Assembly: GCA_026395405.1 (NCBI GenBank)
Contig: JAPLYU010000001.1
Coordinates: 1 to 64,000, forward strand
Direction: 5' to 3'
Length of the DNA stretch: 64,000 nucleotides
Source: Candidatus Saccharimonadota bacterium
GTDB taxonomy: Bacteria > Patescibacteriota > Saccharimonadia > Saccharimonadales > Saccharimonadaceae
A program made the translations under genes and the position numbers. Shown in pieces: positions 1-64,000 of this stretch. Position 1 is the first letter of the stretch, and every line of letters begins with the position of its first letter. Under the pieces are notes generated by a model that saw nothing but the letters and a program-made list of their open reading frames with translations, did no database searches and was not told the origin of the DNA.

Positions 1-165
1 GGTGAGCTCGAGCTGGGTCAGCGAGTCGAGATGTTCGGAGAAGAACTCACAGTCGTCGAAGGGAGTATCGTTGCCTTAATCGGCAGCAAACTCTTCATCG
101 AGGATGACGACGGACTTCGCCACATCGGTCAAGTCGAGTTCTGCGTTCCGGCAGAGTGCGACTGA
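1..165 (+). CDS. Partial hypothetical protein (3' end only)
   Basis: An open frame runs from the first base of the window to a TGA at 163-165, giving the last 54 residues of a longer protein. The visible part is acidic (FIEDDDGLRH) and ends in a short segment with two cysteines (FCVPAEC). The 5' end lies outside the window. A GC-rich hairpin with a T-run follows about 20 nt after the stop, which supports a real gene end. Base composition is GC-rich like the rest of 1-3165. I do not recognise a family. Confidence 0.5.
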   Translation, partial: GELELGQRVEMFGEELTVVEGSIVALIGSKLFIEDDDGLRHIGQVEFCVPAECD

Positions 166-184
166 CGAAGGGCGGGAAGCCAAG

Positions 185-230
185 CGGGGGCGCGTGGACC
201 GTACAGTCTGCGCGCCCCCCTCTTTAATTT
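185..230 (+). terminator. Intrinsic terminator after the partial first gene
   Basis: GGGGGCGCG pairs with CGCGCCCCC across an 18-nt loop and is followed by the T-rich tract tctttaattttt. It closes the partial gene ending at 165. Confidence 0.6.
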
Positions 231-329
231 TTAGGAGTTGTGTTAGTATTAAAAGATGAATACAAGAGGTGGCTGCGACTATGTCGCGGCCTGTGTTGTA
301 TCTGTACATTTGAAGATAGAGGAGGAACG

Positions 330-647
330 ATGCCCGATGGTAAAAAAGACATCGGGATTGTTCCCGAGTCTGCAACCCCGTTCACGGTGCCAATCGGTGA
401 CCCGATAGAGGTCTCTGGCAAGATACATCGCGTTGTCGACCATTTGGACGATAGCTGGGGTGAGCCATACAGGACCTTGATGCTGGCCGTAACGGCCTGT
501 GGCGTCGAGACCCAACGGCAACGCATCAGCTATCCCACCGAGGGAATCGTCTGCCGTAAGTGCTGGCCCAAGGGTATATGCTACCCCGTCAAGGGCCCCA
601 GGCCTTTCGCGGACGGAACCGCGTACTTCGTCAGAAATCCATTCTGA
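330..647 (+). CDS. Small hypothetical protein (105 aa)
   Basis: ATG at 330 is preceded by a strong SD (GGAGGA, 4 nt spacing), so this start is preferred over the longer 240 start in the ORF track. The protein opens with an acidic/polar segment (MPDGKKDIGIVPES) and has a C-terminal region with CRKCWPKGIC, which looks like a small metal-binding or disulfide cluster. No signal peptide or membrane segment is visible. The next gene begins 13 nt downstream with its own SD, so the two probably share a transcript. I do not recognise the family. The gene is GC-rich and unlike the genes right of 3165. Confidence 0.6.
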   Translation: MPDGKKDIGIVPESATPFTVPIGDPIEVSGKIHRVVDHLDDSWGEPYRTLMLAVTACGVETQRQRISYPTEGIVCRKCWPKGICYPVKGPRPFADGTAYFVRNPF

Positions 648-660
648 GAGGAGGTGTAAC

Positions 661-987
661 TTGGGCGACACGGTAAAAGGGAGGTTTCGCAAACCCGTAT
701 GGCGTATCCTGCGGATGTACAGCGGTTATGCCAATCAGAGCCACGACTGTACAGCTTGCAAGGGGATAATCCATCCTGGCGAAAAGTACACTGCCGAAGT
801 TCGAGTCCTTCAGGGTCGTGACTACCCCGAGCTACACCGCTTCGAGGTGTGGAAGTACCACGATGAGTGCCCCGAAGACCCAGACAAAGAAGACTGGATG
901 CGCGATTCCGATGAGGAGTACGAGCGGTATCTGGCCGAAAAGGACAACGACACGGAGGCAGAAGCCGAAGAGCCGATGACCGCCTGA
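661..987 (+). CDS. Small putative zinc-binding protein (108 aa)
   Basis: The start is inferred as TTG at 661 because GAGGAGGTG lies 4-12 nt upstream; the ORF track start at 499 overlaps the previous gene. Near residue 29 the motif CTACKGIIHPGEKY is followed about 35 residues later by WKYHDEC. That Cys-x2-Cys plus His/Cys arrangement suggests a treble-clef or zinc-ribbon fold, though the metal is inference. The C-terminal third is very acidic (EAEAEEPMTA). It sits second in a two-gene unit and a strong terminator follows. No specific family is recognised. A role in nucleic-acid binding is possible but unsupported. Confidence 0.6.
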   Translation: MGDTVKGRFRKPVWRILRMYSGYANQSHDCTACKGIIHPGEKYTAEVRVLQGRDYPELHRFEVWKYHDECPEDPDKEDWMRDSDEEYERYLAEKDNDTEAEAEEPMTA

Positions 988-1027
988 CGCAGACTTCAAC
1001 ATCTTCAACTACACCCGCTTTCGGAAC

Positions 1028-1060
1028 GACCCGCCCAGGGTTTCCGAGGGCGGGTTTTTC
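1028..1060 (+). terminator. Intrinsic terminator of the 330-987 gene pair
   Basis: GACCCGCCC pairs with GGGCGGGTT across an 11-nt loop, followed by TTTCCGTTTTT. It ends the two-gene plus-strand unit. Confidence 0.75.
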
Positions 1061-1167
1061 CGTTTTTATCAAAAAGGTGAAAAGCGACAAGCAGACAATT
1101 TTGAAACGCAATGCCCCTTGGCAGCCGATCTGAATTATCGACCGACTGCCCATCGAGTTGCGAAGTC

Positions 1168-1365
1168 CTACGAATCGTTCGAACCGTCCGAGACGGAACG
1201 ACGAGACCTGTACTGTGGGCATGACCTTTTGTCCCAACAACCGCCCAGAATCAAATGATGGTAACTTTTGGATTCTCGGCATACACAGATGTCGTTATCT
1301 GGGTCGTCGGGCCAAGATAAGGCGTTGACGCATTCCAGGTCAGCCTTTTTCCCCTTTCTATCCAC
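1168..1365 (-). CDS. Small Cys-rich hypothetical protein (65 aa)
   Basis: A GTG at 1365 sits 5 nt after AAGGAG, just downstream of the 1377-1670 gene, so the start is inferred from the SD; the ORF track lists a longer frame opening at 1485 inside the neighbour. The product has four cysteines (one early, then CVC, GGC and SCP) and a basic tail, so a small zinc-binding fold is possible. An ATG directly abutting the SD in another frame would encode only 39 residues and is less likely. Family unknown. Confidence 0.4.
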   Translation of the reverse strand: MDRKGKKADLECVNALSWPDDPDNDICVCRESKSYHHLILGGCWDKRSCPQYRSRRSVSDGSNDS

Positions 1366-1376
1366 CCCATCTCCTT

Positions 1377-1670
1377 TCAGATATTGTCGAAGCCGGGGAC
1401 ATAAGGCCCGATGCAAAAACCGGGCGGCCCTTCGCAGGCGACCGAATAGGCGCGGAACAGAGAATGGACCTTGGAGTCTGCGCACGCCTTGACCGGGACT
1501 CCGTTGATGTCACCTAGAATGGTGATTGGTCCTGTTGGTTCAGGGAAAGCGCATTCGTAGGACTGAGCCAGAACAATGAGCTCTGCCAGTGCTTGCCTAA
1601 TTTCCTTGTCCGCTGTCGGGTTTGTACTGGGGCTAACCTCCACGATGTCAGGTGTTTGCCAATACCTCAT
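1377..1670 (-). CDS. Small hypothetical protein (97 aa)
   Basis: ATG at 1670 is preceded by GGGGGGTG about 8 nt upstream and by a long leader from a consensus promoter at 1835-1863. The protein appears soluble: a helical segment (EIRQALAELIVLAQSYECAF), then a Gly/Pro-rich C-terminal half with CEGPPGFCIGPYVPGF. No signal peptide, membrane segment or known motif is seen. It is followed at once by the 65-aa Cys-rich gene, probably in the same transcript. Not recognised. Confidence 0.5.
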   Translation of the reverse strand: MRYWQTPDIVEVSPSTNPTADKEIRQALAELIVLAQSYECAFPEPTGPITILGDINGVPVKACADSKVHSLFRAYSVACEGPPGFCIGPYVPGFDNI

Positions 1671-1674
1671 CCTT

Positions 1675-1834
1675 TTTTCACCCCCCTATGTAGTATGTTC
1701 TCTGTTGTAGTTACAAGCTGAGGTCTCTGTGCCTGAAAACACACAGACCCCACCTTGTAATAATGTCTGCTTGTCAATGTACCTTGGAGCACAAAAGAGG
1801 CTGTAGACCCCGCCGGCTCTACAAAGTACTTATC
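1675..1834 (-). promoter_or_regulatory. Long structured 5' leader of the 1670 gene
   Basis: About 160 nt separate the promoter from the ATG. On either strand it can form two hairpins: TGTAGA with TCTACA near 1802-1823, and GGTCTCTGTG with CACACAGACC near 1722-1751 (one mismatch). No known riboswitch is recognised. Confidence 0.3.
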
Positions 1835-1863
1835 ATTGTAAGTTATACTACAATATTAGTCAA
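1835..1863 (-). promoter_or_regulatory. Sigma-70-type promoter, minus strand
   Basis: Read on the minus strand: TTGACT at 1863-1858, a 17-nt spacer, then TACAAT at 1840-1835. It points to the 1670 gene. Confidence 0.55.
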
Positions 1864-1904
1864 CCCGTAACAGAGTAAGGTGTTGAATTCTATTTATTTT
1901 TTGA

Positions 1905-1953
1905 CAAAGAAAATAGGGGCGGGGACGGGTCAATGAAGACCGCGCCCCGCCCC
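1905..1953 (-). terminator. GC-rich terminator for the 2101-2843 gene pair
   Basis: A perfect 9-bp arm pair GGGGCGGGG / CCCCGCCCC (1916-1924, 1945-1953) is followed on the minus strand by TATTTTCTTTGT. The 147 bp between it and the stop at 2101 hold a second hairpin but no convincing gene. Confidence 0.5.
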
Positions 1954-2100
1954 TTGTGTGCCGAGCCTGCCCCCGCTGGGCTCGACATTCTCGCCCATTG
2001 CTGGGCAAGACTTCGGTAAACCCAGGGCTTGTCAGCACCTGGATGGGGACCAAAGACGGTAAGTGGATCAGACCGTCCCTCGTTGCCGAGCTGAACTCGG

Positions 2101-2295
2101 TTACAGCGAGGAGCCGCTGCTGCTTGAGCTGGCGCCGACCGTGATGATCACGGCGATGAGAACAGCGACAGCGATTCCCGTAAGCACCCACAGGAAGATG
2201 GAGAGCTTACGCATGCCACTTTTGTGTGCGATGATCGCCCCGCCTCCGAGGAGGAAAGGAGCGACGATCAGCACTATGCCGAAGATAGTGATCAT
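2101..2295 (-). CDS. Small two-helix membrane protein (64 aa)
   Basis: The start ATG at 2295 overlaps the TGA of the upstream secreted-protein gene in an ATGA junction, so the pair is probably translationally coupled. The ORF track gives a 178-aa frame, but its first 114 residues are the shadow of the upstream gene. The real product has two hydrophobic helices (about residues 1-22 and 28-52) split by a short basic loop (HKSGMRK), then a Ser/Gly tail. Predicted location is the membrane. Function unknown; the coupling suggests it works with the secreted partner, for example as an immunity, anchoring or export factor. Confidence 0.5.
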   Translation of the reverse strand: MITIFGIVLIVAPFLLGGGAIIAHKSGMRKLSIFLWVLTGIAVAVLIAVIITVGASSSSSGSSL

Positions 2296-2843
2296 GATGT
2301 CGCCTTCCACCAGCACCTGCCGTTGCCTTGCATCTTGTATTGATGGAAGAAATCGACCTTCCCGTAGATGCCGTACTTCATGATTGCCTGGCTGACGTGC
2401 ATGGTGACTGAACTGTACCAGCCACCCTTGACCTTGCCGTTCCAGGTGAACGGCCACTCCGGACCCCAGTCCTTCGTCATTGTGCAACTGGTCGCCGGGA
2501 TGCGCACGTAGACCGTAAGCGTCGGCAAGTAACGCGTGTGCGTCTTGACGATGCCGTTGCTCCACGAGTAGTGCACGCCGCTTCTGACGGCGTAGACCCT
2601 TTTGCCGAACACGTTGTAGATAGTGCTCGTCACCCATGCGTCCGAGCTTCCGGACGATCTGGGGGTGCCGAGCCAGCCTGACGACGACGCCCCCCTGCCG
2701 CTCAACACAGCAGTGGTTTTGCCACTACTGCTGGCGGTAGAGATGACGTAGAACTTCGGCGAGTCTGCCTTCGCGAGTGCTGGAAGAATGGCGGAGAACA
2801 CGATGACCGCCAAAGTCAGCACAATCAAGCGCTTCGTTTTCAT
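2292..2843 (-). CDS. Secreted hypothetical protein (183 aa)
   Basis: ATG at 2843 follows AGGAG with 6-7 nt spacing; the ORF track extension to 2849 uses TTG. The N-terminus is a textbook signal peptide: basic MKTKR, a hydrophobic core to about residue 23 and an ALAKA-like cleavage site near residue 26. The mature part is Ser/Gly/Trp/Tyr-rich with two cysteines (ATSCTM, GRCWW), suggesting a small extracytoplasmic beta-rich domain with one disulfide. No family is recognised. It precedes and overlaps the small membrane-protein gene, and a strong promoter lies about 270 nt upstream. Composition matches the GC-rich left block. Confidence 0.6.
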   Translation of the reverse strand: MKTKRLIVLTLAVIVFSAILPALAKADSPKFYVISTASSSGKTTAVLSGRGASSSGWLGTPRSSGSSDAWVTSTIYNVFGKRVYAVRSGVHYSWSNGIVKTHTRYLPTLTVYVRIPATSCTMTKDWGPEWPFTWNGKVKGGWYSSVTMHVSQAIMKYGIYGKVDFFHQYKMQGNGRCWWKATS

Positions 2844-3115
2844 GGTCAACTCCTGTGAGAAGTATCCTGGGTAGTAGCGCCCGCCACTACTTTGGTGCCC
2901 TCTCTCTTAGAGTTGAATGTCAGTCGAACCTCCTTTATGCGGGGGCCAATGATCACATCAGCACTGTTCCTTCTAGAACATTGTGCAAAGCGATCCCTTT
3001 AAAGAACTTCTTCGCCACAACACCCGCACTTTCTTTTGTCCGCAGTAGACCAGGGAGACCAACAGGTTTCCCACGGTTTTCTAGGCGTCCTCTTGAAAGC
3101 GCGAAGATAAAGAAT
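2844..3115 (-). promoter_or_regulatory. Long leader of the secreted-protein gene, possible upstream ORF
   Basis: No solid gene is seen in this 270-nt stretch. On the minus strand a GTG-started frame of about 36 codons ends in a TGA that overlaps the SD of the 2843 gene, as leader peptides can do. AAAGGAGG lies inside it without a normal start codon nearby. Whether it is translated is unknown. Confidence 0.25.
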
Positions 3116-3144
3116 ATAGTATACCTAATTCGATAATTTGTCAA
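3116..3144 (-). promoter_or_regulatory. Consensus promoter, minus strand
   Basis: On the minus strand TTGACA (3144-3139), a 17-nt spacer and TACTAT (3121-3116). It drives toward the secreted-protein gene and sits at the right edge of the GC-rich block. Confidence 0.6.
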
Positions 3145-3170
3145 TTTTATATAACTATAGTTGTTTATTG

Positions 3171-3219
3171 TTGTATAATTCTCATCAGTCTAAGGTGTGA
3201 AAAAGGACGGACCTTTTTT
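3171..3219 (+). repeat. REP-like repeat, truncated copy
   Basis: The 38 nt at 3182-3219 are identical to 6116-6153, and the similarity extends left to about 3171 (TTGTTGTAT). The left pairing arm present at 6080 is missing. By itself AAAAAGG-ACGGA-CCTTTTT forms a 7-bp hairpin and could terminate the minus-strand gene ending at 3241. Confidence 0.7.
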
Positions 3220-3240
3220 AGTTTTACTTCTGAATAGGGT

Positions 3241-3720
3241 TTATGCTGCTTTTTCTCGTTCAGCTTCCCAGCGATCTTTAACTTCTGAGTAGTGAATTTC
3301 TGTCGATTTTTCCAATCGATCCATAACTTCACGCAATTCGGGGCTGTCGGTTTCATAGGACGCGAATAAGCCCTTTTCCAGCATTGAGTTTTCTAGATCC
3401 ATGCTAATTGACAACGCTTGGACTTGCTGCACTTCTTCGGTATTAGACATGTCAATTTGTTCTTGGATATATGATGCAAAACTAGTCATTGCTGCCAGTC
3501 CAAACCGTCCGGCACTTAGCCTTACCTCACCATTATCAATTCGCGTCGAGAGGGAACGTACCCAACCAGCATGCTCTGATTCGTCAGCTGCAATATCTTC
3601 CCAAAACTCCTTATCGTCAGGAAATAGGGTAGCATAATGACTGTATAATTTGTTCAATAACTCTTCGTTTTCAATAAATGAAAATAATGTCGTATCGTTG
3701 CTATTTTTTGAATCATCCAT
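3241..3720 (-). CDS. Ferritin-like / rubrerythrin-type four-helix protein
   Basis: The 159-residue protein is almost all helix. Its first helix pair contains ENEELLNKLYSHYA and then ADESEHAGWV; the ExxH in the second motif is the hallmark of ferritin-like diiron proteins. The second half repeats the pattern less well (STEIHYSEVKDRW), so one half-site is not canonical. Family knowledge suggests oxidative-stress or iron handling in the cytoplasm, but the diiron centre is inference. No SD precedes ATG 3720. The gene lies between two REP-like hairpins and downstream of the flavin-oxidoreductase unit, separated from it by a terminator. Confidence 0.6.
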   Translation of the reverse strand: MDDSKNSNDTTLFSFIENEELLNKLYSHYATLFPDDKEFWEDIAADESEHAGWVRSLSTRIDNGEVRLSAGRFGLAAMTSFASYIQEQIDMSNTEEVQQVQALSISMDLENSMLEKGLFASYETDSPELREVMDRLEKSTEIHYSEVKDRWEAEREKAA

Positions 3721-3762
3721 ACATCTATTCTATCAATTAATAGCCAATAGCCGCAAAAGTAT

Positions 3763-3805
3763 AAAAGGTCCGTCCTTTTTATCCACAGAAAGGATGGGTC
3801 TTTTT
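3763..3805. terminator. Strong bidirectional terminator with a DnaA box in its loop
   Basis: AAAAGGTCCGTCCTTT (3763-3778) pairs fully with AAAGGATGGGTCTTTT (3789-3804) if three G-U pairs are allowed, then TTTTT. The arms match the REP-like hairpins at 3182 and 6080. The loop contains TTATCCACA, the consensus DnaA box. Confidence 0.65.
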
Positions 3806-3814
3806 AATAAATTT

Positions 3815-4111
3815 TTATTTATTGCGCCGCTGTCTGGTTGGTTTCAAGAGTAAGTTAGCATGTTCGGCAAGTTCTTGAAATTTTCGGACACCCCCCTCCA
3901 AATCGTCAGGGGATAGTTCACGTTTCATGAATAATTGGTTTAGTCTGTAGCGTTTTTGTGACCAAAGCACTGGGTTGGTGCTTTTGTCCGTATGTATCAG
4001 CCAGTCTATAAGTTCTTTTACTTCAGAAAACTCTTTAATTACTTCTTGAGGGCTACCGCGTTCCGGTGTTTCGGCTGAATTGTCTGAAACGAACCGTTCT
4101 CGTTCTGACAT
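3815..4111 (-). CDS. Hypothetical protein (98 aa)
   Basis: ATG at 4111 follows AGGGG with about 5 nt spacing. The product is a small, charged, soluble and largely helical protein (EVIKEFSEVKELIDWLIH, LEGGVRKFQELAEHANLLL) with a very basic end (PTRQRRNK). It starts 20 nt after the flavin-oxidoreductase gene and is followed by a strong hairpin, so it is the last gene of that unit. No family is recognised. Confidence 0.6.
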   Translation of the reverse strand: MSERERFVSDNSAETPERGSPQEVIKEFSEVKELIDWLIHTDKSTNPVLWSQKRYRLNQLFMKRELSPDDLEGGVRKFQELAEHANLLLKPTRQRRNK

Positions 4112-4131
4112 ATTAACCCCTAACTACTATT

Positions 4132-5328
4132 TTACGCCGCTTTGGTAATTTCCTGCATAATCTTTACCATCGAGCTATTCGTTTCACGGTCCTCTTTCAG
4201 CCTGTTCCCTTTGCTACCAGTAAATAGTACACCGTCATTAACATAGCCCATTCGGACGTTGTGTAGAGCCCTAAGGATGCAATAGCTCGACATCTTTTTT
4301 GTGTCCCTATATTCGCATCGTTGCAAACAATTGACGCATGGGCCCAAGTCAATTCTTTCGCCTCTATTAATCCTTCGCACGAATTCGTTCTCGTACGCCC
4401 GCCCCGGCATCCCAACCGGACTAGTCATAACGACAATCGGGTCGTTGTTCGGGTTGTCCATGTGATAGTCTTTGAACTCCTGCGCGGCGTTGATTTCATC
4501 CGTTGCAATAAAGCGGGTCGACATTTGAACACCTTTGGCACCAAGTGCTAGCATTTTATCGATATCGCCCCTGTCCCAGCTACCACCGGCTGCGATTATC
4601 GGAATCTCGAACGGCACTTCAGGGTCACCTTGATACCATAATTTATATTCAGCGTCCAGGGCGTATCTCCCCATCATTTCGACAAGTTGCGGGACTACCG
4701 TTTCGAGACTATATTCAGAAGTTCCGATATCTTTGGGCTTAGCCCCCAAATGGCCTCCGGCATCATTAGGAGTTTCGACAATAATGGCCGAGGGCAAAAG
4801 GGTTTTGCCGTAAATCTTTTCCCATTGTTCGCCGTAATCTCTTTGCCATCTGTTAATAATTACTCTTGCAGCCTTGGCGCTGCTGACAATTGGAATCATT
4901 TCTGGAGTTTCATCTGGTGAAATGTCGTATTTTTCGGCGTATTCCATAACATGTCCCGGCAGATCCAACGGCAGGCCTGCCCCCGACGCAATGCCGCCAA
5001 CTTTATTTTGAACAGCAACACCGACTGATTCTTTATACCCGGTCACTGCGACCATCAAATTCACTAAAACGTTATTATTTTTACTAAGATTTTTAGCTTT
5101 TTTGATTCTATCGCCTAAAACTTCGTAGCCTCTTTCAAGATAATCTCTGCTGGTTACGATGCCTTCTTCCAAACCCCCGCCAACACCCGCGACGGTTCCA
5201 TATCCGCCCAATTTTACGAACTTTGAAACCGCCTCTTCAGTAGTTAAGCCAATCGACATACCCCCTAAAACGGCAGGAAATTCAGCTTCAAGTTTTCCTA
5301 TCCGTAATGGTGCTAATTTTTCGCTCAC
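4132..5328 (-). CDS. NAD(P)H-dependent flavin oxidoreductase, nitronate monooxygenase/FabK family
   Basis: A TIM-barrel FMN protein of about 398 residues. The N-terminal PAVLGGMSIGLTT and the later IIAAGGSWDRGDIDKMLALGAKGVQMSTRF match the FMN-phosphate region of the 2-nitropropane dioxygenase/FabK group; NDAGGHLG matches the substrate-side loop. The family oxidises nitronates or acts as enoyl-ACP reductase; the substrate here is unknown. I prefer GTG 5328, with AGG about 9 nt upstream, to the track start at 5355 (also GTG, no SD). An unusual C-terminal segment CVNCLQRC...YC carries four cysteines and could bind metal or Fe-S. It leads a two-gene unit with the 98-aa gene. Confidence 0.75.
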   Translation of the reverse strand: MSEKLAPLRIGKLEAEFPAVLGGMSIGLTTEEAVSKFVKLGGYGTVAGVGGGLEEGIVTSRDYLERGYEVLGDRIKKAKNLSKNNNVLVNLMVAVTGYKESVGVAVQNKVGGIASGAGLPLDLPGHVMEYAEKYDISPDETPEMIPIVSSAKAARVIINRWQRDYGEQWEKIYGKTLLPSAIIVETPNDAGGHLGAKPKDIGTSEYSLETVVPQLVEMMGRYALDAEYKLWYQGDPEVPFEIPIIAAGGSWDRGDIDKMLALGAKGVQMSTRFIATDEINAAQEFKDYHMDNPNNDPIVVMTSPVGMPGRAYENEFVRRINRGERIDLGPCVNCLQRCEYRDTKKMSSYCILRALHNVRMGYVNDGVLFTGSKGNRLKEDRETNSSMVKIMQEITKAA

Positions 5329-5484
5329 AATTTGACCTACTATAACAGATAACACAAGGTATGACCAATTATCGTTCCATATATTTGCTTTACAAATAAA
5401 TTGATATGAAATAAACTTAGATAAAACTTAATAGAAACTAAAATTTATGTAATTCTCGGTGGAGAAATTAAGGTGGGTAACTGC

Positions 5485-6075
5485 GTGCCAAGCCGAAACG
5501 TAATTAAGGTTAACTTGCCGGTTAGTTATTATCACGTCTATGCTCGAGGCTCGAACAAACATCACATTTTTGGGGACGAGTCCGATTACCTGTATTTTTT
5601 ATCTCTTTTTACGCGTTACTTATCAAAAGAAAAATCTGATCCGCAATCAATCGACAATTATCAAAAATTATACGATTCGATTGAAGTACTAGCATATTGC
5701 TTGATGCAAAATCATTTCCATTTGTTACTGTATCAGATTGAAGAGGGCGGTATGTCGAAATTGATGCATGGAATTATGACCAGTTACAGCCGGTATTTTA
5801 ATCACAAATATAGCAGAAGTGGCCCTCTATTTGAAAGTCGCTACAAAGCATCGATGATTACGTCCGACGAATATTTATTGCATATAAGTCGTTATATTCA
5901 CTTAAACCCAGACGAATGGATAGATTATCCGCACTCGTCAGTCAGAGCCTATCTGTATAACGATATGCCCGACTGGATGAACAAAAAACGTATAGCCGAG
6001 CTGTACGGATCAGCAGTTAACTACCATAGATTCCTTGAAGACTACCAAAATAAAGATGAAAAAATCGAAATTTAA
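5485..6075 (+). CDS. REP-associated tyrosine transposase (RAYT, IS200-like Y1 fold)
   Basis: The start is set at GTG 5485 (MPSRNVIKVNLPVSYYHVYARG), which fits family N-termini and has AAGGTGG 7-8 nt upstream; the track start at 5473 adds four residues. The protein of about 196 aa carries the HUH motif in MQNHFHLLLY, the catalytic-tyrosine helix in TSYSRYFNHKYSRSG and the family signature GPLFESRYKA. RAYTs nick and rejoin single-stranded DNA at REP hairpins and are usually single-copy host-domesticated genes. Fittingly, a long hairpin of the same design begins 5 nt after the stop, with related hairpins at 3182 and 3763. No transposon ends or target duplications are evident. Confidence 0.8.
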   Translation: MPSRNVIKVNLPVSYYHVYARGSNKHHIFGDESDYLYFLSLFTRYLSKEKSDPQSIDNYQKLYDSIEVLAYCLMQNHFHLLLYQIEEGGMSKLMHGIMTSYSRYFNHKYSRSGPLFESRYKASMITSDEYLLHISRYIHLNPDEWIDYPHSSVRAYLYNDMPDWMNKKRIAELYGSAVNYHRFLEDYQNKDEKIEI

Positions 6076-6079
6076 ACAC

Positions 6080-6153
6080 AAAAAAGGTCCATCCTTTCCG
6101 TTTGTTGTATTTTTATCATCAGTCTAAGGTGTGAAAAAGGACGGACCTTTTTT
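6080..6153 (+). repeat. REP-like long hairpin next to the RAYT gene
   Basis: AAAAAAGGTCCATCCTTT (6080-6097) pairs with AAAGGACGGACCTTTTTT (6136-6153) at 17 of 18 positions across a 38-nt loop that contains ATCAGTCTAAGGTGTG. The right half is repeated exactly at 3182-3219. It also serves as a terminator between the RAYT and MFS genes. Confidence 0.7.
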
Positions 6154-6168
6154 GTTTGGGGCCTAAAA

Positions 6169-6204
6169 ACACCGATACCTAAACTGGGGTATTTGGTGTA
6201 TTAT
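6169..6204 (+). promoter_or_regulatory. Inverted-repeat operator and -10 box before the MFS gene
   Basis: ACACCgATACC (6169-6179) and GGTATttGGTGT (6188-6199) form an interrupted palindrome typical of dimeric repressor sites. TATTAT (6199-6204) could be a -10 box ending 6 nt before the ATG, which has no SD. No regulator gene is adjacent. Confidence 0.4.
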
Positions 6205-6210
6205 TAATAT

Positions 6211-7812
6211 ATGAAGAAGTGGACTGTGGTTATCATTCTTGCTTCTGCCATGTTCGTCATGGTACTTGATAGCACGGTCATGAATGTCTCGATTTCTGCC
6301 GTAGTGAAAGATTTGAATACTACGGTCAGCGCCATGCAGGGCGCAATTACCTTTTATACGTTAACAATGGCTGCGTTAATGCTGTTGGGCGGGAAATTAG
6401 GTGACGTATGGGGGCGTAAAAGGGCGCTGGTGATAGGTGCTATGGTTTATGCGCTGGGGTCATTAATTACCGCCCTCAGCCAAACTTTCGCCCAATTATT
6501 CGTCGGTTGGTCAATCATAGAAGGACTTGGCGCAGTATTGGTAATACCAGCGATTGCTGCACTGGTCGCAACCAATTATAAGGGGGGCGACAGGCTTAAG
6601 GCTTATGCAATAATCGGTGGAGTGTCCGGGGCTGCAGCCGCTGCCGGCCCGTTAATCGGTGGATATTTCACGACTTACTTGTCGTGGAGATATGTATTTG
6701 TCGGCGAAGTGATAATTATGGCCGTGGTATTGCTATTTTCAAGACTTATTTACGACGAAAAACTAAAAGGAAAAATACCAAAAATCGATTTGGCAAGCGT
6801 TCTGCTATCCGCCAGCGGCTTTACGGTGTTAGTATTCGGAATGCTACAAAGCAAAGTTTGGGGATGGATACGGCCTCGGTCAATTCCTACTATTAATGGA
6901 GTCGAAATAGCACCGTTTGGCATTTCCCTAACAGCCTGGTTGATTCTGGCCGGATTGATATTACTATACTTTTTCATCAAGCGTCAGCAAAAGCTGGAAC
7001 GCGAAAACAAGAATCCGTTAGTTAAGGTGTCTATGCTGAAAATCCCACAGCTTCGAAGCGGCCTCACGGTGCTGATGGGTCAATATTTGGTAATCGGTGC
7101 TGTATTTTTTGTAATTCCGGTTTATCTGCAAATGACACTTGGCATGGACGCTTTACAAACGGGATTAAAGATTCTCCCTCTTTCAATTGCGCTGATATTG
7201 TTTTCTATAGTTGGCACCAGGCTCGCCGGTTCATGGTCCACCAAAAAGATTGTGAAAACTGGCCAATATCTGCTGGTCTTTGGCGTTGTCATGTTGATCG
7301 GTTCTATTGACACCGAACTTAAAAACGGCTTTTTTGCGATAGGTATGTTCGTGTTGGGAGGCGGTCTCGGCCTGTTGGCTTCACAGCTTGGGAATGTAAA
7401 TATTTCGTCCGTACCGGATAAAGATTCCAGCGAAGTCGGAGGCGTGCAGGGCGTCTTCCAAAACCTAGGCACTACAATAGGGACAGCCTTGATTGGATCG
7501 GTACTGGTCGGTGCATTAACAACCTCATTCGTCTCAAACATTCAGTCATCCGATTTACCGTCCAATGTAAAAAGCTATGTCCAAACCAATAGCCAAGCCG
7601 GTGTTGCAATCGTTCCCGTTAGCGAAGTACAGTCTTATGCTGAATCTCAAGGACTGAGTGCCCAGGAAGCAGCCACGGTCAGCGATACCTATGCCAGCTC
7701 GCAGGTAAAAGCCCTTAGGAGCGCACTGTTCATACTGCTGATTGTTTCACTAATGGCCACACTTTTTGCCAATAACATCCCTGATACAATGGTCAAATCA
7801 AAGAAACAATAG
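6211..7812 (+). CDS. MFS drug/solute exporter, DHA2 (14-TM) type
   Basis: A 533-residue polytopic protein in the EmrB/QacA (DHA2) size class. It shows the MFS motif GGKLGDVWGRKR between helices 2 and 3, the antiporter-type motif GVSGAAAAAGPLIGG in helix 5 and N-terminal VMVLDSTVMNVSIS, which is near-diagnostic for DHA2. About 14 hydrophobic segments are visible, with an extracytoplasmic loop near residues 440-495. By family it exports drugs or metabolites by proton antiport; the substrate is unknown. Expression probably depends on the palindrome just upstream. The AI-2E-family gene follows 15 nt later, suggesting one transcript. Confidence 0.85.
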   Translation: MKKWTVVIILASAMFVMVLDSTVMNVSISAVVKDLNTTVSAMQGAITFYTLTMAALMLLGGKLGDVWGRKRALVIGAMVYALGSLITALSQTFAQLFVGWSIIEGLGAVLVIPAIAALVATNYKGGDRLKAYAIIGGVSGAAAAAGPLIGGYFTTYLSWRYVFVGEVIIMAVVLLFSRLIYDEKLKGKIPKIDLASVLLSASGFTVLVFGMLQSKVWGWIRPRSIPTINGVEIAPFGISLTAWLILAGLILLYFFIKRQQKLERENKNPLVKVSMLKIPQLRSGLTVLMGQYLVIGAVFFVIPVYLQMTLGMDALQTGLKILPLSIALILFSIVGTRLAGSWSTKKIVKTGQYLLVFGVVMLIGSIDTELKNGFFAIGMFVLGGGLGLLASQLGNVNISSVPDKDSSEVGGVQGVFQNLGTTIGTALIGSVLVGALTTSFVSNIQSSDLPSNVKSYVQTNSQAGVAIVPVSEVQSYAESQGLSAQEAATVSDTYASSQVKALRSALFILLIVSLMATLFANNIPDTMVKSKKQ

Positions 7813-7827
7813 ATAGCGAGGAATAAC

Positions 7828-8919
7828 TTGGCAACTACAAAAACGACAGCATTGAAGCCCGCACAACCAAACTGGCTAATAATCGGTTTAATAGCATTTG
7901 TAAGCGCATTTATTTTTATATTACCGTTTTGGGGGACTATCTGCATGTCGGTTCTACTTGCATTTCTGTTATACCCAATATTCCACTGGCTTAAAAAACA
8001 CATGCCAGAGGGTGCAGCCTCATTTGTAACATTATTTTTCGTCCTGATTATTATCGCAATACCGGTCGCATTCATAGGATATGTGTTTATAGCCCAGGCG
8101 ATTACCATCGCACAAAACCTTGCAGGTGCCAGCCAGAGTGCAGGTAGTCAACTGGCTCAGATAAGTAGCAATGTCGCAAACGCCATCAACAGCCTCCTGG
8201 CACCGCTCGGCGCCAAGGAATACGTCACCAGCACCGATATTGTTAATTTAGCCCACAAAATACTACCCGACATGATTAATCATATAGTGAACTCTTTGCT
8301 CAGTTTTTTGGGTAATCTGCCAAAAGTATTCACTAGCGTCATTGTTTTTTGCTTTGTATTCACCGCGCTTCTTCGGCACAACAAATCAGCCATAGCGTTT
8401 TTCGGGTCACTAATGCCATTTGATAAAAAAACTAGCGGCAAGTACTTCGAAAGATCAGGTCTTATCGTCTCTGCCAGTTTAAGAGGACAGTTTATCATTT
8501 CTTTTGTCACCGCAATAGCTTCGGCCTTCGTTCTAATTTTTCTGGGTCTGGGTCAATATTTTGTGTTGTTTACAATTATTTTCACGCTTCTTGGTATGGT
8601 ACCGCTGGGCGCCGGTATCTTGATGATTCCTATCTGTATTATTTCAATGATGACGGGTAATTTTTGGCCCGGATTTATCGTCCTGCTGGTCTATCTGCTA
8701 ATAATTTGCAACATCGACAGCGTCCTACGCCCTCACTTGATTCCCAAAAAGGCCAATATGATACCGGCAGTTGTTACTCTGGCAACATTTTGTGGGATCT
8801 ATTATTTCGGTGTATTGGGAATTATCTATGGTCCGCTGATTGTCATTCTTCTAAGCACAACGGCAGACATTTACATATCGAGTCGCAAACCAGAGGACGC
8901 CAAGGCTGTAGTCGGCTGA
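7828..8919 (+). CDS. AI-2E family transporter (TqsA/PerM-like permease)
   Basis: TTG at 7828 follows GCGAGG with 6 nt spacing. The 363-residue membrane protein has paired N-terminal helices, a central amphipathic region (NLAGASQSAGSQLAQISSNV) and a C-terminal bundle including LRPHLIPKKANMIPAVVTLAT, GIYYFGVLGIIYGPLIVIL, which are typical of this family. Members include the AI-2 exporter TqsA and Na+/H+ antiporters; which activity applies here cannot be told. It is probably co-transcribed with the MFS gene. Confidence 0.8.
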   Translation: MATTKTTALKPAQPNWLIIGLIAFVSAFIFILPFWGTICMSVLLAFLLYPIFHWLKKHMPEGAASFVTLFFVLIIIAIPVAFIGYVFIAQAITIAQNLAGASQSAGSQLAQISSNVANAINSLLAPLGAKEYVTSTDIVNLAHKILPDMINHIVNSLLSFLGNLPKVFTSVIVFCFVFTALLRHNKSAIAFFGSLMPFDKKTSGKYFERSGLIVSASLRGQFIISFVTAIASAFVLIFLGLGQYFVLFTIIFTLLGMVPLGAGILMIPICIISMMTGNFWPGFIVLLVYLLIICNIDSVLRPHLIPKKANMIPAVVTLATFCGIYYFGVLGIIYGPLIVILLSTTADIYISSRKPEDAKAVVG

Positions 8920-9078
8920 GATTCTGTGAAGTAGGGAGGGCGAGATAGCGCTCACTTTGTTCGCTTCTCCGCTCGTTTGCGAAAAAATGTAAACACTTTT
9001 TCGCTTCAATCGCTACGCCGAACAGGCGGTTGCGTCGGTTTCACCGACGCCCGCGAGTTCAAATCACGCGCCTCAGTC
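8920..9078. other. Gene-free stretch with two tRNA-Ser 3'-end-like fragments
   Basis: No ORF is credible here. Several small hairpins occur (GCGAAAAA/TTTTTCGC near 8979-9004; GCGTCGGT/ACCGACGC near 9032-9050). Minus-strand 8934-8952 shares ATCTCGCCCTC with the 3' end of the intact tRNA-Ser at 9114; plus-strand 9052 onward (CGCGAGTTCAAATC) resembles its T-arm. Neither forms a full tRNA, so they look like remnants. Confidence 0.35.
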
Positions 9079-9114
9079 AATTTAAAAGGCGACCAAATGG
9101 TCGCTTTTTAAATT
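9079..9114. terminator. Bidirectional terminator between the AI-2E gene and tRNA-Ser
   Basis: AATTTAAAAGGCGACC and GGTCGCTTTTTAAATT form a 16-bp stem (one G-U) with an AAAT loop. It touches the encoded CCA of the tRNA. Confidence 0.7.
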
Positions 9115-9203
9115 GGCGGAGAGGGCGAGATTCGAACTCGCGGTACCATTGCTGACACGACAGTTTTCAAGACTGTTCCCTTAAACCACTCGGGCACCTC
9201 TCC
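9114..9203 (-). tRNA. tRNA-Ser (anticodon UGA)
   Basis: The minus strand gives acceptor GGAGAGG/CCTCTCC, D-arm GCCCGAGTGG..., anticodon arm ACAGT-CTTGAAA-ACTGT with anticodon TGA, a long class II variable arm and T-arm GCGAGTTCGAATCTCGC. CCA is encoded. The long variable arm and UGA anticodon identify serine, reading UCA and related codons. Confidence 0.95.
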
Positions 9204-9245
9204 GGGTGCATGGTTACGTTGACAATAATAACAGATACGAACGTC

Positions 9246-9911
9246 TCAGTCGAGAGTCTGCCTGGCGATTATTGCCACCCAAACATGTTTAGCCCCGGCG
9301 TTGCATAGAGCAAGTGACGCATATTTGATTGTCGCCCCTGTTGTCATAACATCGTCAATAATCAAAAACGGCGTGTCTGCGTCAATTTTACCTGACACAA
9401 AAAAGGCATTTTTAGCCTGTAAGTCACGTTTGCTAGCAGTTGCTTGGCGCTGTTTTGTATTTGTTTGACGTCGAACTAATTGCTGGTACTTTAATCCGCG
9501 AGCCTGTGCAACATATCTGGCAATCAACAGCATATGATCATACCCGCGTTCGCGAATACGACCCGTTGTAGTAGGTATAGGCACGATTACGGTCTCTGTG
9601 GGCAATTCCGGCAAAACATCTAACAGTAAATCACCAAGAGACTTATACGCTGCCTTGGCACGCTCAAATTTATATAAACCCACTAATCGCTGCAACGGTC
9701 CGTCACGTTCTCCTACAACCCAAGCCTTTTCGTATGGCACCAAGCATTTTTTGCAAAGACAAGTGACTCCTGACGGCCGGCCACACGCGATACAAACCAT
9801 TTTTTGTTCAGAAGTGATGTTATATTTACAATTACCACACAACAAACTGCCAATTTCATCGCAACCACAACAGTGGTGTGGAGCTATAATTGATAATATG
9901 TCGTCAAGCAT
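9246..9911 (-). CDS. comF: ComF family phosphoribosyltransferase-like protein
   Basis: A 221-residue cytosolic protein. The N-terminal part carries a four-Cys zinc ribbon (HHCCGCDEIG, LLCGNC, CIACGRP, CLCKKC); the C-terminal half is a type I PRTase fold with IPTTTGRIRERGYDH and the PRPP-binding FLIIDDVMTTGATI. ComF homologues act in uptake of single-stranded DNA during competence. In Saccharibacteria, which import nucleotides and DNA, a role in DNA acquisition fits, but no other competence genes are in the window. It is divergent from hsp20. No good SD precedes the ATG. Confidence 0.85.
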   Translation of the reverse strand: MLDDILSIIAPHHCCGCDEIGSLLCGNCKYNITSEQKMVCIACGRPSGVTCLCKKCLVPYEKAWVVGERDGPLQRLVGLYKFERAKAAYKSLGDLLLDVLPELPTETVIVPIPTTTGRIRERGYDHMLLIARYVAQARGLKYQQLVRRQTNTKQRQATASKRDLQAKNAFFVSGKIDADTPFLIIDDVMTTGATIKYASLALCNAGAKHVWVAIIARQTLD

Positions 9912-9942
9912 TGTGTTTTTTACGTTTAGGGGTCTCCTGAGG

Positions 9943-9971
9943 TTGATTATACTGGATATGTTGGTTATAAT
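9943..9971 (+). promoter_or_regulatory. Promoter of hsp20
   Basis: TTGATT (9943-9948), 17-nt spacer, TATAAT (9966-9971). A minus-strand TTGACA at 9990-9985 could serve comF, so the promoters would overlap. No CIRCE element is seen. Confidence 0.6.
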
Positions 9972-10017
9972 GTGAGAGACTATTTGTCAATAGAGCCTAG
10001 AGAAAGTGGAGGATATC

Positions 10018-10485
10018 ATGGCCCGGAAACAAAATGACGACTTACTAATCGAAGACGAGCTGACGGCAGCTTTTCTTAACGACGACACACTAACATCAAC
10101 TGAACCCGAAGCACCTGTACCGCCAACTGATGATAATTGGGACGATTCCGAAGAGGAATTCCCAGGCCAATTAGCTGTTGACGTCTATGAAACCGAGGAT
10201 AAATTGGTTGTCAAAGCCCGCACAGCCGGTGTTAATAAAGAAGAATTAGACGTTAGCATCAGCGATGGGATTCTAACAATCAGCGGCACACTAAACAGCG
10301 GTGATGACACCGATGCCATTAATTGGCACATCCAAGAATGTTATTGGGGCGAATTCAGCCGAACGTTGGCACTTCCAGTCAGCGTCAAAGAAGATGAAGT
10401 TGAAGCTGTCCTAAAAGACGGCGTACTGACAATCAAATTCAACAAAATTCGACAAGAGGCTGCCAAGAAGATTCAAATTCAATAG
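10018..10485 (+). CDS. Hsp20/alpha-crystallin small heat-shock protein
   Basis: ATG at 10018 follows GTGGAGG with 5 nt spacing, so the GTG at 10006 in the track is part of the SD region. The N-terminal arm of about 45 residues is acidic. The crystallin domain begins at LAVDVYETEDKLVVKARTAGVNKEELDVSI and ends with the conserved A-x-L-x-x-G-V-L motif (AVLKDGVLTIKF) and a short extension. It is an ATP-independent holdase that binds unfolding proteins in the cytoplasm. Its own promoter and terminator make it a monocistronic unit. Confidence 0.9.
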   Translation: MARKQNDDLLIEDELTAAFLNDDTLTSTEPEAPVPPTDDNWDDSEEEFPGQLAVDVYETEDKLVVKARTAGVNKEELDVSISDGILTISGTLNSGDDTDAINWHIQECYWGEFSRTLALPVSVKEDEVEAVLKDGVLTIKFNKIRQEAAKKIQIQ

Positions 10486-10506
10486 TAAAACAAATACTAT
10501 GAAACT

Positions 10507-10540
10507 AAATACGACCCGAAAGCGGGTCGTATTTTTTTGG
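10507..10540. terminator. Bidirectional terminator between hsp20 and the pilin array
   Basis: AAATACGACCCG / CGGGTCGTATTT with an AAAG tetraloop and a run of seven T. It serves both hsp20 and the convergent pilin gene. Confidence 0.8.
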
Positions 10541-10548
10541 TTACAAAT

Positions 10549-10938
10549 CTATGTTAGCTTGGTTATAACGAAATTAACGATAGCATAAGCTAATATGGCT
10601 ACGACAATACCGACAACACCGTATAATATCGTGTCCTTGGCAGCCGTCACGTTTTTGGCATCACCTCCGGAAGTTGTGTAACGAATACCTCCGTAAATTA
10701 GCATTAAAACGGCAACCGCACCGATTACAAATAGCATAATGTTTACGATGTTAGTGAATAAACCATTTGGACATGATTGTGTTGTGAACAGACAAGGGTT
10801 TGAACCTTTTGGTTGGGCAGCGGCTGCCCCATCCGAAAGATCGGATGCGGAAACTATCTGTGCCGTCCCCATGCTCAGCACTATGAACGATACAGCTACA
10901 AACCCAGCAATTATTGTCTTGAATGACTTTATATTCAT
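10549..10938 (-). CDS. T4SS pilin-like protein 7 (VirB2/TrbC type)
   Basis: 129 residues: a signal-like helix (about 8-30), a short periplasmic segment with a likely disulfide pair (PCLFTTQSC), then two membrane helices joined by the conserved loop GGIRYTTSGGDAKNVTAAKDTILYG. This two-helix core is shared by all members of the array and fits the CPR type IV secretion pilin family. VirB2-type pilins build the extracellular tube. SD GGGGG precedes the ATG. A stretch of about 70 bp around the loop is almost identical to the 10961 gene. Confidence 0.75.
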   Translation of the reverse strand: MNIKSFKTIIAGFVAVSFIVLSMGTAQIVSASDLSDGAAAAQPKGSNPCLFTTQSCPNGLFTNIVNIMLFVIGAVAVLMLIYGGIRYTTSGGDAKNVTAAKDTILYGVVGIVVAILAYAIVNFVITKLT

Positions 10939-10960
10939 TTATTCCCCCTTGATTTATTTT

Positions 10961-11377
10961 TTATGAGATTGGCGCCAGGCTAGTAATAACAAAGTTGACG
11001 ATTGCGTAGGCTAGTATAGCAACAACAATACCAACAATTGCATACAGAATAGTATTTTTGGCAGCCGTGACGTTTTTGGCATCACCTCCGGAAGTTGTGT
11101 AACGAATACCTCCGTAAATTAGCATTAAAACGCTGATGGCGCCGATTACATACAATGAAATGTTTACAATAGTTTGGAATACTCCGCCAAGCCCAAACAA
11201 GTTGCTTGGTTGTTGGTTGCCTTGTGCACAATTCGCACCGTTGCTGATTGTTAAACTATTATTACAAGATGATGACTGAGCAAATACATCCGTTGGGACA
11301 AAAACGCCTAAACTTACTGCCATTAGTGGTATCGCCAACAAAGCAGCTACTACGACTTGGATTGTTTTTTTGCCCAT
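10961..11377 (-). CDS. T4SS pilin-like protein 6
   Basis: 138 residues with an N-terminal signal helix, a short Asn/Gln-rich mature segment containing two cysteines (SSSCNN, GANCAQ), and the two-helix core with IYGGIRYTTSGGDAKNVTAAKNT. It differs from copy 5 mainly in the N-terminal third. SD AAAGGAAAAT precedes ATG 11377. It lies 22 nt upstream of copy 7 and may be cotranscribed with it. Confidence 0.75.
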   Translation of the reverse strand: MGKKTIQVVVAALLAIPLMAVSLGVFVPTDVFAQSSSCNNSLTISNGANCAQGNQQPSNLFGLGGVFQTIVNISLYVIGAISVLMLIYGGIRYTTSGGDAKNVTAAKNTILYAIVGIVVAILAYAIVNFVITSLAPIS

Positions 11378-11435
11378 ATATTTTCCTTTTTTTATAATCC
11401 TACACCTAGTTATATCAGATAATTATTCATAATTA

Positions 11436-11464
11436 AATATCCGCCCACATAGTAGGCGGATATT
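11436..11464 (-). terminator. Hairpin between pilin genes 5 and 6
   Basis: A perfect 10-bp stem AATATCCGCC/GGCGGATATT with a 9-nt loop. The flanks are only moderately T-rich, so it may attenuate transcription or protect mRNA 3' ends rather than fully terminate. Confidence 0.45.
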
Positions 11465-11484
11465 AATTTATATAATGTTCTATT

Positions 11485-11901
11485 TTATGATGTTGGAATC
11501 AACCCGCCAATAACAAAGTTGACGATTGCGTAGGCCAAAATAGCAACTATGATACCGACGACTGCGTACAAAATTGTATCTTTGGCAGCCGTGACGTTTT
11601 TAGAGTCACCTCCGGAAATAGTATAGCGAATACCACCGTAAATCAGCATCAGAACGGCAATCGAGCCAATGACGAATAGAAAAATATTTACAATTGTCGT
11701 GAATGTACCGCCTGCACCAAAGAGAGTGGTTGGCTGATCGGTTCCCTGGGCACAATTCGCGCCGTTTTTTATTGTTAAGGTAGTGTCGTTGCAATTGTCT
11801 GCTGCAAACGTTACTGTTGGAGAAATTGCCCCCATACCGACCGCTATCAGCGGGACCGCTAATAACCCTGCTATCATAATTTTGATTGATCGTATTGTCA
11901 T
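11485..11901 (-). CDS. T4SS pilin-like protein 5
   Basis: 138 residues, collinear with copy 6: signal helix, short mature segment with CNDTTLTIKNGANCAQG, and a two-helix core with IYGGIRYTISGGDSKNVTAAKDT. The conserved loop and hydrophobic helices support VirB2/TrbC-type pilin function. SD GAAAGGAAA lies upstream of ATG 11901. A hairpin follows the gene, so levels of copies 5 and 6 may differ. Confidence 0.75.
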   Translation of the reverse strand: MTIRSIKIMIAGLLAVPLIAVGMGAISPTVTFAADNCNDTTLTIKNGANCAQGTDQPTTLFGAGGTFTTIVNIFLFVIGSIAVLMLIYGGIRYTISGGDSKNVTAAKDTILYAVVGIIVAILAYAIVNFVIGGLIPTS

Positions 11902-12017
11902 TTAATTTTTCCTTTCGCTGTTTAGTATTTGTTTCCACAAATTACGTAAGCGGATTAGTTGTTAATACCTTTATAGCAGATAACCAATCTTTTGTTAATA
12001 GGTGTGGGGTTCTAATA

Positions 12018-12407
12018 TCATTTAAATGCAGTTATAACGAAGTTTACTATCGCGTATGCCATAATCGCAACTATCAGCCCAATTACCGAATACATGATAG
12101 TGTCTTTTGCTTTTTTGACAAGCGAAGCGTCACCGTTCGAAGTTGTGTAGTAAATACCGCCAATAATAATCATTACCACCGAGACGGCAGCTACTAGAAA
12201 CAGCAGGGTATTGACTATGACGCCAACGATATAGGAAAAGCTATTCTTTTTTGAATCTTTGTTTTTACACAGGGCCGTTTGCGCGGCGTCTCCGGAACAA
12301 ACTGTGCCTAGAGGATCAATTGCTGCCCCGACCGTTGCCGGCAAAACCGTCAAACAAAGCCCAAAAACCATCCCAAGTGATAATATTAAATATTTTACTT
12401 TTTTCAT
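12018..12407 (-). CDS. T4SS pilin-like protein 4
   Basis: 129 residues. It has a signal helix (MKKVKYLILSLGMVFGLCLTVLPATVGA), a Cys-bearing segment (GTVCSGDAAQTALCKNKD) and a two-helix core with IIGGIYYTTSNGDASLVKKAKDTIMYS. Its ATG overlaps the TAA of gene 3 (TAATG), indicating translational coupling. It is the last gene of a tight four-gene unit (13550 to 12018); 116 nt separate it from copy 5. Confidence 0.75.
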   Translation of the reverse strand: MKKVKYLILSLGMVFGLCLTVLPATVGAAIDPLGTVCSGDAAQTALCKNKDSKKNSFSYIVGVIVNTLLFLVAAVSVVMIIIGGIYYTTSNGDASLVKKAKDTIMYSVIGLIVAIMAYAIVNFVITAFK

Positions 12408-12712
12408 TAGTCTAACCTTCCTAATATAAATTGAGTAATCGCGAACGCTATAATGACCACAATCAAGCCAACAACCGAATATAATATGGTATTTTTTGCC
12501 TTGGCGATTTTTGCGGGATCGTAAGCCCCGGACATAAAGGTAAAGCTGGATAGAATAATAATAACTACGGCAACAGCACCAACGATAATATAAATTCCAC
12601 TTATTACTCCGTTCAACACACTAACTGCGGATACGTGGGGTATGTCAACCTTACTAGTACTGATTTGAACCGCCTTTTTCGTTACTACCGCAAATAAATC
12701 AAACCCGGTCAT
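12407..12712 (-). CDS. T4SS pilin-like protein 3 (short, no signal peptide)
   Basis: 101 residues with two hydrophobic helices around the loop MSGAYDPAKIAKAKNTILYS. Unlike the other copies it lacks an N-terminal signal helix and cysteines; the N-terminus is amphipathic (FAVVTKKAVQISTSKV). It overlaps both neighbours (ATGA upstream, TAATG downstream). It could be a minor pilin or a membrane assembly factor. Confidence 0.65.
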   Translation of the reverse strand: MTGFDLFAVVTKKAVQISTSKVDIPHVSAVSVLNGVISGIYIIVGAVAVVIIILSSFTFMSGAYDPAKIAKAKNTILYSVVGLIVVIIAFAITQFILGRLD

Positions 12713-13161
12713 GACAATACCTTATCGAATATAAAGTTTACTAGCGCTACTGCGGAAACCGTCAAAACCAGTCCTAAGGCGGCCATTGTCATTATTGACC
12801 GGGCTTTGACAGCCCCATCGGGGTTACCCCGACTTATAATGAACATCCAGCCACCAAATAAAAACATAAAACCAGACAAATAGGCTGCGGCTACAACCGC
12901 CATTTCAACTACATTTAAGGCAATCCGCCATACAAAATGACTTAGCCCTTTCGTGCCATTTGGACTTTCAATATTACAGTCACTATTCGTCAGGCCACGG
13001 TACCAGGATGGAAAACCTAAAAATCCACTACTGCAACTATCCGAAGAGCCAGCTGCACTAGTCGTTTGTGGAGCAGAAACCGCCAAGATTGAACCGCCTA
13101 TAGCCGTAATGACAACCAACGACATAACCCAACTCAATATATTGGTCTTGAAGGTCTTCAT
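12709..13161 (-). CDS. T4SS pilin-like protein 2
   Basis: Start ATG 13161 overlaps the TGA of pilin gene 1 in an ATGA junction; the longer track start at 13206 lies inside that gene. The 150-residue protein has a signal helix, a mature segment with three cysteines (DSCSSGFLGF, NSDCNIESPNG) and two helices joined by IISRGNPDGAVKARSIMTMAALG. The larger exposed region makes it the most divergent member, possibly a tip or minor subunit. Confidence 0.65.
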   Translation of the reverse strand: MKTFKTNILSWVMSLVVITAIGGSILAVSAPQTTSAAGSSDSCSSGFLGFPSWYRGLTNSDCNIESPNGTKGLSHFVWRIALNVVEMAVVAAAYLSGFMFLFGGWMFIISRGNPDGAVKARSIMTMAALGLVLTVSAVALVNFIFDKVLS

Positions 13162-13550
13162 GGCTTGAATAGCCCCCCAGGGATAATAAAGTTCAAAAAT
13201 GCCCACATAGCTGCATACACGATTATGCCTAGAGCCACGTTCGTTAACATCATATTTGCCTTTTTCATCCTATCCGGGGCGCCCCCGGCGGTCATATACA
13301 TAAACGAACCGAACACGACACCACCTACGGCGGCAATACCAACTCCGGCGGACATTAGGTTTATTGCTATAATCAACAATTGCCAAACTCCGGTTTGGTC
13401 TGGGGTTGGGTCTGTTGGCTCGGGTTTACAGGATATCACTGAAGTTTTAACGCCGGCACAGGTTGCGGCTGACACCGCAGGAACCATAATGAAAACGCTG
13501 CTCAAACCGATTAACGACGCTATTATCAAAACTGTTTGTTTTATTTTCAT
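13158..13550 (-). CDS. T4SS pilin-like protein 1
   Basis: Start ATG 13550 (MKIKQTVLII) is preceded by AACAGG; the track extension to 13613 adds non-family residues. The 130-residue protein has a signal helix ending at VSAAT, a Cys pair (ATCAGVKTSVISC), a Pro/Thr segment and two helices with MYMTAGGAPDRMKKANMMLTNVALG. It leads the coupled unit of pilin genes 1-4 and is divergent from the large T4SS cluster, sharing the intergenic control region. Confidence 0.7.
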   Translation of the reverse strand: MKIKQTVLIIASLIGLSSVFIMVPAVSAATCAGVKTSVISCKPEPTDPTPDQTGVWQLLIIAINLMSAGVGIAAVGGVVFGSFMYMTAGGAPDRMKKANMMLTNVALGIIVYAAMWAFLNFIIPGGLFKP

Positions 13551-13560
13551 ACCTGTTAAT

Positions 13561-13589
13561 AAAATACGATAAAAACCAGCATTACGCAA
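13561..13589 (-). promoter_or_regulatory. Possible promoter of the pilin unit
   Basis: On the minus strand TTGCGT (13589-13584), 17-nt spacer, TATTTT (13566-13561), ending 10 nt before the ATG of pilin 1. The match is modest. Confidence 0.35.
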
Positions 13590-13618
13590 GTGTTTAAATG
13601 GCTCTGAGTCCACCTCTA

Positions 13619-13647
13619 TTGCATTTTTTTGATATTTAGTGTATAAT
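13619..13647 (+). promoter_or_regulatory. Promoter of the main T4SS cluster
   Basis: TTGCAT (13619-13624), a T-rich 17-nt spacer and TATAAT (13642-13647), about 50 nt before the 13699 gene. Confidence 0.6.
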
Positions 13648-13698
13648 TAGTCGTAACAATTTAGCCAAAAGTGAATGCGCAAAAGGAGAAAATCCATA

Positions 13699-14649
13699 AT
13701 GGATGAGTTAAGACCAAAAATGCCAAACCCAGAGCAACCACACGTTCAACCCAGTACCGAGGAATTATACAGTGGCCAGCCAGTAGTCCAAGGACTAGCG
13801 GGCGAAGAGCTAAATAGTCCAACTTCACACGAGGCCACGGGTAAAAAACCTGAAAAAGGAAAAATTGGACTAAAGACAAAGGTCGGTGTTGGCATAGCTG
13901 CTGCTGCATTAATCCTTGGTGGTGGATCTGTTGCGGCGAAAAAAGCCATGAACCAAAGCCATCCACAAACAACTGGTCCAGTACCGACAAATCCAAGCCC
14001 AAGCCCAAGCGCAAAAGCATCTGTTGAAGCGTCGCCTTCACCAAGCGCAAATAGTGCTGAGACAACCCCGACAATTGAAACTATAGAGATAAGTTCTAAT
14101 CTAATTGCACAGCCTGAAACACTTGTGGAGACATTCATTGACGAACGTGTTACCGAATGGTACAACGCAGGGGCCACGCCAGAAAACGCCAAGGCTGCCG
14201 TTTTGTCTTCAACCGAGACAATTGACGAATTTGCCGCTAGGGTCGCTGCAAAATACGACAAAGAATTTATTGATGCACTTTTGGTGAAAGACTGGCAATC
14301 GAATCCCAGAATTGTAAAGTGGGTTAGCGATATGATAGTAATTCACAGGCAGACCTTGGCATTATATTTTTACACCTCCTTCCCAGACCAAAACCCACAA
14401 GACAAACAGCCGTATGAAAGAAGCGTCAAACATTTATCAATCGAATCCGTAAAGGGGCAGACTAGTAAATCGGTCACTATCGTAAGTACCGAGGAAGATT
14501 TTGATAACGCAGATTTAAACAGGGTTGGCGAGGCTTTGACTGCCGGGAAAAAAGTTGGTGACGAAATAGCTAAAGGGTCTCGAACGTTTGTTCTTGAAGA
14601 TAATCATGTAAAATTATCTGATTTACAATTTTTAGAACTCGTAAACTAG
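13699..14649 (+). CDS. Single-pass membrane protein with Pro/Ser linker (316 aa)
   Basis: ATG 13699 has AAGGAG 10 nt upstream; the track start at 13675 precedes the SD. Layout: a cytoplasmic Pro-rich N-terminus of about 60 residues, one helix (GVGIAAAALILGGGSVAA), a low-complexity linker (NPSPSPSAKASVEASPSPS) and an exported domain of about 190 residues. The outer domain is helical at first (TLVETFIDERVTEWYNAGATPENAKAAVL) with no recognised family. As first gene of the T4SS cluster it may be a structural adaptor or surface component. A terminator follows, so it can be expressed alone. Confidence 0.65.
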   Translation: MDELRPKMPNPEQPHVQPSTEELYSGQPVVQGLAGEELNSPTSHEATGKKPEKGKIGLKTKVGVGIAAAALILGGGSVAAKKAMNQSHPQTTGPVPTNPSPSPSAKASVEASPSPSANSAETTPTIETIEISSNLIAQPETLVETFIDERVTEWYNAGATPENAKAAVLSSTETIDEFAARVAAKYDKEFIDALLVKDWQSNPRIVKWVSDMIVIHRQTLALYFYTSFPDQNPQDKQPYERSVKHLSIESVKGQTSKSVTIVSTEEDFDNADLNRVGEALTAGKKVGDEIAKGSRTFVLEDNHVKLSDLQFLELVN

Positions 14650-14673
14650 ATATATATAATTAATGTTCCGTAA

Positions 14674-14706
14674 GGGGTGACACCGACAAGTCCAGTGTCA
14701 CTCTTT
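14674..14706 (+). terminator. Terminator after the 13699 gene
   Basis: GTGACAC / GTGTCAC around an 11-nt loop, then TCTTTT. The stem is short, so partial read-through into the VirB6-like gene is likely. Confidence 0.5.
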
Positions 14707-14769
14707 TAATATGATTGCTCTTATGCTTCAATAGAGACGTATACATATAAAAATATAAACGGCTAAACT

Positions 14770-17700
14770 ATGCTTCATAATAATATCCGCAAAAATAAAC
14801 CGGACAAAAAAACACCCTCAAGGTTTAGGACTATTCTACTACTGTTGCTGATATTCTCATATTCGGTTGCAGCCGTGCCAATATTCCGGAACACAGAGGC
14901 AAGTGCCGCAGCAAATAAATATGCGCTAATGAAGCCGGAAGACCAAATAAAGTCTCATATATATTACTACGCACTTGGCCAGTGTATGTTGAACAGTAAA
15001 CTTGCAGATATTTCGAATGTTACAGGTTTTAGTGCTTATCATCATATTGCAGAGGACAATGCAAAATCTGGTAATTGGTGGTGGGGTGACCCCATCGCGT
15101 GGGATCCAGCGCAAGTAAACCCCAAGGTAAATACCTTCGTCGGTCCATATATGGACGGGGTAGTTGATGGGGTAGATAATGGCGCAGTCGACTGCAATAA
15201 CTCTGCACTGGTCACAGGCGCTCTTTCTCTCTGGGGACTGGATGCTACCACGGTTTTGTGTAATTCTGGTTTCCAGCGCCAAGATATGGGCAAGAACCAA
15301 AGCATCGCAGATTGCATAAGAGGCACTGGGCGTAGTTTTGAAAGCAGAACCAACAACTACACTGTCATGAGTAACATGTTTTTGAACTATGTTACCGCCC
15401 AGGTTGGAGAGCCCGGACTGACGAAAGCTCAAACGTATATATTCTATCGCCACACACTCAACCAAAGTTGTATCCCAGGAATTGATTCTACTGCTCCATC
15501 GAATCAAGCCGTAGCAAACGACAACCCAAATGGGTATAACGGCGTTAAGTGGGTTGACCTCTCAGCTAATCCTTTCAAGATAATAACTGGTTCATATATT
15601 GGCCCAAGTTCAATTCAATCAGGTGATACAATTAACCTTCGCGTGGGGAGTACGCTCCACAATGACATAATGACATGCCAGTCTATTGTGACTGAAATGA
15701 ATAAATTTGCCCAAGACTTTTTAATCTGGGCTAAAACAAATCCAGCCGCTGCCAAGAGCCTGTCAACAAACGTAGGCTTAAAACCAAACGATAGTGGCAA
15801 CGGTGGAGATGATAACAGTTGCGGGGCGCAGGTTTCGGGAATTGGCTGGATTATTTGCCCGGTTCTTAGCAGTTTGACGAAACTAGACGACGGGATGTGG
15901 AAGTTGGTGCGGAATCTGTTGAACGTTAACCCAATAGACCAGTCAGGAACTTTTTACCAGGCATGGGGATCAATTCGGAGTATCGCAAATGCCGTTTTCG
16001 TCTTGTTCTTTCTTGTCATCATATTCTCTCAGTTAACAGGCGCAGGCATCACCAATTACGGTGTCAAAAAAATGCTGCCAAAGATAATAGTTGCGGCTAT
16101 TTTAGTCAATATCTCGTTTTTAATTATTCAGCTGGCAGTAGATTTGGCGAATATTATTGGTTCAAGCCTTTATAACTTCATTGTTGGTCTGGCACCAACA
16201 TACACGGTTGATTGGGGTAGTGCGTTCAATATGCTAGAGGGTGGAGTTGCTGCACTGACGGGGGCCGTTGTTGCGGTAGCAGCTGCCGGAGGACCAACTG
16301 CGCTGTTCTTTATTATGCTGGGGCTTGCCCTTATTGCCGCCCTCGGTTTAATTACTGCGGTTCTGACGCTGATTTTTCGCCAAGCTGCCATAATAATCTT
16401 GGCTTTACTGGCTCCCCTGGCCTTTGTTGCATATTTGCTGCCGAATACTGAATCTTGGTTCAAAAAATGGCGTGGGCTGTTGTTGTCAATGCTGATAATG
16501 TACCCGATGGCTGCAATTATTTTCGCTGGCGCGCAGTTCGCGGCTGCAACAATCATTGGTAAAGGCACAGATTTTTGGAATATAATGATTGGCCTGACGA
16601 TGATGGCATTGCCTTTGTTCTCTTTGCCATTTATTGCCCGACAAGGCGGTGCTATATTATCAAGGGTTAATGGAGCGTTGGCCGGTGTGGCAAAAAGGGC
16701 AAACCAGCCGATTCAAAGCTGGAGTAAAAGCCATGCAGATGCCGCCGCCGCAGAGTACCGTGCCGACAACGGTGGTCGTTTGCGCCACGGATTTGGCCGG
16801 TATAGCCCTGCGCGTGGCCTAAGCCGAGCATGGGCGGGCGGACGAGAAAACCGCGAAGCCCGAACCGCAGCTGCAAAAGATGAATTCAAATCACAATTAA
16901 ACAATAACCAGGTCCGTGGCATGACTGGCAGAAGGATTGATGGTGACGCGACAGCCATACGTGCTGCTGCAGCAAAGGAATCTCTTAAAATAGACTCTGA
17001 ACGCGCTACGACCGGTATGATTAATCAGAACCCTGCAGTAAATGCTAGGCATGGCGGCACATCCTTGAATGAACGGGGATACGAAGCAGCAGGAGAAAAG
17101 AAGATTGCCGAACAGCATAGAGACGAGAGTCTAGAGAACAATAGAGGTTTTGACGAGCTTAGAAAGAATATTGACCATTCTAAGGGTCGCGCAGATACAG
17201 CTGCAAACAAGGCTAAGCAACGCGTCGAGGAAGACCCTACGACTTTGCAGGTTAGGGCAATAACAAAAAGCTCCGCAGAATCCCTAGAAAATGCCGAGGC
17301 CCACACAAAGTCAGTAATCGAAACCGCATCAACAAAAATCAATCCTGATAACCCCGATATCACACCAATAGAGGTAGAAGCGTTGGGAGGTATTGATGAT
17401 ACCACTAGAGCTAATCTGGTGACAAACAAATCTGAACGGAAAATTGAAGCATCTGCAGCAGGACAGGCAATTGCCGCTCAGAATCAAGAAATTGCTGATA
17501 TACTACTTTCGTCTAGCGCACCTGGCAGCGCAGCTGTACGCGCAGCCGGGGTTGCCGGAACTGCCGGCGTAGCCCGCGTTCAGGCGTCTGCCACATCAGA
17601 GCTAGCAAAATTCAGGCAGGACAACGTTAATGCAGCCATGACATTATTTGCCGACCAGGGATATAGCTCTGACCCCACCGTCAGGGGCAAGACTCCAGAT

Positions 17701-18423
17701 CAATATAGCGATTTATTAAAAGTCGCGACCGGTGGAAGACTCAGAGGCAGAAAGGCAACTGACCCAGTGACAGGCGTCGAAACCGAGACACCAGGATCTG
17801 AGCCAACGGAAGAACAACAAGAAGCAGCTATGCAGTTAATATTTAACACCGGCAGCGCTGACGCCATTTCTACCATCTATAACAGACTAGCGAAACTACC
17901 GGACACTTCAGATGAAGAACATAGAACAAAGCTTAAACTTGAACAGTCATTTGCTAGGATTGCATCTGCTGGTAAAAAGCCGAAATCAATCCGCGGTGGA
18001 ATTGTTGGAAGACTGTCTTCGGGTGGCGTCGGCCCTGCTTCTACGGTTGAAGTACTACCAGACCTTACTCCTTTCCAGTCTATAGCATTTGAGATACTTG
18101 CAAAGGGCAAATTAGCAGCAGAATCATTTGCCGAAACAGATCAAGAGGAGTTGAGAATTTGGTCTGAGACCCTTACATTACCCGGCGTTAGAGATAGGTT
18201 CGCATTCACTGATCCAGGGAAAGAATCAGATGCTGACCCAGACAGGGTAGTTGAGACCAGCATAGTTAATGCTATCAACTCGGCATTGACCGACCCTCTG
18301 GTCGCAAAGGACGTATCGCCCGAAAAGAGAACCGAAATGTATAAAATACTGGAGGCATTCAATAGAAACGCGTTAGTGGAAGAGTTAAAAGAAAAAGAGA
18401 AAAAGGGCAGAACCAGCACGTAA
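14770..18423 (+). CDS. VirB6/TrbL-like T4SS inner-membrane protein (1217 aa)
   Basis: A giant membrane protein. Residues about 20-47 form a signal helix; residues 50-380 are an exported, Cys-containing domain; residues about 395-640 contain 6-8 membrane helices including GAVVAVAAAGGPTALFFIMLGLALIAALGLITAVLTL and LTLIFRQAAIIILALLAPLAFVAYLLPNTESWFKKW, the conserved VirB6/TrbL region. The last 570 residues are charged, Ala/Glu-rich and helical, presumably cytoplasmic coiled coil. VirB6 forms the inner-membrane channel of conjugative T4SS. Typical VirB6 is about 300 aa, so both extensions are extra. It precedes PrgI and VirB4, the expected partners. Confidence 0.8.
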   Translation: MLHNNIRKNKPDKKTPSRFRTILLLLLIFSYSVAAVPIFRNTEASAAANKYALMKPEDQIKSHIYYYALGQCMLNSKLADISNVTGFSAYHHIAEDNAKSGNWWWGDPIAWDPAQVNPKVNTFVGPYMDGVVDGVDNGAVDCNNSALVTGALSLWGLDATTVLCNSGFQRQDMGKNQSIADCIRGTGRSFESRTNNYTVMSNMFLNYVTAQVGEPGLTKAQTYIFYRHTLNQSCIPGIDSTAPSNQAVANDNPNGYNGVKWVDLSANPFKIITGSYIGPSSIQSGDTINLRVGSTLHNDIMTCQSIVTEMNKFAQDFLIWAKTNPAAAKSLSTNVGLKPNDSGNGGDDNSCGAQVSGIGWIICPVLSSLTKLDDGMWKLVRNLLNVNPIDQSGTFYQAWGSIRSIANAVFVLFFLVIIFSQLTGAGITNYGVKKMLPKIIVAAILVNISFLIIQLAVDLANIIGSSLYNFIVGLAPTYTVDWGSAFNMLEGGVAALTGAVVAVAAAGGPTALFFIMLGLALIAALGLITAVLTLIFRQAAIIILALLAPLAFVAYLLPNTESWFKKWRGLLLSMLIMYPMAAIIFAGAQFAAATIIGKGTDFWNIMIGLTMMALPLFSLPFIARQGGAILSRVNGALAGVAKRANQPIQSWSKSHADAAAAEYRADNGGRLRHGFGRYSPARGLSRAWAGGRENREARTAAAKDEFKSQLNNNQVRGMTGRRIDGDATAIRAAAAKESLKIDSERATTGMINQNPAVNARHGGTSLNERGYEAAGEKKIAEQHRDESLENNRGFDELRKNIDHSKGRADTAANKAKQRVEEDPTTLQVRAITKSSAESLENAEAHTKSVIETASTKINPDNPDITPIEVEALGGIDDTTRANLVTNKSERKIEASAAGQAIAAQNQEIADILLSSSAPGSAAVRAAGVAGTAGVARVQASATSELAKFRQDNVNAAMTLFADQGYSSDPTVRGKTPDQYSDLLKVATGGRLRGRKATDPVTGVETETPGSEPTEEQQEAAMQLIFNTGSADAISTIYNRLAKLPDTSDEEHRTKLKLEQSFARIASAGKKPKSIRGGIVGRLSSGGVGPASTVEVLPDLTPFQSIAFEILAKGKLAAESFAETDQEELRIWSETLTLPGVRDRFAFTDPGKESDADPDRVVETSIVNAINSALTDPLVAKDVSPEKRTEMYKILEAFNRNALVEELKEKEKKGRTST

Positions 18424-18458
18424 GCCCAAGAGTGTCGTTATTGTGTTAAGAAGTTTGT

Positions 18459-18464
18459 TATACT
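18459..18464 (+). promoter_or_regulatory. -10 box before prgI
   Basis: TATACT ends 9 nt before ATG 18474, and no SD is present. No clear -35 box. It fits the leaderless-start pattern seen elsewhere in the window. Confidence 0.35.
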
Positions 18465-18473
18465 ATAAGCAGT

Positions 18474-19439
18474 ATGGCGGTATATAAAGTCCCCCAAGAT
18501 GTTGAAGCTGACGATAAATTAATCGGCCCGTTCAGTTTTCGCCAGTTTATTTATCTGGTAATCGTCGCTTTGGCGATAATGATGGCGTGGGGCTTGGCAC
18601 AATTATTTGTTCCCCTGTTAATCCTACCGTTGCCTATCGTCGTATTTTTTGGTGCATTAGCCTTGCCACTACGCAAAGACCAGCCCATGGAGATTTACAT
18701 GGCAGCGATGGTATCGTTTTTCCTGAAGCCACACCGAAGGCTATGGGATCCGGACGGTATTGATTCACTTATTGAAATTACAGTACCAAAAGTCATCGAA
18801 TACAGCCGAACCAAGGATTTATCTATGACAGAGGCCGAACGCCGATTTAGTTATTTGGCCGAAATCGTTGATAGCCAAGGTTGGGCTATCCGCGGACCCG
18901 GCGTTCAGGCTCCAAATAGTGCTATGACGAGCGATGCATATTTTGAAGCGCAGTCTGTCGAAGATATATTGGATATTGATGCGTCAACTTCACTTTCACT
19001 ATCTGATAAATTAAAACGAAGCGAAGTTCGCCTACACCAAGAGGCTGTAGACATCATGCATAAAAAGGTAGTTGTGCCCGAAATAAAACCAATAGCTATG
19101 CCTCAGGTGCAAAAACCAGCTCCAGCTCAGGCGATGCCGAGCCCTGCCAGTTATTTTGGTGGCGCACCACTCGTCGAACCCGCCACAGCTCCTGAACCAA
19201 CAGTCGCCACACCGCTCAACTACAACCCATACCCCGATATAAAACAAGCTGTCATTGAACCAATCGGTCAATCAAAACCAGTGGCCAAGCCCAAAACAAC
19301 CACTAGCGCAAAGGTGGTGCCAGCTGGTATAATAAACCTCGCTAGTAATACCGATTTAACAATCGCAGCTATTGCTCGTGAAGCTGATAGAATTCAGAAA
19401 AAACAAGACGCACAAGAAGTAGTCATCAAGCTTCGATAG
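18474..19439 (+). CDS. prgI: PrgI/VirB3-like T4SS membrane protein with long C-terminal tail
   Basis: The first 95 residues match the PrgI family: YKVPQDVEADDKLIGPFSFRQ, then two helices, then LRKDQPMEIYMAAMVSFFLKPHRRLWDPDG. PrgI is the VirB3 counterpart of Gram-positive and CPR T4SS and docks on VirB4, whose gene follows. The remaining 220 residues are cytoplasmic: a helical part (TEAERRFSYLAEIVDSQGW) and a Pro/Ala-rich linker. This is longer than the roughly 100-residue classical PrgI; the tail may recruit the ATPase. No SD is seen, only a -10 box close to the ATG. Confidence 0.8.
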   Translation: MAVYKVPQDVEADDKLIGPFSFRQFIYLVIVALAIMMAWGLAQLFVPLLILPLPIVVFFGALALPLRKDQPMEIYMAAMVSFFLKPHRRLWDPDGIDSLIEITVPKVIEYSRTKDLSMTEAERRFSYLAEIVDSQGWAIRGPGVQAPNSAMTSDAYFEAQSVEDILDIDASTSLSLSDKLKRSEVRLHQEAVDIMHKKVVVPEIKPIAMPQVQKPAPAQAMPSPASYFGGAPLVEPATAPEPTVATPLNYNPYPDIKQAVIEPIGQSKPVAKPKTTTSAKVVPAGIINLASNTDLTIAAIAREADRIQKKQDAQEVVIKLR

Positions 19440-19470
19440 TAATCGCTAAGGGGAGTGGGAACCAACAAAC

Positions 19471-20301
19471 ATGCCACCGAACAACCAAATACCAGACCAA
19501 CCGCCTGCCGCTCCAGCTGCAGGTAATTCTGCTATCCAGGGCTCTGGTACTAATACCCCTGCGCCGGTAAAACCAAAAAACCCTAACTCTACCCAAAACA
19601 CTCTGTTGCTATCAGAGGTCCGCGACAATATGGTAATTATGTCTGATGGATCATTTCGAGCAGTTGTTGCCTGCAAATCGATTAACTTCGACCTGATGAG
19701 TAGTACCGAACGCGAAGGCGTCGAATACAGTTATCAAAACTTTCTAAATGCTCTTAATCATCCAATCCAAATACTTATCAGGTCACAACGAATCGATATC
19801 GGTCCGTACATTGAACGCCTTGTCGAAATACGTCGCAACCAAGACAACATGCTGTTGAACGTTCTGATGGATGATTATATTGATTATATTGATATGCTTT
19901 CTCAAGAAGCGAACATTATGGACAAATCTTTTTTTATAGCAATCCCATACTATCCGCAGGGTGATGTTAATAACCTGGTTGAACAAGGCAAGGGATTCTT
20001 TGGCAGGCTACTTGGCGGAAATAAAAATATTATTACAAAAATTGATACCGTCACTTACGAGAAGGCCAAGACTGAAATTAAAAATCGGGTTGATGGAGTC
20101 ATGGCCGGCTTGTTTCAGTTGGGCATCCAAAGCGTTCAGCTAAACACCAAGGAGCTTGGTGAATTGTATTATAACTTTTACAATCCGGATACCGCAGTAC
20201 GCGAGCCATTGGGCGATTTCGACAGCGTAACATCGATTTATACTAAAAAGGCTACGACCGATACACCGGTTGCGCAGCCAGGAACAGGGGAAACGTCATG
20301 A
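19471..20301 (+). CDS. VirB4/TraC N-terminal-domain protein (276 aa)
   Basis: After a Pro/Ala-rich leader of about 45 residues the protein carries the N-terminal, non-ATPase part of VirB4/TraC proteins: LLLSEVRDNMVIMSDGSFRAVVACKSINFDLMSSTER, then LNALNHPIQILIRSQRIDI. No Walker motifs are present. It overlaps the following VirB4 ATPase gene by 4 nt, so the two are coupled. The pair together looks like a VirB4 whose membrane-interacting domain is encoded separately, an arrangement I associate with CPR T4SS loci. Confidence 0.7.
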   Translation: MPPNNQIPDQPPAAPAAGNSAIQGSGTNTPAPVKPKNPNSTQNTLLLSEVRDNMVIMSDGSFRAVVACKSINFDLMSSTEREGVEYSYQNFLNALNHPIQILIRSQRIDIGPYIERLVEIRRNQDNMLLNVLMDDYIDYIDMLSQEANIMDKSFFIAIPYYPQGDVNNLVEQGKGFFGRLLGGNKNIITKIDTVTYEKAKTEIKNRVDGVMAGLFQLGIQSVQLNTKELGELYYNFYNPDTAVREPLGDFDSVTSIYTKKATTDTPVAQPGTGETS

Positions 20302-22199
20302 TGGCACGAAAAAAATCTGACGTAGCTGAAATTGCCGCCGAGCAACGCGAACGCGAACAAGTCGAAGTCGAACAAGCCTTTTTAAAGGGCGTTACGACAC
20401 TTCGCGATTTAATCGCCCCCAGTAGTATCGAAATTCATTCGTCACACTTCCGCCTAGGTACGAAATACGGACGTACAATTTATATTTACGGATACCCACG
20501 ACAAATTTACACCGGTTGGCTTAGTTCGCTGATTAATATCGATGAGGTTTTGGATGTTAGCATGTTCATCTATCCGGTTGAAAGCCAAGTTGTTTTGAAA
20601 AACTTGCGCAAAAAAGTAACTCAACTAGAAGCATCAATGTCAATCAACAGTGAAAAGGGCCGGGTTCGTGACCCAGGCCTGGAAGCCGCCATTGGTGACG
20701 CCGAAGAACTGCGCGATCAATTGCAAGTCGGGGCAGAAAAATTCTTCCGATATGGGCTTTATGTTACGTTATATGCTGACAGCCTGGATGAATTGGGGTT
20801 CGTTCAACACAAAATCGAAACAATTTTCGGTCAGCAAATGGTTTTCAGCAAAGTTGCCAGCAGCCAACAGGAACAGGGTTTAAACAGCACAATTCCGCAA
20901 ATGTCCGACCAATTACAAATTCGACGCAATATGAACACTGGCGCAATCAGCACCAGCTTCCCCTTCACTAGCGCCGATTTGACCCAAGAAAAGGGTATAC
21001 TTTACGGAATTAACATGCATAATAATGGCCTGGTCATCTTTGACAGGTTCAGTTTAGAAAACGCCAACATGGTAGTATTTGCCAAAGCCGGCGCCGGAAA
21101 ATCTTTTACAGTTAAACTCGAAGCTTTGCGCAGTATGATGACAGGCACCGAAGTCATTATTATTGACCCGGAAAACGAGTACAAAAAATTGTGCGATGCA
21201 GTTGGCGGCAGCTATATCCGACTAAGTCTTAGCTCGAACACAAGGATTAATCCATTTGATTTACCTGGGGTAATCGACACGGACGAGGCCGATAATGCTC
21301 TTCGCGCCAATTTAATTACATTACATGGTTTATTAAAACTGATGCTGGGCACAACCCAGCCAACGACAACTGGTGTCCCAATGCCTTCCGCATTATCACC
21401 AGCCGAAGAAGCCGATCTAGACCAGGCATTAATCGATACCTACGCCCGTGTCGGCATTACAGCCGATCCGTTAACACATCAATCACTACCTCCAACAATC
21501 AGCGACTTGTACGACACGCTTTTGCATATGGGCGGCAGTGGCCCAAGTTTGGCACAGCGCCTACGAAAATACACCTCAGGCACGTTCGCTGGGATATTCA
21601 GCCAGCAGTCAAATACAGAAATTAATAATGCGCTAGTCGTATTCAATACGCGCGACCTAGAAGACGAACTGCGCCCAGTCGCGATGTACATAATCCTCAG
21701 CCATATTTGGAACATCATCCGTGCCGAGAAAAAACGACGAATGCTAATCGTTGACGAAGCATGGGAATTGATGAAATACGACGATTCAGCAAACTTTTTA
21801 TTTTCCTTGGCAAAACGAGCCCGAAAATATTATTTGGGTCTGACAACTATCACGCAGGACGTAGAAGATTTCATGAGCAGTAAAATGGGACGTGCCATTG
21901 TAGCAAATAGTTCAATGTCAATTCTGCTGAAACAGTCGCCTAGTGCTGTCGATGTTATGTCGAATGTATTCAAACTAACAGAAGAGGAAAAGAAGCGTTT
22001 GGCTAATTTCCCAATTGGACAGGGGTTATTCTTTGCCGGACAAAGCCATGTTCACATCCAAATTGACGCCAGTGATACCGAAAAACAAATTAGCAACACC
22101 AACCCCCAAATTGTAGACCAACCGATAGGCACACAACCTGCTCAACCAAGCAGCGGGCCCAGCGCCAGTAGTTATATTAACCCCGGGTCAAGCGTTTAA
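20298..22199 (+). CDS. virB4: VirB4-like T4SS ATPase
   Basis: A 633-residue AAA+/HerA-type ATPase. The N-terminal half keeps a VirB4 domain (VLDVSMFIYPVESQVVLKNLRKKVTQLEA; SSQQEQGLNSTIPQMSD). Walker A is FAKAGAGKSFT near residue 261; Walker B is RMLIVDEAWELMK near residue 484; the later TTITQDVEDFMSS carries the Gln sensor. VirB4 drives pilus assembly and substrate transfer at the inner membrane. The start could be either of two adjacent ATGs. It lies directly after the N-domain gene and before the peptidase-bearing membrane protein. Confidence 0.9.
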   Translation: MMARKKSDVAEIAAEQREREQVEVEQAFLKGVTTLRDLIAPSSIEIHSSHFRLGTKYGRTIYIYGYPRQIYTGWLSSLINIDEVLDVSMFIYPVESQVVLKNLRKKVTQLEASMSINSEKGRVRDPGLEAAIGDAEELRDQLQVGAEKFFRYGLYVTLYADSLDELGFVQHKIETIFGQQMVFSKVASSQQEQGLNSTIPQMSDQLQIRRNMNTGAISTSFPFTSADLTQEKGILYGINMHNNGLVIFDRFSLENANMVVFAKAGAGKSFTVKLEALRSMMTGTEVIIIDPENEYKKLCDAVGGSYIRLSLSSNTRINPFDLPGVIDTDEADNALRANLITLHGLLKLMLGTTQPTTTGVPMPSALSPAEEADLDQALIDTYARVGITADPLTHQSLPPTISDLYDTLLHMGGSGPSLAQRLRKYTSGTFAGIFSQQSNTEINNALVVFNTRDLEDELRPVAMYIILSHIWNIIRAEKKRRMLIVDEAWELMKYDDSANFLFSLAKRARKYYLGLTTITQDVEDFMSSKMGRAIVANSSMSILLKQSPSAVDVMSNVFKLTEEEKKRLANFPIGQGLFFAGQSHVHIQIDASDTEKQISNTNPQIVDQPIGTQPAQPSSGPSASSYINPGSSV

Positions 22200-22216
22200 A
22201 GTAATGTAGGACATCA

Positions 22217-25150
22217 ATGCAACCAAAAAACAAAAATCCAATTCAAGATGAATACGACCACAACTTGGCACCTGAGTTTGACCACCTTAAACAGGCTGAG
22301 CAAACCGGCACTGCGAGTGATTCAAATACCGATAGCGTTAAAAATGCCGAAGAAAATCCCAAAGGAAATTGGAGTAATAACGTTACGGGTACTGGTAGCG
22401 GTGGCAGAGGAAGAAATACTTCAAGCACTTCCGGCAATAAATCAAATAGTGCCATAAGCAACCACACCGGCCCCACTAATGCAAAAATCAAAATCACTTC
22501 TTTAAAAAAGAAAGGGCCCCTCGTCGCAATTATCATCACTCTTGTTGGTGGCAGTATCGGCATCGTCTCGCTGTTGTCCCCCAGTTTATTGATAGTTCAA
22601 TTCAAAGAAGTAATGGTCAATAAATTCAATAGCCAACTGGCTAGTATGGATGTTAGAAATACCAAACTTCTCTCCAAGAAAATGGGAACAACCAAGGGCT
22701 TATGCACCACACCTGCAAGTATATTATGCAAGTACAGCACGATGTCCGAAAAACAGGTTGCAAAGTTTGAAAAAGCCGGAATCCATGTTGTTTCAGATGG
22801 AGATAAAACCTTGCTCGGCAGAGTAAGGCCAAAAAGCTTCAAATTTCAGGGAAAATCTATTTCTGCAAAGAATTTTTCTAAAGAAATAGGGAAAAATCCC
22901 GAATTCAGGTCTGCCGTCAAGTTGGCCTATAACCCAAAATTTGCAGGTTTTGCGGACGCTATCTGGGCCAAAGCAGCCGCTAAACTGGGCATTTCGAAGA
23001 AAGCCGCTAATATTGACGGGAATACTGATGATGAACGACTGAAGAGCATACAGGAGGATACAAAAAACCCGGCAGCAACGGACGCGGCAGCAACCGAGCG
23101 CGTTCCTAACTCGGGTGAAACGAACCCTGACACTGGTAATCCATATACTCAAGATGAAATAGATGCAATAAAAAAGAAAAATATTGCCGCTGCGGCGGCC
23201 AACGAATTGGCGTCTGGTGCAGAAACCGCTGCAAAGAACGCCGCCAAAGCCGCCCCAGCCGTTCTCGCCGGTGCGAAAAGCGCCGTCAACACACTTAAAG
23301 TAACAGGTTTAATGGATAACGCTTGCACAGTATATGGGACTATCCAGGCAATCGGCTATGCCGCAAAAACAGTCCGAGCACTACAACTAGCCCGTTACGC
23401 TATGATATTCCTAAATGTAGCTGACCAAATAAAATCTGGCGACGCCAAGGCCAAGGACGTGTCATATTTAGGTACAATATTAACTACCGAGTTTATTTCG
23501 AAAAATAAAAGCGGAAATATCGTATCTAGAAAGTCCGCTACCGCATCTTTTGGATATAATTTTGCGGCTTATGGTCATAGGGGCACGATGTCCAACACGG
23601 CCTCTCAATTCTTGGCGGGAGGAGGGTTAACTGGTGACCTGATTAATATGACCTCTAAAATAAACTCAATTCTTCACGGATCTCCAAAAAAGACCTGTGG
23701 TGTTTTAAATAATCCTATTGTCAGTGTCGGTTCATTGGTCGGTGGTATAGCCTTATTCCTGATCCCCGGAGCCCAACCCGCTATAGGTGCGTGGGACGCT
23801 ATTAAGGCTGCGGCGGGGATAGCGCTAAATGTCGCGATGTCTTATGCCCCAGCACTATTACAAGATATTGTTGCCGGTGTATTGGTCGATAAAACTACTG
23901 TCGGTGAGGCTGCCGGTGATGCAATTACCTCAGGGTCATCTGGTATTATGAGCACGGCGGCAAAAACCGGCGGGAACGCTCCGCTAACACCGTCCCAGGC
24001 TGTGGCGTACAGTAATTTATCAAGCGATATTGCCGCCCAATATGCACAAGAAGATCAATTAGCATACGGTCCTCTCGACCCCAGCAACAGTAACACATTC
24101 ATGGGGAAGATTGTCGGACAGCTAACGCCTTATCTTTCAAATATGTCGTCGCTTTCCGGAATTTTCAGTTCAATAACTTCCATCACCACGGGTTCATTTG
24201 CCACATTAACAGCTCAAACAGCCAATGCCACAAGCACTGGTGATTACACAATGTGCCAAGACGATGATTATAAAGCTTTGGGACTAGCCACGGACCCATA
24301 TTGTAATGTTACTTACGGCATACCCCCAGAAGCACTAAAAGCCGACCCAATTGACGTAGCAAGCACTTTAATTAATAGTGGCCAGATAGACCCCGATACT
24401 GGAGACCCGATGTCGGGGAGTGATTATGAATCATTCGTTGCGGAGTGTACTGATCGCGCCACTCCACTTGGGGACACCGGTTCTGGCAATACAGAACCCG
24501 ATGGGTCTGCATGTATCTTCGGTAAAGACTATAAGGGTACGCCTAATAATAATTACTATATCCACTACATAGATCAACGAGTTCAAACTGGTCTGGACGG
24601 AGAAGAGATGGCATCCAACACGACGACGGACCCCAGTACAACCACCGGTGGGACAACCGCGCCAAGCGGGACCGACCGTCCTGATAATGTGGTCTCTTCA
24701 GGGAAGGGTTGGACGCTAAAAGATGGTGTGGACTATTCAAGCGTACAGTGCGCCAGTGGCACAACCGACAAGGGGACATACCATCATCCGGTACGAAAAT
24801 TTACCATTCGGCTGTGCCAAACGGCCATTGGTGAAGTCGCGTCAATAATATCGCAAAAGGCAATTGATATGATAAATGCAGCTAAAAAAGATGGTATCTC
24901 ACTAACGGGCAGTGGCTTCCGAAGCTACGAAGAGCAAAAAGCTATATACGCACAAAATTGTCACGGTGGGGTTTGTAGTCCCCCAACAGCCGTCCCGGGT
25001 AATTCAAATCACGAAAAGGGCACGGCGTCTGATCTCCATAATATCAGTGTCGGTAATGCGGCCTGGAATTGGTTAACGGCACATGCTGCCGATTATGGAT
25101 ACATTAACTTCCCTGCGGAGGCTTGGCATTGGTCAATGAGTGGTAATTAA
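22217..25150 (+). CDS. T4SS-associated membrane protein with C-terminal VanY/M15 peptidase
   Basis: 977 residues. The first 95 are polar and Ser/Asn/Gly-rich; one strong helix follows (PLVAIIITLVGGSIGIVSLLSP), then an exported Ala-rich region with further hydrophobic stretches near 505-560. The C-terminal domain (about 860-977) is an M15B D,D- or L,D-carboxypeptidase: GSGFRSYEEQ, zinc-site SNHEKGTASDLH and EAWHWS, supplying H, D, E and H. This would cut peptidoglycan stem peptides. Its place between VirB4 and another hydrolase suggests a VirB1-like role of clearing the wall for the secretion channel. Confidence 0.8.
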   Translation: MQPKNKNPIQDEYDHNLAPEFDHLKQAEQTGTASDSNTDSVKNAEENPKGNWSNNVTGTGSGGRGRNTSSTSGNKSNSAISNHTGPTNAKIKITSLKKKGPLVAIIITLVGGSIGIVSLLSPSLLIVQFKEVMVNKFNSQLASMDVRNTKLLSKKMGTTKGLCTTPASILCKYSTMSEKQVAKFEKAGIHVVSDGDKTLLGRVRPKSFKFQGKSISAKNFSKEIGKNPEFRSAVKLAYNPKFAGFADAIWAKAAAKLGISKKAANIDGNTDDERLKSIQEDTKNPAATDAAATERVPNSGETNPDTGNPYTQDEIDAIKKKNIAAAAANELASGAETAAKNAAKAAPAVLAGAKSAVNTLKVTGLMDNACTVYGTIQAIGYAAKTVRALQLARYAMIFLNVADQIKSGDAKAKDVSYLGTILTTEFISKNKSGNIVSRKSATASFGYNFAAYGHRGTMSNTASQFLAGGGLTGDLINMTSKINSILHGSPKKTCGVLNNPIVSVGSLVGGIALFLIPGAQPAIGAWDAIKAAAGIALNVAMSYAPALLQDIVAGVLVDKTTVGEAAGDAITSGSSGIMSTAAKTGGNAPLTPSQAVAYSNLSSDIAAQYAQEDQLAYGPLDPSNSNTFMGKIVGQLTPYLSNMSSLSGIFSSITSITTGSFATLTAQTANATSTGDYTMCQDDDYKALGLATDPYCNVTYGIPPEALKADPIDVASTLINSGQIDPDTGDPMSGSDYESFVAECTDRATPLGDTGSGNTEPDGSACIFGKDYKGTPNNNYYIHYIDQRVQTGLDGEEMASNTTTDPSTTTGGTTAPSGTDRPDNVVSSGKGWTLKDGVDYSSVQCASGTTDKGTYHHPVRKFTIRLCQTAIGEVASIISQKAIDMINAAKKDGISLTGSGFRSYEEQKAIYAQNCHGGVCSPPTAVPGNSNHEKGTASDLHNISVGNAAWNWLTAHAADYGYINFPAEAWHWSMSGN

Positions 25151-25151
25151 T

Positions 25152-25676
25152 ATGAAAAAAAGAATTATTATAATTTCGGCATCAATCACGGCAATAGTAA
25201 TTATTATCGTTGGGGCAGTGATTTTTAGTAGTCATCATAACACTCAAAAACAAGTAACTACGACTAAGAACACTTCAAATGGCATCGTCAAGATCGAAAA
25301 GGGCCTAGAATCTATGGCGAAAATTGCAATCCCTGCTGTAGAAAATTACGCAACCCAGGACCCGTTGGAATCGTATAATTCTCGCAAAAACCGCCTTATC
25401 CCTTATTTTGCCCCAGATAGTCCTGTATTCAACCGAGTACTGGATATTCAAAACCCAGATACGGGTATAGCCAAAACCAGAGCAAAGGTTACATCTGTTA
25501 GTTTGTCAAAAACAGCCGAGGGAACTTATCCGTTCCTTATAGTGGGGGCTAAAGTGGCTAATTATTCAGATGCAACAAAACTCATCAACACCGAACTTCA
25601 AACCTACTGGATTATCATCAAAACAAACCCCGATGGATCATTTATTGCTAATGACATAGGGATATGGGTGGAATAG
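25152..25676 (+). CDS. Small membrane-anchored protein (174 aa)
   Basis: ATG 25152 lies just after the previous stop; the track start at 25140 is a GTG overlapping that gene. One N-terminal helix (IIIISASITAIVIIIVGAVIFSS) anchors an exported domain of about 140 residues with mixed strands and helices (YATQDPLESYNSRKNRLIPYFAPDSPVF; VTSVSLSKTAEGTYPFLIVGAKV). Size and layout resemble small VirB8- or TrbF-like scaffold domains, but no diagnostic motif is seen, so this stays a guess from context. Confidence 0.6.
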   Translation: MKKRIIIISASITAIVIIIVGAVIFSSHHNTQKQVTTTKNTSNGIVKIEKGLESMAKIAIPAVENYATQDPLESYNSRKNRLIPYFAPDSPVFNRVLDIQNPDTGIAKTRAKVTSVSLSKTAEGTYPFLIVGAKVANYSDATKLINTELQTYWIIIKTNPDGSFIANDIGIWVE

Positions 25677-25677
25677 T

Positions 25678-28092
25678 TTGAGCAAATCAATGAAAAAATA
25701 TTTATCTAAAATTATTTTATGTATTTGCACGTCAGTGATGGTTATTTCTGCCATTATGCCATTAAAGGTATTCGCAGTTCCCGTCGACTACTCTTTTTAC
25801 AGTGCAAACGACATACTGTTTCATGACCCTAACGCCTGCGGCGGCTCGACGCCAAACACAGCAACAATAGGTGCATCAAATGGTAATGTCTATGCCTTGG
25901 GTGATTCTATTTTAGCGGCCACACAAAGCAAATTAACTAGCGAATTAAAAAAGGCGGGTTATTCAAAAGCGGATTTTAATGCTGTGGTTGGAAGGGCAAT
26001 AATTACACCGGGCTCAGGAACTACGGCCCTGCAAGGTGCAACAACCGATAAAGCAAAAATTGCAGCTGCAGGTACGATTTTGATTGTGCTTGGCACCAAT
26101 GGCGGTGACTATAAAAGCGATATTCCAAAATTAATGAAAATTATCAAAGACGCCAATTCCAGCGCTAGAATTTTCTGGGTCAATGTTGGGGTGGGGACAA
26201 GACAAGGAGCAAAAGCTGAACAGAGCTATATAGATGCCATGAATAAAGACAACCCGGATATTAATAGTCTCAAAGACACCTATCACTATTCGGTTATAGA
26301 CTGGCATAATGAAGTTGTCTCCAACCCATCACTAATGGATGCTAATGACCATGTACATCCCAGTGGTTCTACTGTTGATAAATATGTTAGTAATATAATG
26401 AAAAGTCTTGGTAATTACACCAGTGGTGGGACTGGTAATAGTGCAACAGCATCCGGCGCTGGCAGTCCGGGAGCGGGCGGTACTGACACTACGACAGGCG
26501 GGGACCCAAAGTATGGCACCGGTCCAGCCACTGCCGGCCAGGGTCATACTTGGAAAACCGGTATAGCATCCTTATTCGGAGGAACAAACGATAGCCAGCC
26601 TACTAGCTTTGGTGAAAATTCCGTCACCATGAATGACGAGAATGTCTTTTATTTCGCAATTTTGCCGAAAGACTATCCTGACGTCGGCGCCAACCCTAAC
26701 ACGCCAAAAGTATTAAAAGACGCTGTCAAATCGGGAAAGTTTAATCCAAGAGATAAGTTAATTTTTAAAAAAGGCAATAAATATGCTATAGGAGCTTGGC
26801 TAGACGTCGGTCCTGGTGCGGCGGGTAATGGCAGGTGGCTGGATTTGAGTGTGAAACTTGCTAAATATTTAGGCGTTCCCGGCCAAGCTGGCGTAGGTGA
26901 TTTACAATGGGATTTCCTTAGTGGCAGTGACGCCGCTAACGCTGCTGGTACTACTAGTACGGACGCTGCCGGCTGTTGTCCTAGCGATACCAGCAGTACC
27001 GGTTCCGGCGGCGGAGCGCCCGTCAAGGGATCAAGACAAGCCCAAAACGCCGCAACGGTGTGGAATTTTCTTACTGGTAAGGGGCTTTCGGCAACAGGAG
27101 CCGCTGGTGTCCTGGGTAATCTGCAACTTGAATCTGGGATTTACCCAAATACTGTTAATGGGGGCTCACCAAGCGACAGCGTAACACCGGGTCATGCATA
27201 CGGACTCGCCCAGTGGTTGGGCGGCAGACAGGATGACTTGCATACAATGGCAGTAAAAAATGGGGTCAAGGACTCAGATTTAAATACCCAAATAGAATTA
27301 TTGTGGAAAGAAATGCAGCCGGGTTCTTCACAAGAACCGTTTGTCCATACATTAGTAAAAGACCTTAATGCAGCTTCAACTGCAGAAAGTGCCGCAGTTC
27401 TTTTTGAGGCTGCATACGAAAGATCTGGCGGAGCTGGCAATACACAAAGGCAACAATATGCTGGAGATTGGTATAAAAAGTTAAAAAACTATGCCGGCAC
27501 CGGCTCTACAACGCAAGAATGTAGTTCTGGTTCAACCAATAGCGCCGGTCAATACGGCTGGGAAAAGACTGGTCCAAACGCAATGGTTTATTACGCCCAA
27601 TGTAACCCTAAATGGGCCGGCAATAGCTATGGGGGCAGTGGTTCCATATGTGAATCAGGATGTGGACTGACTTCTACTACGATGATTCTAGCCACTTTAA
27701 CCGGCAACAAATCGATAGCACCGGATAAAATGGCAGTAAAATACGGAGTTTACCATGTCCCCGGAGGGACGTCCCACGCTTTATTCCATAAAGCCGCTTC
27801 TGATTATGGGCTAAAAGATAGGGATCTTGGAATGAATTTCGATGCAGTTAGAGATATACTTCAAAAGGGCGGTTTAGTTATTATGGGAGCTAATGCTGGA
27901 TACTTTACTACCGGTGGGCACTTAATGGTTATTAGGGCTATGACAGCTGACGGCAGTAAGTTTTATGTGGCAGACCCAGCCCGACCGAACGGTAATTATA
28001 CCGCTACAACAGAATCACGCGAAGGGCCGTTTACACCAGAGTTTTTGACTGGCCAAGGTAGCGTGGTAACCCTGTGGGGGATTTGGAAATAA
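25678..28092 (+). CDS. Secreted four-domain wall-degrading protein (SGNH, barrel-like, phage lysozyme, C39-like peptidase)
   Basis: A TTG start follows GGTGGA. Signal helix to about residue 33. Domain 1 (about 60-245) is an SGNH hydrolase: ALGDSI, LGTNGGD, DHVHPSG. Domain 2 (about 290-417) is a possible RlpA-like barrel with AIGAWLDVGPG and RWLDLSVKLAKYLG. Domain 3 (about 450-607) resembles phage tail lysozyme, with likely catalytic Glu in GNLQLESGI near 485. Domain 4 (about 620-804) is a C39-like cysteine peptidase: SGCGLTSTTM (Cys near 662), GGHLMVIR and VADPARP. Gly/Ser/Thr linkers separate the domains. Substrates are inferred: acyl groups, glycan strands and peptides of a cell wall, or proteins. 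Confidence 0.8.
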   Translation: MSKSMKKYLSKIILCICTSVMVISAIMPLKVFAVPVDYSFYSANDILFHDPNACGGSTPNTATIGASNGNVYALGDSILAATQSKLTSELKKAGYSKADFNAVVGRAIITPGSGTTALQGATTDKAKIAAAGTILIVLGTNGGDYKSDIPKLMKIIKDANSSARIFWVNVGVGTRQGAKAEQSYIDAMNKDNPDINSLKDTYHYSVIDWHNEVVSNPSLMDANDHVHPSGSTVDKYVSNIMKSLGNYTSGGTGNSATASGAGSPGAGGTDTTTGGDPKYGTGPATAGQGHTWKTGIASLFGGTNDSQPTSFGENSVTMNDENVFYFAILPKDYPDVGANPNTPKVLKDAVKSGKFNPRDKLIFKKGNKYAIGAWLDVGPGAAGNGRWLDLSVKLAKYLGVPGQAGVGDLQWDFLSGSDAANAAGTTSTDAAGCCPSDTSSTGSGGGAPVKGSRQAQNAATVWNFLTGKGLSATGAAGVLGNLQLESGIYPNTVNGGSPSDSVTPGHAYGLAQWLGGRQDDLHTMAVKNGVKDSDLNTQIELLWKEMQPGSSQEPFVHTLVKDLNAASTAESAAVLFEAAYERSGGAGNTQRQQYAGDWYKKLKNYAGTGSTTQECSSGSTNSAGQYGWEKTGPNAMVYYAQCNPKWAGNSYGGSGSICESGCGLTSTTMILATLTGNKSIAPDKMAVKYGVYHVPGGTSHALFHKAASDYGLKDRDLGMNFDAVRDILQKGGLVIMGANAGYFTTGGHLMVIRAMTADGSKFYVADPARPNGNYTATTESREGPFTPEFLTGQGSVVTLWGIWK

Positions 28093-28111
28093 TGACAAAC
28101 TGGGGGATTAA

Positions 28112-28756
28112 ATGATGGATAGCAGAAGAAAAATCATACTACTTGGCTCGGCCGGATTCTTTGTCGTATTAATTGTAATAGCTTTGCTATACACATATTA
28201 TGCAGGCAAAGCCAGTGTCAGTATCATCGTAGCCCCAACAGATTCTGAATTAATTCTGGACAATAATTCGCACGTAAATGCAGGCGATAGTATGCTGACT
28301 TTGGGTACCCATACAATAAAAGTTAGCCGGTCTGGCTTTGCCAGTAAGACCCTGCAGTTCGTCGTTAGCAAAAATGACTCAAATATAGTCCCGATAGCGC
28401 TTGTACCAAATAGCAGCGAGGGCAATACTTATTTGATAAACCACTCGTCAGATTTTGTAAAAGTTGGAGATTTGGAAATACCTCAAACTGACGCCATAAA
28501 TCGAGCAATAAAACAACAATCGCCAATTATCAAGGCACTCCCGATTGACGTTTCGCCATTATACGTAATAACTTACGGAACATCGGTAAAATATCCTACT
28601 GACCCTTCTAAATTTGCAATATACATAAACGCCGCGACTCCGGCCGGAAGACAATATGCATTAAGGGATTTAAATGACAGGGGCTTTGATGTATCTGATT
28701 ATGAGATAGTTTTTGACACGGTTAATAATAACAATGGAGGCAGCAATGGGAATTAA
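28112..28756 (+). CDS. Membrane-anchored PEGA-domain protein
   Basis: 214 residues: N-terminal helix (IILLGSAGFFVVLIVIALLYTYY), then a PEGA-like beta unit (SVSIIVAPTDSELILDNNSHVNAGDSMLTLGTHTIKVSRSGFASK) and a second alpha/beta domain of about 110 residues. PEGA units are common in surface proteins that touch glycans. GGGGGATTAA lies before the ATG pair. It overlaps the next gene by 11 nt. Part of the distal T4SS cluster; probably a structural or adhesion component. Confidence 0.7.
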   Translation: MMDSRRKIILLGSAGFFVVLIVIALLYTYYAGKASVSIIVAPTDSELILDNNSHVNAGDSMLTLGTHTIKVSRSGFASKTLQFVVSKNDSNIVPIALVPNSSEGNTYLINHSSDFVKVGDLEIPQTDAINRAIKQQSPIIKALPIDVSPLYVITYGTSVKYPTDPSKFAIYINAATPAGRQYALRDLNDRGFDVSDYEIVFDTVNNNNGGSNGN

Positions 28757-29495
28757 AGGAATACGTGTGCCCAAAATGGTTATTTTTGCCGTATTAGCAC
28801 TTTTGGTTATCCTGGCGTGTATGCTTATTTGGAATTATTTGGCCTCACTGGAAAAAGTTACCCTAAACCCGACACCTGGGTCAACAATAACTCTCAGTAG
28901 TGTTAATAAGGATGGCTCCAATGCAAAGACTGTAAAGACAACCGGTTCTCGCATTGAAATAAGCGTGCAAAGTGGATACTATTTAGTCAAGTATGGTAAG
29001 GGTGGCGAATACCAAGATCAAACGGAAAAAATATTGATTAACAAGCCCCTAACTATTACGACTCCGGAATTAAGCTATACGGATAAAAAACTTAACCAAT
29101 TACTATCTGACGATAAATCCATAATTCACCAGACCATTTTTACTTTTATTGGCAGCGATACTAGTTACAGAATCGTCGATGATAAACTATATTTAGAGGG
29201 TGAGTGGTATAGTGCCAAACTAGTCCCGAAAGATTTCTTCTTGCCACCACCAGCCAACAGCGACCCTACACTACTGATGCCGCCAAATGATAATAATACA
29301 TTGGATATGTTACGAGTTGTGTTAAAGAAAAGTGATAACAACTGGGATGTTGTGGCAAAGCGTACAGTTCTGGCATTTGATAATTACCCCGATATACCCA
29401 AGGGCGTAATAACTGGGGCAAACAAGTTTGGTATATTCAGTTCTATTGATGGTTGCACGAAAATTGATCACGGATACTGCGTAAAAATTAATTAA
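28746..29495 (+). CDS. Membrane-anchored beta-rich protein (249 aa), PEGA-like
   Basis: ATG 28746 follows GGAGG with 5 nt spacing; the track start at 28713 is upstream of this SD. One helix (MVIFAVLALLVILACMLIWNYL) is followed by a PEGA-like strand pattern (KVTLNPTPGSTITLSSVNKDGSNAK; YYLVKYGKGGEY) and a second domain. It resembles the preceding gene in layout, so the two may be diverged duplicates. Its end overlaps the convergent recF stop by 8 nt, closing the T4SS cluster directly against the replication genes. Confidence 0.65.
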   Translation: MGIKGIRVPKMVIFAVLALLVILACMLIWNYLASLEKVTLNPTPGSTITLSSVNKDGSNAKTVKTTGSRIEISVQSGYYLVKYGKGGEYQDQTEKILINKPLTITTPELSYTDKKLNQLLSDDKSIIHQTIFTFIGSDTSYRIVDDKLYLEGEWYSAKLVPKDFFLPPPANSDPTLLMPPNDNNTLDMLRVVLKKSDNNWDVVAKRTVLAFDNYPDIPKGVITGANKFGIFSSIDGCTKIDHGYCVKIN

Positions 29496-30546
29496 GATTG
29501 ACCAGGTTTGCGCTTTTCTTGAAACCCTTTATCACCACGTCGGCATCGGTTGTAGTAATAATTGTTTGATAATTTTTAAGATATTTTGTTATGGCTTGAC
29601 GGCGCGATGCATCCAGTTCGCTAAACACATCGTCCAGTAGGATGATTGGTTTTGTGTTGGTAATTTGCTCGATGATTTCAACTTCCATAAATTTGATCGC
29701 CAGGACTATAGTTCGAACCTCGCCCCGCGAGGCGACGTCTAGGGCAGAGTAGTTATTAAACTTGAATATGACATCGTGTCGATGTGGTCCGGTGCTGGTA
29801 AAGCCCAAAGCTTTGTCTCGCTCTATATGGCTGTGCAGGTCGTTTAATAGTTTTTGTTTAATATCGCCAATATACGTATTCGAATAGTGGACTGATGCAA
29901 TATTGTGCGACATTGCGATTAAATTGTACTGGTCGTTTAACTTACTGTTTATTTGCTCAATAAATGCAATTCTTTTTTCAATAATATATGCGCCGTATTC
30001 ACTAATCGCAATATCCCACACAAATAATTCATTTTGGCCGACGCTGTGTTTTTTTAGTAAATTGTTACGTTGTTTCAAGGCTCGCTCGTATTTATGAATG
30101 GCGCTTTGGTACATTGGGTCCAACTGGCTGATAAAACGATCGATAAATTGACGCCTGCGGGTTGGCGAGCCGTGCAACAACCTCAAATCGTCCGGTTCGA
30201 ATAAAACAACCGGGTGTCTGAGTTTTGCGGGTAGTCGATACATGGTTTTATCACCAACAACTATCTTTTTCCGACCCGCGGTTAATTCAGGATTATAGGT
30301 TATCGTTCTTTTGATAAAATTATCAAATTCAATATCTATACGCCACCAAGGCGAATCGTAACGAAGAATGTCATTGTCGGTTCCTTTAAACGATGTGCCT
30401 TGAAGCGCAACATAAATTGCCTCGATTATCGACGTTTTTCCACTGCCATTATTCCCAACGATTACCGTAACGGTGGGTGAAAGCGTAATTTTAAACTTAT
30501 CGTGCGAACGAATATTCTCTACAGATAGTTTTTTTACCACCGTCAT
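29488..30546 (-). CDS. recF: DNA replication and repair protein RecF
   Basis: 352 residues of the RecF SMC-like ATPase family: Walker A VGNNGSGKTSIIEAIY, RecF-specific FEPDDLRLLHGSPTRRRQFID, signature VASRGEVRTIVLAIK and Walker B PIILLDDVFSELDASRR. RecF loads RecA at single-strand gaps and is often in the dnaA-dnaN-recF order seen here. It starts 12 nt after the dnaN stop. TATAAC lies 5 nt before its ATG, so it may also have its own leaderless transcript. Confidence 0.95.
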   Translation of the reverse strand: MTVVKKLSVENIRSHDKFKITLSPTVTVIVGNNGSGKTSIIEAIYVALQGTSFKGTDNDILRYDSPWWRIDIEFDNFIKRTITYNPELTAGRKKIVVGDKTMYRLPAKLRHPVVLFEPDDLRLLHGSPTRRRQFIDRFISQLDPMYQSAIHKYERALKQRNNLLKKHSVGQNELFVWDIAISEYGAYIIEKRIAFIEQINSKLNDQYNLIAMSHNIASVHYSNTYIGDIKQKLLNDLHSHIERDKALGFTSTGPHRHDVIFKFNNYSALDVASRGEVRTIVLAIKFMEVEIIEQITNTKPIILLDDVFSELDASRRQAITKYLKNYQTIITTTDADVVIKGFKKSANLVNLN

Positions 30547-30558
30547 GACAAGTTATAA

Positions 30559-31659
30559 TTAACTCTTTAAAGGCATAATAATATGGTAATAATCTGTGTC
30601 GGGTTTAGTCGACTTCAGTACGCATGGTGCGATTTTACCACTGAACCGAAATTCAACTTCGTCGCCGTCAATTACCGACAGCGCTTCGCTTAGGTATCGT
30701 GAATTTAATGTAATGTGGCCGTCGCTGGTAACTTTTGCACTTGTTTCTGAATTGTTTTCGCCAAATTGTGACGCGATTGAATGAACCGATAGGGCATTCT
30801 TTTCTTTGTCGGCTGTTATCGTTACACTTCCACCGGATTCCCTGGCAAACAAACCGGCGATTTTAGTTATTCGAATAAAATCGTTTTTATTCAGACTTAC
30901 GGTTGTTTCAGATGACTTTGGTACCAGTTGGCGATAATTTGGGAAATTACCGTCAATCAAACGGCTGATAATTTCAGCGTCGTTAATCCTGAACCTTACT
31001 TGTGTGTCATCGAATAAAATATCGATTTCACTGGAATCGTCGGTAATGTTTCGCATAACTTCAGACAATGTTTGGGTTGGGATAATTGCCGATACTTCGC
31101 TTTTGGTTTCAACCAGGCGTCGTTCTGACAAACGATAACCGTCAGTCGCGGCTAAGAACAATTGTCCTTCAAATGAATTCCAATACACCCCTGTTAAAAT
31201 TGGACGGGTTGAGTCGTTGCTGGTGTTAATAATTGTTTGTGAAACAGCGTGTTTAAAGTCGTCGGTTTTAATGCTGTATTGGATCGATGATGATTCATTG
31301 ATTGTTGGAAGTTCAGGAAATTCATCGGCAATAAACCCGTTGATTGTTGATGTATAAGTTCCGCTTTTTATATGAAGGTTGTCATTTACCACTTTAAGTT
31401 CGATTGATTCTTTGGGTAAACTAGCTATAAATTCTGTCATTAGTTTTGCTGGAATTGTAATTGCACCCTGTTTTACAACTTTTGCACCGATATATTGAGT
31501 TGATGCGATCTCCAAATTTGTTGCGGCTACAAGTAAGCGGTTACCGTCTGTTCGAAGAAGGATATTACTCAGTATTGGTAATTGGGTTTTTGTACTTGCA
31601 ACACGGCCAACGGCAGATAGTGCGCGATTTAGATTTTCTTGGGTGACGGTTAGTTCCAT
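30559..31659 (-). CDS. dnaN: DNA polymerase III sliding clamp (beta subunit)
   Basis: 366 residues, the normal length of a three-domain beta clamp. Visible landmarks are LPILSNILLRTDGNRLLVAATNLEI, TRPILTGVYWN, LFLAATDGYRLSERR and the C-terminal SKTKPD...YHIIMPL (as STKPDTDYYHIIMPLK). The clamp tethers DNA polymerase III to template. SD AAAGG lies 9 nt before the ATG. It is between dnaA and recF as in most bacteria. Confidence 0.97.
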   Translation of the reverse strand: MELTVTQENLNRALSAVGRVASTKTQLPILSNILLRTDGNRLLVAATNLEIASTQYIGAKVVKQGAITIPAKLMTEFIASLPKESIELKVVNDNLHIKSGTYTSTINGFIADEFPELPTINESSSIQYSIKTDDFKHAVSQTIINTSNDSTRPILTGVYWNSFEGQLFLAATDGYRLSERRLVETKSEVSAIIPTQTLSEVMRNITDDSSEIDILFDDTQVRFRINDAEIISRLIDGNFPNYRQLVPKSSETTVSLNKNDFIRITKIAGLFARESGGSVTITADKEKNALSVHSIASQFGENNSETSAKVTSDGHITLNSRYLSEALSVIDGDEVEFRFSGKIAPCVLKSTKPDTDYYHIIMPLKS

Positions 31660-31936
31660 TATTATTACCTTTCTTTAAATTTCATTTTTTAGGTTTATTA
31701 ATAGGTCTTGTGGATAATGGGTAAAACTTTTATTCAACAGATTAATTCCGTGTAAATTGGGTGTGTTTTCGGCTGTGGAAGGTTGTGGTAAAGACTGTCC
31801 AATACACACAACTTTTACTATCCGAATAACATATTTATATTGTTTATGTAAAGTTATTGGGGATGGGTAATCGCATGATTTACCCTCTTGTTTGCGCAGG
31901 TTGTTCACAATTTTTACCCATGGGTTGAATACAATA
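31660..31936. other. dnaA-dnaN intergenic region with DnaA-box cluster
   Basis: Contains a perfect box TGTGGATAA (31709-31717) plus near matches TGTGGAAGG (31774), TGTGGTAAA (31784) and TTGTTCACA (31901), with AT-rich stretches between. GGGTAA...TTTACCC forms a short inverted repeat near 31865-31885. An 89-codon minus-strand frame crosses it but looks non-coding. Candidate part of the origin or dnaN control region. Confidence 0.5.
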
Positions 31937-33313
31937 TTAGGCATACAATTTCTCCCTTATTGAAGCTACTTGTTCGCGAATAAGAAAATCTAATTTGATA
32001 GCTTTTTCAATTTTCTCAATCGAGTGGATTGCTGTGGTGTGATCTTTTCGCCCCAATTCACGTGCGATTTTTGGAAAACTCAGGTGTAATTCGCTTCGCA
32101 GTAGGTACATTGCAATTTGCCTAGGGACAACAATGTATTTATCTCGTTTTTCGCCGCAAATCTCGTCTAGTTCTAATTGGAAATGTTTGGCGGTCTTATC
32201 AATAATCTGTTTGCTGGACAGGTGTTGTGGTCGCGAATGGCGAATGTTCCCCAGTAGTCCTTCAGCAGTCGAAATATCCGGTTCAATCCCTCGCATTTCG
32301 GCATAAGCCAGCAACTGATTTAATGCACCTTCAAGTTCACGGATATTAGTTTTTATGTTGGTTGCTAGATATTCAGTGGTTTCATGATTCAGGGTTACGC
32401 CGGATTGCGCAGCTTTAATGGTTAAAATTGCACATCGGGTTTCAAAATCAGGCATTTGGATATCAATTGCCATACCCATTTCAAAACGGCTTCGCAAACG
32501 TTCAGTTAGAGTTGGAATGCTTTTAGGTGGTTTGTCGCTACTGATAATAATTTGTTTATTGTTTTGGTGCAGGTGATTAAAAGTGTGAAAGAATTCTTCC
32601 TGAGTTTTTTCCTTGCCGGCGATAAACTGCATGTCATCAACGATTAATACATCGACATTGCGGTATTTTTCAGAAAAACCCTTTTTCTTGAACCGAATAT
32701 GGTCTAAAAATTCACTAACAAAAGTTTCTGAACTAATATATAAAACCCGGATTTTTGGATCTTTTTTAATGATTTCATTACCAATTGCCTGGGCAAGGTG
32801 AGTTTTACCCAAACCAACACCACCATACAAATACAGCGGGTTGTATTTAACTCCCGGATTAGCAGCAACTGCTTGGCTTGCTGTATATGCCAAGTCATTA
32901 CTGGAACCAACGATGAAATTATCAAATGAATATCGTGGGTTTAGGTTGCCAACAGAAGTTTGACCGATTTTTGATTTATTATTAACAGACAGTAACCCGT
33001 CAATATCAGTATTCGGCGTAGTGGCGGTGGTTGTTTCGCGGCTGGAACGCGAGTGTTTGCCGGACGTGTTGATGGTGTAGGTGATTTGTTTCGGGTTAAT
33101 GCCGTTTTTAGACAAAACGCCACGAACCTGATCGTTGAATTTAACTTCGAATTGTTTTTTAGCAAAAATATTTGGAACGGAGATGACGATGCCGGCTTCG
33201 TTTTGGTCTAGCAGTTCAGTGTTTTTAAACCACGTCGTAAAAGTAGCATGTGAAACCGAAAGTTCGATTTCTCCAAGCACACTTTGCCACAACGCCGCAT
33301 TTTGCATTTTCAT
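31937..33313 (-). CDS. dnaA: Chromosomal replication initiator DnaA
   Basis: 458 residues with all four domains: N-terminal DnaB-interaction part (LWQSVLGEIELSVSHATFTTWFK), a short linker, AAA+ domain with Walker A GGVGLGKTHLAQ near residue 165 and Walker B VLIVDDMQFIAGKEKTQEEFFHTFN, and the domain IV helix-turn-helix signature GRKDHTTAIHSIEKIEKA. It binds DnaA boxes and melts the origin. Boxes lie on both sides of the gene, one inside its promoter, suggesting autoregulation. GAGG lies upstream of the ATG. Confidence 0.98.
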   Translation of the reverse strand: MKMQNAALWQSVLGEIELSVSHATFTTWFKNTELLDQNEAGIVISVPNIFAKKQFEVKFNDQVRGVLSKNGINPKQITYTINTSGKHSRSSRETTTATTPNTDIDGLLSVNNKSKIGQTSVGNLNPRYSFDNFIVGSSNDLAYTASQAVAANPGVKYNPLYLYGGVGLGKTHLAQAIGNEIIKKDPKIRVLYISSETFVSEFLDHIRFKKKGFSEKYRNVDVLIVDDMQFIAGKEKTQEEFFHTFNHLHQNNKQIIISSDKPPKSIPTLTERLRSRFEMGMAIDIQMPDFETRCAILTIKAAQSGVTLNHETTEYLATNIKTNIRELEGALNQLLAYAEMRGIEPDISTAEGLLGNIRHSRPQHLSSKQIIDKTAKHFQLELDEICGEKRDKYIVVPRQIAMYLLRSELHLSFPKIARELGRKDHTTAIHSIEKIEKAIKLDFLIREQVASIREKLYA

Positions 33314-33523
33314 CCCTCTTCCTCAACACGATTTATTACTTATAACTATAGCGAACATTGGGGTTTTCCACAACCCAGACGGTAGTGTAGAAACCACCAC
33401 GAATTAGGGGTAGGGGTTATACACAGCAGGCGACTACCCCAATAAATATGTGGAAAAACATCAGTTTTTAGGGGACAACTTTCTATACCAAACAATCCAA
33501 TCCGTAAAATTTCAAGCCTTATC
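33314..33523. other. Candidate oriC: DnaA boxes between dnaA and rpmH
   Basis: Three good boxes: TTTTCCACA (33364-33372), TTATACACA (33417-33425, fits TTATNCACA) and TGTGGAAAA (33449-33457). The dnaA-rpmH gap is the usual origin position in many bacteria. Confidence 0.55.
33345..33373 (-). promoter_or_regulatory. dnaA promoter overlapping a DnaA box
   Basis: On the minus strand TTGTGG (33373-33368), 17-nt spacer, TATAGT (33350-33345). The -35 hexamer lies in the DnaA box at 33364-33372, so DnaA could repress its own gene. Confidence 0.5.
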
Positions 33524-33552
33524 TTGCTAAAAGAGGTGATTTTAGGTAGAAT
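33524..33552 (+). promoter_or_regulatory. rpmH promoter
   Basis: TTGCTA (33524-33529), 17-nt spacer, TAGAAT (33547-33552); the ATG follows 9 nt later. Confidence 0.55.
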
Positions 33553-33561
33553 AGTACAGAT

Positions 33562-33699
33562 ATGCCAAAAAGAACATTCCAACCACACACAAGGCACCGC
33601 GCCAAGACTCACGGATTTCGTGCACGTATTTCGACCAAAGCCGGACGAAACGTCGTCAAACGACGTCGCGTAAAGGGTCGCGCAAAGTTAACCGCCTAA
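33562..33699 (+). CDS. rpmH: 50S ribosomal protein L34
   Basis: Too short for the ORF track. The 45-residue product [20 protein letters not shown] and then [20 protein letters not shown] is unmistakable L34, a basic protein of the large subunit. It is divergent from dnaA and followed by rnpA, the standard arrangement. No SD is visible before the ATG, which lies 9 nt after a -10 box. Confidence 0.97.
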
Positions 33700-33700
33700 T

Positions 33701-33730
33701 CTGGCTATTAGAATTTAGAATATAGCTAGT
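33701..33730 (+). repeat. Dispersed GGCTATTAGAAT-type repeat copy 1
   Basis: GGCTATTAGAATTTAGAATATAGCTAGTAG, between rpmH and its terminator. Related copies at 33803, 35740, 60692, 61880, 62276 and 63779. Confidence 0.55.
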
Positions 33731-33737
33731 AGCAATA

Positions 33738-33762
33738 AATAGCAGCGCAAAGCTGCTTTTTT
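33738..33762 (+). terminator. rpmH terminator
   Basis: AGCAGC / GCTGCT with a five-base loop followed by TTTTTT. Confidence 0.75.
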
Positions 33763-33802
33763 GTTTGGATTAACCCAGCAATTTTCTAATTTTTATTCCT
33801 TA

Positions 33803-33836
33803 CGCCATATTCCAATAGCCACCTTCCATATTCTAT
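33803..33836 (-). repeat. Dispersed repeat copy 2 (inverted)
   Basis: GCCATATTCCAATAGCCACC then TTCCATATTCTA, the reverse complement of the family words, upstream of rnpA. Confidence 0.55.
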
Positions 33837-33867
33837 TTCTCATTTCCCAACCCCTAAACCCCAGTGC

Positions 33868-33873
33868 TATACT
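33868..33873 (+). promoter_or_regulatory. -10 box before rnpA
   Basis: TATACT ends 7 nt before ATG 33881; no SD is present, so a leaderless start is likely. Confidence 0.4.
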
Positions 33874-33880
33874 TGTACTG

Positions 33881-34264
33881 ATGATTCCATTTATTAATCG
33901 CTTTCATGGCCACAGCAGCCTAAACTATGTGTACAAAAACGGCCAAGCGGTCCGCAGTCACTTTGTTACTCTTAAATTTGTACCCAATAAACATCGTGAA
34001 TCGTCCAGGGCGGCGGTAGTCATCAGCAAAAAAACATTGAAAAGCGCTGTTCGTCGTAACCGAATTCGTAGGCGGGTATATGAACAAGTTAGGTTGCGCC
34101 TATCAAATCTAAAGGCAGTTTACGACATTGTATTTATCGTAACTTCCAGTGAATTTATTAATTTATCACCCACCGAAATGTCTGAGCAAATCGACCAGCT
34201 TTTCGATGGTGCCAGAATAATTGACAAGAAAAAGGCTGTGAAAACAGCGCCAAAAAATCCATAA
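33881..34264 (+). CDS. rnpA: Ribonuclease P protein component
   Basis: Start ATG 33881 (MIPFINRFHGHSSLNYVYKNGQ) fits the family, which opens just before the RF...F-x-x-V-x-x-x-G motif; the 40 extra residues of the track frame come from repeat DNA. The 127-residue protein contains the RNR signature KKTLKSAVRRNRIRRRVYEQVR, which binds RNase P RNA. It supports 5' maturation of tRNAs. The basic C-terminal tail (KKKAVKTAPKNP) is typical. Gene order with rpmH and yidC is conserved. Confidence 0.92.
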   Translation: MIPFINRFHGHSSLNYVYKNGQAVRSHFVTLKFVPNKHRESSRAAVVISKKTLKSAVRRNRIRRRVYEQVRLRLSNLKAVYDIVFIVTSSEFINLSPTEMSEQIDQLFDGARIIDKKKAVKTAPKNP

Positions 34265-34315
34265 ACTGGTATAATATACGCATAATACTAGTGCCGGTTT
34301 GGAGTTTTTACGCCT

Positions 34316-35275
34316 GTGGATATTTTTCAACTTTTAATTGTTCAACCAATATTTAACCTGTTAATTGTCATTTACAGTATCATTCCTGGGGGCGATTTTG
34401 GTGTTGCCGTAATTATTTTTACAGTTCTGGTTCGTCTGGCAATGTGGCCACTGGTTAAAAAACAACTTCACCAAACCAAAGCTATGCAAAAGATGCAACC
34501 GGAGCTTGCCAGGATAAAAAAGGAAACCAAAGGCAACAAACAGCTTGAAGGCGTCAAAATGATGGAGCTTTACAAAAAGCACGACATCAGTCCATTTCGT
34601 TCAATTGGCATTCTATTGATTCAAGTCCCTATTTTTATCGCTCTTTATCAGGTGATTCAGATTTTCACTTTGCATCGGGACAAAATTGATCAATACACCT
34701 ATGCGTTCGTAAAAGCCCTAGCTCCGGTCCAAGACTTGATTGCACACCCAGAACACTTTAACGAAACCTCACTTGGGATTATCAGCATGACGGGACGAGC
34801 CCTAACGACCAACCCATTCTCGATAAATATCGTTTTGATGATTCTGGCAATCGGCGCAGCTTATACGCAGTACATTATGGCCAAACAAATTACGCCTAAA
34901 AACAAAAGTAAAAAACGACTTCGCGACATTATGTCCGAAGCTTCCGCTGGCAAAGAAGCCGATAAAAGCGAGATGAATTCAATCATGATGGGATCAATGA
35001 CCAAATTCTTGCCGGTCATGATGTTCCTGATTATCATAAACTTGCCGGGCGCAATTGCGCTTTATTACACAGTTTCAAATATCGTTGCAGTTTTCCAACA
35101 AAGCCGAGTACTCAAAGAAGACACCGACGAAATGATTGAGATAGCAGACGAAGCGCCAGTAACTGTACACAAAAAGGCAACCGCCAAAGCGCGCGCCAAA
35201 GACGCTCAACCGGCAACAATAATTCGTATCAAAGCCAAAGACCAGGGTAGTTGGCAGGGTAAAAAGAAAGGGTAA
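34316..35275 (+). CDS. yidC: Membrane protein insertase YidC/Oxa1
   Basis: A GTG start with GGAG about 11 nt upstream. 319 residues with five helices in the short Gram-positive-type layout: FGVAVIIFTVLVRLAMWPLVKKQLHQTKAMQKMQPELARIKK is the conserved helix 1-2 region with the positively charged hairpin, and a later FLPVMMFLIIINLPGAIALYYTVSNIVAVFQQ closes the core. It inserts small membrane proteins, including probably the many T4SS pilins here. The C-terminus is basic and may contact ribosomes. No lipoprotein signal is visible. Confidence 0.93.
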   Translation: MDIFQLLIVQPIFNLLIVIYSIIPGGDFGVAVIIFTVLVRLAMWPLVKKQLHQTKAMQKMQPELARIKKETKGNKQLEGVKMMELYKKHDISPFRSIGILLIQVPIFIALYQVIQIFTLHRDKIDQYTYAFVKALAPVQDLIAHPEHFNETSLGIISMTGRALTTNPFSINIVLMILAIGAAYTQYIMAKQITPKNKSKKRLRDIMSEASAGKEADKSEMNSIMMGSMTKFLPVMMFLIIINLPGAIALYYTVSNIVAVFQQSRVLKEDTDEMIEIADEAPVTVHKKATAKARAKDAQPATIIRIKAKDQGSWQGKKKG

Positions 35276-35277
35276 CC

Positions 35278-35739
35278 ATGAACAAAGAAGAATCAGTTCA
35301 ATTCGCACAAAAATATCTTGAAGATTTACTATCTTTTTTCGGTGCCAATATTACAGTGTCATCAACTTGCGACGAGGACGTTATCGAACTATCTGTGCCG
35401 TCAAACGAGCTTAACAGCCTGCTGATTGGCCGTAACGCCGAGACGCTACGCAGTTTGCAATACATTGTCTCGACGGTCCTACGCAGCAAAGACGCGCTGT
35501 TGACGCGTGTTAATGTCGACATAGCCGACTATAAAAAGCAACGAGCCGATCGTATTGCCGCCCAGGCCCGTGAATGGATAGAAGAAGTCAAAAAGACCGG
35601 GGACTCCAAGGTGGTTAATATGAACGCCGCTGACCGCCGCATTGTCCACAAAGTTGCCAGTGAATATGGCGACATCCAGACATTTTCCGAAGGCGAAGGA
35701 TTTGACCGTAAGCTTACAATTGCCCAAGCCGGCTCATAG
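35278..35739 (+). CDS. jag: Jag/KhpB RNA-binding protein (KH and R3H)
   Basis: 153 residues starting 3 nt after the yidC stop. A KH domain (VIELSVPSNELNSLLIGRNAETLRSLQYIVS, with IGRN in place of the classic GxxG) is followed by an R3H domain (MNAADRRIVHKVASEYGDIQTFSEGEGFDRKLTI). The Jag-N domain of the Bacillus protein is missing. It is an RNA-binding regulator linked to cell elongation in Gram-positives. Order yidC-jag is conserved. Confidence 0.9.
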   Translation: MNKEESVQFAQKYLEDLLSFFGANITVSSTCDEDVIELSVPSNELNSLLIGRNAETLRSLQYIVSTVLRSKDALLTRVNVDIADYKKQRADRIAAQAREWIEEVKKTGDSKVVNMNAADRRIVHKVASEYGDIQTFSEGEGFDRKLTIAQAGS

Positions 35740-35826
35740 CTAGCAAATGGAATGTAGCTATTGGCTATTAGCTATTGGCTCGAACAGTATTTGCCATATT
35801 CTAATAGCCAAATTCCAAACGCCAAC
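35740..35826. repeat. Dispersed repeat copy 3, inverted pair between convergent genes
   Basis: AATGTAGCTATTGGCTATTAGCTATTGGCT faces GCCATATTCTAATAGCCAAATTCC, forming a long imperfect hairpin that fills the gap between jag and the GT4 gene. It may act as a two-way terminator. Confidence 0.6.
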
Positions 35827-36933
35827 TCAAGGTCTAATGTAGTTTCGTATAGCGTCGATATACACGCTGTAAGTTTGTTTTGCCATACGTGCCCACGAGT
35901 ATTTTGCGATTTGTTTATAGCCTTCAGCGATTAGGTTTTTGCGCAGGTTTTCACCACTTATAACTTCATCAATTGCCCGCGCCATGTCGTCCGTATCCAA
36001 CGGGTTGAAATAGTGTGCTGCATCGTCATAGATCTCTGGCAGACAAGTTGCGTTACTGCTAACTACTGGCGCTCCATAACCCATTGCTTCCAGTCCGGGC
36101 AGTCCAAACCCCTCTAGTAGTGACGGGAAAACATAGGCCGCTGTGTTTTGATACAACCAGTCGCGTTGCGGGGTTGGCAAAAAGTCGGTAAAGTGGATAT
36201 TTTTATACCCTTTTCTTTCAAAATGTTTTTTGTTTATCTGGGCACTGGCGTTGATTTTGCCTACTAATATTAATCCCAAATCAGGATATTTTTTCAGCAG
36301 TTTCTGATGAGCTTCCCCTAGCCTTTTAATATTTTTATAATCGCTTTGTTGACCGACATACATAATATATCGATTGAATGGGTGCTGATAGGGTACGACT
36401 TCACTTACGAAAATATCGGCTGATTCGGGTGTAATTGCGATTTTGTCTGGCGACAACTTTTTATCGAACGCTAACAGTTCGTTTTTCGTGAATTTACTCG
36501 GTGTTATTATAAACCTGCTGGTTTTTAATACGCGCCTGAAAACGAACCTGCCAATAACCTGTTTGAAGTGAAAAATTAACCAGTTTTTATCGGAATTATA
36601 AGTTTTTAACAGCGACAAATCATGAAAAGTCGTCACATGGGCGCCCTTATACAAAATCGGTTGTTGAGGCATACAAAAATGTACTAAATCCGGGTGTAAT
36701 TCGTCTAAGAAAAACTTGAAACCAATCTGTTCCGACAGCGAATAGTTGTCATATTTTACAGTCCTAACATGAAAATTATCGTTTGTTGGTTTCCAAAAAT
36801 CTTTGTCTTTTTCCGGTACCAAAACTGTGTAATATGAAACCTCGTCTATTTTTTGCAGATAATGCAATAATCGTTCGACATACATTCCTGTCGATGTGTT
36901 GATAATTCTGGCATCTATCGCGATATGACGCAT
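35827..36933 (-). CDS. Glycosyltransferase family 4
   Basis: A 368-residue GT-B protein. The N-terminal IAIDARIINTSTGMYVERLLHYL and the C-terminal nucleotide-sugar site YVFPSLLEGFGLPGLEAMGYGAPVVSSNATCLPEI (E-x7-E motif) are typical of GT4 retaining transferases. It adds a sugar to a lipid-linked or surface glycan; donor unknown, with GDP-mannose possible because a guanylyltransferase gene lies at 56945. TATACT ends 7 nt before the ATG and no SD is present. Confidence 0.88.
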   Translation of the reverse strand: MRHIAIDARIINTSTGMYVERLLHYLQKIDEVSYYTVLVPEKDKDFWKPTNDNFHVRTVKYDNYSLSEQIGFKFFLDELHPDLVHFCMPQQPILYKGAHVTTFHDLSLLKTYNSDKNWLIFHFKQVIGRFVFRRVLKTSRFIITPSKFTKNELLAFDKKLSPDKIAITPESADIFVSEVVPYQHPFNRYIMYVGQQSDYKNIKRLGEAHQKLLKKYPDLGLILVGKINASAQINKKHFERKGYKNIHFTDFLPTPQRDWLYQNTAAYVFPSLLEGFGLPGLEAMGYGAPVVSSNATCLPEIYDDAAHYFNPLDTDDMARAIDEVISGENLRKNLIAEGYKQIAKYSWARMAKQTYSVYIDAIRNYIRP

Positions 36934-36940
36934 TGATTCA

Positions 36941-36946
36941 AGTATA
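36941..36946 (-). promoter_or_regulatory. -10 box before the GT4 gene
   Basis: TATACT on the minus strand, 7 nt before ATG 36933; leaderless pattern. Confidence 0.4.
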
Positions 36947-36971
36947 TCATTTGGGCCAGTTAAGGTGCCTA

Positions 36972-37616
36972 CTATCCTTTAAGTGACCACTTCATTTTAT
37001 CAAAAACTTGCTGTGAATCTATTTGCCAAGACGAGCCTCCGCCAAGGTTTAGTGTATTTGGTTTTATTGATTCATCAGCAATAATTTCGGGGTCGTGTTC
37101 CTCGGGTGTCTTTTGTTTGAATATTTCTATCCAATTTTTCGATCCTTCATCAACTATACCAACTACGCCTTCAACATCTTGAGCAACTGACACGTCTGAT
37201 CCTTCTCTTCGTATTTTTGCATTTAATGCACGAGTTGTCGTACCTTCGAAAACCCATCCTGCGGAATAATCAACAACCTGCGCTGTACTGTCGGGGTTGA
37301 ATCTTGCAAGAAATGTACCCCTAACGTATTCAGGTCTCTTCAATTGTTCCGATTTATTAAATCTGGTCGACGTGTCGACTAAAAAGTAAAATTCTTTACC
37401 GGCTTTTATGACTAGCTCTAACTCCTGGGATACGCCAGTTTGAAGATCGCATTCGGAACCCATAGTCTGACCAGGATTTCGCGGACGGGGGAATTCATAA
37501 ACAACCCCGGGTTCTAGAAAGTTCGACTCATAATTATCTCTTAAGTCTTTTTCTAATAACTCAACTGGAGTTAATTCTGCCTTTTCACCTCTTTCGCCTT
37601 GACCAGTCAGTGCCAT
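36972..37616 (-). CDS. Hypothetical soluble protein (214 aa)
   Basis: ATG 37616 has a perfect AGGAGG SD and a good promoter upstream. The protein is acidic and soluble with alternating strands (GVVYEFPRPRNPG, ELELVIKAGKEFYFLVDTSTRF, RGTFLARFNPDSTAQVVDYSAGW), suggesting a beta-barrel-like fold. It ends WQIDSQQVFDKMKWSLKG. No signal peptide. It sits among glycosyltransferases but shares no visible motif with them. Family not recognised. Confidence 0.6.
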   Translation of the reverse strand: MALTGQGERGEKAELTPVELLEKDLRDNYESNFLEPGVVYEFPRPRNPGQTMGSECDLQTGVSQELELVIKAGKEFYFLVDTSTRFNKSEQLKRPEYVRGTFLARFNPDSTAQVVDYSAGWVFEGTTTRALNAKIRREGSDVSVAQDVEGVVGIVDEGSKNWIEIFKQKTPEEHDPEIIADESIKPNTLNLGGGSSWQIDSQQVFDKMKWSLKG

Positions 37617-37648
37617 GAAACCTCCTATCTACATGAATCTATGCATAT

Positions 37649-37677
37649 ATAATAGCATCTTTTATACACACTGTCGA
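37649..37677 (-). promoter_or_regulatory. Promoter of the 37616 gene
   Basis: Minus strand TCGACA (37677-37672), 17-nt spacer, TATTAT (37654-37649). Confidence 0.5.
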
Positions 37678-37685
37678 TTAAATGT

Positions 37686-38177
37686 TTATGCTTTTGACTT
37701 AACAAAGACAAAGTTGCGATACATTAAATAATTCCAAGTCAGTGATGCGGCGGTTGCCAGGCCCTTACCTAGAAATAATACCAAATAGTTCGCCTTAAAC
37801 CACGAACCCAGCAAATCACCCAGCCACACAACTGGAGCGCTGTTGGTAAACCATGGGCCCAGTAGTAAATTTACCCCTTCAATGATTACTGGCTGGATTA
37901 CCCACATGCCGATTACTGTGATAATTATAAAATAAACTACATGCTTACCGGTTATATTTTTGGCTTTGAAAGTATACGATTTATTGGTGAAAAAACTAAA
38001 AACCATCGCGACAGACGTCGAAACAAAGTTGCTTGGAATATTAGGAAAACCTCCGAATACAACCAACACAAATAAAATTCCCCAATCAATAACCGTAGCA
38101 CCTAGGCCGACCGTGACAAAACGGATTTGTTCAGCGTACTTTTTTATTAGGTTTTTCAACGTTACTTTCCTCGACAT
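37686..38177 (-). CDS. GtrA-like membrane protein
   Basis: 163 residues with four helices. IRFVTVGLGATVIDWGILFVL and VAMVFSFFTNKSYTFKAK followed by a final SLTWNYLMYRNFVF match the GtrA family. GtrA proteins flip undecaprenyl-phosphate-linked sugars across the membrane. It overlaps the GtrB-like glycosyltransferase by 47 nt, the classic gtrA-gtrB partnership. Confidence 0.85.
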   Translation of the reverse strand: MSRKVTLKNLIKKYAEQIRFVTVGLGATVIDWGILFVLVVFGGFPNIPSNFVSTSVAMVFSFFTNKSYTFKAKNITGKHVVYFIIITVIGMWVIQPVIIEGVNLLLGPWFTNSAPVVWLGDLLGSWFKANYLVLFLGKGLATAASLTWNYLMYRNFVFVKSKA

Positions 38178-39090
38178 AATAAAGCGGGCGCTGTTTTACC
38201 TCTTTGAAAATGCGTCCGATATATTCACCTATGACGCCTAAGGACAACAGCTGAACGCCGCCCAAGAATAATACGACTGCCATTAATGACGGATAGCCGG
38301 CAACGGTATCGCCAAATAGGGCAGCTTTAAAGATTACGACAATCAGGTAAATAAAAGCGGCGGCCGATACAATTACTCCAATAAAAGAAGAAATTCGCAG
38401 TGGTGTCGTGGAAAACGAAGTAATCCCATCGATTGCTAGGTTAATTAGTTTTCGGTAGTTTTGCTTAATTTCACCAGCAGCGCGTGGGTCGCGGTCGTAG
38501 GTAATTTCCTTCTTTTTATATCCTATCCAGCTGAACATGCCTTTGGTATAGCGTTCGGATTCGCGCAGTTGTTTTAAGGCTTCGACACAACGTTTGTCCA
38601 GTAGTCTAAAATCGCCGGTATTTCGGGGGATTTTAATCAATTGCCCCTGGGTCATTTTGTTTAATAACCAATAATAGGTGTTGGCGGTCACAATTTTTAT
38701 CCAAGTTTCACCTTCGCGGCTGCTTCGTTTCGCGTAAACGTCATCATATCCCTCTTCCCAGAATTTAATCATTTTTGGAATCAGTTCTGGCGGATCTTGC
38801 AAATCGGCATCAATAATTACAGTCGCATCACCCGTCACGTGGTCTAGGCCGGCAATCATACCGATTTCTTTGCCGAAATTACGCGATAGACTGACATATT
38901 TAACACGGTCGTCTTTTTTGGCGTAATCTTTGATTATCTCTAGGGTTTTATCTCGGCTACCGTCATCGGCGAACAAAAACTCGAATTCATACGATTTATT
39001 GTCATTAGCTAGTTTACCGATACGTTGGTAAAGGTGTTCTAAAACTTCTTGCTCGTTATAAGCGGGGATCAATATGCTAATTTTTTTCAT
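38131..39090 (-). CDS. Polyprenyl-phosphate glycosyltransferase, GT2 (GtrB/DPM-like)
   Basis: 319 residues. GT-A domain with ISILIPAYNEQEVLEHLYQRI, FLFADDGSRDKTLEII, VTGDATVIIDADLQDPPELI (DxD) and GDFRLLDKRCVEAL, then two C-terminal helices and YIGRIFKEVKQRPLYYV. This is the GtrB/ArnC/dolichol-phosphate-mannose-synthase type, which charges undecaprenyl phosphate with one sugar. GtrA beside it would flip the product. TATACT lies 7 nt before the ATG with no SD. Confidence 0.9.
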   Translation of the reverse strand: MKKISILIPAYNEQEVLEHLYQRIGKLANDNKSYEFEFLFADDGSRDKTLEIIKDYAKKDDRVKYVSLSRNFGKEIGMIAGLDHVTGDATVIIDADLQDPPELIPKMIKFWEEGYDDVYAKRSSREGETWIKIVTANTYYWLLNKMTQGQLIKIPRNTGDFRLLDKRCVEALKQLRESERYTKGMFSWIGYKKKEITYDRDPRAAGEIKQNYRKLINLAIDGITSFSTTPLRISSFIGVIVSAAAFIYLIVVIFKAALFGDTVAGYPSLMAVVLFLGGVQLLSLGVIGEYIGRIFKEVKQRPLYYVEESNVEKPNKKVR

Positions 39091-39097
39091 CAGTACT

Positions 39098-39103
39098 AGT
39101 ATA
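39098..39103 (-). promoter_or_regulatory. -10 box before the GtrB-like gene
   Basis: TATACT on the minus strand ends 7 nt before ATG 39090; leaderless pattern. Confidence 0.4.
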
Positions 39104-39120
39104 ACATTAACAGCGGCAAG

Positions 39121-40251
39121 CTAACTTTTTAATAAAGTTTCGACTTTGTTAAATATTATCTCGGCGTTTTTAGCGGGCGAGAAGTTATTTAACCGCTTTT
39201 TGCCTTTTTCGACTAATTCTTTTTGCAAATCGTGATTACCTATTAACTTTTTGATTGCTCCGCAAAAACTGTCACTATCCCCAACTTTGGCAAATAGTGC
39301 TGCATCTCCTGCAACCTCGCGTAAAACTGGGATATCGGACGCAATAACCGGGCAACCACTGGCCATTGCCTCTAGGACTGGAATCCCGAAGCCTTCGTAT
39401 GTTGAAGGCATTACATAAAGGCTGGCTTGTTGGAAGAACGCTGGGCCGTCATCACCATCAATAAAACCGACATGGATAACATTTTCACCAGCTTCTTTGG
39501 CGTCATCGATTGCTTTTCGGCTTTTTTCAGTTTTCCAGCCGTTACCACCGGCCAGCACTAAACAACATTCGTCCTTAATGGAGTTGGGGAGTTTGCGGTA
39601 GGCTTCAATCAGCGTTGGCAAATCCTTGCGTGGCTCCAATGTGCCGACAAAATATATAAATTTTTCGGTAGGGATTCCGTATTTTTTATGGATTTCGTTA
39701 TTATTTTTTCGCAGGTATTTTGAATCAGGCGGTATGGTCGTGACTATGCATTTATCGGGTGAAACCGAAAATTCTTTGACGATTTCGGCTTTGACGGCTT
39801 CAGACGGAGTAATTATTATATCTGCTTGCTTAACCGAGCGGGGGACGACGCGTTGCAGGTGCGGAAGGTTATTTATTTCTACAGCGTCAGGATAATACAT
39901 ATAGGTCAGGTCATGAATTACAGTGGCGCGCAATTTAGATTTAATTGTTGGCCAAGTCGCAAAGTTCGGGAAAATGGTTAAATCAACCCTTGGCAATAAA
40001 ACATCAAACGGTGGCGCAAAATTATAACTTTGTGATTTAGCATATACGCGAAGGGGAACCAAGCTATTTTTTTCAAGAGTTTGCTTTAACTTAATTTTTG
40101 GTTCCGGTTGACGATTAAAAAAATCGAAATAGGATGCGAAAGTTACGATATTGGGGTTTTCATCCAATGCCTCGACCAGCATTTTTGTATAACTGGCAAC
40201 ACCCGACATATTTTTGCTGGCTAGACTGCTGACTTCAACTCGAATTTTCAT
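39121..40251 (-). CDS. Glycosyltransferase family 4
   Basis: 376 residues, GT-B fold. IRVEVSSLASKNMSGVASYTKMLVEAL at the start, FIYFVGTLEPRKDLPTLIEAYRKL at the domain boundary and LYVMPSTYEGFGIPVLEAMASGCPVIASD with the E-x7-E motif identify GT4, close to mannosyl-/rhamnosyltransferases of O-chain loci. It overlaps the preceding GT4 gene by 4 nt, so the two are coupled and likely add successive sugars. Confidence 0.88.
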   Translation of the reverse strand: MKIRVEVSSLASKNMSGVASYTKMLVEALDENPNIVTFASYFDFFNRQPEPKIKLKQTLEKNSLVPLRVYAKSQSYNFAPPFDVLLPRVDLTIFPNFATWPTIKSKLRATVIHDLTYMYYPDAVEINNLPHLQRVVPRSVKQADIIITPSEAVKAEIVKEFSVSPDKCIVTTIPPDSKYLRKNNNEIHKKYGIPTEKFIYFVGTLEPRKDLPTLIEAYRKLPNSIKDECCLVLAGGNGWKTEKSRKAIDDAKEAGENVIHVGFIDGDDGPAFFQQASLYVMPSTYEGFGIPVLEAMASGCPVIASDIPVLREVAGDAALFAKVGDSDSFCGAIKKLIGNHDLQKELVEKGKKRLNNFSPAKNAEIIFNKVETLLKS

Positions 40252-41399
40252 TTTTTATCATCCTCGTATATAGGAATAAACTTTTCTTTTACAATTTGAT
40301 CAAACTGAAACCTTTTCTTGTATTGATTGCGGGCTGCCTTTCCGAGCTTGTCTCGCAGGGTCTTGTTATCGCGTAGCAATTTCATCGCATTTTGTAGAGA
40401 ATCAACATCCTTCTCTTTGACTAATAAACCAGTTTCGTGGTCCGTAACGATTTCGACAATCCCTCCGACCGCGGATGCAATTATTGGTTTGCTCAGCATG
40501 CCGGCTTCAACTAACGATATGCCGAAACCTTCATGGTAGGCCGGATGTACAAACACATCACACTTTGCAATATATTCGAGAGGGTCTTTTTGATAACCAA
40601 GAAGTTTGATGTTCGAAGCTTTAATTGCTAGTGATTCGAACTTCTTGGACTCAGGGCCATCTCCAATCACTAGTAATTGGTCATCTGGATAGTCCATCGC
40701 CAGGCGGCTAAATGCCTCAATAGCTTCACCAATTCCCTTATCCGTTACCAGACGACTGACTACGCAATAAGTAAAATTCTTGCTGCTTTTTTCGGGGTAA
40801 TCTGTCGCATCATCGTTCACGCCGTTATAAACGACCTCCATCTTTTTTCTTATTGGGTCTTTTACTCTTAGATTGGCGCTAATCAAAGACAACTCGCTGT
40901 TACTGATGGGCGTGATCGTATTGGCAAATCGTGCCGACCAGTGAACTAGTTTTCCAACCGGATTTTTATACCAAATTCCAATATTTTTCCAGATATGTTT
41001 TAAATCGGCATGGTCGGTCCAGACAACTTTTTTACCCAGAATTCTTCCGGCCCAGGTTGCCGCGATAAAATCATCCTTGCTTTGAATATGAATGATGTCG
41101 GGTTTCATCCTGATGAATAGGTGCAAGTACCAAAAAAATAATGCGATTTGCCATAAAAAATAAATAGGGAACAATATAATTCTTGGACCGCTCCAGTTCT
41201 GGTTGGACCACCACCAACCCTTGACGGTCTTTACGGAACGACTATGGGCGAAATCTAGTAACCTGGGGTGTTGGCTAACGATTACTGGGTAAAAATCATT
41301 CTTTTGCAGAACTTCACCTAAAAACACAGGATATCTTTCACCACCACCAAAATCATAACTCTTGGCGTTTCGAATAATAATAACTTTTCTTTTGCTCAT
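40248..41399 (-). CDS. Glycosyltransferase family 4
   Basis: 383 residues. Fold markers include IIIRNAKSYDFGGGERYPVFLGEVL near the start, FTYCVVSRLVTDKGIGEAIEAFSRL and VFVHPAYHEGFGISLVEAGMLSKPIIASAVGG with the donor-site glutamates. The sequence pattern is that of group 1 transferases from polysaccharide loci; sugar and linkage are unknown. It heads the minus-strand pair with the 39121 gene and is divergent from the methyltransferase at 41493. Confidence 0.87.
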   Translation of the reverse strand: MSKRKVIIIRNAKSYDFGGGERYPVFLGEVLQKNDFYPVIVSQHPRLLDFAHSRSVKTVKGWWWSNQNWSGPRIILFPIYFLWQIALFFWYLHLFIRMKPDIIHIQSKDDFIAATWAGRILGKKVVWTDHADLKHIWKNIGIWYKNPVGKLVHWSARFANTITPISNSELSLISANLRVKDPIRKKMEVVYNGVNDDATDYPEKSSKNFTYCVVSRLVTDKGIGEAIEAFSRLAMDYPDDQLLVIGDGPESKKFESLAIKASNIKLLGYQKDPLEYIAKCDVFVHPAYHEGFGISLVEAGMLSKPIIASAVGGIVEIVTDHETGLLVKEKDVDSLQNAMKLLRDNKTLRDKLGKAARNQYKKRFQFDQIVKEKFIPIYEDDKK

Positions 41400-41492
41400 A
41401 TACTAATAACAAGTATACATCAGTAACAGAGATAAAATAAATCAGACTGAATTGATGTATTTGTCCCTAGATGCTACGCTTGAATAATAGTC

Positions 41493-42221
41493 ATGACAAA
41501 AAAAGATGAGAAGTTATATTTCAGTAAAATTGGGCAAACTGGTGTTGATTTCACTTTGAATAAACCGTTTTCTGATCCAGAGAATCTTGGTTCGCTTTTG
41601 AGTGATATGGCTGCAATCTTTTCGTTAATGCCGAAAACACCGGTTGAAGTTGCTGATTTGGGTTGCGGGTCTGGCTGGACAAGCAACTTTTATGCACTGG
41701 CTGGCCACAAGGTGACGGGGATTGATATCTCGAAACCGGCAATCGACGCTGCTAATGGTTTTTTTAAAAGAGAAAACTTGACTTTTGTTTGTAGTGATTT
41801 TGATAAAATGAAGTTCCGGGATAAATTTGACGTTGCTATATTTTCAGATTCACTCCACCACACAGATGACGAGAGTGAAACCCTAAAATCGGTTTATAGT
41901 ATTTTAAAACCGGGCGGAATGATAATAATATGCGAGCCCGGGACAGGACATAGTAAAAGCGTATCGTCAATAGAGGCAAAAAAAATATATAGTGTCACCG
42001 AAAGAGACATGCCACCAAAGCTATCTAAAAAAGCACTAAAAAATTCCGGTTTTAAAAATATAAAAAGCTATGCTCATCCGGCAAGATTACACAGGGTAAA
42101 TTACAAACAATTTTCGAATAACAAAAAAATACTTAACCATACCGTACCCAGGACTGCGTTGTCATTGGCTTTTTCATCTTTTATGAAAAATAACCACGGC
42201 ATAGTTACTGCATCAAAATAA
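41493..42221 (+). CDS. Class I SAM-dependent methyltransferase
   Basis: 242 residues. Motif I VADLGCGSGWTSNFYALAGHKVTGIDIS and VAIFSDSLHHTDDESETLKSVYSILKPGGMIIICEPG define a Rossmann methyltransferase of the methyltransf_11/25 type. By position at the head of the glycan-export gene run it could modify a sugar or cap a chain end; this is inference. The ATG has no clear SD. Confidence 0.8.
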   Translation: MTKKDEKLYFSKIGQTGVDFTLNKPFSDPENLGSLLSDMAAIFSLMPKTPVEVADLGCGSGWTSNFYALAGHKVTGIDISKPAIDAANGFFKRENLTFVCSDFDKMKFRDKFDVAIFSDSLHHTDDESETLKSVYSILKPGGMIIICEPGTGHSKSVSSIEAKKIYSVTERDMPPKLSKKALKNSGFKNIKSYAHPARLHRVNYKQFSNNKKILNHTVPRTALSLAFSSFMKNNHGIVTASK

Positions 42222-42230
42222 TATTGCTGG

Positions 42231-42236
42231 TATAAT
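42231..42236 (+). promoter_or_regulatory. -10 box before the ABC permease gene
   Basis: TATAAT ends 8 nt before ATG 42245, no SD. It likely starts the transporter and nucleotide-sugar operon. Confidence 0.45.
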
Positions 42237-42244
42237 ATATCAAG

Positions 42245-43036
42245 ATGAAATACCTAAATTCACGCAATCGCGCGATTTTGCGCGAGATGGTCGTAACTGA
42301 CTTCAAGATTAGATATCAGAATTCATTTCTAGGGTACCTGTGGTCTCTTTTAAAGCCGTTATTCCTATTTGCAATTCTGTATGTTGTGTTTACATACATT
42401 ATCCCACTTGGTAAGGGTGTCCCACACTATTCAGTCTATCTATTAATGGGTATTGTTCTTTGGAATTTCTTTGTTGAATCAACTATAATCGGCGCCGGTT
42501 CTGTTGTTGCAAGGGGTGATATGATTCGAAAAATTAGAATACCTAGGTATCTGATTGTTATATCAAGCTCTTTGTCGGCGTTAGTAAATCTAGGCCTCAG
42601 TTTAATCGTAGTATTTATCTTTGCATTGTTTAATGGCGTAGAGCCAACCTTAAGTTGGTTCCTGATTATTCCCATTATTATCGAATTGTTTGTTTTTGCT
42701 CAGGGTCTGTCGTTCTTGCTTTCGGCACTTTTTGTTAAGTTTCGTGACATAACCTATATTTGGGAAATATGCCTGCAGGCTGGTTTTTATGCAACGCCAA
42801 TCCTCTATCCTTTAACGAATGTTCCACAGCAGTATGTAAAATGGTTTTTTATTAATCCTATGGCGCAAATAATTCAGGATGCACGATACGTAGTTGTTAC
42901 GGACACGACTACCACGCTTTGGTCAACGGTTCATTCATGGAAAGTGGTAATACCATTCGTAATAGTTATTGTTATTTCAGTTATAGGCGGGGTATATTTC
43001 AAGCGTCGTTCAAAATATTTTGCGGAGGATATATAA
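42245..43036 (+). CDS. ABC-2 type polysaccharide exporter permease (Wzm/TagG-like)
   Basis: 263 residues with six helices. The N-terminal LREMVVTDFKIRYQNSFLGYLWSLLKPL is the family signature, and a C-terminal NPMAQIIQDARYVV matches the ABC-2 conserved segment. Together with the ATPase that starts at the next base it forms an exporter for lipid-linked glycans, working from the inner to the outer face of the membrane. Confidence 0.9.
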   Translation: MKYLNSRNRAILREMVVTDFKIRYQNSFLGYLWSLLKPLFLFAILYVVFTYIIPLGKGVPHYSVYLLMGIVLWNFFVESTIIGAGSVVARGDMIRKIRIPRYLIVISSSLSALVNLGLSLIVVFIFALFNGVEPTLSWFLIIPIIIELFVFAQGLSFLLSALFVKFRDITYIWEICLQAGFYATPILYPLTNVPQQYVKWFFINPMAQIIQDARYVVVTDTTTTLWSTVHSWKVVIPFVIVIVISVIGGVYFKRRSKYFAEDI

Positions 43037-43813
43037 ATGGCAGATAACAAAGAAGTTGCAATCTCGGTCCATAATCTTCATAAAGATTTTATTTTGCCTC
43101 AACATAAAAACACTTCATTTAAACAAACAGTGGTTAATATAGTAAAGAAAAATAAAAAAGTTACCCAAAAAGTTTTAGACGGGATAAGTCTAGATATAAA
43201 TAAGGGGGACTTTTTCGGAATTGTCGGCCGCAACGGCAGTGGTAAAAGCACATTGCTTAAACTTATAGCCGGTGTTTACACACCAACTGCCGGCCATATT
43301 GAAATAAATGGTGAGTTAACGCCATTTATTGAGTTAGGTGTTGGCTTTAACCCGGAATTAACGGGACGTGACAATGTATATCTGAACGGTGCATTGCTCG
43401 GTTTTAACCATAAACAGATGGATTCTATGTACGATGAAATTGTTGCATTCGCTGAAATAGAGCCTTTTATGGATCAAAAGCTGAAAAATTATTCATCCGG
43501 CATGCAGGTCCGGCTAGCTTTTTCTATTGCGATAAAGGCTGAAAACGATATATTAATGTTTGATGAAGTACTGGCAGTAGGAGATGCGAATTTTCAGGAA
43601 AAATGCTTAAAGCAATTTGAAGATTATAAATCTAAGGGTAAAACAATAGTTTTAGTGACCCACGCTATGCCTATGGTGGCCCAGTTCTGTAACCGCGTAG
43701 CTTTATTAAACTATGGGAAAATTGACTTTATTGGCGATCCAACTGACGCAATAAATAGGTATAACGAGCTGAACCAGATGACAGAGAACGCGAGCCTGGG
43801 TAATAAAGTATAA
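43037..43813 (+). CDS. ABC polysaccharide exporter ATPase (Wzt/TagH-like)
   Basis: 258 residues. Walker A GIVGRNGSGKSTLLKLIAGV, Q-loop region, signature NYSSGMQVRLAFSIAI, Walker B NDILMFDEVLAVGD and H-loop VTHAM are all intact. The extended N-terminal segment DFILPQHKNTSFKQTVVNIVKKNKK is typical of Wzt/TagH. It has no C-terminal carbohydrate-binding domain, so export probably does not need a chain-end mark, unlike Wzt of E. coli O9a. Confidence 0.92.
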   Translation: MADNKEVAISVHNLHKDFILPQHKNTSFKQTVVNIVKKNKKVTQKVLDGISLDINKGDFFGIVGRNGSGKSTLLKLIAGVYTPTAGHIEINGELTPFIELGVGFNPELTGRDNVYLNGALLGFNHKQMDSMYDEIVAFAEIEPFMDQKLKNYSSGMQVRLAFSIAIKAENDILMFDEVLAVGDANFQEKCLKQFEDYKSKGKTIVLVTHAMPMVAQFCNRVALLNYGKIDFIGDPTDAINRYNELNQMTENASLGNKV

Positions 43814-43830
43814 TCAAAGGAGGAGTTGGA

Positions 43831-44832
43831 ATGTTTAAAGATAAAGTTTTACTAATAACTGGTGGTACGGGGTCGTTTGGGAACGAAGTGCTAAAAGGTT
43901 TCTTGCATACAGACATCAAAGAAATTCGTATATTCTCGCGTGACGAAAAAAAGCAAGATGACATGCGGAAAAAATATAATAATCCAAAACTTAAATTCTA
44001 TATTGGCGACGTCAGGGATATAAGTACTCTGGACGTGGTCATGCAAGACGTAGATTATATATTTCATGCCGCCGCATTAAAACAAGTACCATCGTGTGAG
44101 TTTTTCCCACTTGAAGCTGTAAAGACTAATGTCCTTGGCACTAATAACGTTTTAACGTCTGCGGTAGAGAATGGTGTTAAAAAGATTATTTGTCTAAGTA
44201 CCGACAAAGCTGCATATCCAATTAACGCGATGGGTACCAGCAAGGCGATGATGGAAAAAATAATTGTTGCCAAAGCTAGGCAATTAGGAGCAGGTGCAAA
44301 AACAACTATTTGTTTGACCAGATACGGCAACGTAATGGGTTCTCGTGGCTCAGTGATTCCTTTGTTCTATCAATTAATCTCTGAGGGCAAGCCACTTACA
44401 ATTACTAATCCACATATGACTCGCTTCATGATGACCCTAGGTGATGCAGTCGATTTGGTAATCTTTGCATTCAAACACGGCAATCAAGGTGATCTGTTCA
44501 TTCAAAAAGCACCTGCTGCGACCATTAAAACGTTAGCCGAAGCCGTTAAAAAGTACAAGAATTCTGATGCAAAGACCGAGATTATTGGTACCAGGCACGG
44601 TGAAAAGGCCCACGAGGTCCTTGTGACTAGTGAAGAAGTGTCCAAAGACGAAGACATGGGCAGTTTCTTTAGAATACCTATGGATAATCGCGATATGAAT
44701 TACAATAAATTTTACCCTGAGGGCGAAGGGGAAGTTATTGAATACAAACCATACAGCTCTGATGTTACGGAGCGTTTGGATGTTGATGGCGTGATTAAAT
44801 TACTAGATAGAATGGGCGAGATTGAAGCATGA
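43831..44832 (+). CDS. UDP-GlcNAc 4,6-dehydratase/5-epimerase (CapE/FnlA/WbjB-like)
   Basis: 333 residues, SDR fold. NAD site LLITGGTGSFGNEVLKGFL, then FHAAALKQVPSCEFFPLEAVKTNVLGT and YGNVMGSRGSVIPLF. These are typical of the CapE/WbjB group, which converts UDP-GlcNAc to UDP-2-acetamido-2,6-dideoxy-4-keto-L-hexose. KAAYPINAMGTSKAMMEK carries Met where many SDRs have Tyr in YxxxK, as in CapE. SD GGAGG is present. First of three coupled sugar genes. Confidence 0.88.
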   Translation: MFKDKVLLITGGTGSFGNEVLKGFLHTDIKEIRIFSRDEKKQDDMRKKYNNPKLKFYIGDVRDISTLDVVMQDVDYIFHAAALKQVPSCEFFPLEAVKTNVLGTNNVLTSAVENGVKKIICLSTDKAAYPINAMGTSKAMMEKIIVAKARQLGAGAKTTICLTRYGNVMGSRGSVIPLFYQLISEGKPLTITNPHMTRFMMTLGDAVDLVIFAFKHGNQGDLFIQKAPAATIKTLAEAVKKYKNSDAKTEIIGTRHGEKAHEVLVTSEEVSKDEDMGSFFRIPMDNRDMNYNKFYPEGEGEVIEYKPYSSDVTERLDVDGVIKLLDRMGEIEA

Positions 44833-45677
44833 AAATACTTATTCTTGGTGTCGACGGGATGCTTGGTCACATTGTAAAACTATATTTTCAAGAAAAAGGA
44901 CATACAGTAAAAGGCACCACGCGTTCTGACGATGGTGATTACCGTTTTGATGTAACGAAAAATATTAATGAATTTGAATCATTTGTTGACGATTTCAAAC
45001 CAGACGCAGTTATTAACTGTACCGGCATATTAAACAAAGTTGCAGAAGAAAACAAATCATTGGCGGTTTTGCTAAATAGTTATTTACCCCATTATGCAGA
45101 CGAGGTTTGTAGGAGGAATGGAATTAAATTTATACATGTATCAACAGACTGTGTATTTGATGGCAAAAAGGGTGAGTACACCGAAGACAGCTTCAAAGAC
45201 GCAACTAGTTTCTATGGCCAATCCAAGGCACTGGGTGAGTTAAATAACGAATCGAGTATAACTTTAAGAACCTCTATAGTAGGCCCGGATATAAATAAAA
45301 ATGGTATCGGACTATTCCAATGGTTTATGAATCAGGAAAAAGAAACTGATGGATTCGATAAAGTTATCTGGACTGGGGTAACCACGCTTGAATTTGCCAA
45401 ATGCATGGAAAAAGCAATCGAAAATAACCTATCCGGTTTAAGGCATGCAGTTAATAATGAAAAAATTGATAAATACAGCCTACTTTCTTTATTTAAAAAA
45501 CATTTTAATAAGGATATAATTATTACTCGCAAAAGTGATTACGTCAGTGATAAAAGCCTAAAACGAACCACTGATTTCGATTTCGGGATACCAAGCTATG
45601 ATCAAATGGTAAAAGAAATGAGTGAATGGGTCACGAACCACTCGGACCTATACTCGGAAAACCAGAGGGTAAAATAA
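44829..45677 (+). CDS. RmlD/WbvR-like nucleotide-sugar reductase (NAD(P)-dependent)
   Basis: 282 residues. ILILGVDGMLGHIVKLYF is the Rossmann site, DAVINCTGILNKV and HVSTDCVFDGKKGEYTEDSFKDATSFYGQSKALGE are RmlD-type with the YxxxK catalytic pair. It overlaps its neighbours (ATGA and TAATG). It should reduce the 4-keto sugar made by the CapE-like enzyme. It lacks the C-terminal cupin domain of CapF/FnlB (about 370 aa), which points to a WbvR-type enzyme and thus to UDP-L-RhaNAc as intermediate. Confidence 0.78.
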   Translation: MKILILGVDGMLGHIVKLYFQEKGHTVKGTTRSDDGDYRFDVTKNINEFESFVDDFKPDAVINCTGILNKVAEENKSLAVLLNSYLPHYADEVCRRNGIKFIHVSTDCVFDGKKGEYTEDSFKDATSFYGQSKALGELNNESSITLRTSIVGPDINKNGIGLFQWFMNQEKETDGFDKVIWTGVTTLEFAKCMEKAIENNLSGLRHAVNNEKIDKYSLLSLFKKHFNKDIIITRKSDYVSDKSLKRTTDFDFGIPSYDQMVKEMSEWVTNHSDLYSENQRVK

Positions 45678-46783
45678 TGAAAGTGATGACAATCGTTGGG
45701 ACCAGACCGGAGATAATAAAGCTAGCCTGTGTAATTCCCGAACTAGATAAATACACAGATCATATATTGGTCCACACCGGCCAGAACTATGACTACGAAT
45801 TAAACGAAATCTTTTTTGATGGCATGGGTATTCGAAAACCTGATGTCTTTATGAATGCCGCGGGCGGTGACGCCGCGGAAACAATTGGAAACGTGATAAT
45901 TAAATCTGATCAATTATTAAAAGAGCATAAACCGGATGCTGTTTTGCTGTACGGCGACACTAACTCCTGCCTGTCGGTAATATCTGCAAAAAGGAACAAG
46001 ATACCAGTATTCCATATGGAGGCCGGCAACAGGTGCTTTGATCAAAGGGTTCCAGAAGAGTTAAACCGCAAGGTTATTGACCATTTAAGCGATATTAACA
46101 TGACAATAACCGAACATGCTAGACGATATTTGGTGGCAGAGGGTATACCGGCAGAGACTGTTATCAAAGTCGGTTCTAGTATGAAAGAGGTATTGGCAAA
46201 AAATAAAGACTCTATCGATAACAGCGACGTTTTGTCCAAATTAGGCTTAAAAGAAAAAGAATATTTTGTGTTAAGTGCGCATCGTGAAGAAAATGTTGAT
46301 AGCGAAAAGAACTTCGATGGTCTAGTCGAGTCAATTAAGGCGATTTGTGAAACCTATAACTTCCCGATTATATTCTCAGTTCACCCAAGGACTCAAAAGT
46401 TAATCGATAAGAGCAATGTCAAATTACCCGAACTGGTCAAGATGATGAAACCACTCGGCTTTGCTGACTATAATAAACTTCAACAAAATGCATATTGCGT
46501 AATTTCCGACAGCGGCACTATTACTGAAGAATCTTCGCTGTTAGGCTTTCCGGCAATAACAACCCGCCAAGCGCACGAAAGGCCTGAAGGCATGGACGAA
46601 GGGACGGTGATAATGACAGGTCTAGACAAAGAAACCGTGCTAGACGCCATCAAAGTTGTAGCATCCGGTAGTATGTCAGTTGTTAAGGATTATGATGCCG
46701 ACAAAGTATCTCAAAAAGTAGTTAGAATAATTTTAAGTTATACAGGCTATGTCAATCGGACTGTCTGGAAGAAAGATTGCTAA
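45677..46783 (+). CDS. UDP-N-acetyl-hexosamine 2-epimerase (WecB/FnlC/WbvD family)
   Basis: Start ATG 45677 overlaps the previous stop (TAATG); the track start at 45626 is upstream and out of context. 368 residues with KVMTIVGTRPEIIKLACVIPEL, LVHTGQNYDYELNEIFF, HMEAGNRCFDQRVPEELNRK, ISDSGTITEESSLLGFPAITTR, typical of non-hydrolysing 2-epimerases. As third enzyme it would convert the reduced L-sugar to UDP-L-FucNAc or UDP-L-QuiNAc rather than make ManNAc. Confidence 0.85.
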   Translation: MKVMTIVGTRPEIIKLACVIPELDKYTDHILVHTGQNYDYELNEIFFDGMGIRKPDVFMNAAGGDAAETIGNVIIKSDQLLKEHKPDAVLLYGDTNSCLSVISAKRNKIPVFHMEAGNRCFDQRVPEELNRKVIDHLSDINMTITEHARRYLVAEGIPAETVIKVGSSMKEVLAKNKDSIDNSDVLSKLGLKEKEYFVLSAHREENVDSEKNFDGLVESIKAICETYNFPIIFSVHPRTQKLIDKSNVKLPELVKMMKPLGFADYNKLQQNAYCVISDSGTITEESSLLGFPAITTRQAHERPEGMDEGTVIMTGLDKETVLDAIKVVASGSMSVVKDYDADKVSQKVVRIILSYTGYVNRTVWKKDC

Positions 46784-46794
46784 GAACGAGTCAT

Positions 46795-47796
46795 ATGAGG
46801 AAAATGTTACATAAGCCATATAAACTGACAGTAAAGATGGCAAAAAAGATTACTGACCTTGACCAGGTTGTTACTGATAATGAAAGCTTAAAGTTAGAAA
46901 ACGAAAACCTAAAGTCGGTAAATAATGAAATAACCAGTAGGTTAAAATTTCTAGATAAAGATTACAATTTTGGTCATCCCAAGGGGCATTATTATTCACC
47001 AGTGCATAGCGTTGATGATTTAAAGAGTTACAAAAAAGTTGCAGGTATGTCGAAAAGAAAGTTCGCAGATACTATCCCCGGTTTTTCTGAAAAAAGGATA
47101 CTAAAAGAATTTAATGGTATAAAACCATATTTTAAAGAATTTGATTATCCAGAGAATGATGATGGGAGCCGTCGATTTTTTTCCAAAAATGGTTCGTACC
47201 CAACATTTGATGCTCTTGTTTTACACTCAATGATTAGAAAAAATACGCCAAAAAGAATAATTGAAATTGGTTCTGGGTTTTCTTCAGCGGTGATGATGGA
47301 GGTAAATGAAAAATATTTTGACAATAAAATCGAAATTACTTTTATTGAGCCACATACTCAGACGCTTTATCAAAGGATGTTCAAAGGTGACAAGACCAGA
47401 TATAAGGTGATACCGAAAGGTGTGCAAGGCGTACCGCTAGATGTTTTTAAACAATTAAAAAAAGACGACATATTATTTATAGATTCAACACATGTTTCAA
47501 AATTTAATAGCGATGTCAATTATGAGCTATTTGATATATTACCAGAGTTAAACAATGGTGTAATCGTCCACTTTCACGATATTTTTGACGGTTTTGAATA
47601 TCCCCTAGAGTGGTTAAAAATTGGCTGGGCTTGGAACGAAGATTATATGTTAAGGGCGTATCTTGCTAACAATAATGGATTTGAGATACTATTAATGAAC
47701 AACTATCTATCGAATCATTATCAAGAATTGCTGGAGAAGTCCTATCCAGGACAGGGTACATTGTTGGGGGGGTCCCTATGGGTAAGAAAACTATAA
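46795..47796 (+). CDS. Class I methyltransferase with N-terminal coiled coil
   Basis: The ATG at 46795 is preferred to the TTG at 46777. Residues about 15-55 form a coiled coil (DNESLKLENENLKSVNNEI). The core has RIIEIGSGFSSAVMMEVNEKY and later ILFIDSTHVSKFNSDVNYELFDILPELNNGVIVHFHDIF, the methyltransf_24 pattern with the metal-site-like HFHD. Substrate unknown. Coiled coils in chain-modifying enzymes can serve as molecular rulers or dock to the membrane complex. Confidence 0.75.
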   Translation: MRKMLHKPYKLTVKMAKKITDLDQVVTDNESLKLENENLKSVNNEITSRLKFLDKDYNFGHPKGHYYSPVHSVDDLKSYKKVAGMSKRKFADTIPGFSEKRILKEFNGIKPYFKEFDYPENDDGSRRFFSKNGSYPTFDALVLHSMIRKNTPKRIIEIGSGFSSAVMMEVNEKYFDNKIEITFIEPHTQTLYQRMFKGDKTRYKVIPKGVQGVPLDVFKQLKKDDILFIDSTHVSKFNSDVNYELFDILPELNNGVIVHFHDIFDGFEYPLEWLKIGWAWNEDYMLRAYLANNNGFEILLMNNYLSNHYQELLEKSYPGQGTLLGGSLWVRKL

Positions 47797-47886
47797 ATAG
47801 GTGAAAAATGATTACTTTTGAGCTACACAGTTCAAAAAATGGGGCCACTTGGAAGAAGTAATAATATTTAATAAGGGGACGATACC

Positions 47887-48837
47887 ATGAACGATGACAA
47901 TATAAAAAAGCTGTACAATGATGGTGAAAGATTGATTCCCTTCGTATCACACGAGCAAGGCGAATTAACAAGACATTTCAGCTCACATAATTTTTTCAGA
48001 GAGATTATAAAAAAAGATGTTAAAAGTTTAAAAAATAAAAATTTGTCTGTATTGGATGTTGGATTCGGTACTGGGTATGCCTGTTACTTGTACTCAAAAA
48101 TTGATGAGGTTAAAACAGTCAAAGGAATCGATAACTCTGAAGAGTGTTTGGAATGGGCTTTAAATAATTATTGGAATAGCAAAATAAACTATGAAGTTTG
48201 TGATGCAGTAAAGTACTTTGAAAGAAATGAAAAATACTCGTACATAGTAACCAGACATGTGCTTGAGCACATTAAAAATGGCCTGAATATAATTGACGAA
48301 AACAAATTTAGCAACAGGTTATGTATAAATGTGCCCTACGATGAAAAAGAGGAAAATAAATTTCACTTATTAAAAGGGATTACCGAAAAGGATTTCCCAA
48401 AATACAAAAACGTAGAGTTCTTTTATGAAGATCGTTCGGGGATAACTTACGATAAAATACCTGAAGGTATATTCATAAACAGCATTGTGTGCATAGCTAG
48501 CAAAGAAGGTATGCCAAAAGTCGGTAAATATTTTAAGTTTCCGTATGATGCACCTACTATCGAAGAAATTACCGAAGAATTGGGCAGTGGTAATTTGAAG
48601 ATGTTAGCTAATGTGATCAATATACAAAAAGAAGAAATTGCCGATATTAAGAAATCTATTGAAGAAAGTGAAGAAAGATTACGTCAAAAAAAGGCGGAGA
48701 TTGTAGATTTGAGGGCGGAGATTGTAGATTTGAAAAAAGAAGTACAAGGGATTGTCACAAGTACGTCTTGGAAAATCACCAAACCACTAAGATCCTTAAA
48801 TCATCAGATTAGTACCAATAAAAATAAGGGGGAATAA
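47887..48837 (+). CDS. Class I methyltransferase with C-terminal coiled coil
   Basis: ATG 47887 follows AAGGGGAC with a 7-nt gap. The 316-residue protein has SAM motif [31 protein letters not shown] and [18 protein letters not shown], then a heptad-rich tail ([26 protein letters not shown] with a tandem EIVDLRA repeat) and [14 protein letters not shown]. The last motif resembles the W-R-I-S-K-P-I-R end of the next glycosyltransferase, suggesting a shared docking element. Confidence 0.75.
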
Positions 48838-48842
48838 CAGCC

Positions 48843-51207
48843 TTGAAGAGCGATAAGCGCCCCAAAGTCTCCATAATCATTCCGGTCTACAATGGCTCGG
48901 ACTTTCTTAGGGAAGCAATAGACAGCGCTCTTTCTCAAACTTATAAAAACATTGAAGTCATAGTAATAAACGATGGCTCTAAGGATAATGGCGCCACAGA
49001 AGGATAATGGCGCCACAGAAAAGATTGCCAAGTCATATGGTAATAAAATCAAATATATCAAGAAAGAAAACGGTGGGGTGGCCACAGCTCTGAATCTCGG
49101 CATAAAAGAAATGACCGGTGAGTATTTCTCCTGGCTCAGCCATGACGATTTATATGTAGAAAATAGGGTGGCAAAGATGATCGAGGCGCTGTCTTCTGGG
49201 GGTTCGGTGACAAAAAAAGATACAATCGTAGCAACCTCATATTCCTATTTTAATAAAAGTGGTATTTTTGCCAGGGTGTCGCCCGCAGCGAATTCGCATA
49301 AATATAAGCACCCCCTATCATTCCTTTACGGTGGCTATATAAATGGTTGCGCCTTAATTATTCCAAGAAGGCTGTTATTAGAAGCCAAGGGCTTCGATAA
49401 AAGTTTGCCGACGACGCAAGACTTTGATTTATGGTTCAGACTTCTAAGAAAACATAAATTGCTCTTTGTTGATAAGGAATTGACTCTTTCGAGGTCTCAT
49501 GACAGACAGGGCTCAAAGGTAATGTTAAGTGACCACGTGGTCGAATGTGACAAGCTTTGGATAAAAATGTCGAATCAACTAACCGACAAGGAAAAGTCCG
49601 ATATTTTTGGTGGAACTTTAGAGTTTTATTATAAAATTTACAATTTTCTAAATGACAATACCTTCTACGAAGGAGCAAAATTATTTCTGAAAAAGAAAAT
49701 GCTAGCGTGTTATAAAGACCAGTTATTTAGCGGTAAAAGTTCCAAGATTTTAAAAAAAATTGGGATAATAAACAAATCCGGCAGCCGATATATCGAACAG
49801 AATAAGAACCGAAAGACAATCTATTTTCCTATTTTTGGCGATTATAACGATAGGGGCGGATTAAATAAGATGGTCGCCATGCTCGTTAATAGAATGTCGA
49901 AAAACTATAACGTTATAGTGTGTTCATTTTTCCCAAATATATCTGGGTACGAGTTAAATGAAGAAGTCGCATATTATGAAGTGTCACCTAGCTCTACGCT
50001 ACACGAGAATATTGTTAATATTGCACTGATGTTTGAGACCGATATTGCCGTAGTTTCTCACAATTGCTGTCTTGATGGTCTGAATGCGATAAGCGAGATG
50101 AAAAAGGCAACCATTAAGGTTATCGCGTGGAACCACGAAGACTTCTTCTTGCCGTATAATAACCTTGATTTTTATCCGATATGGTCAGTTCGAAATGAAG
50201 TATTTGGCAAAGCCGATGCTGTGGTTTGGCTAACTAACGCAAGCAGTAGGGCCTATTCGTTGATTAATAGTAATGGTCTAGTCATCCCAAATTACATCGA
50301 GGCAATGAATAGCAAGGAGAATACGGATCCTAGCATAAAAATTAATAAGAAATTGATTGCGATAGCCAGGTTTGATGATCCTAGGAAGCGGGTTAATTTA
50401 TTGATTGATATGTACGAAAAGCTGCTTGTGAAAAGACCGGACATTAGTTTAATGATTCTAGGCCATATGGATTTAAGAATGCATTATAAAAACAAAGAAA
50501 GTATTGGACAAGCGATAAGGAGAATAAATAAAAAAAGCGAGCACATTCAAGTTGTCGGATTTGTTAAGGACATAGAGCGATACTATAAGCAGAGCGATCT
50601 TAACATACTACCATCTTATAACGAAGGTTTTGGTTTAACAATTCTGGAAAGCGCGCTATTTAGTATCCCAACTGCTGTTTTTGATAATTCAGGCTTTGAT
50701 GACATTATCGATAATGGTATTAATGGTTTGATTATTAAGGACGGAGATACAGCTACGATGGCTGAATTAATCGCTGATTTATATGGCAATGAAGAAAAAC
50801 TTATCTCCATGAAAAATAAATCCAAAGATATTAATAAAAAATTTAGTCAGGAAAAGGTTATTTTACTGTGGGAAACGGTAGTGGGAAATATTCTTATAAA
50901 TAAAGCCCCCGAATATTCTAAGTATGTATTATCGCTGGATGATATGAAAAAAATATCAAAAGGCTATCAAGACTCGCTGACCCCAGTTTCGAAAAGAATT
51001 GAGTCCTTGAGCAGGAAGAATATACAAATTGATATAGCATTTAATGATCTTCAGCACCGCTATAATGCGATAAACGGTTTTCTTTTATGGAGAATTTCGA
51101 AGCCAATTAGACTAACAAAAAAAGTAGTAATCTCGATGAAGCATAACGGTCCAACAGAAACTTCAAAGAAGATAATTAATAAGGTGAATAAAAGGCTAAC
51201 AAAATAA
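48843..51207 (+). pseudogene. GT2-GT4 fusion glycosyltransferase, frameshifted near the N-terminus
   Basis: TTG 48843 starts [29 protein letters not shown], a GT2 domain, but a 19-bp tandem duplication (AGGATAATGGCGCCACAGA, 48982-49000 and 49001-49019) shifts the frame and gives TAA at 49005. Without one copy the frame joins the long ORF (track 48973-51207): rest of GT2 with [11 protein letters not shown] and TTQDFDLWFRLLRKHK, then a GT4 domain with ILPSYNEGFGLTILESALFSIPTAVFD, ending LLWRISKPIRL. A functional gene would be about 780 aa. The break may be genuine, phase-variable or an assembly error at a block shared with 51234. Confidence 0.8.
48860..49000 (+). repeat. 141-bp identical block, copy A
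   Basis: Identical base for base to 51234-51374. It encodes the N-terminus of the GT2 domain and ends at the site where the reading frame breaks in both genes. Confidence 0.9.
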
Positions 51208-51219
51208 GCGCTGGAACCA

Positions 51220-53575
51220 ATGAATAAATTTAACCCCAAAGTCTCCATAATCATTCCGGTCTACAATGGCTCGGACTTTCTTAGGGAAGCAATAGACAGC
51301 GCTCTTTCTCAAACTTATAAAAACATTGAAGTCATAGTAATAAACGATGGCTCTAAGGATAATGGCGCCACAGAAAGAAATGACCGGTGAGTATTTCTCC
51401 TGGCTGTCCCACGATGATAAATATAAACCTGAAAAAATAACAAAACAAGTAGAGTACCTGGGTAAGATTAAAGACAAGAAAGTGATTTTGTATGCAAATT
51501 TTGATTTGATAAATAGCAAAAGCGACTTTATCAGTAGGGTTACACTAGATCACGAGTTGTTAGAGAAGATTCCAATCTATTCTCTGCTTAGAGGAAGCAT
51601 CAATGGTATTACTTTATTAATTCCGAAATCGGCTTTTGATGAGTATGGAGAATTTGACCTTTCTCTTCGCTGTACTCAAGACTATGATATGTGGCATAGG
51701 ATGAAGAAAACTTATAAATTTGTTCATATAAAAAATGTACTTACTATGACGAGGGTGCATCCCAACCAGGGTACAATAGCGGATCCCGCTGCGGTTACGG
51801 AAGGTGACGCACTTTGGATACGGATGATAAAAGATTTACCTGATAGTGAGAAGGTTAAGGCTGAGGGTGGCTTGTTGAATTTTTATCTTGAAATGGTAAA
51901 GTTTTTAAAAAAGACCGCTTATTCCGAAGCGTTAGAATATAGTGAGCAACTATTGGAAAATATTGCACAGACAAAAGAAGTCGGTATTGAAGATTCCATA
52001 GATACAAAAAAGATTATTGAAACTTACGAACTATTGCTTCACGAGGACCAAATCAGGGCAGCGTCATATTATCTGGAAAATGCGGTTAAGCAAATGGTTA
52101 AGTCTGGCAACGCCAAATCCGTTGCAAATATATTAAGCGAGAAGCTAGTCGGTCAAGATATTGGCGTGACAAAAAAAGATATTGAGAACACCTATGTTTC
52201 AAGAATAGGGAAAAAATCAAACAAAAAGAGGTTGATGTTTTGTTCTGGTCATTGGCTTACGGGTGGGATGGAAAGAGTATTGTCGATTTTATTCAGACAG
52301 CTAAAGGATGAATACGAGATATTTCTTCTTACTCCCTTTGATGGAAGAAAAGGCTTAATCGAATTACCGGATTATATAACGCACATAAAAATGTCGAACC
52401 AATATTTCGATAATAGTGCATATGATCACATTGCACTGTCGTATGCTTTTATACTCGATATAGATGTAGCTATTGGTTTTATGCACCTATCGGGTAGGCA
52501 ATTAGATTTTTACGAACAATGCGTTGGGACACGAGTTAAAACAATAGCGTCAAATAATGAGATGTACTTTTATCCGTACAATAACCCTTTCTATTACGAT
52601 TTTATTAAAAAAAGATTAGATGTATTTAAAAATGTAGATGCCGTGTTATGGCCAACAAACTTTAGTGCGGCATCATATGGTCTTGCACATGACAACAGTT
52701 TTTTGATGCCAAATCCTAATAGCTACAAGGTGCAGAAGGGCAATCAAAATAGTGAAGGTAAAATAATACTATGCGTCGGTAGGTTTAATGATTACATAAA
52801 AAGAATCGATAGGATACTGGAATGTTTCGGTATAGTATCGAAACTTCAACCCGATGCAAAACTAATGCTGGTTGGCAAATTCGACAGTAATGCTCCACTT
52901 CGGCCCAACGATGATACTACTATAAATGATTTATTAAATAAGTTTAATATACATGAAAATAAGGTAGTGTTTATCGGTGAAGTCGGGGATGTTGAAAAGT
53001 ATTATGCTAAGGCCAGTTTGCTGTTGCTTGCTTCAAACAACGAAGGCTTTGGAATGGTTATCAATGAGGCAGCTTGTTTTGGGGTGCCTTCAGTTTGCAG
53101 CAGGATACCGGGTCTTGAGGATTTGGTGGTAGATGGCGAAAATGGATTCTTAACTGATCAAGGCGATATTGAATCTATGGCGTATGCTGTAAACAAGATA
53201 TTATCAGACCGAAAATTGCGCGAAAAACTAGGGGAAAATGCAAAAAGAATGGTGACAAAGTTTGACGAAGTAGAGGTTGGAAGTAAATGGAAATACCTAA
53301 TTAATACTTTGCTAGAAGAAAATTCGGATGAACTAAAAAAATCAAAGTTAAATAAACGCTTATCTTACGAAATCAATGACTATAAAAAGTTCAGCAAGCT
53401 TCTGTTCAACGAGATAAATAGCATTATTGCTGCAAATCTTGAAGAAAGAAAGATTAAAAGTACAAGCAGTAAAGTAAAGCGTCGTTATATTAGGCTAAAA
53501 AAGGCAATAAAAACAAAAGGTATATTGCGATCATCCGGAATAATTGTAAAAATGGCTTATCGAAAGATAAGATAA
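51220..53575 (+). pseudogene. Second GT2-GT4 fusion glycosyltransferase, frameshifted
   Basis: ATG 51220 opens [24 protein letters not shown], then the frame meets TGA at 51388-51390 because 86 bp present in the paralogue (equivalent to 49020-49105) are missing. The rest is open in another frame (track 51347-53575): GT2 remainder ([36 protein letters not shown]) and a GT4 domain with MFCSGHWLTGGMERVLSILFRQL, LLLLASNNEGFGMVINEAACFGVPSV. Intact length would be about 780 aa. The two genes are diverged paralogues outside the shared block. Confidence 0.8.
51234..51374 (+). repeat. 141-bp identical block, copy B
   Basis: Second copy of 48860-49000, with the next 31 bp (AAGAAATGACCGGTGAG...) also matching 49106 onward after the 86-bp gap. 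Confidence 0.9.
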
Positions 53576-53625
53576 CAATGAAGTGATAAACGATTCATTT
53601 GGCGTGAGCAAATCCACACGCCTAT

Positions 53626-55167
53626 TTATTGCATAACAGCACCATCGGGGATAAGCGATATTTCTGCGGAACTTAAAGTCACTATATTCGACCATTTATA
53701 GAAGTGGCTCAGGAATATTAAGGTACTAGGGAAGGGTCTTTTTGTGCCATTTTCAACCAAATAAACTCCTTTTGAGGGTGCAGTGACCAACTGGCCATCT
53801 CTAAAGTGTACGTTATATTGTATTGCTCCTCCATCGGGGATAAGTGATAGTTCTGCGGAACTTAAAGTCACCAGATTTGACCAGTTATAGTAATTGCTAT
53901 AAACTGCCTCGGCGTTAGGAAATAGTCTTTTTGTGCCATTCTCTACAAGATATAATCCTCCAGACGGTGAGACTATTAATTGTTTATCTCTGAAGTGAAC
54001 ATTATATTGTATTGCTGCTCCATCGGGGATAAGTGATAGTTCAGCAGCGCTTATTGGGACAAAGTTTGACCAGTTATAGTAATTGCTATAAAATGCCTCA
54101 GCGCTAATTAGTCGCTTTTGGCCATTTTCCACTTGATATGTAACATTAGACGGTGAGACTATTAATTGTTTATCTCTGAAGTGAACATTATATTGTATTG
54201 CTGCTCCATCGGGGATAAGTGATAGTTCAGTAGGACTCGTGGGTACGATATCTGACCATTTATAGTAATTGCTATAAAATGCCTCAGCACTGGTGAAAGC
54301 TCTTTTTGTACCGTTCTCTATTAAATATGCACCGCCGGGTATTCCTACTAAACCAGCATGTGTTGGACCGAACCAACTAGTGAAATAAAGATAAAAGTTG
54401 CGATTTCCATAGGCACTACAGTTATCGCCAGTACCATAACCTGCGTTCAAAGACGCCTGGTTTGGCTGATAAGGTGTATAGTCATATAAAGCAGCAGTTG
54501 CCCGGTTTTGGATATAGACAGTTGAGCCGCCACATGATGCATTTGGGCTCCATTGTATATAGTTATTACCTACAATATATGGTGAATACCAGGTTGGACT
54601 AGATACAATTACAGAATGGAATAATTTAGCAGCATTGTTGACTTGGTTCGTAAAACCGTAGTATGACGAATTGCAAACACCAGGCGTACTATCAGGGCAA
54701 CCGTAACCTGTTGCGCTTTTATATTGATAAGGGGCTGGCCAAGTGTCGGTTAATAACGCTTCTTCTTTTTGTAGTAACACCAACAGAACCTGAGGGTTAA
54801 TATTATAAGTGTGAGCGGCGTTATAAATAATTTGAGCAGCAGTCAGATTATTTTCAGTAAAGTCCTTGAGGCAAGTGAACGGAGGACCGTACCAAACTCC
54901 ACTAGATCCATAGAATCCTGCATGATTTGTGTCGCAAACGGGAACTTTGCTATTAATAAAATTTTGTATTTGGGACACACCCATTGAGTCGGCGTTTGTC
55001 ATCACTATGTTGTCCATAATATTACCAGGGTTAAACCCAACAACTGCTGTTGCATGAGCTATGTTTGGGACACCAAACAATATTAAAGAAGCAAAGCAGG
55101 TTATCGCTAGTGCGGCCAAGCCTTTTCTCTTTGATATTTTCGTGATTAGACCCATCATTTGTCCCAT
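53626..55167 (-). CDS. Secreted protein with four C-terminal tandem repeats (513 aa)
   Basis: A signal helix (LAALAITCFASLILFGVPNIAHA) precedes a Cys-containing domain of about 240 residues with NINPQVLLVLLQKEEALLTDTW and GFTNQVNNAAKLFHS, which recalls lysozyme-like folds, although no family is certain. The C-terminal half is four copies of a unit of about 60 residues: LIENGTKRAF, SAEAFYSNYYKWS, ELSLIPDGAAIQYNVHFRDKQLI. The repeats resemble cell-surface binding modules. Start may be ATG 55167 or 55158. It lies 4 nt after the 55172 gene in one unit. Confidence 0.7.
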   Translation of the reverse strand: MGQMMGLITKISKRKGLAALAITCFASLILFGVPNIAHATAVVGFNPGNIMDNIVMTNADSMGVSQIQNFINSKVPVCDTNHAGFYGSSGVWYGPPFTCLKDFTENNLTAAQIIYNAAHTYNINPQVLLVLLQKEEALLTDTWPAPYQYKSATGYGCPDSTPGVCNSSYYGFTNQVNNAAKLFHSVIVSSPTWYSPYIVGNNYIQWSPNASCGGSTVYIQNRATAALYDYTPYQPNQASLNAGYGTGDNCSAYGNRNFYLYFTSWFGPTHAGLVGIPGGAYLIENGTKRAFTSAEAFYSNYYKWSDIVPTSPTELSLIPDGAAIQYNVHFRDKQLIVSPSNVTYQVENGQKRLISAEAFYSNYYNWSNFVPISAAELSLIPDGAAIQYNVHFRDKQLIVSPSGGLYLVENGTKRLFPNAEAVYSNYYNWSNLVTLSSAELSLIPDGGAIQYNVHFRDGQLVTAPSKGVYLVENGTKRPFPSTLIFLSHFYKWSNIVTLSSAEISLIPDGAVMQ

Positions 55168-55171
55168 ACCT

Positions 55172-55744
55172 TTATTTTATAACTATGTCTTGAGAGGTTG
55201 ATCCTGACAGAGTAGAACTTGAATATTGGATTTGTGCGCTCCATGTACCCACAGACAGTTCCGACAATGGAACATCAAACCCTTTGCAGGTTGATATGCT
55301 CGCCAGCGGCTGCGTATTAGCGGTTTTTGTCACAGTAGTTTTCCCAGAGCTAGTCAATGTGAGCGTACAAACCCCAGTATCGTCAACTGCACTAATTTGT
55401 GCTCTGATTTGCAGGGGCCCATTTGGGCTATTCGGATTTGCGGAAGTAATAGCAACCTGTACGTTTTTCTTGTTACTGCCAGGTACTGTTGTAGGAGTCG
55501 GTGGCGTGTCACTATTCGAACCAGATTTAGTTTTGGCACCTGCTTGCTGTTGTTCTGTTGTAGCAGGACCATAGTTAATATTGCCACTATTATTCGAAGT
55601 ATTTTGGGCTTTATTCCATCCTAGGATACTTCCGTTAAAAGCATAGACATACGTCAAAGCACCGGCTATTAGAACCAGAACTATAGCTATAGCAACGATT
55701 ACAATAATTTTCTTTGGGAATTTCTTTTTTTGATAAGTTTTCAT
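55172..55744 (-). CDS. Membrane-anchored extracellular protein (190 aa)
   Basis: One N-terminal helix (IIVIVAIAIVLVLIAGALTYVYAF) follows a basic start (KTYQKKKFPKK). A Gly/Thr/Pro-rich linker leads to an Ig-like beta domain of about 90 residues (VQVAITSANPNSPNGPLQIRAQIS...CTLTLTSSGK...GTWSAQIQYSSS) with two cysteines. It is likely displayed outside and coupled to the repeat-bearing secreted protein gene that follows after 4 nt. Family not named. Confidence 0.65.
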   Translation of the reverse strand: MKTYQKKKFPKKIIVIVAIAIVLVLIAGALTYVYAFNGSILGWNKAQNTSNNSGNINYGPATTEQQQAGAKTKSGSNSDTPPTPTTVPGSNKKNVQVAITSANPNSPNGPLQIRAQISAVDDTGVCTLTLTSSGKTTVTKTANTQPLASISTCKGFDVPLSELSVGTWSAQIQYSSSTLSGSTSQDIVIK

Positions 55745-55865
55745 TTTTTGTTTTTATTCTCGATAAAATTTATTACTAAATATATCTGTTCCGTTAGGTA
55801 ATTATACCATGTTTAGTTATATGGACGCAAATCTGTTGTGTAGAGGTAAGGTGTGTTACCTATAT

Positions 55866-56882
55866 TTAGGAAGTTTTGGATTTATTCTTAATTATTTCGC
55901 TGACCGATCCACCAATTTCGTTTTCATATATAACTTCGGCTGTATATTCTGCAATCGACAGCACAGTCAGCCATTTGTTTTCAGTTACGAAGTTTTTATC
56001 ACGGGGGATACTGTCGGTAGTGATAACATTTATGCCGGACGCCGCGAAGTTTTTAACAGCATCTGCCGAGAAAATTCCGTGAGTCGCTGCGACATTGATA
56101 CTACGAACGCCGCTTTTTTTCAGCATATCAACACTGGCGATAATCGTACCGCCCGAATCAATCATGTCATCGATAATGATTACATCTTTGTCCTGCACGT
56201 CACCGATAATCGTTTTGGCTTCGGCCATTTGTCCCTTTTTGCGTTTTTTATGCATGATAGAAATTCCGTCGAAAATCCCCAATGACGTTGCAAATTCTTC
56301 AGCACGTTTAGCGCCGCCGACATCAGGTGCCAAAACCGTGGTCGTATTCGGATTGAACCATTTTTGACTGGCGAAATACTTTGCAAAAAGTGGTTTAGCC
56401 GGCAAGTTGTCGATTGGAAAGTTAACAAAACCCTGTTCGGCCGAGTTGTGCATGTCAAAAGTAACAATCCTAACTAATTTTCCGGCGGCTGCGGTCCCTA
56501 GCAAATCAAGTAATGTTCTGGCAGAAATAGGTTCACGTCCTTCGGCTTTTCGGTCTTGGCGAAGGTATGGAATAAAAGGCAAGCAAAGAATAATACTGTT
56601 GGCTGCTGATCGGGCGATAGTGTCTTCCAGTAAGAAGAGTTCGAACAGCTCTTCATGCATTTCATTACTGGGTTGCGAAAATTGTTGAAAAATAACAGAG
56701 TTATGCCCACGTACTGAACCAGTAAGTTTGATATTTAATTCCCCGTTTCGGAAATTTGAAACGTCAAAATCTACTTTTTTTACACACAATTTCTGTCTTT
56801 TTTTAAGATAATCAATGACACGTTCTTCGAATGCCTGCGCTTTTCTACCGCTCAGGATAGTGATTGGCGATTTTTTATCCAT
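55866..56882 (-). CDS. prs: Ribose-phosphate pyrophosphokinase
   Basis: 338 residues. It begins ITILSGRKAQAFEERVIDYL and has FRNGELNIKLTGSVRGHNSVIFQQF, the catalytic-loop region YLRQDRKAEGREPISARTL and the PRPP site VIIIDDMIDSGGTI. It makes PRPP for nucleotide salvage and synthesis. The N-terminal 40 residues and C-terminus diverge from classical Prs. TATAAT ends 8 nt before the ATG without SD. Confidence 0.9.
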   Translation of the reverse strand: MDKKSPITILSGRKAQAFEERVIDYLKKRQKLCVKKVDFDVSNFRNGELNIKLTGSVRGHNSVIFQQFSQPSNEMHEELFELFLLEDTIARSAANSIILCLPFIPYLRQDRKAEGREPISARTLLDLLGTAAAGKLVRIVTFDMHNSAEQGFVNFPIDNLPAKPLFAKYFASQKWFNPNTTTVLAPDVGGAKRAEEFATSLGIFDGISIMHKKRKKGQMAEAKTIIGDVQDKDVIIIDDMIDSGGTIIASVDMLKKSGVRSINVAATHGIFSADAVKNFAASGINVITTDSIPRDKNFVTENKWLTVLSIAEYTAEVIYENEIGGSVSEIIKNKSKTS

Positions 56883-56890
56883 CGATTGTT

Positions 56891-56896
56891 ATTATA
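56891..56896 (-). promoter_or_regulatory. -10 box of prs
   Basis: TATAAT on the minus strand, 8 nt before ATG 56882; leaderless pattern. Confidence 0.45.
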
Positions 56897-56932
56897 ACAA
56901 AACAACCGTCATATTTGGGAATTTAGGTGTTG

Positions 56933-56938
56933 TATAAT
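56933..56938 (+). promoter_or_regulatory. -10 box of the mannose-1-phosphate guanylyltransferase gene
   Basis: TATAAT ends 6 nt before ATG 56945, no SD. Divergent from the prs box. Confidence 0.45.
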
Positions 56939-56944
56939 AGGACA

Positions 56945-57991
56945 ATGATTACAGTTATTATCGCCGGTGGGTCCGGAACACGCCTATGGCCACTATCAAC
57001 TCCAAAATATCCAAAACATTTATTAAAACTAACAGGCAAACGCACGTTGTTGCAAACGGCATATGACCGAGCATCAAAAATTAGTGAAACAATATATATT
57101 GTCACCGAATCCGGTCATTCCGATTTGGTTCGAGGACAATTACCAGAACTACCCGACGACGCCTTTTTAATTGAACCCGGCCGGCGTGGTACGGCACATT
57201 GCATTGTATTTGCGTTGGATGTTATCGGAAGATATCATGACCATGACGAGCCAATCGCTTTTATTCATTCAGACCATCATATCCGTGATGTTGGTGGATT
57301 TGCACGTTCATTTTCAACAGCAGCCAAAGAATCACAATCTGGCAATCAAATTACGCTTATTGGTATCGAACCAACTTTTCCATCAACGGGTTTTGGGTAT
57401 ATTGAACGTGATGGCGTGATAAGTGCAGATAAAGGAGTATTTAACGTTAAATCGTTCAAAGAAAAACCAGATTTTGAAACGGCAAAGAAGTATATGGAAT
57501 CAGGAAATTATTTGTGGAACTGCGGTTATTTTGTAGGCTCGGTAAATACTTTTTTGGATGAAATGAAACTGTCCGCTCCAGACCTACAAAAACATTTTGA
57601 AAAACTGGAATCAATCGCAAAAGTCGCAAGCAAGGAATATAACGATACGTATTTGTCGTTCGACAGCCAAGTAATCGACATCGCACTGATTGAAAAAGCC
57701 AAAAGTTTGGCTGTCGTAGCTGCTAGCTTTGACTGGATGGATATCGGTTCGTTTAAAGACCTACACGATGTTGTCCCGCAGGATGAAAACGGCAACTACT
57801 TTTATGGCGAAAACATCCACACGATTGACGTCGAAAACGTATTTATCAGAAACGAAGAAGGTGACAAGCCAGTTGCTGTTATTGGTTTGGATAATGTTGT
57901 AGTAGTAAACACATCTGATGGAATACTAATATCCAGAAAAGACGTCAGTCATAGGACAGGCGAGGTGGCCAAGAAACTACACGAATGTTGA
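56945..57991 (+). CDS. manC: Mannose-1-phosphate guanylyltransferase
   Basis: ATG 56945 is chosen because MITVIIAGGSGTRLWPLSTPKYPKHLLKL starts as the family does; the track adds six residues through the promoter. Other markers are ESGHSDLVRGQLPELP, EPGRRGTAHCI, FGYIERDG, VKSFKEKPDFETAKKYM and GYFVGSVNTFLDEM. It makes GDP-mannose, donor for mannosyl transfer. At 348 residues it lacks the phosphomannose isomerase domain of long ManC proteins. Confidence 0.9.
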   Translation: MITVIIAGGSGTRLWPLSTPKYPKHLLKLTGKRTLLQTAYDRASKISETIYIVTESGHSDLVRGQLPELPDDAFLIEPGRRGTAHCIVFALDVIGRYHDHDEPIAFIHSDHHIRDVGGFARSFSTAAKESQSGNQITLIGIEPTFPSTGFGYIERDGVISADKGVFNVKSFKEKPDFETAKKYMESGNYLWNCGYFVGSVNTFLDEMKLSAPDLQKHFEKLESIAKVASKEYNDTYLSFDSQVIDIALIEKAKSLAVVAASFDWMDIGSFKDLHDVVPQDENGNYFYGENIHTIDVENVFIRNEEGDKPVAVIGLDNVVVVNTSDGILISRKDVSHRTGEVAKKLHEC

Positions 57992-58014
57992 TGTTAAAAA
58001 CACAAGCAAAATGA

Positions 58015-58043
58015 TTGAAATTAATAGGGTTTTATAGTATAAT
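58015..58043 (+). promoter_or_regulatory. Promoter of the VbhA/Fic pair
   Basis: TTGAAA (58015-58020), 17-nt spacer, TATAAT (58038-58043). The ATG follows 9 nt later, giving almost no leader. Confidence 0.6.
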
Positions 58044-58052
58044 AGTACGAGC

Positions 58053-58256
58053 ATGAAAAAACAAAACACCGCAAACAACGGCCGCGCACAGGCCACTAGG
58101 GCAGCTATTGGATCAATCCGCTGCGAAGGGCTGCGACCAAGCGTCAGTACCAGTAAACATTTGCGAAATTATTCATCAGGTAAAATATCGGCAAGCCAAT
58201 TGCACGAAAGTGTTATGAGCGAAGTCGAGTCTATTTTAGCGCGTTCCAACAGATAG
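58053..58256 (+). CDS. VbhA-like antitoxin of the Fic module
   Basis: 67 residues. SIRCEG near residues 21-26 fits the Fic-inhibitory motif [S/T]xxxE[G/N], whose Glu blocks ATP gamma-phosphate placement. The following LRPSVSTSKHLRNYSSGKISASQLHESV resembles the antitoxin-VbhA domain (short helix, G-x-I-S turn, helix). It precedes the Fic gene by 6 nt, the arrangement of class I vbhA-vbhT pairs. It should keep the toxin inactive by direct binding. Confidence 0.8.
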   Translation: MKKQNTANNGRAQATRAAIGSIRCEGLRPSVSTSKHLRNYSSGKISASQLHESVMSEVESILARSNR

Positions 58257-58262
58257 TATATT

Positions 58263-58856
58263 ATGGCTTATCAGCTAGATAATGACCCTTATATAGACCC
58301 ACAGACGGGGACATTGAGGAATCTATTCGGGGCTAAAGATTTTAAGACATTATCCCAAATTGAGGCCGAAATAACCGTTGCAGTAATTGCTACCCTAAAC
58401 GATCACCCGATTTCTGGGGAGTTTGATTTAGAGCATTTGCAGGCTATCCATAAACGTATGTTTGCAAGTATTTATGACTGGGCCGGAAAACTGCGTACAG
58501 TTGAAATGGCCAAAGACAATACCCGATTTGCACCGATTGAGTATCTGGCACAAGCAGCCAAAAGTTTATTTGACGAACTAAAGTCGGAAAAGTATTTAGA
58601 TAATTTGGATGACAAAAAGTACGTTGCCAGATTTGCGCATTATTATTCCGAGGTAAATCTGCTACATCCGTTTCGAGAAGGGAACGGACGGGCTGAGCGC
58701 GTGTTTTTCTCGCTGTTAGCACAGCGTTCTGGGCGTCATGTTGCATGGGACCAGTTAGACCCGGGAAAGGCAATTCAGGCGTGTATAGTGGCGTATAATG
58801 GGGATGAGGGACAATTAATAAAGCTTTTGTCCCCTCTTTTTTCGAAGTTAAATTAA
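58263..58856 (+). CDS. Fic family AMP-transferase toxin
   Basis: 197 residues. Active-site motif LLHPFREGNGRAERVFFSLL near residue 135 matches HPFx[D/E]GNGR with the catalytic His, the acidic metal ligand and the Gly/Arg anion site. Upstream IHKRMFASIYDWAGKLRTVEMAKDNTRFAP is the flap-bearing core of Fic enzymes, and the N-terminal YQLDNDPYIDPQTGTLRN recalls FicT/VbhT. Fic proteins AMPylate targets such as gyrase and topo IV. No secretion tail is present. Confidence 0.9.
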   Translation: MAYQLDNDPYIDPQTGTLRNLFGAKDFKTLSQIEAEITVAVIATLNDHPISGEFDLEHLQAIHKRMFASIYDWAGKLRTVEMAKDNTRFAPIEYLAQAAKSLFDELKSEKYLDNLDDKKYVARFAHYYSEVNLLHPFREGNGRAERVFFSLLAQRSGRHVAWDQLDPGKAIQACIVAYNGDEGQLIKLLSPLFSKLN

Positions 58857-58868
58857 TCAAGGAAACTT

Positions 58869-60689
58869 ATGTGCGGAATAGTCGGATGCGTTGGTGAAAA
58901 ACAAGCAAAAAATTACCTAATCAGCGGATTGCACCGGTTAGAATACCGTGGTTATGATTCGGCTGGAATTGTTACTATTGGCGAAAACAATAAGGCTGAC
59001 TTGTTGCGCGCAAAAGGTAAAGTTGTGAAATTAGAGGCTTTGGCTGACAAGAAACCATCGACAGACACAATCGGTATTGGTCACACCAGATGGGCAACTC
59101 ATGGCGAACCGTCAGAAAAAAATGCTCATCCGCACAAAGCCGGCGATATTTATCTGGTTCATAACGGCATTATCGAAAACTACAAAGAACTGAAAACGGA
59201 ACTAAAAAATTATAAATTTATTACAGACACCGATAGCGAAGTGTTGGCGGCGCTGATTAATTCACTTTACGATCAAAATACAACCCTGGCAGATTCAGTG
59301 AATCAGGCATTAAAACTAGTTGTTGGAACGTATGGAATTGCAGTTATTTCGGTTCGCAACCCGGATGAAATAGTTGTAGCTAGGTCTGGTAGCCCACTTA
59401 TTATTGGCGTTGGTGATAATGAAACATATATTGCCAGTGATGCGTCAGCACTTATTGGTTTTACGGACAAAGCCATATATTTAAACGACGGTGAAATGGC
59501 AATCTGCCGAGGCGACGGAGTAGAACTTCGCGACATGTCGGCACAACCGATTTCATGCAAAGTTGAAACCATCGAAACCGATATGCAGGCGATTCAAAAA
59601 CAGGGCTACGAACACTTTTTGCTAAAAGAAATTTGCGAACAACCATCGACGCTTCGTTCAACCCTCAGCGGGCGGATAAACGTCAAGGATAAAGAAGCAA
59701 ATCTGGGGGGTTTAAATCTTAGCTCCGATGAACTACGGAAGATTGAACACGTTGTTATTATTGGTTGCGGAACGGCCTATTACGCCGGACTGTTGGGATT
59801 GTACTATTTAGAACAATTGGTTGACGGGCTGACAATCGATGTGGTTGCGGCGTCAGAGTTTAGATATCGTTCGTTTCATTTACCAAAACACACAGTAGCA
59901 CTAGTAATTTCACAATCGGGCGAAACAGCTGATACTCTGGCATGCCTACGCGAAATAAAACGACGAGGCATAAAAACACTAGGAATTATCAACGCTGTCG
60001 GATCAACCATTGCCCGCGAGGTAGATGGTGGCGTTTACGTTCATGCCGGTCCGGAAATATCAGTGGCGTCTACCAAGGCTTTTACGTCACAGGTTGCGGC
60101 AATTACTATGTTCGGCATCCAATTGGCTCAAGTAAAAGGTGCTGATGTGAAGGAAGTGTCAAAATATATCGAAGAGCTAGCAAAACTACCTGACGAGATT
60201 GAAAAAATCGTTTCAAAGGACAAAGAAAAAATTGAAAAAGTTGCAAAGCGTTATGCCCAGTACGAACACGCGCTCTATTTTGGACGCGACACGCTTTATC
60301 CGGTTGCGATGGAAGGAGCATTAAAACTAAAGGAAATTTCATATATACAAGCCGAAGGCTATGCCGCCGGTGAATTAAAGCACGGACCGATTGCGTTAAT
60401 CGACGATACATTTTTTGAGGTGGCTCTGTTGATTGATAATTGGCTGTTTGATAAAAGCCTTAGTACATTAGAAGAGGTAAATGCCAGGGGTGGACACATC
60501 TTTGTCATTACGAATAGTAAAAAGGCAATCAAGTCGGAAGAAATAATCCGTGTTAATACAAAACTAGATATTCTGGCTCCAATTTTAATAAATGTAGTCC
60601 AACAATTATTTGCGTACTACGTTGCAGTGGCGCGTGGCAACGATGTTGACCAGCCGCGCAATTTGGCTAAGAGTGTCACTGTCGAGTGA
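58869..60689 (+). CDS. glmS: Glutamine-fructose-6-phosphate aminotransferase (isomerizing)
   Basis: 606 residues, full length. N-terminal nucleophile Cys2 in MCGIVGCVG, then LEYRGYDSAGI, HTRWATHG and the two SIS domains with GCGTAYYAGLLG, SQSGETADTLACLREIK and ASTKAFTSQVAA, ending QPRNLAKSVTVE. It makes glucosamine-6-phosphate, the entry to UDP-GlcNAc, which feeds peptidoglycan and the CapE-type pathway in this locus. No glmS ribozyme is seen: only 12 nt separate it from the Fic gene. GGAAAC lies before the ATG. Confidence 0.97.
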   Translation: MCGIVGCVGEKQAKNYLISGLHRLEYRGYDSAGIVTIGENNKADLLRAKGKVVKLEALADKKPSTDTIGIGHTRWATHGEPSEKNAHPHKAGDIYLVHNGIIENYKELKTELKNYKFITDTDSEVLAALINSLYDQNTTLADSVNQALKLVVGTYGIAVISVRNPDEIVVARSGSPLIIGVGDNETYIASDASALIGFTDKAIYLNDGEMAICRGDGVELRDMSAQPISCKVETIETDMQAIQKQGYEHFLLKEICEQPSTLRSTLSGRINVKDKEANLGGLNLSSDELRKIEHVVIIGCGTAYYAGLLGLYYLEQLVDGLTIDVVAASEFRYRSFHLPKHTVALVISQSGETADTLACLREIKRRGIKTLGIINAVGSTIAREVDGGVYVHAGPEISVASTKAFTSQVAAITMFGIQLAQVKGADVKEVSKYIEELAKLPDEIEKIVSKDKEKIEKVAKRYAQYEHALYFGRDTLYPVAMEGALKLKEISYIQAEGYAAGELKHGPIALIDDTFFEVALLIDNWLFDKSLSTLEEVNARGGHIFVITNSKKAIKSEEIIRVNTKLDILAPILINVVQQLFAYYVAVARGNDVDQPRNLAKSVTVE

Positions 60690-60691
60690 CA

Positions 60692-60762
60692 CCTGGCTAT
60701 TGGAATATAGAATTTGGAATATGGCGGGGCCAATAGCTAATAGCCACATTCCATTTGCCAAA
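60692..60762. repeat. Dispersed repeat copy 4, inverted pair between glmS and GT4
   Basis: TGGCTATTGGAATATAGAAT... faces ...CAATAGCTAATAGCCACATTCC, a long imperfect hairpin filling a convergent gap, as at 35740. Confidence 0.6.
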
Positions 60763-61920
60763 CTAAGAGTTGTCCTTAACAACCTTAGTTATCTTGGTGA
60801 TAAATAAACTTTTATCAAATCGTTTGGCTTTGCGGCGAAGTGTTCCGGGTAGGAATTCTATATTCTGAGCGCGTTTAATGGCATCAACGACAGACTCAAC
60901 CGATTGTCTGTCGAAAAGTACACCGCTTTCACCGTCTTGGACAATATCGAGCGCTCCGCCTTTGCCAAAGGCAATTACCGGTGCGCCAGCAGCCAATGCT
61001 TCGACTTGTACGATTCCGAAATCTTCTTCGGCTGGGAAAATGTAACCACGCGCACTGTTGAGTGATTTTGTCACGGCGTCATCGGACGCATCGCCAAATC
61101 GGTCAGTATAAAATTTAACGGTTGGTCCTGCCATATCAACGAGACGCTGGTGCTCGCTGCCATTTCCATAAACGCGAAGGGGAACGGATAATTTTGTAGC
61201 GGCTGCAACTGCCAGGTCAATTCGTTTGTATGGGACTTGGCGACCAAGTGCCACATAATAATCACCACGTGTTCGAGCCGGTTCAAATCTATCAACATCA
61301 ACCGGAGGGTGAATAACAATAGATGGTTTGCCATAATATTTTTCGATTCGTTTTTGAGTCTCACTGCTGTTAGCGATAAAAAAATCGACATTTTGAGCCG
61401 ACATATAGTCAGCTTTTTTCAAACGCGGAACCATCAGCGGCATTGCCGTGCGAACGGCCCAATTCAGTTTGCCAAAGCCCGGATCTTTTTTGTATTCATC
61501 GTAATGACTCCAATAGTAACGGATAGGTGTGTGGCAATAACAGATGTGAATTTGGTCAGAACGAGTTTTTAGAACTTGCTTTGACTCGGCGCTGGCGCTG
61601 CTGAGAATAATATCAAATGCTGATAAATCTAGTTTTTTAAATGCGTTTACGCGAAGCATTGGAAAGAATTTATGCAGTTTGCGCAGTGGTCCGGGTAGTT
61701 TTTGTAAATATGTTGTCCGTACGTCCAAGTTCTTAAAAGCTGGCATTTTTTCCGGAGTATAGGTTGACGTGTAAATTGGCGCATCCGGAAAAGCATCATG
61801 CATGGCAAGAACTACATTTTCGGCACCGCCCATATTGGTCAACCAGTCGTGCACAATAACAACCTTTGGGTTGTTATTGTTGGCTATTGGAATTTGGCTA
61901 TTGGAATTTGGCGTGCTCAT
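60763..61920 (-). CDS. Glycosyltransferase family 4 (mannosyltransferase-like)
   Basis: 385 residues. KVVIVHDWLTNMGGAENVVLAMHDAFPDAPIYTSTY opens the GT-B fold; ICYCHTPIRYYWSHYDEY, YYVALGRQVPYKRIDLAVAA and IFPAEEDFGIVQVEALAAGAPVIAFGKGGALD with the donor-site glutamates complete it. This resembles mannosyltransferases of O-antigen loci. The first 17 residues (Asn/Pro/Ser/Ile-rich) come from dispersed repeat DNA, so the native start may lie just downstream. It overlaps the four-helix gene by 4 nt. Confidence 0.87.
   Translation of the reverse strand: MSTPNSNSQIPIANNNNPKVVIVHDWLTNMGGAENVVLAMHDAFPDAPIYTSTYTPEKMPAFKNLDVRTTYLQKLPGPLRKLHKFFPMLRVNAFKKLDLSAFDIILSSASAESKQVLKTRSDQIHICYCHTPIRYYWSHYDEYKKDPGFGKLNWAVRTAMPLMVPRLKKADYMSAQNVDFFIANSSETQKRIEKYYGKPSIVIHPPVDVDRFEPARTRGDYYVALGRQVPYKRIDLAVAAATKLSVPLRVYGNGSEHQRLVDMAGPTVKFYTDRFGDASDDAVTKSLNSARGYIFPAEEDFGIVQVEALAAGAPVIAFGKGGALDIVQDGESGVLFDRQSVESVVDAIKRAQNIEFLPGTLRRKAKRFDKSLFITKITKVVKDNS
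61880..61912 (-). repeat. Dispersed repeat copy 5 inside the GT4 start
   Basis: TTGGCTATTGGAATTTGGCTATTGGAATTTGGC, two tandem 16-bp words, translated as the Asn/Pro/Ile-rich N-terminus of the GT4. Confidence 0.65.
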
Positions 61921-62279
61921 TTAGATAATCCTGACTTGAAGGCATTTATTAGTTTTTGACAACTGATGCTATGATTTATAAGTAAATCTAAATCTGATTT
62001 TTGTAAATACCCAAGCTTTTCTGATAAATATAGAAAATTCTTGACTTCAAGTAATGAGCCGTAAGCCATTGTATAGAAGTGCAGTTTATCTTTTGTTGAC
62101 GAGCGACCAAACCCTTCAGCAATGTTTGCTGATATTGAACTTGCAGCACGTCGTAATTGACTTGTTATAGCGAAAATCTCTTCTTTTGGGAAATGCTTTG
62201 TTATTTTGTATACATCTACTGCGAACAATTGGCTTTCTTGCCAAACCGTTAAATTTTCGAATGAAGTAATACTTGCCAT
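61917..62279 (-). CDS. Four-helix bundle protein (S23/IVP family)
   Basis: 120 residues. MASITSFENLTVWQESQLFAVDVYKITKHFPKEEIFAITSQLRRAASSISANIAEGFGRSS is the diagnostic start of the TIGR02436-type four-helix bundle family, first known from 23S rRNA intervening sequences and related to Avd of diversity-generating retroelements. No reverse transcriptase or rRNA is nearby. Its role is unknown. The start ATG lies in dispersed repeat DNA, without SD. Confidence 0.85.
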   Translation of the reverse strand: MASITSFENLTVWQESQLFAVDVYKITKHFPKEEIFAITSQLRRAASSISANIAEGFGRSSTKDKLHFYTMAYGSLLEVKNFLYLSEKLGYLQKSDLDLLINHSISCQKLINAFKSGLSK

Positions 62280-62303
62280 ATTCTAATAGCTACCTTCCAA
62301 TCG
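62276..62303 (-). repeat. Dispersed repeat copy 6 at the four-helix gene start
   Basis: CATATTCTAATAGCTACC then TTCCAATCG; supplies the ATG of the 61917-62279 gene. Confidence 0.55.
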
Positions 62304-63746
62304 CTACTTCGCGCCCTTTTTATGCAGGACGACTCCAATTGTTTTGAACAAGATTTTTATATCCAACCAAAATGTCCAGTTCTGCGCATAATAAAGTTCC
62401 AGCTCGATTCGTTCATCGAACGACAGCTGACTGCGTCCTGATACTTGCCAGATGCCAGTCATACCGGATTTGACGCTGTGAAGCAGAGAAGCGCGGCCTT
62501 TTATCAGTTTTGATTCTTGGGGCAAAATTGGCCTTGGTCCTACAAGACTTAAGTCACCACGCAGAACATTAAACATTTGAGGTAGTTCATCGAGTGATGT
62601 TTTTCGTAAAAAACTACCGAATTTTGTAATGCGCGGGTCATTTTCAACTTTGCGATTTTTTTCATATTCAATAACCAAATCATTGCGCCCCATTGCGCGG
62701 AATTCTTCGGCCGCATCTTTTAAATCATATCCAGGCAAATGTTTCATCGTACGGAATTTTATTAAATTGATCGGCTCTGAAAAACGACTAAGGCGGGGAC
62801 TGATATAAAGTGCCGGGCCCGGATCGGTAATCTTCATTATTAAGTAAATTACTAACAATACAGGTGAAAGGATAATAGTGATTAATACACCTGCTGATAA
62901 ATCAAAAATTCGCTTGGCTATCGATCCCCAACCGATTAACGGAGTTTGATAAACGGAAATCATTGGATAGCCCAAAAAGACGTCGATTGTATTTTTGCCT
63001 GAATAAAACTCGGCTTCACCAGGAATGAAATTATAGCTAATGTGATGAGATTGAGCGGCCCCCAGAATCTTCTGATTACGTTCGGCGGAATCGTATAAAT
63101 CCGTTTGGATGATTGCGGTAATATTGTTGGTTTCTATGTCGCGCAAAGCGGTCTCGACTAGCGGGTAATGACGAACCTTCAGCCTACTTGGCACAATTTT
63201 TTTAGGTCCGGCGATTGCAATAATATGGTAGCCACTTTTTGCAGTATTAGATAGATTAAGTGCGATATCCCTTGTCGCATCAGATGCACCGATTAATAAC
63301 ACGCGGTTAACACCCTTGCCGTATCTGAACATCAGGCTTCGAATCAGTCGTAGTATTTCGCGTTCAATCACAATCAAAACGAAAGCGGCAATCAATCCAT
63401 ACACTGCAACCAATCTGGCGGGGAGGATGATTCTATTACTTACATATTGCCAGCCGACAATCAATAGGATGCCGATAAACGAACCGATGGCGATTTTAGA
63501 CCATTCGACAAGGCGGCGGTTGTAGGTACTGGATTTGTATAAACCAAGTGCCGCAAATATGATTATCCAAATCGGAATAATGATTAGAAATGCGTTTAAA
63601 TAATCTATGCCATAAACAGTGGACAGCAAGGGTCGATGATCAAGCCTTACGCGGATTACGTATGCCAGTAAAAACGATACAAGAATCGTAAAGACATCGG
63701 CTAAAATTAAAATCAAGCTGTAAAACTTAGTGTTTCTACCTATCAT
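62304..63746 (-). CDS. Polyprenyl-phosphate glycosyl-1-phosphate transferase (WbaP/WcaJ type)
   Basis: 480 residues: four or five N-terminal helices, a Rossmann-like middle domain (NRVLLIGASDATRDIALNLSNTAKSGYHIIAIAG) and the catalytic bacterial sugar transferase domain from about residue 270: AKRIFDLSAGVLITIILSP, INLIKFRTMKHLPG, TSLDELPQMFNVLRGDLSLVGPRP. It transfers a sugar-1-phosphate onto undecaprenyl phosphate and so starts glycan assembly. TATAAT lies 10 nt before the ATG. Confidence 0.92.
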   Translation of the reverse strand: MIGRNTKFYSLILILADVFTILVSFLLAYVIRVRLDHRPLLSTVYGIDYLNAFLIIIPIWIIIFAALGLYKSSTYNRRLVEWSKIAIGSFIGILLIVGWQYVSNRIILPARLVAVYGLIAAFVLIVIEREILRLIRSLMFRYGKGVNRVLLIGASDATRDIALNLSNTAKSGYHIIAIAGPKKIVPSRLKVRHYPLVETALRDIETNNITAIIQTDLYDSAERNQKILGAAQSHHISYNFIPGEAEFYSGKNTIDVFLGYPMISVYQTPLIGWGSIAKRIFDLSAGVLITIILSPVLLVIYLIMKITDPGPALYISPRLSRFSEPINLIKFRTMKHLPGYDLKDAAEEFRAMGRNDLVIEYEKNRKVENDPRITKFGSFLRKTSLDELPQMFNVLRGDLSLVGPRPILPQESKLIKGRASLLHSVKSGMTGIWQVSGRSQLSFDERIELELYYAQNWTFWLDIKILFKTIGVVLHKKGAK

Positions 63747-63778
63747 AAGTAACCCAATTATATCATCTTTGAGGGTTG

Positions 63779-63846
63779 GGATATGGAAGGTGGAATATAG
63801 AATATGGCGGGACTAATAGCCAAAAGCCAAATTCCAATAGCTAAGC
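63779..63846. repeat. Dispersed repeat copy 7 in a divergent gap
   Basis: GGTGGAATATAGAATATGGCGG facing ACTAATAGCCAAAAGCCAAATTCCAATAGC; closely matches copy 4. Confidence 0.6.
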
Positions 63847-63860
63847 AGTAGTAGATAACT

Positions 63861-63866
63861 TATACT
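63861..63866 (+). promoter_or_regulatory. -10 box before the last gene
   Basis: TATACT, 10 nt before ATG 63877; here an AGGAG is also present. Confidence 0.35.
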
Positions 63867-63876
63867 AGGAGACAAT

Positions 63877-64000
63877 ATGAGCACGAAAAAGCTGGATATT
63901 ATTAAAAAAACATATGTAGGTATTTTGGCTGTTATTTTTGGCGGGATTGTTTTACATGCACCACTAACTGTAGCTTTGGGGACATTGTGGCCGAATTATT
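63877..64000 (+). CDS. Partial membrane protein (5' end only)
   Basis: ATG 63877 follows AGGAG with a 5-nt gap. The 41 visible residues are a basic start (MSTKKLDIIKKTY) and one hydrophobic helix (VGILAVIFGGIVLHAPLTVALGTL). The frame runs off the window. Placed after the initiating sugar transferase, a polymerase or ligase of the O-antigen ligase type is a fair guess, but too little is visible to assign a function. Confidence 0.6.
   Translation, partial: MSTKKLDIIKKTYVGILAVIFGGIVLHAPLTVALGTLWPNY

Follow-up and report, generated by a model that had tools for sequence, protein, structure and literature searches.

The gene at positions 25678 to 28092 (+ strand) of the window, by which we mean the whole 64,000-nucleotide stretch of DNA that was analyzed, is likely to encode the wall hydrolase of a dnaA-proximal chromosomal T4SS. 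In our view, it has the place and the probable role of a VirB1/PrgK-type enzyme, and its exchangeable set of modules is probably matched to the walls of host cells. The ORF is real and, judged from sequence, its 804-amino-acid product is an exported multidomain protein that probably cuts the bacterial wall, and comparison with related genomes indicates that its cutting modules are repeatedly exchanged between relatives. A VirB1-like wall hydrolase in the T4SS of Saccharibacteria is known in kind, and it is the combinatorial behavior of the gene that is new.

The hydrolase gene resides in a T4SS locus next to dnaA

The window belongs to the 855-kb genome of a saccharibacterium, and close relatives from named collections are assigned to Candidatus Saccharibacteria. 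Encoded upstream of the hydrolase on the same strand are a PrgI/VirB3-like protein (18474–19439; PF12666), a TrsD-like protein (19471–20301; NF041427, E 1.6e-5, which is below the cut-off for that profile), and a VirB4 ATPase of the CD1110 family (20298–22199; NF045971, 368 bits). These are followed by a large protein of 977 amino acids (22217–25150, +) whose C-terminal VanY carboxypeptidase domain (amino acids 876–973) is recognized by Pfam, and which is called VirB6-like by its position and size only, with no profile match. A 178-amino-acid protein with one N-terminal hydrophobic stretch is encoded directly upstream of the hydrolase (25140–25676, +). Downstream are the ORFs for two small proteins (28112–28756 and 28713–29495, +), which by synteny are found 3′ of the hydrolase in many relatives, and then recF-dnaN-dnaA on the opposite strand (29488–33313, −; assigned by Pfam), which probably mark the side of the locus where oriC lies. 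Beyond dnaA are rnpA and then yidC. An IS200-like transposase (Y1_Tnp) is located at 5473–6075, upstream of the T4SS locus.

The order VirB4, VirB6-like protein, hydrolase, small proteins, and recF-dnaN-dnaA is kept in most of the relatives compared, and we refer to the position of the hydrolase in this order as the slot. The operon context proposed in an earlier sequence-only reading is thus borne out by the PrgI-like, TrsD-like, VirB4, and VirB6-like genes upstream and by synteny in relatives. With regard to its assignment as VirB1-like, the window protein is placed in a T4SS locus by the VirB4 and VirB6-like genes, and its glycan-cutting domain keeps the catalytic residue E485.

Three enzyme domains can be recognized in the slot protein

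The architecture of the protein, as established from its ORF, Pfam matches, conserved catalytic columns, and AF2 models searched with Foldseek, consists of an SGNH domain, an unassigned domain previously called a "barrel," a phage-type lysozyme, and a C39-like peptidase, joined by Gly/Ser linkers. The ORF begins with TTG, and an in-frame ATG (Met5, 25690) is an equally plausible or more plausible start. The N terminus is signal-like (MKKYLSKIILCICTSVMVISAIMPLKVFA), and amino acids 1 to 33 (25678–25776, +), which end in ...PLKVFA, were judged by eye from their composition to be a Sec-type signal sequence. This is followed by a leader motif at amino acids 37 to 54 (DYSFYSANDILFHDPNAC; 25786–25839, +) that occurs in a loose form in 51 of the 74 slot proteins collected, compared with about five expected from shuffled sequences. 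AF2 was run on two half-chains (amino acids 34–438 and 436–804); a single full-length alignment had misplaced SGNH fragments.

The SGNH hydrolase domain (amino acids 68–248; 25879–26421, +) was recognized by profiles, AF2, and Foldseek. Its PF13472 (SGNH/GDSL) match to amino acids 73 to 229 (E 6e-4, 20.7 bits) is below the curated cut-off of 32.9, which is exceeded by the relatives L029, L030, L031, L033, and L034. The window protein nevertheless carries the GDS serine (S77), the GxN block (GTN, G139/N141), and the DxxH block (D224xxH227) within an SGNH fold, from which the catalytic triad is assigned as S77, D224, and H227. When slot relatives are compared by profile alignment, Ser77, Gly139, Asn141, and His227 are present in 15 of 15 sequences and Asp224 in 11 of 15. 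The SGNH portion of the AF2 model for amino acids 34 to 438 is mostly confident (block means of 67–94 pLDDT), and Foldseek matched this half to 4h08 (4e-8), to PatB (6e-5 to 4e-4), and more weakly to Ape. The closest matches of the SGNH family profile to PDB sequences, which rest on a nine-row profile, are the acetyl/acyltransferase chains 6vjp, 6wn9, 5ufy, and 5ug1 (2e-20 to 7e-18), which we take to be OatA domains. Known SGNH enzymes of peptidoglycan O-acetylation (6vjp and 5ufy; PatB, 7tjb; Ape, 4k3u) thus resemble this domain in the SGNH fold, the Ser-His-Asp motif, and wall-glycan chemistry, but identity is low and the likeness is at the level of fold and profile. Each SGNH copy in a slot protein with readable modules is accompanied by a glycan-cutting module (the middle module of L032 was unread), a pairing that fits an order of action in which de-acylation precedes glycan cutting.

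Sequence matches above the curated cut-off define the lysozyme domain (amino acids 455–603; 27040–27486, +), which was assigned by Pfam, conserved columns, Foldseek, and profile comparison. PF18013 (phage tail lysozyme) matches amino acids 456 to 602 across profile positions 1 to 140 with an E-value of 3e-33 (115 bits versus a cut-off of 28.2). Residue E485 sits in a conserved GNxQxES stretch that is common to phi29 gp13, and profile alignment of slot relatives places Glu485 in 61 of 63 domains and Glu581 in 60 of 63. The lysozyme family profile matches phi29 gp13 (3csr/3csq) at 8e-23, and the lysozyme-C39 alignment also matches a Gp16 chain at 3e-15. In the AF2 model of amino acids 436 to 804 (mean pLDDT 79.7), the lysozyme and C39 domains are both well folded, and Foldseek matched this half to phi29 gp13 at 7e-6. 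In a sample of the phylum, PF18013 was present in 19 of 287 genomes, 15 from the class of the window genome and four from one family of another class. Two relatives carry a separate gene (L024, 6547–7827; L035, 8067–9236) with DUF348, G5, and PF18013 domains, which resembles a YabE-type protein ending in a lysozyme.

The C-terminal domain is a C39-like papain-fold peptidase (amino acids 632–804; 27571–28089, +), as judged by Pfam, conserved columns, and Foldseek. It matches PF13529 at amino acids 638 to 768 (E 1e-12; 49 bits versus a cut-off of 24) with Cys-His-Asp residues present (C662, H748, D766), and its model matched the pseudomurein endoisopeptidase PeiR (8z4h; E 4.5e-4). Among slot relatives in the profile alignment, Cys662 and His748 are found in 15 of 16 sequences and Asp766 in 13 of 16. 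In one slot protein (L084, 14867–16123), the catalytic Cys of the C39 domain is replaced by Ala, and this module is possibly inactive.

Searches with the second domain (amino acids ~285–420; 26530–26937, +; 151-amino-acid query) yielded neither a homologue nor a confident fold. No relative was found in 198 genomes of the order or 28 of the genus, there was no match in phages, plasmids, viral contigs, Pfam, or PDB sequences, and PHROGs returned a single chance-level match. Three weak matches (E 0.001–0.007) were recovered from 380 genomes of the phylum, and these are taken to be due to chance because, with both strands read, the frames that match resemble a GatA-type amidase in L122, a phosphoesterase-like protein in L123, and a glycosyltransferase in L124. 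AF2 modeled the region poorly (pLDDT 30–56). An identity as a double-psi beta-barrel or GH75 domain, suggested by its appearance, failed in profile tests: PF03330 (double-psi) and PF07335 (GH75) gave no match in amino acids 285 to 420 up to E 10 in the genome, and PF06725, also a double-psi profile, gave none at 1e-3. So far, this domain has been seen in the window protein only, and its identity could change the overall picture of the slot protein.

Of the four domains originally proposed, the SGNH, lysozyme, and C39-like domains therefore stand with their catalytic residues, and the "barrel" is unconfirmed. Likewise, the idea of esterase-like, glycan-cutting, and peptide-cutting modules separated by flexible linkers on one exported chain is supported for three domains. 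Structure prediction, whose failure in two or more domains would have told against the earlier reading, gave folded models for three of them that resemble solved enzymes of the kind expected, and the catalytic columns of these three are conserved.

Linker cysteines follow a regular pattern

Reading of the linkers of the window protein after the signal sequence revealed Cys54 before the SGNH domain, a Cys433-Cys434 pair before the lysozyme (26974–26979, +), and Cys615 in the last linker before the C39 domain (27520–27522, +). This arrangement follows a general rule among slot proteins, in which one cysteine comes first, one comes last, and the linkers between have either none or a CC or CxC pair. 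In 51 proteins with modules readable at both ends (the window protein included), the linker cysteines always add up to an even number, whereas those of the last linker are always odd in number, with exactly one in 50 of the 51. Leaving the last linker aside, 28 linkers separate modules; 14 of these lack cysteine, 12 contain a pair (CC or CxC in every case), and two contain a single one. Note that these counts were entered by hand for proteins chosen as readable, so that P values computed from them do not amount to a fair test; proteins with unreadable modules were left unscored, and VanY-bearing proteins were left unjudged because they have too many cysteines. An apparent exception is L048, which ends at a contig end.

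The counts suggest that the linker cysteines close the modules by disulfides. A DsbA-like protein with a thioredoxin fold is encoded in 30 of 30 genomes (the window genome and 29 relatives). VKOR, with which the DsbA-like proteins of Actinobacteria commonly pair, was sought as disulfide support; it occurs in 19 of the 30 genomes but was not found in that of the window, which counts against such disulfides.

Cutting modules are exchanged among close relatives

A search of genome contigs with the whole slot protein yielded no match, and relatives were found via VirB4 alignment. Pfam families were counted over the 74 slot proteins collected. Lysozyme is present in 62 of these. The families number 22 in total and are mostly wall-active; they include C39 in 15, GDSL in 11, CHAP in nine, M23 and Amidase_3 in six each, NlpC/P60 in four, M15 and SLT in three each, and GH3 and Exo_endo_phos in two each, with single cases of GH43, glucosaminidase, ELLD, PlyCA_N, a beta-lactamase-like domain, and VanY. 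These modules form 24 architectures that require at least 34 changes on the labeled rows of a 71-row VirB4 tree, of which 21 are for the C-terminal module alone and four for SGNH; the counts are approximate because the tree was built quickly and 18 of its forks are weak, and the module labels were partly set by hand. The hydrolase of the window and that of its nearest relative (L021/L041) are only 34% identical, compared with 94% for VirB4, 95% for DnaN, 91% for RecF, and 62% for the VirB6-like protein.

In L042 it is the slot protein that carries VanY, and in the window it is the VirB6-like protein, a difference suggesting that exchange also occurs between neighboring genes. C-terminal domains of the VirB6-like protein vary, with VanY in the window and L041 and M23 in L064 (just below the cut-off), L071, L073, L075, and L104; Exo_endo_phos is found on this protein in L061 and L064. 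In two slot proteins (L081, 11611–13686; L099, 15504–17588), an endonuclease/exonuclease/phosphatase-type domain precedes the lysozyme. Another (L093, 16562–18793) has a GH43 glycosidase, a lysozyme, and CHAP. Because a GH43_31 enzyme participates in the breakdown of mycobacterial-type galactan (PMC10115798), a host with an arabinogalactan-containing wall is conceivable for the latter.

Neither the combinatorial exchange nor the cysteine pattern is described in the literature searched, which was mostly outside subscription papers and supplementary tables.

Comparison with known wall hydrolases

In Patescibacteria, T4SS genes have been reported near dnaA (PMC12102498). The T4SS of Southlakia epibionticum ML1 is reported to be essential (PMC10633639), and lysozyme and peptidase homologues encoded immediately downstream of virB4 are reported to be essential for its epibiotic growth (PMC12102498). 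By description, the ML1 locus (SEML1_0006-0019; PMC10633639, PMC12102498) is likewise a chromosomal saccharibacterial T4SS with lysozyme and peptidase genes right after virB4. These two papers hold no description of module exchange, an SGNH module, or linker cysteines.

A multidomain wall hydrolase is also a standard part of Gram-positive T4SSs (PMC12857230), where PrgK (pCF10), TraG (pIP501), and Orf14 (Tn916) are VirB1-like. Like the slot protein, these are exported multidomain hydrolases, encoded alongside VirB4/VirB6, that combine glycan and peptide cutting. In contrast, their domains are of the SLT/MUR, CHAP, and LytM types and they are said to be membrane anchored, whereas the slot protein has a phage-type lysozyme, C39, and SGNH domains and varies by wide exchange among relatives. 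No SLT, CHAP, or LytM-type domain is present in the window protein, and some slot proteins of relatives do contain SLT, CHAP, or M23. Furthermore, 305 plasmids match the slot protein, of which 216 are typed as conjugative. A protein of the relaxase-bearing plasmid pWCFS103 (WP_011222037, 384 amino acids), encoded two genes after a VirB4-like ATPase, combines the same PF18013 lysozyme with NlpC/P60, but has two modules only and lacks SGNH and C39. The lysozyme family also includes phi29 gp13 and tail lysins of Bacillus phages. Phi29 gp13 couples its lysozyme to an M23 peptidase; it differs from the window protein in being a phage tail part whose second enzyme is M23 rather than C39, and the relative L028 has a lysozyme and M23. 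Because a lysozyme plus peptidase near VirB4, as in the plasmid protein, is a known arrangement for wall hydrolases, the earlier statement that no standard T4SS part has such a set goes too far.

A proposed role at the host wall

We consider a wall-breaching role to be the best reading of the slot protein. The protein would be exported where the epibiont contacts its host. The SGNH domain would take O-acyl groups off the wall glycan and so open it to the lysozyme, which would cleave the glycan, and the C39-like domain would cleave stem peptides or cross-links, permitting local passage of the T4SS through the wall. Disulfides between the linkers would turn single modules, or pairs of them, into closed loops. 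Module exchange would track variation in wall chemistry, most likely that of the host. That modules have been exchanged again and again suggests an enzyme fitted to the walls to be breached, and exchange among close relatives favors the host wall over the epibiont's own as the target. More tentatively, and with somewhat less than even confidence, we propose that this is a hypervariable disulfide-stapled enzyme whose module set suits the chemistry of the host wall in each epibiont and in this way has a part in determining host range.

For the known VirB1 proteins of Gram-positive systems, the wall of the donor itself is regarded as the site of action. The slot enzyme may similarly open only its own wall for T4SS assembly, with module variety reflecting drift or own-wall variation. 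Enzymes of the PrgK/TraG type are presented mainly as aids to assembling the channel (PMC12857230), and the same slot with the same basic pair of lysozyme and peptidase occurs on conjugative plasmids. However, we find this explanation rather doubtful, since at least 34 architecture changes among organisms whose VirB4 and DnaN are mostly 80 to 95% identical are hard to explain with a presumably conserved own wall, and modules such as the GH43 of L093 are not standard peptidoglycan enzymes.

It is less probable still that the protein is a released lysin, which would digest the host wall and feed the epibiont rather than make way for a channel. Such a lysin would be in keeping with a signal-like N terminus followed by no recognizable further membrane or wall anchor, and with several catalytic activities per chain, as in phage lysins. 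Against it are the constant place of the gene within the T4SS locus, seen in almost every relative examined, and the essentiality reported jointly with the T4SS (PMC12102498, PMC10633639). An adhesin that binds the wall but has lost catalysis, a use proposed for some VirB1 homologues without activity in Gram-positive systems (PMC12857230), would be in line with the lost C39 cysteine of L084. It is very improbable, however, given that the lysozyme retains its glutamate in 61 of 63 domains, the SGNH domain its serine and histidine in 15 of 15, and the C39 domain its cysteine in 15 of 16.

The wall-breaching reading bears on two questions, namely how Saccharibacteria, which are ultra-small parasites, get past the walls of the actinobacteria they live on and what confines each of them to particular hosts. 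Here one gene keeps its place next to a secretion system that is reported to be essential, while its modules differ in close relatives, and this makes both questions testable with purified modules and with epibionts cultured together with their hosts. The slot also offers a natural collection of modules active on walls, drawn from a little-studied group.
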